NCBI GenBank assembly: GCA_023249635.1
Contig: JAHFCH010000040.1
Span: 1-37,601 of the forward strand
DNA length: 37,601 nucleotides
Source of the DNA: Fibrobacterota bacterium
GTDB taxonomy: Bacteria; Fibrobacterota; Fibrobacteria; UBA11236
Direction: 5' to 3'
The stretch's first letter is position 1. Each line of letters opens with the position of its first letter. Below the pieces are notes generated by a model. That model was not told the origin of the DNA. It ran no database searches and was given only the letters and a program-made list of their open reading frames with translations. The position numbers and the translations under genes are program-made. Positions 1 through 37,601 of this stretch are shown one piece after another.

Positions 1-969
1 GTCGGCGACCAGGTCGACCAGCCACGAGTTCGGCAGCCAATGCTTGAGCGAGTCGATGCCCCATCCGAAAGCGGCGTCGATGCCGTCCATGAACGGGGTC
101 GCCATCCAGAAGATGGACGTGAAGATGACGAACATGGCCAGCAGGAAAATCCCCAGCCCGTACACGGGATGCAAAAGGATGCGATCGGCGCCGCCCGTGT
201 TGACGGCATTCGCATGGCCGCCCGCCCCCGGCTCCGCGGTCACCATGCGCTCGACTTCGTCCAAGGCCGCATAGTATTGTTGCACGCGTTCGTCGCCCAT
301 CTCCGCGGCGAAGGCAAGGTAGGCGGATTCGTCCGCGGCCTGCCTTCCCGCCGAGGAACGGCCTTCCAACCAACGCTGTTGCACCAGCTTTCCCAGCTCC
401 GACACCTTGTCCTTGCGGCGGGGATCGATGGGGAAAACCGGGCATTCCATCAGCTGGGAAAGTTTTCCCGCGTCGATGCTGCGGCCGCGCTTGCGCATCA
501 AGTCGGACATGGTCAAGGCGATGATCAGGTTGAAGCCGAGATCCTGTAATTGCTTGACCAGGTAAAGGTGCCGCGACAACTGGTTGGCATCCACCACCGC
601 CACCACCACGTCGGGTTTGTGCTTGGCGAAGAGGGCGTCCACGGTAACCTTCTCGTCGAGAGAAGCCGGGATAAGGCTGGCGAGGCCGGGAGTATCCATT
701 ACCCTGCAGGGGAAGCCGAGATGGGTCTTGCCTTCGCCCAGGGCGAACTCGACGGTGGCGCCGGGATAGTTGATGGTGGTGTAATGCGAACCCGTCAGCA
801 GGTTGAACAAAGTCGTCTTGCCGGAATTCGCCGAGCCCACCAGGGCCACCAGCGGCTCGGATGCCGAGTTATGGCCGGAAGCCGCGAGGACGGAGGCGTC
901 GGGGGTGGGATGCGGGGGTACTTCCCCGCCGCGGGATGCGGGAGGGGTCAGATCCGGACGCGGATGCAC
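1..969 (-). CDS. feoB: Ferrous iron transporter FeoB, N-terminal part (cut by window edge)
   Basis: FeoB imports Fe2+ across the inner membrane using a cytosolic GTPase domain. The 323 codons present show a P-loop (G45-SANSGKT, residues 45-52), a G2-like Thr in ATVE (72), the G3 motif DTPG (92-95) and, after a helical spacer, the first membrane segment around HPVYGLGIFLLAMFVIF. The rest lies beyond the left edge. There is no ATG before the P-loop. The best start is a GTG inside the end of feoA, giving a 22-base overlap and translational coupling. This leaves about 40 residues before the P-loop, longer than usual. The G4 motif reads TMSD where most FeoB proteins have N-x-x-D; Thr is tolerated there in some other GTPases such as EngB. 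Family assignment is firm; the start is inferred. Confidence 0.92.
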   Translation of the reverse strand, partial: MHPRPDLTPPASRGGEVPPHPTPDASVLAASGHNSASEPLVALVGSANSGKTTLFNLLTGSHYTTINYPGATVEFALGEGKTHLGFPCRVMDTPGLASLIPASLDEKVTVDALFAKHKPDVVVAVVDANQLSRHLYLVKQLQDLGFNLIIALTMSDLMRKRGRSIDAGKLSQLMECPVFPIDPRRKDKVSELGKLVQQRWLEGRSSAGRQAADESAYLAFAAEMGDERVQQYYAALDEVERMVTAEPGAGGHANAVNTGGADRILLHPVYGLGIFLLAMFVIFTSIFWMATPFMDGIDAAFGWGIDSLKHWLPNSWLVDLVAD

Positions 970-1247
970 AGGGCTTCGCTCTTCCGCAACGCGATCGACG
1001 TTCCCCGCAAGGCGTAAATATTGGGGTCGCCGAAAGGCGTCGACATGAGGAAGGCGATGGGGCTGCCGGAAACGAATCCCAGTTCCATCAGGTGCAGCTT
1101 TAGGGCGGGCTCGGCTTCGACGCGCAGGATGACGCCGGACTGGCCGGGGCGCAGGGAAGCCAGCGGCACGCCGGGTTCGGAGGCGGCAACAGCCGTTTCC
1201 TTCCCTGCCAGGGGCTCGCCATTTTTGAGCGTTATGATTTTCACCAT
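948..1247 (-). CDS. feoA: Ferrous iron transport protein A
   Basis: A 99-residue protein with the FeoA SH3-like core: LRPGQSGVILRVEAEP, then LKLHLMELGFVSGSPIAF, then a strand-rich end with YALRGTSIALRKSEA. FeoA is a small cytosolic protein that binds or regulates FeoB. The extra ~20 N-terminal residues make it slightly longer than the usual 75-85. The ATG follows a GGAAG purine stretch. It is the first gene of a two-gene operon and overlaps the start of feoB. Two copies of an operator-like repeat and a plausible sigma70 promoter lie upstream, consistent with iron control. Confidence comes from both the motif pattern and the feoB neighbour. Confidence 0.93.
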   Translation of the reverse strand: MVKIITLKNGEPLAGKETAVAASEPGVPLASLRPGQSGVILRVEAEPALKLHLMELGFVSGSPIAFLMSTPFGDPNIYALRGTSIALRKSEALCIRVRI

Positions 1248-1284
1248 GGGAGGCGCACTTCCTGGAATATCAATTCCTTAAACA

Positions 1285-1313
1285 AGAATACTTAGGGCCC
1301 TTTGCATAATCAA
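1285..1313 (-). promoter_or_regulatory. Candidate sigma70 promoter of feoAB
   Basis: On the minus strand a -35-like TTGATT (1308-1313) and a -10-like TATTCT (1285-1290) are separated by 17 bases. Each matches the consensus at 4 of 6 positions. The -35 box touches the upstream palindrome, so a bound regulator would block polymerase. Inferred from sequence only. Confidence 0.45.
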
Positions 1314-1382
1314 GACTTAGTCTCAATCTTATCCCTTAATTGACGGAAATAGGCCGAATACCGAGATTCAGTATCAATCTTA
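1311..1382. promoter_or_regulatory. Tandem operator-like repeats upstream of feoAB (Fur-box-like)
   Basis: Two imperfect direct copies of a ~21-base motif occur at 1311-1331 and 1362-1382, sharing TCAATCTTA and most of the preceding bases, 51 bases apart (about five helical turns). The first contains the perfect palindrome AGACTTAGTCT (1313-1323). Read on the minus strand the second copy is TGATACTGAATCTCG, which agrees with the 7-1-7 Fur pattern TGATAATGATTATCA at about 11 of 15 positions; the first agrees less well. Placement between the divergent feoA and the zinc-ribbon gene fits iron-dependent repression. The regulator is not in the window. Confidence 0.45.
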
Positions 1383-1480
1383 CCGGTAGGTAGAGGAGTT
1401 TGGCGAGGGAATCCGGGAGGCGCGGATTGCGATTCCGCAGCGGAATCGGGCCTCGGGCCCAAAAGCTACATTGCAGCCTC

Positions 1481-1843
1481 ATGGACTGCCCAAAATGCCG
1501 ATCGGAGATGGAAACCGGCGTGCTGCAAGGCATGCGCATCGACCGTTGCCCCCAATGCCTTGGAATCTGGTTCCGGAAGGATGAGCACCAGGCGCTGCGC
1601 AAGGCCAAAGGCGCGGAGCTGATAGACATCGGGCCGGCCGAGCTGGGCCGGGATTTCGATGCCGCCTTCCTATCCCCCTGTCCCGAATGCCGGCAACCCA
1701 TGGAGCGGGTGGCCGAACCCTCGCAACCGCATATCGCCATCGACCGCTGCGCGGGGGGCCATGGGGTTTTTTTCGACGCAGGCGAATTCCGCGACTACCA
1801 GGAAAAGACGGTCGGGGACCTTCTCAAAAGACTCTTCGCCTAG
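1481..1843 (+). CDS. Double zinc-ribbon protein, zf-TFIIB type
   Basis: A 120-residue cytosolic protein with two zf-TFIIB-like ribbons: MDCPKCRSEM...DRCPQCLGIWF near the N-terminus and LSPCPECRQPM...DRCAGGHGVFFDAGE near the C-terminus. The second ribbon lacks the last cysteine of the normal pair: CAGGHG has His where the first copy has CPQCLG, so the site would be C3H or incomplete. The ATG at the conserved MDCP was chosen; an upstream TTG 27 codons earlier has a Shine-Dalgarno too close to it. Members bind zinc and have no established single role. It is divergent from feoAB and shares the regulatory region. Confidence 0.8.
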   Translation: MDCPKCRSEMETGVLQGMRIDRCPQCLGIWFRKDEHQALRKAKGAELIDIGPAELGRDFDAAFLSPCPECRQPMERVAEPSQPHIAIDRCAGGHGVFFDAGEFRDYQEKTVGDLLKRLFA

Positions 1844-1991
1844 GCCCATCCTCGGGCTGCATATGTTTTTCACGGCCGCCGTGGGAATTATTTTCCATCG
1901 AATATAACGGATTATCCTGAAGGTTTCCCGTGCCGGTTGGCAGTCGACTAGCTATCGTATAGAGTGAGCCCACCTTAACCGGAACCGAGTC

Positions 1992-2411
1992 GTGTTAGCC
2001 CGTAAGAACCCCACCATCCTCGTCGTCGATGATGAAAAGCCCATCCGGGATCTGATCCGTATCCATCTTGAGAGCGCGGGCATCCGCGTACTCGATGCCG
2101 GTAGCGGTCGCGATGCCTTGGAAATCGCCGGCAAGCCCGATGCGGACGTGGATATCCTGCTGACCGATATCCTCATGCCCCAGATGCACGGCCGCGAACT
2201 GGCCAACCGGCTCTGCTCCATCAAACCTTACATCAAGGTGCTCTTCATCTCGGCCTATTCGGCGGATATCCTTTCCGAGTATAATCTCTGTCCGGACGGG
2301 GCCGACTATATCCGGAAGCCCTTCACCAAGGATGCGTTGCTGGAACGCATCGCTCGCGTCTGGGCTTCCAGCCCGCTTTGGAAAGAACTGGTCGAGAAAA
2401 CCTCCCGGTAG
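1992..2411 (+). CDS. Stand-alone response-regulator receiver domain
   Basis: A 139-residue CheY-like protein with all phosphotransfer residues: acidic pair D13-D14 (VVDDE), phospho-acceptor D59 (LLTDILMP), the Ser/Thr switch position S87 (FISAY) and K109 (YIRKPF). There is no output domain, so it would act by protein contact or as a phosphorelay intermediate. The MPQMHGRELA stretch resembles the receivers fused to hybrid histidine kinases. No kinase lies nearby, so the partner must be elsewhere. Start is a GTG after a weak GGAACCGAG; an internal ATG would cut the first strand. Confidence 0.92.
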   Translation: MLARKNPTILVVDDEKPIRDLIRIHLESAGIRVLDAGSGRDALEIAGKPDADVDILLTDILMPQMHGRELANRLCSIKPYIKVLFISAYSADILSEYNLCPDGADYIRKPFTKDALLERIARVWASSPLWKELVEKTSR

Positions 2412-2539
2412 CTTCCGTCTTCCCTGCCTCCTCCCTCCCTATACTGTCGCTCCGCTCCGTGATTTCCAGCCAAAAAGGCCGGTTTTCCCGCTTTGTCCCG
2501 CCCGGTACGCTGCGTTCACCAAAGGGAGAACTTATAAGC

Positions 2540-2618
2540 GCGCGGGATCATGAAACCGGGACTGGGAAGGGGGACGCGCCCGTAGCTTGGGTAGACCCGA
2601 CCTGGGAATGATCCGCGC
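2540..2618 (+). promoter_or_regulatory. Candidate structured leader upstream of the amylase gene
   Basis: The ends of this 79-base segment pair over 11 base pairs with one bulged G: GCGCGGGATCAT (2540-2551) with ATGATCCGCGC (2608-2618). The interior is purine-rich with further short pairing possibilities such as GGG/CCC. It ends about 48 bases before the amylase start, the right place for a leader element. It does not match a riboswitch class that I can recognise. Confidence 0.3.
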
Positions 2619-2666
2619 ACCTCAGGCATTGAGCGCGCGCGGTTGGTCGGGCAAATTGGGGGAAGC

Positions 2667-4280
2667 ATGAAATCCGGAATCGCATTCGGCGCGCTCGCCG
2701 TTTTACAACTCGCCATTTTCCAACCCGCCTTCGGACAGGATCCGCCGCAGTATGGAACGCCCTTCGCAGGCGTGCCCGATCCGCGCGACGCGTCCATCTA
2801 CCAGGTCAACCTGCGCGCCTTCAGCGAGAAGGGTTTCCAGGGCGTGACCGAACGACTCGATAACATCGCGGCCCTGGGCGTAAACATCCTCTACCTGATG
2901 CCCTGCACCCCGGTGGGCATCGTGAAGACGGCCAACTCGCCTTACTGCGTGCGCGACTACAAGGCGGTCAACGCCGAGTTCGGCAATGTGGAGGATTTGC
3001 GCAAGCTGATCGCGGAGGCGCATAAGCGCGGCATGGCGGTGATCCTCGATTGGGTCGCCAACCATACGGCCTGGGATCACCCCTGGATCAACGCGCATCC
3101 CGATTGGTACGAAAAGGACGCCAATGGCGTCATCCAGCCGGCCAAGGTGAACAACTTCGTTTGGAACGACGTGGCCAAGCTCAACTTCAACGTGCCGGAA
3201 ATGCGTCTGGCCATGATCGACGCGCTGCGCTGGTGGATCTTCAACGTGAACTGCGACGGCTTCCGCTACGACTACGTGGACGGGCCTCCCATCGATTTTT
3301 GGCAGCAGGCCAACGGCAACCTGCGCGGCATCGCCGGGCATAAGCTGATCCTCTACGCCGAAGGCGGCCGCCAGGACAATTACAAGGCCTTCGATTACAA
3401 CCACGGCTTTTCCTTCTACGACGCCTTGCGCAACATATTCGGATCGGGCGGCCCGGCGACGCGTATCGAGGCCGAGAACGATGCCCAGTACAAGCAGGCG
3501 GGCGAAGCCAACCGCCTGGTCCGGTATATCACCAACCACGATGTGAACGGCTGGGACGGGCCTCCCCAGAACCTGATGGGCGGGCAAGCGGGCGCGACCG
3601 CCGCATTCGTGCTGGCCGCCTACAACCGGGGCGTACCCCTGATCTACAACGGGCAGGAGATCGCCCTCAACTACGCGCTCAAGTTCCCCTTCACCCAAGA
3701 GAAAATCAAATGGGACGCCAATCCCGTGGTGACCGACGAATACGTGAAGCTGATCCGGTTCCGCAACAAGAGCGAAGCCATCCGCCGCGGCGTACCGGTT
3801 TCTTACAGCAATAACGATGTGAGCGCGTTCGTGAAAAAGACGGCGAACGAAAAGGCCTTGGTGCTGGTGAACGCCCGCAACCATGCGGTAACCTATACGC
3901 TTCCCCCCGACCTGGCGAATACCACCTGGTACAACGGCTTCGACCGGACCGAGATTAAACTCGGGGCCAAGATCGATCTCGCGCCGTTCCAGTACCTCGC
4001 CGCCACCGCGGCGCCGCTCTCTACGCGGGCGCTTGCGCCGCAAGCGATTTCGGCGGGCGGCTACCGGGTGCGGGTTGCCGACATGGAACTGGCCGTGGAC
4101 GGGCTTACCCCCGGCAGCCGGATGCAGGTGCTCGACGCGAGCGGAAGGACGGTGCTGCGGGCCGAAGCGGCTCGGGAATCGCAACGGTTCGATCTGCGCG
4201 GACAAAGGCCGGGACTCTACGTACTGAGCCTGAGCGCGCCTGGATCCGCGCGCCCTATCCTGCGAAAATTCCTGCTGTAG
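2667..4280 (+). CDS. Secreted GH13 alpha-amylase-family hydrolase with C-terminal sorting tail
   Basis: A 537-residue exported glycoside hydrolase acting on alpha-glucans. It has a signal peptide (1-23, ending AFG/Q), then a GH13 (beta/alpha)8 barrel with the four conserved regions: DWVANH (128-133), GFRYD with nucleophile D202, AEGG with acid/base E232, and TNHD (289-292). A short beta-sandwich domain follows. The last ~75 residues form a Por-type tail (VLDASGRTVLRAE ... GLYVLSLSA ... ILRKFLL), indicating type IX-like export to the surface or medium. The ATG follows GGGGGA at good spacing; an upstream TTG would spoil the signal peptide. It appears to be monocistronic. The exact substrate specificity cannot be read from the sequence. 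Confidence 0.93.
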   Translation: MKSGIAFGALAVLQLAIFQPAFGQDPPQYGTPFAGVPDPRDASIYQVNLRAFSEKGFQGVTERLDNIAALGVNILYLMPCTPVGIVKTANSPYCVRDYKAVNAEFGNVEDLRKLIAEAHKRGMAVILDWVANHTAWDHPWINAHPDWYEKDANGVIQPAKVNNFVWNDVAKLNFNVPEMRLAMIDALRWWIFNVNCDGFRYDYVDGPPIDFWQQANGNLRGIAGHKLILYAEGGRQDNYKAFDYNHGFSFYDALRNIFGSGGPATRIEAENDAQYKQAGEANRLVRYITNHDVNGWDGPPQNLMGGQAGATAAFVLAAYNRGVPLIYNGQEIALNYALKFPFTQEKIKWDANPVVTDEYVKLIRFRNKSEAIRRGVPVSYSNNDVSAFVKKTANEKALVLVNARNHAVTYTLPPDLANTTWYNGFDRTEIKLGAKIDLAPFQYLAATAAPLSTRALAPQAISAGGYRVRVADMELAVDGLTPGSRMQVLDASGRTVLRAEAARESQRFDLRGQRPGLYVLSLSAPGSARPILRKFLL

Positions 4281-4350
4281 CGGGAACCGCCCCGGTGCCG
4301 TACTCGATGGTTCGGGATGCGGCTAACGTATCCCTAAATCGCGATTCCTT

Positions 4351-4369
4351 GCCGCCGATAGCTGGCGGC
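4351..4369. terminator. Hairpin between the amylase gene and the next gene
   Basis: GCCGCC, a 7-base loop GATAGCT and GGCGGC form a perfect 6-bp GC stem about 70 bases after the amylase stop. There is no clear T-tract, so it is a weak terminator candidate or a structured 5' element of the following gene. Confidence 0.3.
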
Positions 4370-4397
4370 GTAGTGGTTACGCGCTTACTTTTCCTGC

Positions 4398-5087
4398 ATG
4401 CCGCGAATCATCGTCCTACTCAGTCTTGTGCTCAGCCTATCCTGCCATTCCGCATTGGCCGGAGACTATTTCCCGATCAAGGCGGGAAACCATTGGTACT
4501 ACACCAAATACGACTCCTCCGGTACCCGGACGGGCGTGGATACGGCGGAAATGCGCGACCATCAGACGGTGGATAAGATACCGGACATCGACAAGTACGA
4601 AATCGAGCGTAATGACGATGGCGCCTCGGGATGGGGCGATACTTTCCTGCGGGATTCCGGCCAATACGTCTACGCGTCCCGGGATGGATTCTGGTTCAAC
4701 GGACCGTACAAGTATGCCGTCCATTCCTTTTACAAGATCACTTCATTCGTGAGCGAGTTCCAAACCTTGACGCCGCGCTACGTCGGCAAGGTCACGGTAC
4801 CGGCCGGCACGTTCGACTCCTGCTACGAGGTGACCAGTTCGAATAAGGATTACGGCGCGACCAGGTATTATGCGCCCGGGGTGGGTCTCATCAAGTACGT
4901 TTCCATAACCAAGATCTACCTGACGCTCGATGCCTACGTGGCCGGCTCCACCTACACCGGCATCCTGGCCCGACCGCAAGAGCGCTCCTCAAGCAAGGCT
5001 TCGCCCAGCAACCGCTTCCAATGGAAACGGGAACCGGTATGGTTCGCGGCCGACGGCAGGCGGGCACGGATTCCCTTCCGGCCGTAG
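4398..5087 (+). CDS. Exported protein of unknown function
   Basis: A 229-residue protein with a signal peptide (MPRIIVLLSLVLSLSCHSALA/G). The mature part starts DYFPIKAGNHWYY, a pattern common in FCB-group exported proteins that introduces a beta-rich domain, and has a later YYAPGVGLIKYV strand pair typical of the same proteins. A cysteine within the signal peptide (LSLSCHS) is not a good lipobox. The basic last ~35 residues look disordered. I do not recognise an enzyme motif. It follows the amylase on the same strand after about 117 bases with a hairpin, so it is probably transcribed separately. Confidence 0.72.
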   Translation: MPRIIVLLSLVLSLSCHSALAGDYFPIKAGNHWYYTKYDSSGTRTGVDTAEMRDHQTVDKIPDIDKYEIERNDDGASGWGDTFLRDSGQYVYASRDGFWFNGPYKYAVHSFYKITSFVSEFQTLTPRYVGKVTVPAGTFDSCYEVTSSNKDYGATRYYAPGVGLIKYVSITKIYLTLDAYVAGSTYTGILARPQERSSSKASPSNRFQWKREPVWFAADGRRARIPFRP

Positions 5088-5112
5088 CGCGGATTGCGAG
5101 CGCCTTGGGCGC

Positions 5113-6420
5113 TTACTTGGAAGCCGTCTCGGAAGCCTGCTTCGCGGCGTTCGCGGTCAGCAGGTGGATGAGATCCACCGCCGAATTGCCGCCCTTGGAA
5201 TCACCGCTCTGGATCAAGGTGGTGGGCACCAGGTTCGCGCCATGCAGGGCGGTGGCCCATACCTCATTGATCTTCACCTGGGCCGCCAGGCGCTTATCCA
5301 GGGCATTGTCCGCCTTCATCATCCGTTCGCGCTGGTAGGCCTCGGCGTCCGCGGAAACCTTGGTGGCCTTGGCCGCCAGTTCCGCTGCTTCCAGGGCGTA
5401 CTTGTTGGTGGCGATATGCGTCTGGGCCTGCTTCATCTCGGTTTCCGCCGCCACCAGGATATTCAGCTGATCCACTTCCTTGGCCACGCGCGTCTCGGCC
5501 TTCTTGGACTCGCCCTGGGCGATAATCTTCTCCTTTTCGTACTGGGCCCGCTGGGCTTCCTGCCGCGCTACATTGGCCTTGCCCGCCGCGTCCCGCTGCT
5601 GATCGAGCAGGTCCTTGAACTTCTGCTCCGGGTCCACGTTGTCCACCACCACCTGGGACACCTCGATGCCGTACTTGATGAAATCATTGAGCTTGCGGAT
5701 GGGATTGCCTGACTTATCCAGCATCTTGAGCACTTCGTTGCGGACCACGGAGTTGTTCTCCAACTGACGCTGGTCCGGCGTCTGGAAAGCCATCCGGGAG
5801 GTATCCCGGTAGGAGCGGATTTCCAATTCGTAAATCCCGTTCTGCATCTGGTCCGACACGGCTTGCTCGAATACCCCGCCCTTGCCCATGATGTATTCCT
5901 GGGCCGAGATCATGCGCGCCGAATTGCGCAGCACTTCGCGGATGGCCGGCATCATGGAACTGCTTACCAGGTTATCCTGGGAGCGGTATTCCAGGGCCAG
6001 GTGCAACAGGTTTTCGGGATTCGACGGAATCCGGATGCGGATGGAAGTGGAGATGGAGGCCTCGACGGCATCATTGAAGCGGATCTTGAAGGGGGGCGCC
6101 CATCCGGAATAATCGCCGTCGTTCTTCTCGGAGAATTTGAGCGTGAGCACCTGCTTCACCGGGATTACCTGGCCGAACCAACGCGGCTTGATACCCGAAG
6201 ACACGATCGGCTTCTGGTTGCCGCTCGGGTACTGCACCACGTAGTAGAAGCCGGGGTGCGCGTAGAAGAAGATCTCGGTCATGAGCATCAGGAATATCCC
6301 GACGAGCAACATGAACTGGGGGACGATGCCGGGAATCGGCTTGAAGTCCTTGATGAACCGGGGCGCGAGCATGAGCGCGCCCGCGGTGATGATTAACAGT
6401 AGGCCGATCAGCGTTGGCAT
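5113..6420 (-). CDS. SPFH/band-7 (prohibitin-like) membrane protein
   Basis: A 435-residue protein with two N-terminal membrane segments (about 1-17 and 32-53). An SPFH domain follows (about 55-260; EASISTSIRIRIPSNPENLL and YGIEVSQVVVDNVDP), then a long Ala/Glu/Lys-rich coiled coil (about 265-370) and a short C-terminal region. SPFH proteins oligomerise into membrane rings or microdomain scaffolds and often act with proteases or NfeD partners; neither is adjacent here. The ATG is preceded by AAAGGTG at good spacing. The gene is divergent from the 6668 gene across a ~250-base gap. Family assignment is firm; role unknown. Confidence 0.85.
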   Translation of the reverse strand: MPTLIGLLLIITAGALMLAPRFIKDFKPIPGIVPQFMLLVGIFLMLMTEIFFYAHPGFYYVVQYPSGNQKPIVSSGIKPRWFGQVIPVKQVLTLKFSEKNDGDYSGWAPPFKIRFNDAVEASISTSIRIRIPSNPENLLHLALEYRSQDNLVSSSMMPAIREVLRNSARMISAQEYIMGKGGVFEQAVSDQMQNGIYELEIRSYRDTSRMAFQTPDQRQLENNSVVRNEVLKMLDKSGNPIRKLNDFIKYGIEVSQVVVDNVDPEQKFKDLLDQQRDAAGKANVARQEAQRAQYEKEKIIAQGESKKAETRVAKEVDQLNILVAAETEMKQAQTHIATNKYALEAAELAAKATKVSADAEAYQRERMMKADNALDKRLAAQVKINEVWATALHGANLVPTTLIQSGDSKGGNSAVDLIHLLTANAAKQASETASK

Positions 6421-6497
6421 GGCAGCACCTTTCTAGGCGGGTATTGGGAAGTTCGTCGGGTAACGCAAAAACCGAAATGTAGCTATAACCAGAAACC

Positions 6498-6521
6498 CCT
6501 GGGTTACGGCTTAAACCCAGG
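6498..6521. other. 8-bp hairpin in the divergent intergenic region
   Basis: CCTGGGTT, an 8-base loop and AACCCAGG pair perfectly. It lies about 80 bases upstream of the band-7 gene and about 150 upstream of the opposite gene, within an otherwise featureless 247-base gap (6421-6667). It could be an operator or leader hairpin; no T-tract is present. Confidence 0.3.
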
Positions 6522-6667
6522 TCCGGCCTTGGAATTCCGCCCGATTACATCCCCCCCTGTAACACACTGCCCGTATGGCACTGCGGGAACGCACCCATTG
6601 CGTTCGCAGCACGTTAGCTTTTGTCGTGGGCCCAGGGAAGCAATGCGGGCCTGAAAGGCAATCGATC

Positions 6668-7237
6668 ATGCACGTCAATCCGGGAAACCCGTCCACCAAG
6701 GCGAATCCATTCTTGAGACTAACCGAAGATAAGCCCGCCCCTGCGCGCGATAAAGCCGCGCAATCCTCCGCTCCGGCGCAGGGCCAGAAGCGCACCCTGG
6801 GCGAACGGCCGGGCGCGAAACCTAAGCCCGCTGAGCTGGCATCCTTCATGCCCGAAGAGAAGCAGGCCTTGCGCAAGATCCTGGACACGCCGCTTCCGCC
6901 CGAATCCCAGGTCCTGGGCCGTTCGGCCTCGGAGCATTCCGAAATCCGCACCTTCGGCCGGGAGGCTGGGGTGCTGCGCGTGGATACGGAACGCAAAGGC
7001 CAACGGGACGAAGTGGTGACCCGCTTCTTCGGCGCCCCGGATTCGCAGCTCGGCCTGACCGCGCCCCGCGGCACCTTGCGCTCGGTGGAAACCCGCAAGC
7101 AGGGCCAGCCCGGACCCGATGGGCATGCGCCCGCGGTGCATACCCTGGAATACACCAACGGCCTGAGCCAGACCATCGCGGAATCGCAGCGCGGCGAACT
7201 GTTCTGGTTGGGATTGGCGGAAAAGCCGGCCAAGTAA
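6668..7237 (+). CDS. Hypothetical cytosolic protein
   Basis: A 189-residue protein that I do not recognise. The N-terminal ~80 residues are rich in Pro, Ala, Lys and Gln and probably disordered. A more ordered acidic/basic part follows (FMPEEKQALRKILDTPLPPESQ ... SQTIAESQRGELFWLGLAEKPAK). It has no signal peptide, membrane segment or cysteine. The ATG with upstream AAAGGCA was preferred over an in-frame start 31 codons earlier that lacks a ribosome-binding site. Codon use matches its neighbours and the third-position GC is high, which supports real coding. Confidence 0.6.
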   Translation: MHVNPGNPSTKANPFLRLTEDKPAPARDKAAQSSAPAQGQKRTLGERPGAKPKPAELASFMPEEKQALRKILDTPLPPESQVLGRSASEHSEIRTFGREAGVLRVDTERKGQRDEVVTRFFGAPDSQLGLTAPRGTLRSVETRKQGQPGPDGHAPAVHTLEYTNGLSQTIAESQRGELFWLGLAEKPAK

Positions 7238-7323
7238 ACCGCTGCAAACGGCGCCGAGACCTGGAGATTCCTTGTTTTTGGCCCCCGTGGCGGGCACCCC
7301 CCTCCGCCGGGTAAAATAAGGCC

Positions 7324-7348
7324 GGGCGGGGTCGCCGGGACCCCGCCC
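7324..7348. terminator. Strong GC hairpin
   Basis: GGGCGGGGTC, loop GCCGG and GACCCCGCCC form a perfect 10-bp stem, between the hypothetical gene and the esterase gene on the same strand. A C-run rather than a T-run follows, so it may stop transcription only with help, or act as a processing barrier. Confidence 0.4.
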
Positions 7349-7414
7349 CCCTCGCAGGGCCGCCTCTCGCCCCTGGGGATGGGGTCTATCTTAGGGTATG
7401 CAGGGGAGAACTTC

Positions 7415-8479
7415 ATGAGCAAAAGCGCGCGGATGGGATGGGCCGCCTTGGCCTTGGGTTTAGCTTTGGTAGCCAAGGCCGAGGCCCAGTTCACCATCAA
7501 GACCGTTCCCAATCTCACCTACGCCACCGTCGGGACCAAGGCGTTGCTGATCGATTTGTACCTGCCCCAAGGCGCCACGACTACGACTCCCATCGTCTTG
7601 TGGATCCACGGCGGCGCGTGGAGCACGACGACGCATATCACCAAAGACAACATCGGCCATATCACGTCGGTGCTGGTGCCCAAAGGCATCGCGGTCGCGA
7701 GCCTGAATTACCGCCTGAGCGAAGAGGCCAAGTGGCCGGCGCAGATCCAGGATTGCAAAGGCGCGGTGCGCTGGCTGCGCGCCAATGCGGCGACGTACAA
7801 CCTGAACGGCGTGATCGGCGCCTGGGGTGAATCAGCCGGAGGGCATTTGGCGGCGATCCTGGGTACGGCCGGAGGCGTGGGCATGTATACCTCGGGCGCG
7901 TACACGGCAGACCTGGAAGGAACCGTAGGGGGTAACCCCGGCGTTTCCTCGCGGGTGCAGGCGGTGGCCGATTACTACGGCCCGACGGATTTCTTCCGCA
8001 GCGCCGAGGGCGCTGGGCATTTCGCGTGGGACGTGACCAAGGCGGATTTCCCGCCCAACATGCTCATCGACGGGTTCGTGCTGCAAAACCCGGACAAGTG
8101 CAAATCGGCCAGCTCGCTCCCCTTCGTCGAGCCTACCGATCCCCCCTTCGCCATCTACCACGGCACCGCCGACGATCAGGTGCTGATCGAGCAGAGCAAG
8201 TTCCTCGACTCGGCCCTGAAGAAGAACAACGTGCCCTCGACGCTGACCATCCTGACTGGCGCCGGGCATTCTGCGGCCGTATTCTGGTCGGCCGTGAACA
8301 CCAAGACCGTCTACGATTTCTTCGCCAAGTACCTTGTGCCTTCGTCGATTGGACTGGTAAATCAGTCGCGGGGGCGGATGACCCGTCCCTCCGTGATATC
8401 CCGCAGCGCGACTTCCGCACCGGATTATGGCTGGGGGAATGCGCACTGGAATTCCGCGGGACGGATTCTGCCGCAATAG
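7415..8479 (+). CDS. Secreted alpha/beta-hydrolase esterase (BD-FAE / lipase-like)
   Basis: A 354-residue exported carboxylester hydrolase. It has a signal peptide (1-24, ending AEA/Q), the oxyanion-hole motif HGG (65-67), a nucleophile elbow GESAG with S140, a probable Asp (253/254 in HGTADDQV) and His (285 in GAGHS). The fold matches the esterase/BD-FAE-like group of short-chain, acetyl or feruloyl esterases. The last ~45 residues do not belong to the catalytic domain and lack the G-x-Y strand of a full sorting tail, so they may be a degenerate tail. AGGGGAGA precedes the ATG at ideal spacing. The substrate could be plant polysaccharide side groups, given the glycoside hydrolases nearby, but this is inference. 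Confidence 0.88.
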   Translation: MSKSARMGWAALALGLALVAKAEAQFTIKTVPNLTYATVGTKALLIDLYLPQGATTTTPIVLWIHGGAWSTTTHITKDNIGHITSVLVPKGIAVASLNYRLSEEAKWPAQIQDCKGAVRWLRANAATYNLNGVIGAWGESAGGHLAAILGTAGGVGMYTSGAYTADLEGTVGGNPGVSSRVQAVADYYGPTDFFRSAEGAGHFAWDVTKADFPPNMLIDGFVLQNPDKCKSASSLPFVEPTDPPFAIYHGTADDQVLIEQSKFLDSALKKNNVPSTLTILTGAGHSAAVFWSAVNTKTVYDFFAKYLVPSSIGLVNQSRGRMTRPSVISRSATSAPDYGWGNAHWNSAGRILPQ

Positions 8480-8521
8480 CGGACGCCCCCCGTCTACCAC
8501 TTCGGTGGAAAATGGCTATTC

Positions 8522-9664
8522 TTGGGATGCGTGCGCCCAATTCCATCGATACTACTTAGCGGCCTCGTGCAGCTCCTGTGCGGATATGCGCACGCCCAAA
8601 TCCCGATCGGCCATGCCGGGGGGCCGCAATCCGGATCCGGTATCGTCACCGACTCCCTGTCGGTCTCGCATGGGCTCGGCCTCCAAATCGCGTCGCAGAC
8701 CCTCGGCTCCGCAAATGTCGTCCGGGAGGATTACATCGGCGTGAACGCGGTCAACCCGGCGGTCCTGGGCGCGTCCCGGAGCCGGGATGACATCGGATTG
8801 GTTTACTCGAGCATCGCCCCCGATTTGAATCTGCCCGATGTGAACGGCTTATCCCTCTATTCCATCCACTCCGCGCAGGGCCTTGGATGGGCGTTCCGTG
8901 AAACCCGACTCGATTTGACGCGGGGCAGGCTGGATGGGGATAGCTCCCGGAGCTTCGAGGATTTTTCGGTGAAGGAGTTCGCATTGGCGGGAGGGCTGCG
9001 AGCGCTCTCCTATGGGCATTGGGAAAACCATTTCGGCCTCGGTTTCAAGTACGCCATGGCGCCCGCCATCATCAAGGAGCAGGGCTTGGGATCGGATGGA
9101 TGGCTGCTTGAAGTGGGCTACTACGCCCGGTATCGCGGACATTACCGCCTGGGGGTTTCCATTCTCAACCTGGGGAAACCCGTGTCCGGAGTCCGACCGG
9201 TATTTCGCAGCACCCGTAGCCCGGTTTCGGTCCAGAACAACCTGGATTACCGGTCCGACGGGGATTTCGCCCTCACGCCGCCTGCGTGGGCCGCAGGGGC
9301 CGGGTTCGACTACTACCTCAAATCCAAGTCCCTGCTTATCCTGCAGACCACGCTGTCCTCATCCGTTACCGCCGGCTATCCTCGGGGGCTGGGCGACGCT
9401 GTGCCCGGCTGGGACCAATTCGTGGACGCCACGCTCCTGAATACCTTCACGCAGGTAATCGGGTTGAGCCGATCGGAAACCGTAAGCGCGTTCCAGTGGG
9501 CGCTGGGGTTGCGGTTGTGCAACCATTTTGCGCTGAGCATCTCGCAACGCTTCTCGGGCAGCACCTATGCGGAGCACCAAAAGGTCGCGGCCTTGGAATT
9601 GACCAATCTATCGGTTTGGTCCAAAGCGGATTGGACTTGGTGGAGAAGACCCGCGGGAGATTGA
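8522..9664 (+). CDS. Outer-membrane beta-barrel protein (PorV/PorQ-like)
   Basis: A ~380-residue protein with an N-terminal signal peptide (SILLSGLVQLLCGYAHA/Q). Many alternating amphipathic strands rich in Tyr, Trp, Phe and Gly follow (GVNAVNPAVLGASRSRDDIGLVYS, FGLGFKYAMAP, LLEVGYYARYRGHYRLGVSILNLGKPV). The NPAVLG and LGVSILNLGKPV patterns resemble PorV/PorQ/UPF0164 barrels, which in FCB bacteria include type IX secretion components, so it may serve export of the tailed proteins here. The start is uncertain: a TTG was taken, but a GTG three codons downstream is equally possible. A lipoprotein gene follows after ~90 bases, so the two may form an operon. Confidence 0.7.
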   Translation: MGCVRPIPSILLSGLVQLLCGYAHAQIPIGHAGGPQSGSGIVTDSLSVSHGLGLQIASQTLGSANVVREDYIGVNAVNPAVLGASRSRDDIGLVYSSIAPDLNLPDVNGLSLYSIHSAQGLGWAFRETRLDLTRGRLDGDSSRSFEDFSVKEFALAGGLRALSYGHWENHFGLGFKYAMAPAIIKEQGLGSDGWLLEVGYYARYRGHYRLGVSILNLGKPVSGVRPVFRSTRSPVSVQNNLDYRSDGDFALTPPAWAAGAGFDYYLKSKSLLILQTTLSSSVTAGYPRGLGDAVPGWDQFVDATLLNTFTQVIGLSRSETVSAFQWALGLRLCNHFALSISQRFSGSTYAEHQKVAALELTNLSVWSKADWTWWRRPAGD

Positions 9665-9737
9665 CCAGTGGGTGGATTTTGCTGCAATAGGGGCTCCTGA
9701 CCATCGGAAATGGTGCTTGCCGACCCGCGCGGGCGAT

Positions 9738-9751
9738 GGTAGGTTCCTACC
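9738..9751. promoter_or_regulatory. Inverted repeat covering the ribosome-binding site
   Basis: GGTAGGTTCCTACC is a perfect palindrome ending one base before the ATG of the lipoprotein gene. It contains the only purine-rich stretch that could serve as a Shine-Dalgarno. It may be a DNA-binding site; as RNA its two-base loop is too tight to close fully. Confidence 0.3.
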
Positions 9752-9752
9752 C

Positions 9753-10478
9753 ATGCCCGCCGTCCCGCTTCGCTACCCTTTTGCTTTCATCCTGGCCTGC
9801 TATGCCGCACTGGCTTTTTTGCAAGGCTGCACAAACCCCTTCGGGCCGGGCGAATCCAGATATGATCCCGCGGTAGCCGACCCGAAACTGGATTGGGACA
9901 AGATCAGGCTGATCGATTCACTGGAATTCGCATTCCATTATTCGAGCAAGTACGTGGGAGCCATCTTCATGGACGACTCCGTCGGTAGCGTAAAGGTCTA
10001 TGTCGATTCAACCTATGATTCCTCGAACGTGCAAGTACTCCGCTTCACCCTCAAACGGAAAATCCGGTTCCGACACAATCCGAATTCCGACATCGGCGCA
10101 TCCATCGATACGGCCGCGTTGCCGTTGGATTCCGTCGCGGGGACATTCCGCGGGAGCCTGATCAATTCGAAAGGCGTCGCGAACCAGCAGCTGACATCGA
10201 TGCCGCAAGCCCTATTCCTGGCTACGACGATTGGCGCGCCGGTTTTTCCCAGAGGCAAGGCGTATTTCGGCGGGGAAAGCCGGAGCGTTACCGACTTGGA
10301 TTTCGAATTGGATTCCATGCACGGACTGTCGCTTTATGATCGCGGCACGGGACTTCTGATCCACACTGAGTACGGGTTTTTTTCCAGTTGTTGCGGTTCA
10401 TCCGCCCGGACCACGCTGGATCTGATCCGGATCAACGCAACCCAGGTGACCTCGGATTTCCTGACCCCTACGAATTGA
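9753..10478 (+). CDS. Lipoprotein of unknown function
   Basis: A 241-residue exported protein. Its signal peptide ends in a lipobox-like ALAFLQGC, so Cys would be lipidated and membrane-anchored. The mature part is beta-rich (SLEFAFHYSSKYVG, VKVYVDSTYDSS, RGTGLLIHTEYGFFSSCCG) and ends in a Thr/Asp-rich segment. No domain is recognised. It follows the outer-membrane barrel gene and probably shares its transcript. The same barrel-then-lipoprotein order recurs at 16483-18538, though sequence similarity between the two lipoproteins is not evident by eye. The start was placed at the ATG before the hydrophobic core; an upstream in-frame TTG would give a poor signal peptide. Confidence 0.7.
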   Translation: MPAVPLRYPFAFILACYAALAFLQGCTNPFGPGESRYDPAVADPKLDWDKIRLIDSLEFAFHYSSKYVGAIFMDDSVGSVKVYVDSTYDSSNVQVLRFTLKRKIRFRHNPNSDIGASIDTAALPLDSVAGTFRGSLINSKGVANQQLTSMPQALFLATTIGAPVFPRGKAYFGGESRSVTDLDFELDSMHGLSLYDRGTGLLIHTEYGFFSSCCGSSARTTLDLIRINATQVTSDFLTPTN

Positions 10479-10505
10479 CGGGCTGCGTTGCCGCGGGCTT
10501 CGGGG

Positions 10506-11009
10506 TTATGCCCCGTGGCACTTCTTGAACTTCTTGCCGCTGCCGCAATGGCAGGGATCGTTCCGGCCGATCTTCGGCCCTTCCAAGCGCACCGGTTTCG
10601 GCTTGGGCGTGCTGCCGTCCTCGAAGAACCAGCGACCGTCGATCTTGAGGAAGGTGGCCAACTCTTCATGGCGTTGGTCCTCGCCGCCGGCCTTGTACTT
10701 GGCCACGAATTCCACGGTGCCGGTGGTGTCGGCGGGACCGCCTTTTTCCGTCGCCACGATATCCAAACCCGTCCACTCGCTGCCGCGGGACCATTCTTCG
10801 ATGCCTTTGCGATCGAAATCCTTGCGGCGCTCCGGGGCCACGGTGTTCAGGATGTAGTCGATATCCTGCTTGGCGAACGCGCTGTAGCGCGACCGCATCA
10901 GGTCGGCGGCGGTCGCCGGGGACTTGCCCTTGATGTAGGGCTCGCAGCACTCGGAGTAGGGTTTCTGGGTGCCGCAGGGGCAGATATCGTTGGCCATCAT
11001 CGCGCTCAC
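10506..11009 (-). CDS. YchJ-family SEC-C motif protein
   Basis: A ~167-residue cytosolic protein with a SEC-C zinc motif at each end: [13 protein letters not shown] near the N-terminus, followed by the YchJ signature [18 protein letters not shown], and [15 protein letters not shown] at the C-terminus. The middle is an NTF2/YchJ-like alpha+beta domain ([24 protein letters not shown]). SEC-C motifs bind zinc and can contact ribosomes or SecB-like partners; YchJ itself has no settled function. The start is a GTG; an ATG pair three codons later ([10 protein letters not shown]) is a good alternative. Its 3' end is convergent with the lipoprotein gene, with about 27 bases between them. Confidence 0.88.
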
Positions 11010-11073
11010 ATGGGTTGGAATTGGGGCCTAAAATTAATAATCGGGTCCCGAATAAGCTACCTTACCGGCTTCC

Positions 11074-12177
11074 ATGGCCGATGAGGAACCCCCGCGCAAA
11101 CGCCGCGTCCGCTACCGCGGTACGCATCCGCGGGCCTTCCACGAGAAATACAAGGAACTGAATCCCGATCAGTACCAGGCCGATACCCGAAAAGTCATCG
11201 AACGGGGCCAGACTCCGGCGGGCACCCACCGGCCCATCATGGTGGGCGAGATCCTCAAGGCCCTGGACCCCAAACCCGGCGATGTCGGCGTTGACGCCAC
11301 CCTGGGCTTCGGCGGCCACAGTGAGCGCCTGCTGCGCCGCATCCTTCCCGGCGGCCACTTGCACGGCCTTGACGTCGATCCCCTGGAAATGCCCCGCACC
11401 GAAGAGAGGCTGCGCGGCCTCGGGTATACCGCTGAGCAGTTCACCGCCCATCGCATGAACTTCGCCGGCATCGGGAGCGTACGCGCCATGGCGGACCGCG
11501 GTTTCGATTTCATCATGGCGGATCTCGGCGTTTCCTCCATGCAAATCGACAATCCCGCGCGGGGATTCACCTTCAAGGCCCAAGGCCCCCTCGACCTGCG
11601 CCTCAATCCCTCCCATGGACGCCCCGCCTCCTCCCTGATCAAATCATGCAGCGAAGATGACTTGGCCATGATGCTGATCGAGAACTCGGACGAGCCTTTC
11701 GCCGAGGAGATCGCCCGCGCCATCCGGTCGCGCCGCGACTCGATGGAAACCACCTTGCAACTGGCCGATGCGGTGCGCGCCGCCCTGAAGCACAAGGATA
11801 AGGAAGAAGTGGGCGTTTCGCTGCAACGCACCTTCCAGGCCTTCCGCATCGCCGTCAATGATGAATTCGGATCCCTGGATCGGTTGTTGGCCATGCTGCC
11901 GCGATGCCTGGCGCCCGGGGGCCGCGTCGCCATCCTCTCCTTCCATTCCGGCGAAGATCGCCGGGTGAAAAAATCCTTTCAGGCGTATACGCGGGCGGGA
12001 ATTTTCGCCAACGCGGTGCGCGATCCCATCCGGCCTTCGGCGGAAGAGAGGCGCGCCAATCCCCGCAGCGCCCCGGCGAAATTGCGATGGGCGACCATGG
12101 GGGACCGCGCCGCGCGGGATGATGGGGATGATGCGCATGATGGGGATACCGCGGAAAGCGGGGAAGGCGAAGCATGA
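11074..12177 (+). CDS. rsmH: RsmH-family 16S rRNA (cytosine-N4) methyltransferase, long form
   Basis: A 367-residue SAM-dependent methyltransferase of the MraW/RsmH family, which methylates N4 of C1402 in 16S rRNA. It has THRPIM (51-56), the SAM-binding motif DATLGFGGHSE (74-84), D100 in GLDVDP, the ADLGVSSMQIDNPARGF signature and the C-terminal FHSGEDRRVKKSF with NPRSAPAKLRWA. A basic ~50-residue N-terminal extension (RKRRVRYRG ... RKVIERGQTPAG) is not in the canonical cell-division-cluster enzyme. None of the usual neighbours (mraZ, ftsL, ftsI, mur genes) is present, so this may be a paralogue rather than the principal RsmH. Its stop overlaps the next start (ATGA). Confidence 0.88.
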   Translation: MADEEPPRKRRVRYRGTHPRAFHEKYKELNPDQYQADTRKVIERGQTPAGTHRPIMVGEILKALDPKPGDVGVDATLGFGGHSERLLRRILPGGHLHGLDVDPLEMPRTEERLRGLGYTAEQFTAHRMNFAGIGSVRAMADRGFDFIMADLGVSSMQIDNPARGFTFKAQGPLDLRLNPSHGRPASSLIKSCSEDDLAMMLIENSDEPFAEEIARAIRSRRDSMETTLQLADAVRAALKHKDKEEVGVSLQRTFQAFRIAVNDEFGSLDRLLAMLPRCLAPGGRVAILSFHSGEDRRVKKSFQAYTRAGIFANAVRDPIRPSAEERRANPRSAPAKLRWATMGDRAARDDGDDAHDGDTAESGEGEA

Positions 12178-12512
12178 AGAAGCGATCGGACATCGAAGCC
12201 ATCACCGCCTCCATCCGGAAATTCCGCGACGAGCGGGACTGGGCCCAGTTCCACGATGCCAAGAATCTGGCCATCTGCCTGAGCGTAGAGGCCGGGGAAC
12301 TGCTGGAAGTCTTCCTCTGGAAGACGCCGGAGGAAATCGAGAAGGCGCGCGTGGCGGAAGAATTGGCGGACGTATTCTATTCGGCGTTCCTGTTGGCCGA
12401 TTCCTGCGGGCTGGACGTCGCAGCCATCGTGAAGGCCAAGCTGAAGAAGAACGCGGCCAAGTATCCGGTAAGCAAGGCCAAGGGCTCCAAGAAGAAGTAT
12501 ACCGAGCTTTAA
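12174..12512 (+). CDS. MazG-like nucleotide pyrophosphohydrolase
   Basis: A 112-residue all-alpha NTP pyrophosphohydrolase of the MazG-like/RS21-C6 (DCTPP1) group, which hydrolyses non-canonical or excess (d)NTPs to monophosphate and pyrophosphate. The Mg-binding pattern is intact: E39-AG-E42 (SVEAGELLE) and E63-LA-D66 (EELADVFY). WAQFHDAKNLA and the C-terminal KNAAKYPV-KAKG are typical of this subgroup. It overlaps the methyltransferase gene by four bases, so the two are translationally coupled. Its TAA shares bases with the stop codon of the convergent ThuA-domain gene (TTAA). Confidence 0.9.
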   Translation: MKKRSDIEAITASIRKFRDERDWAQFHDAKNLAICLSVEAGELLEVFLWKTPEEIEKARVAEELADVFYSAFLLADSCGLDVAAIVKAKLKKNAAKYPVSKAKGSKKKYTEL

Positions 12513-13522
12513 CGGCCCTGGCCCAGCAACCTGACCTTGGTTCCGTCGGGCCCCGTGGTCATAAGGGTCAGCGGCCCTGAGGCGGCCGGGCACGGCAAAC
12601 GGTAGATCATGGGCCCGTTACCTGCGCGGTACGCCAGGCTACGGCCAGCCAGGGTCCCCAGGGTCAAGGCATGGAAACCGGTCCCTGCGAACCCGATTTC
12701 CAGGGAACCCCCCAGTAACATTGCGGATACCCCATCGGTTGTCGCCCGGGCGGCGGGAGCGCGGATGGCCATGGACCCGGCCTCGGCGGCCCATTCCAAT
12801 GCCTGTCGGTACAGGGTGCGGGTGAATTCCGTCTTCTTGAAGATATGATCGAAATGACCCATGCCGGAATAGAACATGCGGCCGCCGGTAGGCTCGCTGC
12901 GGGCCCACACGATGGGATGATCCCCCATGACCGGCGAACATTTCAAGTCGCAAGAGGCCTCGTCCATGGTGTACAGCACCGAGACGTTGGGCGCGGCGCG
13001 GGGATTGGTCTTGTAGGCGTACCATTCCTCGTCGAAGCGCGCCGTATCCGGTCCGCCCGGCAGGGACTTATCCGCTACGGTTTTCTCCCGGCGGACGGTG
13101 GCGATGCCGGCTCCGTGGGAACTCAGTTCGCCGCCCAGGTACTCCGTATACTCGGGCCAGCTTCCCTTGTTGTCGCCGGAGGCGTGCCAGGCCACCACGC
13201 CCTTGGTGCGGATGAAGGCCATCAAGGCGGAACGTTGATCCACGCTCAGGATCTTCCCCATCTCGGTGCAACTGTTCAGCACCACCACGCGGTACTTGGC
13301 GAGGTTTTCGGGAGTGAACACGGCGGGGTCCTCGGTCTTGACCACGTCGATGCCCATGACCAGGGCCAGGGAATCGAGATAGGTGTTCGCGGTCACGCGG
13401 CTGGTATGCGCATAGCCGCCCACGCCCCAGAAGTCGAGCACCTGGTATTTGCCGGCTTGGACCGCGCAGACCCCCAAGGACAATCCGACCATGATGCGTG
13501 GTATGGCGAAGCGCGCGAGCAT
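12509..13522 (-). CDS. Secreted ThuA-domain protein with sorting tail
   Basis: A 337-residue exported protein. A signal peptide (1-23, ending VQA/G) is followed by a ThuA-like domain with a class-I-glutamine-amidotransferase fold: VLDFWGVGGYAHTS, YRVVVLNSCTEMGKILS, GVVAWHASGDNKGSWPEYTEYLGG, GDHPIVWARSEPTGGRMFYSGMGH. ThuA-like domains occur in trehalose utilisation and in many secreted sugar-active proteins; the catalytic role is unclear. The last ~70 residues form a Por-type tail (GGSLEIGFAGTGFHALTLGTLAGRSL ... MIYRLP ... GTKVRLLGQG). The ATG follows GGGG about five bases upstream. Upstream lie 300 bases without a gene. Confidence 0.85.
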   Translation of the reverse strand: MLARFAIPRIMVGLSLGVCAVQAGKYQVLDFWGVGGYAHTSRVTANTYLDSLALVMGIDVVKTEDPAVFTPENLAKYRVVVLNSCTEMGKILSVDQRSALMAFIRTKGVVAWHASGDNKGSWPEYTEYLGGELSSHGAGIATVRREKTVADKSLPGGPDTARFDEEWYAYKTNPRAAPNVSVLYTMDEASCDLKCSPVMGDHPIVWARSEPTGGRMFYSGMGHFDHIFKKTEFTRTLYRQALEWAAEAGSMAIRAPAARATTDGVSAMLLGGSLEIGFAGTGFHALTLGTLAGRSLAYRAGNGPMIYRLPCPAASGPLTLMTTGPDGTKVRLLGQGR

Positions 13523-13824
13523 GGAAACCCCCGCGGCCCGCAGAATGGGCCGCGCTTAAGTATGCCGCGCGGGGGGCCCAGAGGGAAGCATCAGCCGAGC
13601 TCCGGTTTGGGTTTCGGCCCGGGGTGATTGGGCCGATTGCGAAAGTTGGGGACGGGGTCAGGGCCAAGGCAACCCCGCTCGGATTGTAATGTCATTGTCG
13701 TTACAGTAGAGGTAATGACAATGACATTACTAACACCACCGCAACAATCCCGGGCGAACGGCTAGCGATAGTCCTGGGCCAACGGCAAGCGATGAGGTGG
13801 GCGCCGCGCAAGCGTGGCGGAAGG
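13523..13824. other. Gene-free interval of 302 bases
   Basis: No coding frame with a credible start or codon bias was found. It contains the strong AT-rich hairpin at 13686-13730 and, after it, an imperfect direct repeat GGGC-n-AACGGC-n-AGCGAT (13752-13769 and 13776-13793). Both flanking genes run leftward, so this is the 3' region of the di-heme gene and the 5' region of the ThuA gene. Confidence 0.6.
13686..13730. repeat. Long perfect inverted repeat / hairpin
   Basis: GTAATGTCATTGTC (13686-13699) and GACAATGACATTAC (13717-13730) are exact reverse complements. Inside them a G-T mismatch (wobble-compatible in RNA on one strand) is followed by TTAC/GTAA, so the stem extends to 19 positions around a 7-base loop. 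It is AT-rich against a GC-rich background. No T-tract follows on either strand, so a classical terminator is not supported; an operator, RNA-processing hairpin or small repeat element is possible. Confidence 0.75.
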
Positions 13825-16356
13825 TCACAGCGACTGCAGGAACTTGATCAAAGCCGATTTATCATCCATGCCCATCGCCTTAAAGTTTGCCGCCGCCTTT
13901 CCGCCCTCGCCGCCGTGCCAGAGGATGGCCTCTTCCAGGGTGCGCGCGCGGCCATCGTGCAGGTAGTTGGCGTCCGGAGTGCAGGTCTGCTTCTGGAACG
14001 GTCCCACTACCCCTCCGGTGACGCAAGGCGAAAGCCCGATGCCCCACAAGGGCGGGGTGCGCCATTCGGCGCCGCTGGCCAAGCCTTCGGGAAGGTTGTC
14101 CGCCAAACCCGGTCCCATATCGTGCAAAAGCAAATCCGTATAGGGGTGGATGGTCTGGTTGCGGAGTTCCGGCTTGGGATGGAAGGCGCCGGTCTTGAGG
14201 GTCGGAACATGGCATGCCGCGCATCCGGCGGCCGCGAACAGGGCTTCACCCTGTACCACAACGGGATCCTTGAAGCCCCGTTGCGCGCGCACGCCCAACA
14301 GGCGGATATAGGTGACGAGATTCTTCAGGCTGGAATCGGCGATTTGGCTTCCGGCGGCGGGAACGCAATCGGTCTGTTCCGATCCGCAATCGGGCTTGGG
14401 GAGCAGCGAGGTCATCACCCCCATGTCGGAATTGAAGGCACCGGCGATCTGATGTTCCAGATCGACCTTGCCCGCCTTCCATCCGAACCGGCCCAAGCGC
14501 GGTTCGCCGCCGCGCGGATCGGGAATGATATTGGCCCGCCCGGAGATGCCGTCGCCGTTGGCGTCATCGGGATCCTCCATCGCTTGAACGGCGGTTTCCG
14601 GAATGGCTTCCAATAAGCCCATGCCCACGAGCTGCGGCGTCTGGCGCACGGAAAAATTCGTGGGAGCCGGACCCGTGAAGGCGTATTCGGGCTTGCGCAG
14701 GCCATTGGCCTCGACCCAGGAGGCAATCGTCGCATAGCCTTCCGCACCGGAGCCCTGGGGCTGGAGCACCCCACCGAGTTTGGGATGCGGCTTGCCCGAA
14801 GCATCCCCCACCTTGATGACCATTCCGTACAACTGCTTACCCGCCGCCGGGCTTATCCCGCGGCCATTGCGCACATGGCAGGAGTTGCAGGTAACGTTTA
14901 CGTAACGGCTGTGGGCCTTGCCCACGTTCTCGGTGAAGATGGGGTTGTCGGGTTCGTCATGCGCGCCGGTGGTGAAATTCGTGTGCAATACGCGGCGGCC
15001 CTGTACGAAGGGCTGCGCATCGGCGCCGGAAAGATTGGTCGCCATCTGCATGAAATTGTTGTCGGGCTCGTCGCTGTACTGGTAGGGCAAGGTGGTGCGC
15101 CCGCCCAGCCAGGCCTTCTCGTCCAGCTTATGCGAATTCTCGCGCTCGGAAGCCTGATCGGCATGATCGCCCACGGTATACCAAGGCACCAGGCCGCCTT
15201 TGCCTATCTCGTAAAGGAAAACCGTCCCGTAATAATTGTCCCGGCCGATGGGAGGCGTGTCGAGGAATTGGCTGGCTTCGATCTCCATGAACTGCCCGAC
15301 CGCCAACGGCTCTTCCTTCCCGTCCAGATTGATGGCCGAAGTGATGGTATAGGTGTACTTGTACTGGAAACCGACGTCGCTGATTTTCTTATGGTTGGCG
15401 TCGTAGGTGCCGGGCCCTTCCTTGGCGAAACGCGGCGCGTAATTCCCGTAGTACTGCGCTACGCTGCCGCGTCCGGAATACCAGGCGCGGAACTCGGGAA
15501 GGTTGTCCAGCCGCCATTCCGTAACCCAGGAAACATCGATACTGTTCCCGCCCTTGGTCACCCTGTCCGTGAGGATGTAACGGGCCGTACGGAATTCCCA
15601 GTAATGCGTGAGGTAATGATCATAGCTCTGGAACTGATCCTCGCGGCCATGGCGATCCCGCGCGCGATCGCCCCATTGGGTCACGATGGCGTCGCCCCGG
15701 TCGCTGACCACTTCGGGTTCAAGCTTGGTGGCCATGTCGAATAAAGGAATAATCTTGGGGGCGCTGAAATCGATGGTAAGCGAACCGCCGTCCGCGACCT
15801 TGAATACCTGGGTGACGAAGCCTTCCTTGCTGCATACGATGGAAGCCAGATCGGCGAAGGACCGCGCCCCCTTGGCGAGCACGGTCTCGGTGGGCGGAGC
15901 GCCGGTTTCGAAATCCATCCCCGCGCCCATATTGATCAACCGGGCCTTGGTCGAATAATGCGGGCTGAGAATGGAGGCGAAATACAGCCCTTGGGACAAA
16001 CCCCGGGCGCGACCCTCGAAATGGAAGCGCTGGCCCGAGGCCAAGGTCCGTTCCGCCAACTTACGCCCGCGTAGATCGGAAATCGAGAGGAGGGCTCGTT
16101 CACCCGGGGCAAGCGGTATCCGGGTAACGGAGCCATTGCCCGTGAGCAAGCCGGGCAACGGCCGGATAGCCACGATGCCCTGCAAAGTGAGCTTACCTCC
16201 CGCATCGGAGACCGCCGAAGGACCTCCGGTCTGGGAACAGGAAACTCCCGCGAGCGGGTCCTTTTTCCCGTCCTGCAGGGTGAGGACGATATCGGCCTTG
16301 GCCACGCCCATGAATGTAAAAGCCGCCAATACCCCTATGCTGAATTTCGATGCCAC
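13825..16356 (-). CDS. DUF1111-family di-heme oxidoreductase with N-terminal tail-like domain
   Basis: An ~843-residue exported c-type cytochrome. It has a signal peptide (ending VAKA/D), then a carboxypeptidase-regulatory-like strand segment. A sorting-tail-like module comes next (RIPLAPGERALLSISDLRGRKLAE ... GLSQGLYFAS), unusually placed near the N-terminus. The catalytic region carries two CxxCH heme sites, CNSCH (around residues 490-494) and CAACH (around 712-716), with the DUF1111 signatures YTDLLLHDMGPGLAD, EWRTPPLWGIGLS and YLHDGRARTLEEAILWHGGE. The family includes predicted periplasmic di-heme oxidoreductases and peroxidases. GTG was chosen because GAAGGAGG stands eight bases upstream; the TTG two codons earlier touches it. 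A close paralogue begins at 35870. Confidence 0.88.
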   Translation of the reverse strand: MASKFSIGVLAAFTFMGVAKADIVLTLQDGKKDPLAGVSCSQTGGPSAVSDAGGKLTLQGIVAIRPLPGLLTGNGSVTRIPLAPGERALLSISDLRGRKLAERTLASGQRFHFEGRARGLSQGLYFASILSPHYSTKARLINMGAGMDFETGAPPTETVLAKGARSFADLASIVCSKEGFVTQVFKVADGGSLTIDFSAPKIIPLFDMATKLEPEVVSDRGDAIVTQWGDRARDRHGREDQFQSYDHYLTHYWEFRTARYILTDRVTKGGNSIDVSWVTEWRLDNLPEFRAWYSGRGSVAQYYGNYAPRFAKEGPGTYDANHKKISDVGFQYKYTYTITSAINLDGKEEPLAVGQFMEIEASQFLDTPPIGRDNYYGTVFLYEIGKGGLVPWYTVGDHADQASERENSHKLDEKAWLGGRTTLPYQYSDEPDNNFMQMATNLSGADAQPFVQGRRVLHTNFTTGAHDEPDNPIFTENVGKAHSRYVNVTCNSCHVRNGRGISPAAGKQLYGMVIKVGDASGKPHPKLGGVLQPQGSGAEGYATIASWVEANGLRKPEYAFTGPAPTNFSVRQTPQLVGMGLLEAIPETAVQAMEDPDDANGDGISGRANIIPDPRGGEPRLGRFGWKAGKVDLEHQIAGAFNSDMGVMTSLLPKPDCGSEQTDCVPAAGSQIADSSLKNLVTYIRLLGVRAQRGFKDPVVVQGEALFAAAGCAACHVPTLKTGAFHPKPELRNQTIHPYTDLLLHDMGPGLADNLPEGLASGAEWRTPPLWGIGLSPCVTGGVVGPFQKQTCTPDANYLHDGRARTLEEAILWHGGEGGKAAANFKAMGMDDKSALIKFLQSL

Positions 16357-16482
16357 GGTCAAGCCTCCTTCGCGCCCCCACGCCCAGGACTCACCCAGTA
16401 TACGCGGGCCGCATTTCGGGAGAAGGCCGTTTCCGGCCAGGAATCGCGAAACCGCTCATGCTTTGCTCACGGGAAAGCGGTA

Positions 16483-17256
16483 GTGAGTATTATTTGGGGT
16501 TCCGTGAACCAAAGACGTATTCAAAGGCTATCCCGCCAAGTCTTGAGCCTAGCTCTCCCGTTGCTCATCACCTATCCGGTCCACTCCCAACAACTGCTGA
16601 TCCGCACCGATGTAGGCGTTGTCGAACATATTCCCAACCGCGATCCGTCTGATGCGCAAAGCCTCAAGAATGTGCCTTCGCTCGGGGAGTTCTTCGCCAA
16701 CGGACCCCTGGGTCGCATCCAGGTCGCCTACGCGCTTCCTTATGTTCCGGAGGCGGCGGTCGGATTCTTCTTTGCGGGCAGCTTCGGATCCCATTGGCTC
16801 TCGAGCGGAGAGCCCGAGGCGCAAATCCTCGGAAAGGACTTGCGCATCATGAGGTTGGGAATGGCGGTAGGCATCGGCGGTGAGCCCAATTCCGGTCGCT
16901 CCGCCCACCCCTGGCGCTTGACGGCGGAAGCAGGTCCGACGATCAACTTTCCCGAAGGCAGGGCAAACCTGGATTCCCTGGAATTGCGCATCGGGTATAA
17001 ACCTTCGGTCGGAATCGCCATCGCCCTGGGCGCGGGGCTCCACCCCGCTCGCGGGGGGTTCGGCTTCGGCGCCTCCGTCGATTATAGTTATGCTCCGATC
17101 ATCCGCGACGATGCCCAGGCATACCTGCACGGCTCCCATGTCGGCCGCCTTTCGCCCACCGGAGACGGGGAGTTGCCGGACTACAACTTCGGCCTGGGGC
17201 TATACCTGTGCTACGCATTCGATTTCCGGAAAGGCATTCATGCCCAGGCTGATTGA
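16483..17256 (+). CDS. Predicted outer-membrane beta-barrel protein
   Basis: A 257-residue protein with an N-terminal hydrophobic export signal (LSLALPLLITYPVHS/Q). It has amphipathic strands typical of a small barrel: RIQVAYALPYVPEAAVGFFFAG, LRIMRLGMAVGIGGEP, ELRIGYKPSVGIAIALGAG, GFGFGASVDYSYAPI, DYNFGLGLYLCYAFDFR. I do not recognise a specific family. Start is a GTG with weak upstream purines. The downstream lipoprotein gene begins 17 bases before its stop, so translation of the two is coupled and they may act together in the outer membrane. Confidence 0.65.
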   Translation: MSIIWGSVNQRRIQRLSRQVLSLALPLLITYPVHSQQLLIRTDVGVVEHIPNRDPSDAQSLKNVPSLGEFFANGPLGRIQVAYALPYVPEAAVGFFFAGSFGSHWLSSGEPEAQILGKDLRIMRLGMAVGIGGEPNSGRSAHPWRLTAEAGPTINFPEGRANLDSLELRIGYKPSVGIAIALGAGLHPARGGFGFGASVDYSYAPIIRDDAQAYLHGSHVGRLSPTGDGELPDYNFGLGLYLCYAFDFRKGIHAQAD

Positions 17257-18538
17257 TTTCGGCTTCGCGATCTGCCTCGGATCCGCATTGGGATTGGCGG
17301 GTTGTTCGGGCGATGAATCGAAAATGGCCATGGGTCTGGCCGACAGGGATCCGCCTTCCCTGCGCATCCTCTCCATCGGGCCCGCGCCGGATTCACTTCC
17401 GGGTAAAGTCGACCTGGTCTTGAGGGCGGAGGATCCCTTCGGCGAAGTCCGGCTGGACTTCAAATTGCCGCTGTTCAACGTCGATGGATACGATCAGCCC
17501 TACTATGATTTCGATTCCCTCCCCTTGGGCGACGGATCCATGCGATACCGTTTTGATTTCCGTAGGTTTGGGGGAACAAAGTCCATTTCGATTTCCGCCT
17601 TGGACGCCTCCGACAATAAGGCCACGGCCGTTGCGATCGGGCATTCGCGATCGGAATGCGCCTGCACCCAAATCGGCGGCGGCAACAACGATGGGGGCGA
17701 TTTCGCCGAATCGCCGACCGGCGAAATCTACGTTAACTGCCAATTCATCCTGCGGCTGGATACCTTGTCGGGCCGGTTCCTCCCCGCGCCGATTCCGCCT
17801 ACGACCGATTATCCCCAAGGAATCGGCTTCGATCATCAGGGACGGCTCTGGATCGGATTCGGGTTGTCCCCATCTTCCTCGGCCCGCACGGACTCCCTCC
17901 GCGTCTATCAGGGAGAGAAGTTGATTCGTACCCTGCCCACGCCTCCGGTCCTGTTGCGAAGGATGGCGTTCGACTCCCATGATCGGCTTTGGAGCGGTTA
18001 CTGGAATTTCAGCGGGGAGGGGGGAGTCGCGGTCTTGCAGGACACCGGCTGGCAATTTTTCCCGTTGCCCGCCGGATATATCATCACTTCCCCGGGAAGG
18101 GGCGAAGTGCTAGTCGATACCCGGGACGTAGCCTGGGCCCGCATCGGGGGCAGCATCTACGCCTACGAGAATGGAACCTGGACAAACAAGACACCCCTAA
18201 ACACGGTTGCGCGGAAGCTTACCCTGGACCGCGACGGAGTCCTGCACATCATGGGGACGGCACGGTCGCTGGCATACCATTCCGAAGCCTGGGTGGAGGA
18301 CTTTGCGCATCCCGGTACGGATTCGACCTGGGGATGCGCATCGACGGACCAGGGAAACGGTTGGTGCATCTCGGATGGACCTAACGGGTCCGACTCCGTA
18401 TTCGGCTATCGAGCGGGATTGGTAGCAAGCCGGTTCCGTTCTTTTGGAGACCCAAAGGAGGTATGGGTGGATTCGCGTTCCCGACTTTGGGTTTTCGAAT
18501 ATTCCTCCATTTGCGGCTACGCTCCCGCGCCCTGGTGA
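17240..18538 (+). CDS. Lipoprotein with predicted beta-propeller
   Basis: A 432-residue lipoprotein. The signal peptide ends in the lipobox LGLAGC (MPRLIDFGFAICLGSALGLAGC). An N-terminal beta-sandwich-like segment is followed by repeated propeller-type units: GIGFDHQGRLWIGFG, RMAFDSHDRLWSGYW, VLVDTRDVAWARIGG, KLTLDRDGVLHIMG and VWVDSRSRLWVFE. These resemble two-component-sensor-type or SMP-30-like blades. No enzyme residues are evident; binding or scaffolding is more likely. The start was set at the ATG preceded by GGAAAGG; a longer in-frame version would have no signal peptide. It overlaps the upstream barrel gene by 17 bases. Confidence 0.75.
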   Translation: MPRLIDFGFAICLGSALGLAGCSGDESKMAMGLADRDPPSLRILSIGPAPDSLPGKVDLVLRAEDPFGEVRLDFKLPLFNVDGYDQPYYDFDSLPLGDGSMRYRFDFRRFGGTKSISISALDASDNKATAVAIGHSRSECACTQIGGGNNDGGDFAESPTGEIYVNCQFILRLDTLSGRFLPAPIPPTTDYPQGIGFDHQGRLWIGFGLSPSSSARTDSLRVYQGEKLIRTLPTPPVLLRRMAFDSHDRLWSGYWNFSGEGGVAVLQDTGWQFFPLPAGYIITSPGRGEVLVDTRDVAWARIGGSIYAYENGTWTNKTPLNTVARKLTLDRDGVLHIMGTARSLAYHSEAWVEDFAHPGTDSTWGCASTDQGNGWCISDGPNGSDSVFGYRAGLVASRFRSFGDPKEVWVDSRSRLWVFEYSSICGYAPAPW

Positions 18539-18695
18539 ATCCCCGCCCCGGGCCTGGGCGCGCACCGGCGCCTTAATTCCCGGAAACTCTCACAAAGGGC
18601 GGTTTTCCCCGCCACCATTTTAGTTGCGCCCGCAGTACATTCCTCCTCGGGGAATTTGCCGTCTTTACATCGGTGGGGTACTTGGAGTGGATTGA

Positions 18696-19754
18696 ATGAA
18701 ACGATTCCCTTTTTACGTCTTTGCCTTCTTTTTCGCTTTCGTTTTACTGACCTCGTCCGCATTCGCTCAGAAGAAGTACGTAGGCTGGTCCATGGGGTAT
18801 CTCCCCAACTATGCCAACTACCCCATCACCAAAATCAATTGGAAGCTGTATAGCCATCTGGCATGGTTCTCCATCAACGGGGACGCGTCCGGGAACCTCA
18901 GCGGGTTGAGCACGACCCAGGCCAAGGCCTTCACGACATTGGCGCATCAGAACAATTCCAAGGCCATCATTTGCGTCGGGGGCGGAGGCGCGGGCGGTCG
19001 CTTCCAATCGGCGACGGGCGCGGGCGCGTTGCCCAAGTTCATCGCCAATCTGGTGGCCTTCATGCAGGCCAACGGTTTCGACGGCATCGATATCGATTGG
19101 GAGGACGGCATCATCCAAACCCAATACGCAGCCTTGTTCAAGGGACTCGCTGCCGAGTTCGACAAGCTCACGCCGCGCCCCATCCTTACGGTGGCGACCT
19201 TCATGGGGCTCGTCAACAATACCGCGCCCGTGGCCCAGTACCTGGATCAGATCAACCTTATGTCGTACTACGCCACCATGACCGGCGGCGACGTGCCCAT
19301 CCCCCAGCAGATGAAGGCTTTCACCGACAAGGGCGTGGCCAAGGCCAAGCTCGGTGTCGGCTACGGGTACGATACCGACAACGAAGTGGATGCCCCCAAC
19401 TCCATGGGGAACGGCCCGGACGGGAATCCCAAGGACGTAGCGGCCAAATGCCAATACGCCATCGATCAGGGATTCGGCGGGGTGATGGTGTGGGAGATCG
19501 ATCGGGCGCCGCGGGCCTGCGACAGCGTCACCGCGCTCTACGTGAACAAGGACATCGCGACGGCGCTGCGTCCGCATACCGCAGGGTACCGTGACACCCG
19601 GGTTACCCTGTCGATGGAGCGCGGGAGCGGGAGCGTGAGCATGCGCTACTCCGCGCATGCGGCCGGCTTTGCCGGGGTATACGACGCGCGGGGCGTTCTG
19701 ATGCAGTCCCAAGCGCGCGTACCGGAAGCGGCACGGACGCCCATACTTCCCTGA
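18696..19754 (+). CDS. Secreted GH18 chitinase-family hydrolase
   Basis: A 352-residue exported glycoside hydrolase of family 18, which cleaves beta-1,4-GlcNAc linkages by substrate-assisted catalysis. The signal peptide ends SSAFA/Q (24/25). The catalytic motif DxxDxDxE is complete (D129, D132, D134, E136 in FDGIDIDWED), with the second conserved strand AIICVGGGGAGG and the late QINLMSYYA and GGVMVWEIDR strands. After the barrel, a short end (RVTLSMERGSGSVSMRYSAH ... GVYDARGVLMQSQARVPEAARTPILP) looks like the first half of a sorting tail and stops before the final strands, so export may be altered. The ribosome-binding site is TTGGAGTGG. Confidence 0.9.
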   Translation: MKRFPFYVFAFFFAFVLLTSSAFAQKKYVGWSMGYLPNYANYPITKINWKLYSHLAWFSINGDASGNLSGLSTTQAKAFTTLAHQNNSKAIICVGGGGAGGRFQSATGAGALPKFIANLVAFMQANGFDGIDIDWEDGIIQTQYAALFKGLAAEFDKLTPRPILTVATFMGLVNNTAPVAQYLDQINLMSYYATMTGGDVPIPQQMKAFTDKGVAKAKLGVGYGYDTDNEVDAPNSMGNGPDGNPKDVAAKCQYAIDQGFGGVMVWEIDRAPRACDSVTALYVNKDIATALRPHTAGYRDTRVTLSMERGSGSVSMRYSAHAAGFAGVYDARGVLMQSQARVPEAARTPILP

Positions 19755-19763
19755 GTCGACAGG

Positions 19764-20357
19764 CTACGCGGCGAAAACCGGCCCCGCCAGTTTCGCCGCA
19801 TGGGTCTTCACGTCCTTAGGCCAACCGTCCATCCGTTGCGCGAAACCTTTCGCGTCCTTTTTGTACAAGGCCCTCAGGGCCTCTTCGTAACCTTGCAGAT
19901 CACCCGCCAAGGCATGCAGGAATTTATAAGTCCGCTCCTGCGCTTGTTTGATGGAAACGCCCTCCCCGGATTTCCGCTTGGCATCATCCACCAGGCGCCG
20001 CAGCACGGCCGAAGCCCCGCCCGATTGGGCCGCCAGCCATTCCCATTGCCGGGGCAGCAGCGAGACTTCGCGGGAAACCACGCCCAGGCGCGGACGGCCC
20101 GGACCGGTCGCTTCCGCGGGTTGGGAGGCATCCCCCGCATCCGCGCGTACGAACACCTCCAAGCGTTTCAACACGTCCTTCTCGCCGCCCTGGAAATTGA
20201 AATCCATGGTATTGCCGGTCTCATCGCTGAAGACCAGGGCGGGGCCATGTTCGGCCCGGCCCATGCGCCGCTTTACGGTAAGGACCACCTCGTCCAATGC
20301 CCCGTGGGCGATGCGCTCGCCGCTCTCGAATGCCGTATATGTCCTGATCGCGTCCAT
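19764..20357 (-). CDS. DUF2239 family protein
   Basis: A 197-residue cytosolic protein matching DUF2239 from end to end: YTAFESGERIAHGALDEV, a middle RPRLGVVSREVSLLPRQWEWLAAQSGGASAVLRRLVDDA, then YKFLHALAGDLQGYEEALRALYKKDAKGF and WPKDVKTHAAKLA. The family has no established function. The ATG at MDAIRTY was taken because GGAGG stands at ideal distance; an upstream TTG is not supported. A textbook sigma70 promoter with two ACCCGGGT palindromes lies just upstream, so expression is probably under a dedicated repressor or activator. The gene converges with the GH18 gene, with a nine-base gap. Confidence 0.88.
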   Translation of the reverse strand: MDAIRTYTAFESGERIAHGALDEVVLTVKRRMGRAEHGPALVFSDETGNTMDFNFQGGEKDVLKRLEVFVRADAGDASQPAEATGPGRPRLGVVSREVSLLPRQWEWLAAQSGGASAVLRRLVDDAKRKSGEGVSIKQAQERTYKFLHALAGDLQGYEEALRALYKKDAKGFAQRMDGWPKDVKTHAAKLAGPVFAA

Positions 20358-20370
20358 ATGCGCCTCCAGG

Positions 20371-20419
20371 ATCAATAATACCCGGGTAATATTAAATTGT
20401 CAATATCACCCGGGTAAAA
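20371..20419 (-). promoter_or_regulatory. Sigma70 promoter with twin palindromic operators for DUF2239 gene
   Basis: On the minus strand TTGACA (20398-20403, perfect -35) is 17 bases from TATTAT (20375-20380, 5/6 -10). One palindrome AATAATACCCGGGTAATATT (20377-20396 core, 9 of 10 half-site positions symmetric) fills the spacer against the -10. A second ACCCGGGT copy is centred 28 bases upstream (20409-20414). Placement between the boxes suits a repressor or a MerR-type spacer-binding activator. The regulator is not in the window. Confidence 0.75.
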
Positions 20420-20438
20420 TTATTATGCTGGGGGAGCT

Positions 20439-21728
20439 TTACGGCATTCCGATCAGGATTCCCTGGCGGATGCCTGCCGCGGAGCGCCAACGGTACCGGA
20501 AGGTACCGGTTACTCCGGCCGGGAGCCGCAGGGATTTGCCGCCCTCGGGCCGCAAGGAAGCGCGCAAGGCGCCGTTCATTCCGTACAACTCGAGCGAGGC
20601 ACCATGGGCCGATCCGAGAGCGGATAGATCCAAGGCGCCGCCTTGCGTTGCGAAAAGGACCGGTGACCGCGAACCGCTCCGCGCGGCATGGGCCATGGGC
20701 AGCCGCGTCCCGGTGGTCGCATTGGTTTCCAGCCCAGTCAATCCCGCATCCGTCGCCTGTGGGCCTCCGCCGGAATTGGTGCAATGGATGGCCAGGACGT
20801 TTTCCCCCGCCACCAACCCGGCCTTGGCGCCGGTCAGCGCGATTTCCTTGTAGTCCCAACCCGATCCCGATTCCTGCAGCACGGGCATGCCGTTGATGTA
20901 GATCTCCACCTCGTCGTCATGCAGGTAAGTGAGCAGGTAATCGCCGAAAGGTTTGGCGAGGGTGATTTTCTTCCGCAGCCAGATCTCGTATTGGCCCCAA
21001 TGGGTCCCGATCTTGGTACCGAATTCAGCGGAGCCGAATCCGGACTTGCCCACCGTCCAGGTATCGTCCGCGAAGCCCGTATCGCTCCAACCCGCGCCCG
21101 GTTGCACATCGGTCCAGCTCCAATCCTCTCCGCCGTCGCGGGAATCCTTCACGATGGAGTAAGCCTGGGCGGTATGCGCGGCGCTCAGTCCCGCGTCGAT
21201 ATAGCCGGGGCCGTCGTTGTTACGGCAATGCACCGCGATCACGTTGGGGCCGATCTTGAGGGCCGCCTTGGCCTCGTCGGTCAGATAGGTTTCGGAGCGG
21301 AAGCCTCCCGTGAACGATTCATTCAGGACCAGGGTGCCGTTTATGTACACGCCCACGTCATCATCGTGATGCAGGCTGAGTACCAAGGCGGAGAAGTCGA
21401 GCGAGGTCACCGTAAAGGTTTTACGCATCCAGATATCCGAAGTGGGCCAAGCATAGCCCACGGGCGATCCGCCTTGGATGGTCCCCGTGCCGAAACCGCC
21501 CTGCGCGGTGGGCCAGGCCGAAGCGTCGAAGCCAGTATCGGCCCAACCGGCCCCGGGATCATCCATGGTGAAGCTCCATGGGGCCGCGTTCGCCGCGTGG
21601 GCATCGGGAACCAGGGGAAATTGGACCGTGCGTTCCTGGGCGGAAATGACGCCCAGCATGGCTCCGAATGCGAGGAGACCGGGTCCGGCCCCCATGGGAA
21701 TGGCGATACGTTGGAAGAAAAAAGACAT
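20439..21728 (-). CDS. Secreted protein with two tandem jelly-roll (galactose-binding-like) modules
   Basis: A 429-residue exported protein. The signal peptide (ending GVISA/Q) is followed by two homologous modules of about 140 residues. Each starts W-S-x-x-x-x-x-PGAGWxDTGF-x-x-x-x-W and contains the pair LHHDDDVGVYINGTLV / LHDDEVEIYINGMPV and a late GPNVIAVHCRNN / GENVLAIHCTNS strand. This is the galactose-binding-like sandwich used as a carbohydrate-binding module in polysaccharide-active enzymes. The C-terminus is a Por-type tail with a disordered linker. There is no catalytic domain, so it probably binds polysaccharide at the cell surface. Start ATG follows GAGGTGGGG. It is upstream of, and co-directional with, the DUF2239 gene, which has its own promoter. 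Confidence 0.8.
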   Translation of the reverse strand: MSFFFQRIAIPMGAGPGLLAFGAMLGVISAQERTVQFPLVPDAHAANAAPWSFTMDDPGAGWADTGFDASAWPTAQGGFGTGTIQGGSPVGYAWPTSDIWMRKTFTVTSLDFSALVLSLHHDDDVGVYINGTLVLNESFTGGFRSETYLTDEAKAALKIGPNVIAVHCRNNDGPGYIDAGLSAAHTAQAYSIVKDSRDGGEDWSWTDVQPGAGWSDTGFADDTWTVGKSGFGSAEFGTKIGTHWGQYEIWLRKKITLAKPFGDYLLTYLHDDEVEIYINGMPVLQESGSGWDYKEIALTGAKAGLVAGENVLAIHCTNSGGGPQATDAGLTGLETNATTGTRLPMAHAARSGSRSPVLFATQGGALDLSALGSAHGASLELYGMNGALRASLRPEGGKSLRLPAGVTGTFRYRWRSAAGIRQGILIGMP

Positions 21729-21860
21729 GCCCCACCTCAGTGTTTAACCGTTCGAAAGATACGCTGGGCGAACGGATCTCCTGGCCGGAATCGCTTCCGC
21801 GCATCCTTTTTTGTTGTTCTCGCACTATCAACGCGCCCTGAAAAAGCCTTATTTCTACCT

Positions 21861-23546
21861 ATGCCAAACATGCCGACACCCCCGCGTATGGCCGTAATCG
21901 GCCTGTTCTGCGCCGCCCTCGCCTTCCGCCCGATCCTGGCCGAAGGCGTTTCCATGCCCGTGCTGAAAACCACCTTGCCCGCCAGCTGGGATGAGAGCTG
22001 GTTCGGCTCGCCCGTGGTTTTCGATTTGGACGGGGACGGCTCCAAGGAGATCATCGCCTCACGCCATAGCGTGCTATACGTATGGGATGCGGCCGGTAAA
22101 ATCCTTTGGCGCGCCGCGGTCGGCAAAGATGGGGTAACCGACGAGGTACATGGCGGCGATCGCCAATACTCGGGACCGGTGGTGGGCGATCTCGACGGCG
22201 ATGGCAAAGGGGACATCGCCATCGCCTACGGCAATCATATCGCCGTCTACGACTGGCAGGGAAAGGTGAGAGGCGGTTGGCCGCAAACCTTTCCGGGTGC
22301 CGCGGGTGAAATCCGCTCCTTGGCCGCCGCCGATCTCGATAAGGACGGCAAAGCCGAAATCATCGCCGTCAAATCGGCCACCGGCCCGACCACGGCGGCA
22401 TATAGCTTGGCGGGCGTGCTGCTGCCCGGCTGGCCGCAAGCCAAGGACTGCCCGAAGTGCAACGACTACGGAGGCTTCAACCAGAACGTGGGAGCGGCCG
22501 ATTTGGACGGGGACGGGATTCCCGAAGTGGTCGCCACCTTCGATGAGGCTTATATCGGCATCATGCATGCGGACGGCAAACCGTCCGCGGCGGATATTTC
22601 CTTCGCCAAGGCGGGCCCCTGGGCTTCCAGCGTTCCCATGTTCCATGACCTCGCGCTCGCGCAGCAGGGATTCGGCGCGGACGGCAATGATCGGGACGAA
22701 TTCACCGATTCGCCGCCCTCCTTCGCCGATCTCGATGGCGACGGCAAACCCGAGATCATCCTGTACTCCAACCATGAGAAGGCCGGTGATACCGCGGCGT
22801 TGGGCAATTGCCTGTGGGCCTTGCATGGGGACATGACGCGGGTCAAGGGTTTCGAAAAGCCGCTCTGCTCGGATACGCCCATCTTCACCGGCTACTACAA
22901 CAACGTCGTGGAGACGGCGCCGGCTCCCGTCATCGCCAACCTTTCCGGAGACGCGCGTCCGGAAATCGTGGTCGCTTCCAACGACGGGAATATCCGCGGA
23001 TTTTCCGCCGAGGGCGCGGAGTTGTGGAAGTACGGCTACGACGTGAAAGGCGAGCCATGGATCCAGGCTTCCGAACCCGTGGTCGGGGATTTGAACAACG
23101 ATGGCTCCCCGGAAATCGTCTTCACCACGTATAGCGTCGATCAGGGCGTTTCCCACCTCACCATCCTGGATGCGATGGGCAAGATGCAGCGGAAAGCTCC
23201 GCTCGACAAACGCGGTTCCATGGGCGCGCCCACCCTCGCCGACGCCGACGGCGACGGCAAGATCGATATCCTCATCAGCCTCAAGGATGTGGTGGGCGGA
23301 TCCAACGGCGGCGTGCAAATCTGGACCGTGGCCACGGCGGGCGCGAACAAGCCTTTGTGGCCTACCGGCCGCGGCAATTACCTGCGTACGGGCGTGGCGG
23401 GGGGAGCGACTTTACCCGTTCCGCTCCGCTATTTACGGGCCTGGCACGGCATTCCGATACGTGCTGTCGGGTACGATGCCCTAGGCATTCCGTTCGGCAT
23501 TCCGGCGCAGCGGCCCGCGCGCCTACTCCTCTTCCCGGCTCCCTAG
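21861..23546 (+). CDS. Secreted FG-GAP/VCBS beta-propeller protein
   Basis: A 561-residue exported protein with eight calcium-loop repeats of the FG-GAP/VCBS type: DLDGDGSKEI, DLDGDGKGDI, DLDKDGKAEI, DLDGDGIPEV, DLDGDGKPEI, NLSGDARPEI, DLNNDGSPEI and DADGDGKIDI. These suggest a 7-8-bladed propeller binding Ca2+ in most blades; the sixth has lost key acidic residues. The signal peptide is MAVIGLFCAALAFRPILA/E. An open frame continues far upstream but codes nothing plausible, so the start was set at the ATG just before the signal peptide; nearby ATGs are possible because no good Shine-Dalgarno is seen. The last ~50 residues are a poorly conserved tail. The role is adhesion or ligand binding by family analogy. 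Confidence 0.8.
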   Translation: MPNMPTPPRMAVIGLFCAALAFRPILAEGVSMPVLKTTLPASWDESWFGSPVVFDLDGDGSKEIIASRHSVLYVWDAAGKILWRAAVGKDGVTDEVHGGDRQYSGPVVGDLDGDGKGDIAIAYGNHIAVYDWQGKVRGGWPQTFPGAAGEIRSLAAADLDKDGKAEIIAVKSATGPTTAAYSLAGVLLPGWPQAKDCPKCNDYGGFNQNVGAADLDGDGIPEVVATFDEAYIGIMHADGKPSAADISFAKAGPWASSVPMFHDLALAQQGFGADGNDRDEFTDSPPSFADLDGDGKPEIILYSNHEKAGDTAALGNCLWALHGDMTRVKGFEKPLCSDTPIFTGYYNNVVETAPAPVIANLSGDARPEIVVASNDGNIRGFSAEGAELWKYGYDVKGEPWIQASEPVVGDLNNDGSPEIVFTTYSVDQGVSHLTILDAMGKMQRKAPLDKRGSMGAPTLADADGDGKIDILISLKDVVGGSNGGVQIWTVATAGANKPLWPTGRGNYLRTGVAGGATLPVPLRYLRAWHGIPIRAVGYDALGIPFGIPAQRPARLLLFPAP

Positions 23547-23620
23547 GTCTCCCCCCGTCCCCGCTCCCTAGCGCGCCCGCCGCCGCGGTATTACCTTTAG
23601 GCGCACGGAGGCGCGCCTTC

Positions 23621-23923
23621 ATGTTCTACATCACTGTCAAACTGTTCGGTCTCTCGGGCCGGCGCGGGGAATTCCGCGCGTACGAGGAAAAAGCCTTGGC
23701 CATTTTCCGCAGGCACGGCGGCGAGGTCGTCGCGGCCTACACGCCCCTACCCGACGCCTCCATCGCGGAGATGCCGGATGAAATCCAGATCCTGCGCATC
23801 GCCGATAGGCAGGCCTTCGACGGGTTTATGAAGAACCCGGAACGCAGGGCGATGGCGGCGGAGCGCGAGTCCGTCATCCGGAAGACGGAAGTCTTCCTTT
23901 CCGGGGAGCATGCCGGATACTGA
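23621..23923 (+). CDS. DUF1330-like dimeric alpha/beta-barrel protein
   Basis: A 100-residue cytosolic protein: MFYITVKLFG...EFRAYEEKALAIFRRHGGEVVAAY, then DEIQILRIADRQAFDGFMKNPERRAMAAER. This beta-alpha-beta-beta-alpha layout is that of ferredoxin-like dimeric barrels such as DUF1330, with the typical F-x-x-F-x-x-x-P pattern after the third strand. Such proteins dimerise and some bind small aromatic compounds, but function is unknown here. The ATG follows CGGAGG at normal spacing; the in-frame extension upstream has no start signal. The DUF2277 gene follows after 17 bases and a membrane-protein gene after that, suggesting a three-gene operon. Confidence 0.78.
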   Translation: MFYITVKLFGLSGRRGEFRAYEEKALAIFRRHGGEVVAAYTPLPDASIAEMPDEIQILRIADRQAFDGFMKNPERRAMAAERESVIRKTEVFLSGEHAGY

Positions 23924-23940
23924 TCCGGGGAGAAAACATC

Positions 23941-24237
23941 ATGTGCCGAAACATCAAGACTTTGTTCAACTTCGAACCTCCCGCCACCGAAGAGGAAATC
24001 AAGGCTTCGGCCATCCAATTCGTTCGCAAGCTGAGCGGGTTCAGTAAACCCTCCGCCGCCAACGAAATCGCTTTCAACCTCGCCGTGGAACAGGTGCATG
24101 CGGCCGCGCGCAGCCTGGTGCAATCCCTGGTGACGAACGCCCCCGCGCGCAATCGCGAGTTCGAGATCGCGAAACTTCGTGAAGCTTCCCGCAAACGATT
24201 CGGTCCCGACGTTAAATTCCGAACCCTGGAGAACTGA
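23941..24237 (+). CDS. DUF2277 family protein
   Basis: A 98-residue cytosolic protein matching DUF2277 along its length: MCRNIKTLFNFEPPATEEEIKASAIQFVRKLSGFSKPS, then AFNLAVEQVHAAARSLVQSLVTNAPARNRE. The MCRNI-LFNFEPPAT start is the family signature and fixes the start codon, with GGGGAGAAAA upstream. It is short and all-helical. The family is widespread and uncharacterised. It is the middle gene of a tight group, with only one base before the next start. Confidence 0.93.
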   Translation: MCRNIKTLFNFEPPATEEEIKASAIQFVRKLSGFSKPSAANEIAFNLAVEQVHAAARSLVQSLVTNAPARNREFEIAKLREASRKRFGPDVKFRTLEN

Positions 24238-24238
24238 C

Positions 24239-24550
24239 ATGTTCATCGTCCTCTTTGCCTTCATCGCATCCACCATTTATGTCGTCAAGAACGGCGTCGG
24301 CAACGAAAAGCTGTACTTCCTAATCCCCATCGGAGTGTACGTTGCCGGTTCGTTGGTATTCGGAGGCGCGGCGCTTTTCTCCGGTGGAGGGGGAGCCGTG
24401 AACGGAATCATGGGCATCTTGCTTACGGTAGCCACCCTGATCGCCTGCGGATACACGGTCACCAAGGTCCGCAACAACAGCATGGCCCGGGTGTTGGCCA
24501 ACCTGGAAAAAGGGCCGGTAGCCGAACCCCAGAAAAAATTCGAATTGTAG
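24239..24550 (+). CDS. Small membrane protein
   Basis: A 103-residue protein with three predicted membrane segments (MFIVLFAFIASTIYVV, LYFLIPIGVYVAGSLVFGGAAL, NGIMGILLTVATLIACGYTV) and a cytosolic, charged C-terminal tail. It was not recognised as a named family. Start is the ATG one base after the DUF2277 stop, with GGAG in the upstream gene end; a 20-codon-longer frame overlapping DUF2277 is unlikely. It ends seven bases before the ankyrin gene, so the group from 23621 to 25328 may be one transcript. Confidence 0.72.
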   Translation: MFIVLFAFIASTIYVVKNGVGNEKLYFLIPIGVYVAGSLVFGGAALFSGGGGAVNGIMGILLTVATLIACGYTVTKVRNNSMARVLANLEKGPVAEPQKKFEL

Positions 24551-24557
24551 TCTGCGT

Positions 24558-25328
24558 ATGCCGACACAACTGCAAGAGTGTATTTCTCATGAAGACGAAG
24601 CCGGATTGCGCGGGGTACTTGTAGCCAATAGCGGAAATCCTTCCTGGAAAGATGCAGCCGGCCTCACGGCATTGCATTATGCCGCGTACTTCGGAAAAAC
24701 AGGAATCCTGAAACTCCTGCTCGATATGGGTGCGGACCTGGAGGCACGCGCCGAAAAATATGGTTCCACCCCGCTCCAATGGGCTACTTATTGCGGCATC
24801 AAGAACGCGCCCAAGCTCGATCAGCGCCGCAATCAACCGGTCATTGCGGAACTGCTCCGCCGGGGCGCGAGCTACGATATCATGTCCGCGGTGGCCAACC
24901 TCGACGCAGCGCGTGTAGAGGCGGTCCTCGCTACCGATGCCGTGGCTGTGAATTCCAAATGGATGAACGGCTTCGCTCCACTACATGTCAATGCGGATCT
25001 GGAGATCGGCCGGTCGCTTCTAGCCACGGGGGCGGACCTGCGGCAACGCTCCGATGATGGCACCACGCCCTTGATCTACCTGTGCAACCGACTGCGCGCG
25101 AACGAAGCGTTGGTGCGGCTCTATCTGGACCGCGGTGCGGAAGCCAATGCCCAATCCGGCTCCGGCCGGACCGCCCTGCACGCGGCCGTGCGCCGCGGCC
25201 ATGAGGAGATCGTAAAACTCCTGCTCGCCCGCGGCGCCAATCGCGCCTTACAGAACGACAAAGGCGAAACGGCGCTGGACAAGGCGATTAATCTGCGGAA
25301 AAAATCCCTCCGGTCGCTCCTGCAATAA
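24558..25328 (+). CDS. Ankyrin-repeat protein
   Basis: A 256-residue cytosolic protein made of about six ankyrin repeats. The clearest are AGLTALHYAAYFGKTGILKLLLDMGADLEA, GSTPLQWATYCG...IAELLRRGASYD, GFAPLHV...RSLLATGADLRQ, DGTTPLIYLCN...LVRLYLDRGAEANA and GRTALHAAVRRGHEEIVKLLLARGAN. Ankyrin stacks bind protein partners; no catalytic domain is attached and no signal peptide is seen. It starts eight bases after the small membrane protein, with no clear separate promoter. It precedes the DUF692 locus by 116 bases. Confidence 0.9.
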   Translation: MPTQLQECISHEDEAGLRGVLVANSGNPSWKDAAGLTALHYAAYFGKTGILKLLLDMGADLEARAEKYGSTPLQWATYCGIKNAPKLDQRRNQPVIAELLRRGASYDIMSAVANLDAARVEAVLATDAVAVNSKWMNGFAPLHVNADLEIGRSLLATGADLRQRSDDGTTPLIYLCNRLRANEALVRLYLDRGAEANAQSGSGRTALHAAVRRGHEEIVKLLLARGANRALQNDKGETALDKAINLRKKSLRSLLQ

Positions 25329-25414
25329 CCCTCAGGATTCCCCGGCCTTCACGACCCCAAAAAAAAACGTACCCAAATCCGGACTTCTGTGTCTAATCCT
25401 TCGAGCCGCCCCGG

Positions 25415-25433
25415 TTGGGACGGCCGTTCCCAA
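25415..25433 (+). promoter_or_regulatory. Hairpin abutting the Shine-Dalgarno of the 48-residue ORF
   Basis: TTGGGA (25415-25420), a 7-base loop and TCCCAA (25428-25433) pair perfectly, and the Shine-Dalgarno AGGAG begins directly at the stem end. The 116-base gap before it also contains a nine-A run (25359-25367). No clear sigma70 boxes were found; an alternative sigma factor or read-through from the ankyrin gene is possible. Confidence 0.4.
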
Positions 25434-25444
25434 GGAGAAAGACC

Positions 25445-25591
25445 ATGACTAAAGTCACCATTTCCGCCGGTTTGGGCTTCGACCTGAACAAACAGAACAA
25501 TATCGCCGACAAGATCACCGCCTCGATGCGCCACGCCCCGTGTACCTCGGCGGTGGACGTGCGCTTCAAGGATATGAGCGGCAGCTTCTAG
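25445..25591 (+). CDS. 48-residue putative RiPP precursor peptide with one cysteine
   Basis: A 48-codon ORF with a strong AAGGAG ribosome-binding site. The N-terminal half (MTKVTISAGLGFDLNK, continuing QNNIADKITASMR) looks like a leader with beta-strand then helix. The second half (HAPCTSAVDVRFKDMSGSF) carries the only cysteine, C33. DUF692 enzymes (MbnB, TglH, HvfB) modify Cys in small peptides encoded next to them, so C33 is the natural candidate site. There is no signal peptide, unlike the bufferin precursors (DUF2282). It is 48 bases upstream of the DUF692 gene on the same strand. The peptide matches no precursor I recognise. That it is translated is well supported; the precursor role is inference. 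Confidence 0.72.
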   Translation: MTKVTISAGLGFDLNKQNNIADKITASMRHAPCTSAVDVRFKDMSGSF

Positions 25592-25639
25592 GCCGAGCGA
25601 AACCACATGTACAAGCGCGACCAGGCGGAGGTTAAGTCG

Positions 25640-27085
25640 ATGGCTAGCAACGGAACTTCGGCCCCTTTGGGCGTGGGCGTAGTGTGGGTGCCCGGTATCG
25701 AGCCCTTGCTCGAACCGGGCATGGATTTGATCGATGTAGTGGAAATCGAACCCCAGATGTATTGGGATTACCTGCCGGACGAGATCTGGCCCTACCGCAT
25801 GCAAAAAGCGGCCTTCGACTACCTGGCCAGGCTGGGCAAGCCCATCCTCGTCCACGGTGTGGGAGGCGCGGCGGCGGGCAGCCATCTTCCTCCCTCCGAA
25901 TTCACGCGCTATTTCCACGAAGTGGTGGCGCAACTGGACCCGGTCTGGGTCAGCGAGCATTTCAGCTTCCTGCACATGCACGGCCCGGAAGGCCGCTATT
26001 TCGCCGGCATGATGCTGCCGGCCCTGCAAACCGAATCCGGGGCCGAAACGGCGGCCCGCAACATCCGCACCGTAACCAGCGGGTTACGCGCCCCCTTCGC
26101 CCTGGAAACCCAGGTCAACTACATGCAATCGCGCTGCGGCAACCTCAGCGACGGCGAGTTCATGGCCAAGGTGGTGAAGAAGCTGGATTGCGGCATCCTG
26201 CTCGACATCCTCAACATCTGGGTCAACCAAAAGAACGGGCGCCAGCCGGTGATGGAATATCTGGATGCCATTCCCCTGGACCGGGTCTGCGAAGTGCACC
26301 TGGCCGGGGCCAAGCTCGATGACGGGGTCTGGCTCGACGCCCATAACGGCACCTTGCAAGACGAGGTACTGGAGCTTACCGAGCGCATCCTGCCCCGCTT
26401 GCCCAAGGTGCGGGCGCTTACCCTGGAAGTCATCCCGTATTTCGTGCCGCGGGCTGGGATGGATCTGCTCGCCCAGCAATTCCAGGTGGTACGCAAACTT
26501 TGGGATGGCCGCCATTCCCTGCCAGCCGATTCACGCCGCACCGCCCGTCCACCCGACGCATCCCCGGTGGCGATGGTCGAACTGGAAGGAGCGGAATCCC
26601 TGGACCCGGAAGCATGGGAAAAGACCCTGGGGGAGTGGACCGCATTCGGGAAAGGCGAAGGCCCTTTATTCGAGCACATGCGGAACGATCGCGGCATGCG
26701 GACCTACCGCATGATCGCCAACAGCTTCCGCTCGGGTAACCTCAGCGATACCATGGGGCTGACCCTGCAATTCCTGCTCCGCTTCCAAGGGCCCGATGCG
26801 GTGGAAAAGCTGCTGGAGGAATATTGCCGCTGGTGCCCGCCGGGACAGTTCCCGTTGAGCGAAGCCAAGACCTTCGTGGCCTTTCTGCGCGAACGTCCCG
26901 TTGACCATCCCTACTGGGCCAACATTCTGGATTTCGACGAGGCGAAGCTGCTGGCGGTGGAAGCCAACCATCCGCGGGAGATCCGTTTCGACTACGATCC
27001 TAATCGCCTGCTGGAAAGCATCGCCAAAGGCGAATTGCCGATGGATTTGCCCCGGGGAAGGTTCCTGGTGGAAGTGACGCCTTGA
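25640..27085 (+). CDS. DUF692 (MbnB/TglH-like) enzyme fused to a C-terminal partner-like domain
   Basis: A 481-residue cytosolic protein. Residues ~10-290 form a DUF692 TIM barrel with the metal-ligand positions of the family: H72 (LVHG), E106-H107 (VSEHFSF), E156 (LETQVNY), D189 and N192 (LLDILNIWVN), H220 (EVHLAGA), D233 and H235 (DAHNG) and E263 (LEVIPY). DUF692 enzymes use two or three iron atoms to oxidise peptide cysteines, normally with a separate partner protein (MbnC, TglI, DUF2063). After a Pro/Arg linker, residues ~310-481 form a helical domain (MRTYRMIANSFRSGNLSDTM, EKLLEEYCRWCPPGQF, DHPYWANILDFDEAKLLAVEA) that resembles such a partner. The ATG with GGAGG upstream was preferred over one 11 codons earlier. 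Reaction and product are unknown. Confidence 0.87.
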   Translation: MASNGTSAPLGVGVVWVPGIEPLLEPGMDLIDVVEIEPQMYWDYLPDEIWPYRMQKAAFDYLARLGKPILVHGVGGAAAGSHLPPSEFTRYFHEVVAQLDPVWVSEHFSFLHMHGPEGRYFAGMMLPALQTESGAETAARNIRTVTSGLRAPFALETQVNYMQSRCGNLSDGEFMAKVVKKLDCGILLDILNIWVNQKNGRQPVMEYLDAIPLDRVCEVHLAGAKLDDGVWLDAHNGTLQDEVLELTERILPRLPKVRALTLEVIPYFVPRAGMDLLAQQFQVVRKLWDGRHSLPADSRRTARPPDASPVAMVELEGAESLDPEAWEKTLGEWTAFGKGEGPLFEHMRNDRGMRTYRMIANSFRSGNLSDTMGLTLQFLLRFQGPDAVEKLLEEYCRWCPPGQFPLSEAKTFVAFLRERPVDHPYWANILDFDEAKLLAVEANHPREIRFDYDPNRLLESIAKGELPMDLPRGRFLVEVTP

Positions 27086-28331
27086 TCGGGACGCGCGCCC
27101 CGCGCGCATCCCGCCCATAGTATATGCCCGCCGCGTCCGCGCCCACGGGATCGCGACGGCCGTTAACCCTCCCGGTATACCGTAGCGCGGTTCCATCCCC
27201 GATCTGGTAGGCCCCGAGGTCCCAAACCGAAGTGGGTCGAGGTTTGCCTTCCATGTCGGTGGCAAAGAGCGGGAGCGGAAATCCCCGGTTGCATGCCGGG
27301 GAAAGCGGGGTCAGGTGGAAGTCCTTTCCCGTCGTAACGAAAACGGGATCGGCCGCGTAAGAGTGGCCGCCTTTATCTTCCGCGTCCCGTTCCGGAAAAT
27401 ACGCGTTGTAGTCGACCTGATCCCCGGTCGCGCCGATCAATGCCTCGCCGCCTCCCTCGGAGTAGAAGATGTTGTTCACCACCGCATTGGTTCCCGCCCC
27501 GGCATTCAAGGTCACGGCATAGCATTTGACGGAGCCGGCGGCTTCGGCGTAGAAGGTATTGTTGTACACGAATATGTCGTGCGCTCCGGTCCCCGCATAA
27601 ATCCCCGACCGCTCGGCCCCTTTGGTCATCACGAACAGGTTGTTGTAGATGAACACATGATGCGGGGAAGGCTCATGGTAATTGTTGATGGCCGGGCCCG
27701 CGAAATTATCACGGAAGGTATTGGAACGGATGATGATATCGTGGGATCCTTCCGAATTATACACGGCATGATCGTAAGCGGTCTTGTCCAGGCCGCGCCC
27801 CATGGCTTCGAACAGGCAACCCTCGATAAGGATATCCCCGCAATTGCGCGTGACGATGGCGGCATTGTCGGCCGCCAGGATATGGTGCAAATGGCATTGG
27901 CGGATGGAAACGTGATCGCTATTGTCGGCCACCTGGAAGCCCCAGCTACCGTAGCCGGTAAGTTCCATGCCTTCGAAGGAGAGATACTTGGCATTGATCA
28001 GGAGCAGCCAATCGGCGCCCTTGCCGTCGAAGATCGGCGTCGCACCCGCCGCCGCGCGGATGACGATCGGTTTTTCCGCCGTGCCGGAACGGGTCCAGGT
28101 AATCCCCGAGCCCGCATAGGTCCCGTTTTTCAGGAACAGGGTATCGCCCGCCGAAAGCGCGGCGTTGGCTTTAGCCAATCCACCCCAAGGCGCGGCCGAA
28201 GTACCGGCGGCATTATCCGAACCGCCCGGCGCCAGATAAAAGGCGCGGGCCGCGGGTGAAAGCGGCAGACACAGCAAGGCGATGGCGGCGGGGAGCGGGC
28301 GGAATAATCGGGTGAATCTCGGAATCGGCAT
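27000..28331 (-). CDS. Secreted right-handed beta-helix protein
   Basis: A 443-residue exported protein with a signal peptide (ending AARA/F). The N-terminal FYLAPGGSDNAAGTSAAPWGGLAKANAAL ... AGDTLFLKNGTY is typical of parallel-beta-helix polysaccharide lyases and related proteins. Repeated helix rungs follow: HVSIRQCHLHHI, DILIEGCLFEAM, DIIIRSNTFRDNFAGPAINNY, HVFIYNNLF, DIFVYNNTFYAEAAG, NAVVNNIFYSEGG. No catalytic lysine or aspartate set can be assigned, so lyase activity is only possible. GGGGAGGA precedes the start. The end, after a tail-like AAGIYYGRDARGARV, continues ~30 residues and overlaps the DUF692 gene convergently by 86 bases. Confidence 0.82.
   Translation of the reverse strand: MPIPRFTRLFRPLPAAIALLCLPLSPAARAFYLAPGGSDNAAGTSAAPWGGLAKANAALSAGDTLFLKNGTYAGSGITWTRSGTAEKPIVIRAAAGATPIFDGKGADWLLLINAKYLSFEGMELTGYGSWGFQVADNSDHVSIRQCHLHHILAADNAAIVTRNCGDILIEGCLFEAMGRGLDKTAYDHAVYNSEGSHDIIIRSNTFRDNFAGPAINNYHEPSPHHVFIYNNLFVMTKGAERSGIYAGTGAHDIFVYNNTFYAEAAGSVKCYAVTLNAGAGTNAVVNNIFYSEGGGEALIGATGDQVDYNAYFPERDAEDKGGHSYAADPVFVTTGKDFHLTPLSPACNRGFPLPLFATDMEGKPRPTSVWDLGAYQIGDGTALRYTGRVNGRRDPVGADAAGIYYGRDARGARVPIKASLPPGTFPGANPSAIRLWRCFPAGD
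27088..27112 (+). terminator. GC-rich hairpin just after the DUF692 gene
   Basis: GGGACGCGCG and its near-complement CGCGCATCCC pair over 10-11 positions with one mismatch and a small loop, beginning three bases after the DUF692 stop. No T-run follows. It lies within the coding end of the convergent beta-helix gene, so its bases also encode protein on the other strand. It may separate the two converging transcripts. Confidence 0.4.
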
Positions 28332-28449
28332 CGGAAATCGTCCTCCCCACCGGAGGGCTTCTTGAGTATACCTCAAAGCCGGTCGGGCTTCCGGGCAAAA
28401 CGCAGCCCGGCGCGGGAACGATTTTCCCCGATCCCTCCTTTACCCCTCC

Positions 28450-29457
28450 CTAATCCGCAACCACCCTACGCGAACGGCTGCGCAGCATCCCGTTGGCGAT
28501 CTCGAAGCCTTTGATCAGGGCCCGGGCGCCCGGGCTGCTGTACTTTTCCAGGGAGAAGCGCGGCACCAACCGGGTCGCGAACTTCTCCTTGAACTCGGAT
28601 AGGCTGCGGTTGTCCGCGCCGCATAAATCGAAAGTCGAAAAACGATCCTGGAAACGCAGGATCAGATTATGCACCATGAAATGCATGGTCCCCAGCCGGT
28701 CGGCCGCATCCAGCCGGCAACTGCACCAGATGATGGCGGTATCCCGGAAATAGTCCAATGCCACGCTGGCGAAGGCGATGGGTTTTCCCGATTCGTCGCG
28801 CACGGCGAAATGCTCCATCAGGCCCGTGCCGGTGAGCTCGCGGCGGAGGTCGGCCGCCCAACGCGGTTTCCATTTCATCGCCAGGCCCTTGCGGACGAAG
28901 GTGCGCGCATAAGCGGTTTCGAATTCGTCCTCTCCCGAAATGGTTCCGAAGCGCAGGCCGGCCTTCTCGGCCTTGCGGATATTCGCGAGGCAGTCCTTGT
29001 TCACGGCGCGTTCGTGGTATGCGCGCAAATCATTGATCACGGTAAAGCGGGGACGGCAGATCCAATCGCGCTCCAGCGCGGGACGCGCATCATGACTCTC
29101 GGGCAGCAGCAGGCTATAGTGGGAATTCCGTTCCAACCATGCCAATACCTGATCCAGGATTTCTCCCTGCTCCCGCAGCTCTTCGTTGAAATGCTTGCGG
29201 CGGCCCGAGACGAAATAAGGCCCGCCATAGAAGGTGAGGATGGGGACGAAAGCCTTGATGAGGCCGCCCCTTTTGATGAATTGCAAAGGCAGGTAGGCTG
29301 CGAAGGTTTCGCCCTTATGGACGCGAAGCACCTTGAGGGGAAAAGGCAGCGCCCTCCGCGTGGCTTCCAGCCAGGCGCGCGTTCCGAAGACCGGCGCCGA
29401 CTCGGGCAGGCCTTCCAGGTCTTCCGTCAGGAACAGATTCCACTTGTCCAACCCCAT
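28450..29457 (-). CDS. GNAT-fold acyltransferase (BioF2/FemAB-like)
   Basis: A ~335-residue cytosolic protein with the duplicated GNAT fold of the PF13480 / FemAB group: an N-terminal half (WLEATRRALPFPLKVLRVHKGETFAAYLPLQFIKRGG), then a C-terminal half with VNKDCLANIRKAEKAGLRFG, MEHFAVRDESGKPIAFASVALDY, IIWCSCRLDAADRLGTMHFMVHNLIL and FDLCGADNRSLSEFKEKFATRLVP. Family members transfer acyl or aminoacyl groups, often in polysaccharide or cell-wall assembly. The start is uncertain: candidates at 29457, 29487 and 29514 all have a purine run too close; the first gives the most natural N-terminus. Confidence 0.82.
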   Translation of the reverse strand: MGLDKWNLFLTEDLEGLPESAPVFGTRAWLEATRRALPFPLKVLRVHKGETFAAYLPLQFIKRGGLIKAFVPILTFYGGPYFVSGRRKHFNEELREQGEILDQVLAWLERNSHYSLLLPESHDARPALERDWICRPRFTVINDLRAYHERAVNKDCLANIRKAEKAGLRFGTISGEDEFETAYARTFVRKGLAMKWKPRWAADLRRELTGTGLMEHFAVRDESGKPIAFASVALDYFRDTAIIWCSCRLDAADRLGTMHFMVHNLILRFQDRFSTFDLCGADNRSLSEFKEKFATRLVPRFSLEKYSSPGARALIKGFEIANGMLRSRSRRVVAD

Positions 29458-29528
29458 ACCCCCTGCCAAAGCGCGCTTAAGCCGCATTCCCATCCATATC
29501 GAGCGCGCACGCACGGACCGGCAATCCT

Positions 29529-29543
29529 TGACCGGAGGTCAAA
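29529..29543. promoter_or_regulatory. Inverted repeat upstream of the GNAT gene
   Basis: TTGACC-GGA-GGTCAA is a perfect 6-bp inverted repeat with a 3-base spacer, in the 169-base gap between the thioredoxin gene end and the GNAT gene start. It is a possible operator for the GNAT gene; nothing else was recognised in this gap. Confidence 0.3.
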
Positions 29544-29626
29544 TGCCTATGCCCTTACGCCGCGATTCGGAGCGGAATCCGGCGTTTACGCGCGGCTACC
29601 GTCCGACTCGAGGATGGAAACGCAAA

Positions 29627-29938
29627 CTATGTGCCGAAGCGTTCCAGCATGGCCTGGAAACGGGAAGCGGGCAGGGCGCCCACCTGGCGATGCACGACCT
29701 CGCCCTCCTTCAGTACCAGATAGGTGGGGATAGCCTGCACCGCGAATTTTTCGAACAGTTCGGGAACCGACTCCTGATTCGCTTTCAGGAACCGCATGGC
29801 GGGAAAGCGCGCCGCGGTCTCCTCGTAAATCGGGTCCATCACCTTGCAAGGCGGGCACCACTTGGCCGAAAACGCCAGCACCGAGATCCCGTCCAAATTC
29901 CCTTCCAATACATGTCCTGCATCCAATTGCCGTACCAT
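29627..29938 (-). CDS. Thioredoxin-family protein
   Basis: A 103-residue thioredoxin fold: LAFSAKWCPPCKVMDPIYEE with the active-site pair C28/C31, the strand MRFLKANQESVPELFEKFAVQAIPTYLVLKEG with cis-Pro 71, and a C-terminal helix. The WCPPC site differs from the WCGPC of canonical thioredoxin and is common in redox partners and specialised thioredoxins. It is cytosolic with no signal peptide. AAAGGAG is placed correctly for the ATG. It lies 11 bases after the XRE regulator gene, so it is the second gene of an autoregulated pair. Confidence 0.92.
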   Translation of the reverse strand: MVRQLDAGHVLEGNLDGISVLAFSAKWCPPCKVMDPIYEETAARFPAMRFLKANQESVPELFEKFAVQAIPTYLVLKEGEVVHRQVGALPASRFQAMLERFGT

Positions 29939-29949
29939 ACATTCTCCTT

Positions 29950-30186
29950 TCATCGTTCGTTTCCGCGACCCAGCTCGCTGAAGTTGGGGAAGAAAAAATC
30001 CGGGCGGACGCCCTTCACGTACCCGAAGTCGCACATCAATCCGATATGCTCCGCGCTCGGAACCGAAAATCCGGTTTCCCAGCGGGCCACGGTACATTGC
30101 GGTACCTGAAGGACTTCCCCCAAGGCGACTTGGGTGAGACCAACTTTTTGCCGAAATTGGCGTATTTTCAAGGCTGCGAAGGGCAT
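29950..30186 (-). CDS. XRE-family transcriptional regulator
   Basis: A 78-residue Cro/CI-type DNA-binding protein. The helix-turn-helix spans about residues 8-40 (IRQFRQKVGLTQVALGEVLQVPQCTVARWETG). A short region follows (EHIGLMCDFGYVKGVRPDFFFPNF) with no other domain. The ATG follows AGGTGAT; an upstream frame to the promoter is not translated. Three TATAGCA half-sites cover its own promoter, so it probably represses itself, the following thioredoxin gene and perhaps the divergent membrane-protein gene. No toxin gene is adjacent, so a toxin-antitoxin reading is not supported. Confidence 0.87.
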   Translation of the reverse strand: MPFAALKIRQFRQKVGLTQVALGEVLQVPQCTVARWETGFSVPSAEHIGLMCDFGYVKGVRPDFFFPNFSELGRGNER

Positions 30187-30200
30187 TCTTATATCACCTA

Positions 30201-30234
30201 TGCTATAATATAGCACTAATGCTATATATGTCAA
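30201..30234 (-). promoter_or_regulatory. XRE-thioredoxin promoter with three operator half-sites
   Basis: On the minus strand TTGACA (30229-30234, perfect -35) is followed by TATTAT (30205-30210, 18-base spacer) or TATATT (30207-30212, 16-base spacer). The + strand reads TGCTATA-A-TATAGCA (30201-30215, a perfect 15-base palindrome) and then CTAA-TGCTATA (to 30226). Three half-sites therefore form two overlapping inverted repeats over the -10 and spacer. Confidence 0.75.
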
Positions 30235-30309
30235 GCAGCGATTTGGAGCTTGGTTGCGGAGCCCGAATTTGGTTTGTTTACGCTACCGGTTTTTCCACGG
30301 AGTCGAGAG

Positions 30310-31086
30310 ATGAAAACGCGCACGGGCGAGAGCAAGGTTCCCGAAGTCACCCTGCTTTTCTGGATCATCAAAATCGCGGCCACGACCCTGGGGGAAACCG
30401 GCGGCGATGCGGTGTCCATGTCCATGGACCTGGGATATCTTGTCGGCACGGGGATTTTCGCGGCGCTCTTCATCGCCGCCGCGGCGGTGCAGGTGGCCGC
30501 CAAGCGATTCCATCCCGCTCTCTATTGGTTGACGGTCATCGCCACCACCACGGTAGGCACCACCATGGCCGATTACGCGGACCGCTCCCTGGGAATCGGC
30601 TATGCCGGAGGCAGCACGTTTTTGTTCCTGCTGCTCATGGCTTCCCTCGCCGTATGGCGCTTTACGCTGGGAACGGTTTCGGTCGAGAGCGTCGATAATC
30701 CCAAGGCCGAATGGTTCTATTGGATCACCATCCTGTTCTCCCAGACCCTGGGTACGGCGCTGGGGGATTGGACCGCCGATTCGGCGGGGATGGGCTACGG
30801 CGGAAGCGCATTGCTTTTCGGCGTGTTGCTGGGCTTGGTGGCGGCCGCCTATTATTGGACGCGGATACCGCGTACGGCATTGTTCTGGGCGGCGTTCATT
30901 CTCACGCGGCCATTGGGCGCCGTGGTCGGGGACTTCCTCGATAAACCGCTGGCGAAGGGCGGCTTGGCTTTGAGCCGCTATTCCGCCTCGGCGGTGTTAC
31001 TGGTATTCATCGCGGCCTGCATCTACTTCTTCCGGCAAAAATCCGCCGGCGTGAGCGCAACTACTGAAGACGCCAGACGCGCTTAA
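30310..31086 (+). CDS. COG4705-type membrane protein with four internal repeats
   Basis: A ~258-residue inner-membrane protein with about eight membrane segments arranged as four repeats. Each has a Gly/acidic signature: TLGETGGDAVSMSMDLGYLVG, TVGTTMADYADRSLGIGYAGG, TLGTALGDWTADSAGMGYGGS and PLGAVVGDFLDKPLAKGGLAL. The conserved G-x-x-x-x-D within a repeated membrane unit suggests cation or metal transport, but the family (uncharacterised membrane-anchored protein) has no proven substrate that I can state. The ATG follows GAGTCGAGAG. It is divergent from the XRE regulator, whose operators lie ~80 bases upstream. Confidence 0.8.
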   Translation: MKTRTGESKVPEVTLLFWIIKIAATTLGETGGDAVSMSMDLGYLVGTGIFAALFIAAAAVQVAAKRFHPALYWLTVIATTTVGTTMADYADRSLGIGYAGGSTFLFLLLMASLAVWRFTLGTVSVESVDNPKAEWFYWITILFSQTLGTALGDWTADSAGMGYGGSALLFGVLLGLVAAAYYWTRIPRTALFWAAFILTRPLGAVVGDFLDKPLAKGGLALSRYSASAVLLVFIAACIYFFRQKSAGVSATTEDARRA

Positions 31087-31127
31087 GTAGTCCAAGACAT
31101 CCCAGCCATTCCAGACGCTCAATCGGT

Positions 31128-32273
31128 TTAAGGTACGCGGGATCCGTTGCTGAGATAATTTCCGCCCTGCCCGGGGCACATCCAGATTTTACGCACGCTG
31201 AATGCCGGCGACTGGAGCGAGTGGCCCCCCGAAGCGGTACGACGGCGTTCGCGAATCGCGGCGCCCGGGAAGAACGGGTAGCGCGCATTCCCCTCCACCA
31301 GCCAGATATTCCGGAAGAAAACCGATTCGTTGTATTGCTGCAGCGCCAGGGCAACCGCACCCGAGGCCATCGGGAATTCGCGATCCGCCTGGATGAGGAT
31401 GCCGTTCTGCCATACGGTGATGCGCGGTTTTCCGGCTCCCGAAGAATCGACCGGCGGCGTGGTCACGAGTTGGATATCGAAAGTCTGCCATGCCAGGGGC
31501 GGAAAGCTCGCTATCAGGTTGGGCGGATAAATGCCTTCCAGCGCGCCGCATTCTTCCAGGCCGGTCGCGGATCCGAACGAATCGAGGATTTGTAGCTCGA
31601 CGGATACTTGATCCTCGTCGAGGAACTTGAGGCCGCTATTGCCGCGGGATTGGCTCACAGCGAAAGGCATGAAGGGCTGCCGGAACTCGAGATGCAGGGA
31701 GAAATCCGCGTAGAATTTCCGCGTGGTCGCGAAAGGTTCCAGGGGCGAGAAGAATCCCCGACCGTCTACACTCGCGTTGTCCCAGGCCTCCAGACCGCCC
31801 GTACCGAACAGGACGGTAGCGCCTGGCGGAGGCGCCATACCGAGGCTGGGGCTGCCGCGGGTCAGCTTCACAAGGCGGAATGGATCTCCGCCTTCGGTCG
31901 CGCCGGTCATGGAATCGGCGCGAAGTGTGCCGTGGTATTCGTCACCGGAGATATCCAAGGTTCCCTGCGAGAGTGTGCCTACCGCTTCATAGCGCCGCTG
32001 GCCGTCCCACCCCGCGCCGGGCAAACCGCCTTGGAAAAAAACGACCCGGAAATTCCCGCCTCCGAGGGCGATGACTTGCGCGGCGAAATCCGTTTCCACC
32101 GGCAACGATTGCCCCGCGGTTTTGCCGCCTGATTCAGACTTGCCCGCGTACTCGCCTTGGAAGGCGAAGTCGGGCCCCGCCTGTTCGGGCTCCACGGCGA
32201 CGAGTTGCGCGGGAGCCGCCTTAGCCAACATGATGACGATTGATAGGACCGCAAAGGCAAGCTGCACCGACAT
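31128..32273 (-). CDS. Secreted DUF1080 (3-keto-disaccharide hydrolase-type) protein
   Basis: A 381-residue exported protein. The signal peptide (ending AAPA/Q) is followed by a strand-rich N-terminal region (~25-150). A concanavalin-like DUF1080 domain comes next, with LFGTGGLEAWDNA, KFYADFSLHLEFRQPFMP, SRGNSGLKFLDEDQVSVELQILDSFG, PPLAWQTFDIQLVTTP, KPRITVWQNGILIQADREF and LALQQYNESVFFRNIWLVEG. Family members are glycan-binding or hydrolytic; some hydrolyse 3-keto-sugars. The C-terminal ~45 residues (RERRRTASGGHSLQSPAFSVRKIWMCPGQGG) are not part of the fold. GGAGG stands 12 bases before the ATG. It converges with the COG4705 gene. Confidence 0.83.
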   Translation of the reverse strand: MSVQLAFAVLSIVIMLAKAAPAQLVAVEPEQAGPDFAFQGEYAGKSESGGKTAGQSLPVETDFAAQVIALGGGNFRVVFFQGGLPGAGWDGQRRYEAVGTLSQGTLDISGDEYHGTLRADSMTGATEGGDPFRLVKLTRGSPSLGMAPPPGATVLFGTGGLEAWDNASVDGRGFFSPLEPFATTRKFYADFSLHLEFRQPFMPFAVSQSRGNSGLKFLDEDQVSVELQILDSFGSATGLEECGALEGIYPPNLIASFPPLAWQTFDIQLVTTPPVDSSGAGKPRITVWQNGILIQADREFPMASGAVALALQQYNESVFFRNIWLVEGNARYPFFPGAAIRERRRTASGGHSLQSPAFSVRKIWMCPGQGGNYLSNGSRVP

Positions 32274-32488
32274 TGCGCTAATCTACCTCCAAAAACGCAT
32301 TTGACTTTTTTCGGTTGATACTTCTTTTCCCGCTTCGTTTCACCACCTCCCGGTTTTAGGGAAAATCACCCTATGTATTTCGGGTGGTCGGCATCTATAA
32401 TCACGGCTCAGGCCTCCGGGCTCCCCATTTTACTGCGGGGATCCGGTGAACCGGCGGCCTGATCAAGACATCATCCGAAAGGAAACCC

Positions 32489-34432
32489 ATGAACGGGGAC
32501 TTCTCGTATTTCGTTTCGTTTTTCCGGCGATTCCGTGCCGTATCCGTATTCGCTTCATGTTGCGCATTGGCATTCTTCCTCAGCGGTTGCTTCGACGACA
32601 ACGGAAGTGGAGCCAGGCCGGACCCCGTAGACAAGGGTTTGCCCCGCCTCTTCTCCGATCTCCCTGCCGGACCCGATCCCGTACGCGACTTCGAGGAAGA
32701 AGTGCGTTCGCGCCTGCTTACCGTCGATCCCGTCTTCGCAAGCGGCGATGGCGCGGCGCTCAACGGCACGCAACGCTTCGTGATCAATCTCTTCGACGAC
32801 GCCGCCTATGTGGCCGAGGTCGATCGCAGCGATGCGGAAGAGGCCGGACGCTTCACCCTCAACGGCCATCTCGAAGGGGTGGACGGGAGCTATTTCATCC
32901 TTACCTACAACCAGGGCGCGGTATCGCTCACGGTATACCATCCGGCCTCGGGCTATTTCGATATCGAACCCGCGGGAGACGGCCAGGCCAAGGTCTCGGA
33001 ATTCAAACCCGGCAATCTGCCCCACCTGACCCACGGCATGTTGTATCCCGATGGGGAAATGCATGTGCATACCGACTCCATGCCGATGGATATGCCCATG
33101 GCCAAAGTGGCCGCGAGTACCTCCGTCATCGATATCCTGGTGGTATATACGGCAGCGGCCGTAACGGGATCGGGCGGCGATGCGGCCATGCGCGCGCGCA
33201 TCGACAAGGCGGTGGCCGAAGCCAACAACGCTTTCATCAACAGCAAGATCGACACGCGGCTCAACCTGGTGCGCGCCCAACAGATCAGCTACACGGAATC
33301 GGGCAACCTGGGCACCGACCTCACCCGTCTTCAGAGCAAGACGGATGGATTCATGGACGATGTGCATACGCTGCGCGACACCTACAAGGCCGATCTGGTT
33401 TCCCTGGTGGTGGAAAGCACCAGCGGCGGCATCTCCGGCATCGGCTACGTGATGACCACGGTGAACAGCGGGTTCAAACCCTACGCCTTCACTACGGTCG
33501 CGCGTCCGTATACCGGCAGCTACAATACCCTGGCCCACGAAGTAGGGCATAACCTCGGCTGCGCCCATGATCGCCAGAACAGCTCCAGCCAGGCGGCGTA
33601 CCCGTACAGTTACGGCTACCGCTTCACGGCGAACGGCGTCCAGTACCGCACCATCATGGCCTACGCCCCGGGCACCCCCATTCCCAACTACTCCAATCCC
33701 AATGTGCTGTACCTGGGCGTACCCACCGGCATTCCGGACGGCCAGGCCAACTCCGCGGACAACGCGCGCACCATCAACGCCACCTCTCCCACCACCATGG
33801 CCTTCTACGTGGGCACCCCGCCCGCGCCCAAGAACGCGCTGCTCGTGGTCGGCAACGCCACCCTCAACGCGGGCGATCAGGCCGTATCCAACCGTCTGCT
33901 ATCCCTGGGCTACACCGTTACGGTCAAAGCCGCGGCGGCTTCCGTGGCCGGTGATGCGGCCGGCAAGAACCTGATCGCGATCTCGTCCACGGTCGCTTCC
34001 GCGGACGTAAACACCAAATTCCGCGCTACCGCGGTAGGCGTCATCAACTGGGAACAGGCGCTCCAGGATGATTTCGGCATGATCAGCACGGTGGCGGGAA
34101 GCGGCGGAACCACGACGGGCCAGACCAAGGTGCAAATCTCGGCGACCGCCCATGCGATTTCGGCTGGCCTTACCGGAACCCAGACGGTGACGACCGCGGC
34201 AGGCGACTATGCTTGGGGGAAACCCAATGCGAACGCGGCTTCGGTGGCGACCCAGGTAGGTGACGCCACCAAGGTGCCCGTATACGCCTATGAGAAAGGC
34301 GCGGCCATGGTGGGACTCACCGCTCCCGGGCGCCGCGTGCAATTGTTCCTGACCGACGTCACGGCGGGCAGCCTCACGACTTCGGGTTGGACCTTGTTCG
34401 ACAACGCGGTGAAGTGGGCTGCCGGTCCTTGA
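32489..34432 (+). CDS. Metzincin metalloprotease lipoprotein
   Basis: A 647-residue exported zinc protease. The signal peptide contains a lipobox-like FLSGC, so it may be surface-anchored. A propeptide-like region (about 40-205) with VNLFDDAAYVAEV-type strands precedes the catalytic domain (about 210-440). The zinc motif is H350-E351-VGH-NLGC-A-H360 (HExxHxxGxxH) with a Met-turn IMAYAP, as in reprolysin-like M12B peptidases. The last ~200 residues (ALLVVGNATLNAGDQAVSNRLLSLGYTVTV ... GVINWEQALQDDFGM ... RRVQLFLTD) look like a separate flavodoxin/ThuA-like alpha/beta domain. AAAGGAAA precedes the ATG. Substrate unknown. Confidence 0.88.
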   Translation: MNGDFSYFVSFFRRFRAVSVFASCCALAFFLSGCFDDNGSGARPDPVDKGLPRLFSDLPAGPDPVRDFEEEVRSRLLTVDPVFASGDGAALNGTQRFVINLFDDAAYVAEVDRSDAEEAGRFTLNGHLEGVDGSYFILTYNQGAVSLTVYHPASGYFDIEPAGDGQAKVSEFKPGNLPHLTHGMLYPDGEMHVHTDSMPMDMPMAKVAASTSVIDILVVYTAAAVTGSGGDAAMRARIDKAVAEANNAFINSKIDTRLNLVRAQQISYTESGNLGTDLTRLQSKTDGFMDDVHTLRDTYKADLVSLVVESTSGGISGIGYVMTTVNSGFKPYAFTTVARPYTGSYNTLAHEVGHNLGCAHDRQNSSSQAAYPYSYGYRFTANGVQYRTIMAYAPGTPIPNYSNPNVLYLGVPTGIPDGQANSADNARTINATSPTTMAFYVGTPPAPKNALLVVGNATLNAGDQAVSNRLLSLGYTVTVKAAAASVAGDAAGKNLIAISSTVASADVNTKFRATAVGVINWEQALQDDFGMISTVAGSGGTTTGQTKVQISATAHAISAGLTGTQTVTTAAGDYAWGKPNANAASVATQVGDATKVPVYAYEKGAAMVGLTAPGRRVQLFLTDVTAGSLTTSGWTLFDNAVKWAAGP

Positions 34433-34562
34433 TCGACTGACTACATCCAGGTTCCGGTTTCATTCGAGTTGATGTTCCGGGTGTTGCGGATCCGCATCGG
34501 AAAAACGCGACACCCGGTGATTCCCGGGGCAGGTAGCGGTACCTCCGCCTACCTTCCCGTGG

Positions 34563-35585
34563 ATGTCCACCCTTACCCATCGCGCCATGTTCGCATCCCA
34601 ACGCACGGCGTTGGCGCTCGCCATAGCGGTGTCGGCCCTGCATGCCCAGGGCGGGAAAACCGCCCTGCAATGGCTCCAGGAATATTCCCCCACCGGCTAT
34701 TTCATCATCCACGATTATGAAACCCGGGCCGCCAAGCCGGATGCCCATAAAGAGCATCTCTCCGTGACCACCTCGCCGGTGACGGCAACGGCGGTGCATG
34801 AGATCAGCCACATGCGCGATGGCTTCAACAGCAAGGGCAACAACAACAGCTATTTCATCGGGGACGGGAAGGATTTCGCTTTGCCGAAAAGCTTCACCCC
34901 GTTCAATTCCATCGAGATGACCCCGGACATCCCGCCGGAACTGGTCAACTTCCAGACCGACGTTTACATCAGCGGAAAGGCCGGGACCTTGGGAGCCTTC
35001 TCGCAAGTCGGCGGCCTCTACGGGATCTTCGAAGAATACGACGCCTACGCCACCGAAGTGGTATCCACGGCGGAGATGGCCCCCTGCTTCAAAGCCCATT
35101 TCAACAGCGCCAAGGATTGGGAAGATCTCGCCGGGGAGATCACCACTTCGGTATGGTCCAATTCCGAGTTCCGGTATTTCTCGCTGCGCTACATCTTGTG
35201 GGCCAAGAAAAAACACCCGGACGTGTACCAGCAAATCATCGCGAGCCAATCGGTGCGTGAATGCTATACCCGGCTCAAGGCCTTGGCCGATCGCGGTATC
35301 ACGGCGTGGATCGCCGCCCTCGAGGATAGGGGACTGGACGCGAAAACCGGGCACGGCTTTGATTGGTATTGGAAGTACTATGCCGAATTGCAGAAGCCCG
35401 AGTACACGGATCTGGAAAAGATCCTGCTGCTGCCCTCCGTCGCCCTCGCGCCCCGGCGCGGCGGGGAGAAGGGAATACGCGTGCTTTCAAATCGCCAGGC
35501 AGATCGCACTTCGACACCGCTTTTACCCGGCGGGCACGATATCCTGGGAAGACCGGGCCTGCGCATCCAGAGCATCCTTCCCTAG
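34563..35585 (+). CDS. Exported HExxH protein, putative metallopeptidase
   Basis: A ~340-residue protein with an export signal (QRTALALAIAVSALHA/Q). A potential zinc site is H79-E80-IS-H83 (TAVHEISHMRDGF) with a downstream acidic cluster F-E157-E158-YDAYATE that could supply a gluzincin-like third ligand. The middle is helical (FKAHFNSAKDWEDLAGEI, YFSLRYILWAKKKHPDVYQQII) and the C-terminal end after residue ~295 (Arg/Gly/Pro rich) resembles a truncated sorting tail. I do not recognise a named peptidase family. Start codon is uncertain (34563 or 34587), without a strong ribosome-binding site. It follows the metzincin gene by 130 bases on the same strand; the pair may be functionally linked. 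Confidence 0.68.
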   Translation: MSTLTHRAMFASQRTALALAIAVSALHAQGGKTALQWLQEYSPTGYFIIHDYETRAAKPDAHKEHLSVTTSPVTATAVHEISHMRDGFNSKGNNNSYFIGDGKDFALPKSFTPFNSIEMTPDIPPELVNFQTDVYISGKAGTLGAFSQVGGLYGIFEEYDAYATEVVSTAEMAPCFKAHFNSAKDWEDLAGEITTSVWSNSEFRYFSLRYILWAKKKHPDVYQQIIASQSVRECYTRLKALADRGITAWIAALEDRGLDAKTGHGFDWYWKYYAELQKPEYTDLEKILLLPSVALAPRRGGEKGIRVLSNRQADRTSTPLLPGGHDILGRPGLRIQSILP

Positions 35586-35869
35586 TTTCAGGGCCTTCAA
35601 GGCCTTCAGGGCCATAAGCCCAGATTCCGCTGCAAGGATTTGTCTACTTCTTGACCAATCCGGGCTTATCGGTTTCGGTTTTTGGAGGGTCGCCTAACCC
35701 ATCCGGGGTGATCTCCGGAGTACCATGGGAATGTGAGCGCACCCAGGGCCAAACAGGGCCACCCTGACCCCGGCAAATTCCCCTGGCCCGACGCGCAATC
35801 CAGCGTTTACCGTCATACTAGAGGGTGAAAACCGGCGTACCGTTTCTGACCCACTGTTGGAGGTTTCAC

Positions 35870-37601
35870 ATGGGGATTCCCAAGTCAGCCCTCATCCTGC
35901 TGCCCGCACTCGCGGGAGCCGGAATCGCATGGTCCGACCTGACGCTCAAGCTCGTCGATGGCAGCAGCAAACCCATCAGCGGAGTAACCTGCGTGGTACC
36001 TGGCGGATCCCCATCGGTATCCGACGCCTCCGGCAACCTCAACCTTTCAGCCTCGGTGGGTATCGCCGTACCGCGTTTCGCGCCCGCGGCCTTCTCCTTC
36101 TCGCGCATTCCCCTCGCCCCCGGCGAACGCGCTTCCCTGGAAATCCTCGACACCCGCGGCCGCGTGGTCTCCCAGCGCCGCATCGGCCTGGGTGAGAGAT
36201 TCGAGCTGGCCCCCGGCGGCCAAGGCGTGTACTTCACCCGCGTCAAGTACCATGGTCGGACCGTAAGCGCGCGCATGCTGGACCTGGGCCGCGGCTTCGC
36301 CTTCGAAGGCGTTCCCGCGCAGGCGGAAGGCGCTACCGCCGCCTCGCTGGCGAAATCGGCCGCCGCCTCCGACGTTTCCGTTACTTGCAGCAAGAGCGGG
36401 ATGCCATCGCAAGTTTACCGCCTCAAGGACGGCGCCTCACTTACCATCGACTTCAGCAAGCTTGAGATGGTTCCCCTCTTCGACGGCGCGACCAAGTTGG
36501 ACGCGGAAAACGTCCTGGAGTCCTCCAGTTCCATCATCACGCGCTTCTCGGACCGGGCCCGTGATCGGCATTCCCGCGAAGACGAGTTCCACAAGTACGA
36601 CCACTACGTGGGCCATTACTGGGACAACCGCACCGCGACCATCCAGATTACCGATTCGGTAGCCAAGGGCGGCAAGAAAATCCGCATTGACCAATGGACC
36701 CTGTGGCCCCTGGACGCGAAGGCGCGTGAGTTCCGCGCCTGGTACCGCGGCATGAACACCGTGGCGGAATACAATACGAACATCAGCATGGATGTCGATC
36801 CCGCCAACCCGCTGCATTACTTCACGGAAATGACAATCAACGGCCGCACCGGCAAACCCATCCAGGTGGGTGACAACATGGAAATCGAAGTCAGCCAATT
36901 CCTGGACAAGCATCCCGCGGGCATGGATACCCTTACCGGCCGCGACAACTACTATGGCACGGTCTTCCTCTACGTCGTCGGCAAAGGCGGCCTGGTGCCC
37001 TGGTACCCGGTCGGCGTATTCGGCGACGGGGCCACCGAGCGCGAAAACTCCCATCCCATTCCCGAAGAAGCCTGGTTGGGCGGCCGCACCACCATCCATC
37101 AACAAACCTCCAACGAGCCTGAGGATCCTTTCATGGAACTGGCGACGAACATGGCCCCGCAGGACGGCCAGATCTTCGTCCACGGCCGTCGCGTCCACCA
37201 CACCGACTTCATCACCGGCGTGCATGATGAACCGGACAATCCCGTGTGGGATACGCTGATGGCGAAGGCGGGACCCAACTACGTGAACACCTCCTGCACC
37301 GCCTGCCATCACAAGAATGGCCGGGCCCTGGCTCCCGCGGCGGGCGCTCCCTTGACCCAGATGGTGGTCAAGGTAGGCGACGCCACCGGCGCCCCCCTTC
37401 CCGGATTGGGCGGCGTCCTGCAACCCAAGCGCATCAGCGGCACCACCGAAGGCGGAGTCACCATCGGCTCATGGCCCGAAACCAATGGCCTGCGCAAGCC
37501 CGAATACGCCTTCACCGGAGCGAACAAGCCGGCGAACTTTTCCGCCCGCATCGCGCCCCAGCTGATCGGCATGGGCCTGCTCGAAGCCGTGCCCGAAGCC
37601 G
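35870..37601 (+). CDS. DUF1111-type di-heme oxidoreductase paralogue (cut by window edge)
   Basis: At least 577 codons, continuing past the right edge. It has a signal peptide (ending GIAWS/D), a carboxypeptidase-regulatory-like segment and then the tail-like module (SRIPLAPGERASLEILDTRGRVV ... GQGVYFTRVKYHGR) placed N-terminally. The following domain aligns along its length with the protein at 13825-16356 (for example FSDRARDRHSREDEFHKYDHYVGHYW, RDNYYGTVFLYVVGKGGLVPWY, WLGGRTTIHQQ). The first heme site is C476-TAC-H480; the second heme and catalytic end lie outside. Start ATG is preceded by TTGGAGG at good spacing. Probably a periplasmic or surface redox enzyme, inferred from the family. Confidence 0.87.
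   Translation, partial: MGIPKSALILLPALAGAGIAWSDLTLKLVDGSSKPISGVTCVVPGGSPSVSDASGNLNLSASVGIAVPRFAPAAFSFSRIPLAPGERASLEILDTRGRVVSQRRIGLGERFELAPGGQGVYFTRVKYHGRTVSARMLDLGRGFAFEGVPAQAEGATAASLAKSAAASDVSVTCSKSGMPSQVYRLKDGASLTIDFSKLEMVPLFDGATKLDAENVLESSSSIITRFSDRARDRHSREDEFHKYDHYVGHYWDNRTATIQITDSVAKGGKKIRIDQWTLWPLDAKAREFRAWYRGMNTVAEYNTNISMDVDPANPLHYFTEMTINGRTGKPIQVGDNMEIEVSQFLDKHPAGMDTLTGRDNYYGTVFLYVVGKGGLVPWYPVGVFGDGATERENSHPIPEEAWLGGRTTIHQQTSNEPEDPFMELATNMAPQDGQIFVHGRRVHHTDFITGVHDEPDNPVWDTLMAKAGPNYVNTSCTACHHKNGRALAPAAGAPLTQMVVKVGDATGAPLPGLGGVLQPKRISGTTEGGVTIGSWPETNGLRKPEYAFTGANKPANFSARIAPQLIGMGLLEAVPEA

Follow-up and report, generated by a model that had tools for sequence, protein, structure and literature searches.

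The stretch of DNA considered here, referred to as the window, comprises 37,601 nucleotides of a Fibrobacterota bacterium and carries on its forward strand a pair of genes in which a very small open reading frame directly precedes the gene of an MNIO (DUF692) enzyme. The first gene (25445–25591) encodes a 48-residue peptide, MTKVTISAGLGFDLNKQNNIADKITASMRHAPCTSAVDVRFKDMSGSF, which is the putative substrate of the enzyme and has a single Cys at position 33, within SMRHAPCTSAVDVRFKDMSGS. Its ribosome-binding site, AAGGAG (25432–25437, forward strand), lies 7 nt 5' of the ATG, and AAAGGAG is found at the matching place in G004, a genome of the same genus. The second gene (25640–27085), which begins 48 bp after the end of the first, encodes a 481-residue MNIO with a C-terminal extension. 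An initial sequence-only reading had singled out this arrangement, i.e., a small ORF with a ribosome-binding site and one Cys right before a DUF692 gene, and its coordinates, the AAGGAG, C33, and the PF05114 assignment were all verified. The enzyme start was revised: the reading frame is open from 25607, where that reading had placed the start, but the start conserved with G004 is the ATG at 25640, so that the former is likely 33 bp too early. This ATG is preceded by GGCGGAGG, while G004 has AAGGAGGAGG, then ATGGCCGGCAATGGAACC, and on the basis of this conservation the enzyme probably starts at 25640.

Regarding the peptide, its N-terminus is charged and has no hydrophobic stretch, and no match was found among the known precursor families represented by Pfam and NCBIfam profiles, in agreement with the earlier view that it does not resemble known precursors. 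The signal peptide and the several Cys residues that mark bufferins (Buf1/Buf2/EGKCG) are both absent from it.

The enzyme matches PF05114 with 134 bits, against a curated cut-off of 25 (E = 7e-39), and the segment aligned with this catalytic domain spans 25811–26416. Aligned with ordinary MNIOs and with the structure 3bww, and numbered from 25640, the enzyme retains all the iron-site residues, namely H72, H107, E156, N192, H220, D233-x-H235, and E263, the last encoded just outside the domain match (26426–26428). We take H72, H107, E156, H220, and E263 to belong to the iron sites by reference to MbnB and TglH. The remaining three, N192, D233, and H235, align with N175, D242, and H244 of HvfB, which are essential in that enzyme (PMC13419390). 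It is nearly certain that the protein is an MNIO with an intact iron site. In addition, the sequence was compared with the NCBIfam equivalog models, and all the cut-offs were missed: BufB (118 bits of the 310 needed), ApyH (83 of 400, the second-best subfamily match), HvfB (83 of 360), ChrH (36 of 600), and MbnB (30 of 325). Since no cut-off of a characterised subfamily is reached, membership gives no basis for inferring the chemistry. The full-length AlphaFold model, computed from two sequences, has low confidence (pLDDT 48), and the best structural match of its barrel is TglH, a Cys-modifying MNIO.

A search for relatives of the enzyme in 151 genomes returned one full-length orthologue, in G004, which is 64–65% identical (65% over the full length). 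Directly upstream of its gene lies that of a 49-residue peptide, MSQKVTIPAGLGFDLNKKHNIADKIIASMRHAPCTSAVDVRFKDMSGSV, which is 88% identical to the one in the window, so that the order of peptide gene and enzyme gene is common to both genomes; a conserved small gene adjoining that of the MNIO is one of the features by which MNIO-modified RiPP systems are recognised. The stretch SMRHAPCTSAVDVRFKDMSGS around C33 is identical in G004, and the longest invariant stretch of the two peptides, ASMRHAPCTSAVDVRFKDMSGS, also contains this residue. The sequence-only reading had named a lack of conservation of the peptide or of C33 next to related DUF692 genes as a reason to discard its idea; in the sole close relative of the enzyme both are kept. 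D38, F41, and D43 are invariant as well, while the C-terminal residue differs (F/V). At the codon level, synonymous differences affect 21 of the 48 codons and non-synonymous ones 6 (pS 0.66 against pN 0.07), corresponding to a saturated dS of about 1.6, a dN of 0.075, and a dN/dS of about 0.05. The enzyme gives a dS of 1.1, a dN of 0.27, and a dN/dS of about 0.25, and the lower ratio of the peptide indicates that it is under the stronger constraint. Judged from the orthologue in the same order, the codon pattern, and the conserved start and ribosome-binding site, the small ORF is a real and strongly selected gene. As a single other occurrence is known, conservation does not single out a target residue, and two peptide sequences do not suffice to tell leader from core.

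The enzyme with its extension, together with the peptide, occurs in only two of the 168 genomes of the phylum, namely the source genome and G004, which group as sisters in a tree built from two genes and covering six congeners plus one further member of the family. The pair was therefore either acquired a single time or lost from the remaining genomes; its base composition is that of its surroundings. Beyond the phylum, viral contigs contained no relative, and plasmids had just ordinary MNIOs, whose alignments extended over about half of the query, along with peptide matches at E values of at least 5. Scans of the contigs of named genomes with patterns from the enzyme and peptide alignment returned no relative either; they rely on exact short patterns, and with those of the enzyme even the G004 orthologue would have been passed over, so that they do not demonstrate absence.

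The C-terminal extension (residues 318–481, 26591–27082) is about 165 residues long and likely represents a DUF2063/HvfC-type partner domain of the kind called "PME-type 2", fused to the MNIO. The case comes from profile comparison, the best-matching core being 26684–26908. In hhalign, the two-sequence extension scored 27.2 against 13 DUF2063 regions, compared with 12.1 ± 2.3 (maximum 24.9) for 300 column shuffles, and 27.5 against whole partner proteins, a value reached by one of 300 shuffles. The 298 decoys taken from real proteins scored at most 18.8, and the extension of each orthologue alone scored above all of them (24.9 and 21.5). Moreover, the tblastn alignment of the enzyme runs from a Burkholderia glumae MNIO through the junction and on into its DUF2063 partner, in their natural gene order. 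The alignment with partner proteins had inconsistent registers at first, and a local L-INS-i alignment with more partners, together with hhalign, gave a consistent one.

Alternatively, the extension might be an unrelated helical domain, with the enzyme working alone or borrowing a DUF2063 protein from another locus, such proteins being encoded at two other places in the genome. This would agree with the lack of any match of the extension in Pfam (E up to 10, the PF09836 signature being absent), NCBIfam, or the sequences of the PDB. It would also agree with the Foldseek result: the AlphaFold model of the extension alone, again from two sequences, has a helical core mostly at a pLDDT of about 70–81, and this moderate-confidence model gave no significant match, which leaves the DUF2063 fold unconfirmed. 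However, a score so far above shuffles and decoys, with each orthologue on its own also exceeding every decoy, and an alignment running through the MNIO-partner junction make an unrelated domain unlikely, if still a reading of some weight. The partner thus appears to be fused rather than absent. The sequence-only reading had stated that no transporter or other maturation gene is adjacent; as regards maturation, this overlooked the partner-like domain inside the enzyme chain.

The literature offers several points of reference for such an architecture. "PME-type 2" partners resemble DUF2063 proteins yet escape the signature of that family, and precursors devoid of a signal peptide go with partners of this type (Antoine et al. 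2025, PMC12452194). The same work mentions MNIO-nitroreductase fusions and the winged-helix domain of MovX, and MovX and ChrH are named elsewhere as exceptions with extra domains (PMC13419390). In the latter study an engineered HvfB-HvfC fusion was active, and HvfC was required for the active iron state. The portions of PMC12452194 and PMC13419390 available to us contain no mention of a natural MNIO-DUF2063 fusion, and no claim of priority is made.

In its gene content, the pair resembles the MNIO-modified RiPP systems. It shares with the bufferin/oxazolin systems (BufABC, HvfABC) a putative precursor gene right before the MNIO gene, a likely DUF2063-type partner, and the iron-site residues, and it differs from them in having a precursor with one Cys and no signal peptide, an apparently fused partner, an enzyme that reaches neither the BufB nor the HvfB cut-off, and no DoxX, sigma, or NrsF gene at the locus. 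Like the engineered HvfB-HvfC protein, it appears to unite an MNIO and a DUF2063-type partner in one chain; that fusion was made in the laboratory (PMC13419390), whereas the one described here would be a natural one, in which the partner part is shorter and the putative substrate a different one. MovX, from the methanobactin-like clusters of Vibrio, is an MNIO that also carries a C-terminal recognition domain of its own, but this is a winged-helix/RRE domain and the enzyme acts on Asn, while the extension of the present enzyme resembles DUF2063. TglHI, of the 3-thiaglutamate pathway, and the other PME-type 2 systems (ApyHI, PbsCD, adjamnio-1, and -2) likewise combine a signal-less precursor with a partner escaping the DUF2063 signature, TglH being in addition the best structural match. 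In these systems the partner is a separate protein, and the Cys of TglA is C-terminal, whereas that of our peptide is internal.

The source genome encodes two further, ordinary MNIOs. One of them (G000:C319:93519-94301) adjoins a gene for a Cys-rich, lipoprotein-like precursor with CKG repeats (L003:2367-2669, reverse strand) and a DUF2063 partner, and by its gene content it is a bufferin/oxazolin-type locus; a standard system thus coexists with the fused variant. Across the genus, in all six genomes the genes of one ordinary MNIO (L002, L007, L008, L010, L012, L015) and of its likely DUF2063 partner (L078-L082, L084) are found on separate contigs, and these MNIOs have no conserved small precursor with Cys alongside them.

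Downstream of the pair and convergent to it, in both the source genome and G004, lies an operon made of a thioredoxin gene (29627–29953, reverse strand; WCPPC; PF00085, TIGR01068), a possible accessory gene, and a gene for a small XRE-type HTH regulator (29950–30186, reverse strand; PF01381) that overlaps the thioredoxin start. Two genes intervene between the pair and this operon in the window, and about 670 bp in G004. The G004 orthologues are 90% (HTH) and 77% (thioredoxin) identical, and both genes occur only in the two pair-carrying genomes and in none of the other eight of the family (2/10). As this concerns one lineage, a functional link with the pair is possible and is to be taken as a lead, not as proof. 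Two palindromes, TATAGCA-N4-TGCTATA (30190–30226), precede the HTH gene, with the arrangement repeated in G004, and from their position they are likely operators of the small regulator; none occur elsewhere in the window.

Pfam profiles revealed no gene for a transporter or a peptidase in the interval from the pair to the operon or immediately before the pair. A secreted M12B-type peptidase gene lies further away in the window (32489–34432), and the region of G004 that was compared contains no counterpart. Three other genes are near the pair in both genomes, encoding an FG-GAP/VCBS-like protein (21880–23546), a DUF2277 protein (23941–24237), and a DUF347 membrane protein (30250–31086); the last has moved and still accompanies the pair, which indicates a neighbourhood that is shuffled but kept together. 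As functional members, the DUF2277 gene was rejected because three congeners have it without the pair, and the ankyrin and beta-helix neighbours because they are not conserved beside it.

Taken together, we favour, with a probability of roughly 0.55, the view that the pair is a minimal RiPP-type unit in which a fused MNIO-partner enzyme oxidises the 48-residue peptide, with C33 as the probable site, to give a cytosolic product. It is the best explanation of the conserved order of the two genes, the stronger constraint on the peptide, and the location of C33 in the longest invariant stretch, together with the intact iron site, the match to TglH, and an extension similar to DUF2063 partners. It also accords with the pairing of signal-less precursors with signature-escaping partners (PMC12452194) and with the role of HvfC and the activity of its fusion with HvfB (PMC13419390). 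Under this proposal, the adjacent peptide would likely be the substrate of the MNIO, and the fused DUF2063-like domain would bind its N-terminal half and bring the diiron site into the active mixed-valent state, a role that HvfC plays for HvfB. C33, the probable modification site, would bind the ferric iron and O2 the ferrous one, and the Cys would undergo an oxidation, most likely a four-electron one, yielding a thiooxazole or an oxazolone/thioamide. The modified peptide would then stay in the cytosol or be processed by housekeeping enzymes. Given that the unit has no signal peptide, transporter, or protease gene and that the whole peptide is conserved, a full-length product probably working in the cytosol is envisaged, perhaps a small protein with a metal- or redox-based activity.

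The peptide might instead be the substrate through a residue other than Cys, for instance with D38 or D43 undergoing beta-hydroxylation, or F41 or an Asn being oxidised. Asp, Asn, Phe, and homocitrulline are all known targets of MNIOs (PMC12452194; PMC13060819), ApyH is the second-best subfamily match, and D38, F41, and D43 are all invariant. However, Cys is the target in most known MNIO substrates, the Asp hydroxylases PesH and PflD are without the third-iron motif (PMC13060819) whereas N192, D233, and H235 are kept here, and a C-terminal reaction like that of ApyH sits poorly with a last residue that varies between the species, so that we hold this option to be rather improbable.

A still less credible option is that the peptide is an unmodified regulatory or structural subunit and that the enzyme targets another protein. 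The conservation of the peptide throughout, unlike that of typical RiPP precursors with their fast-evolving core, would fit, and full-size proteins have been suggested as targets of some MNIOs (PMC12452194); against this, the gene just before the enzyme in MNIO systems is usually that of the precursor (PMC12452194), and two sister species leave little time for a core to diverge. Finally, short ORFs commonly arise by chance, but a chance reading frame is refuted here by the excess of synonymous over non-synonymous changes at saturated dS and by the conserved start and ribosome-binding site.

Returning to the oxidised, cytosolic peptide, a more specific and doubtful extension of the proposal is that a natural single-chain MNIO-partner enzyme acts on one residue of the peptide, which would be a small cytosolic protein working at full length: it would carry a genetically encoded, iron-installed metal or redox cofactor, be served by its own thioredoxin, and not be a secreted natural product.

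The chemistry of MNIOs cannot yet be predicted from sequence, and the weak binding of their partners has been an obstacle to their study. For HvfB, an active complex was obtained by engineering a fusion (PMC13419390). If our proposal is true, the pair would be a natural one-chain version of such a complex which, with a 48-residue substrate containing a single Cys, would offer a minimal and easily tested two-gene system. The range of MNIO substrates would moreover come to include a precursor that is conserved over its whole length, which would hint at a small modified protein with an intracellular job.
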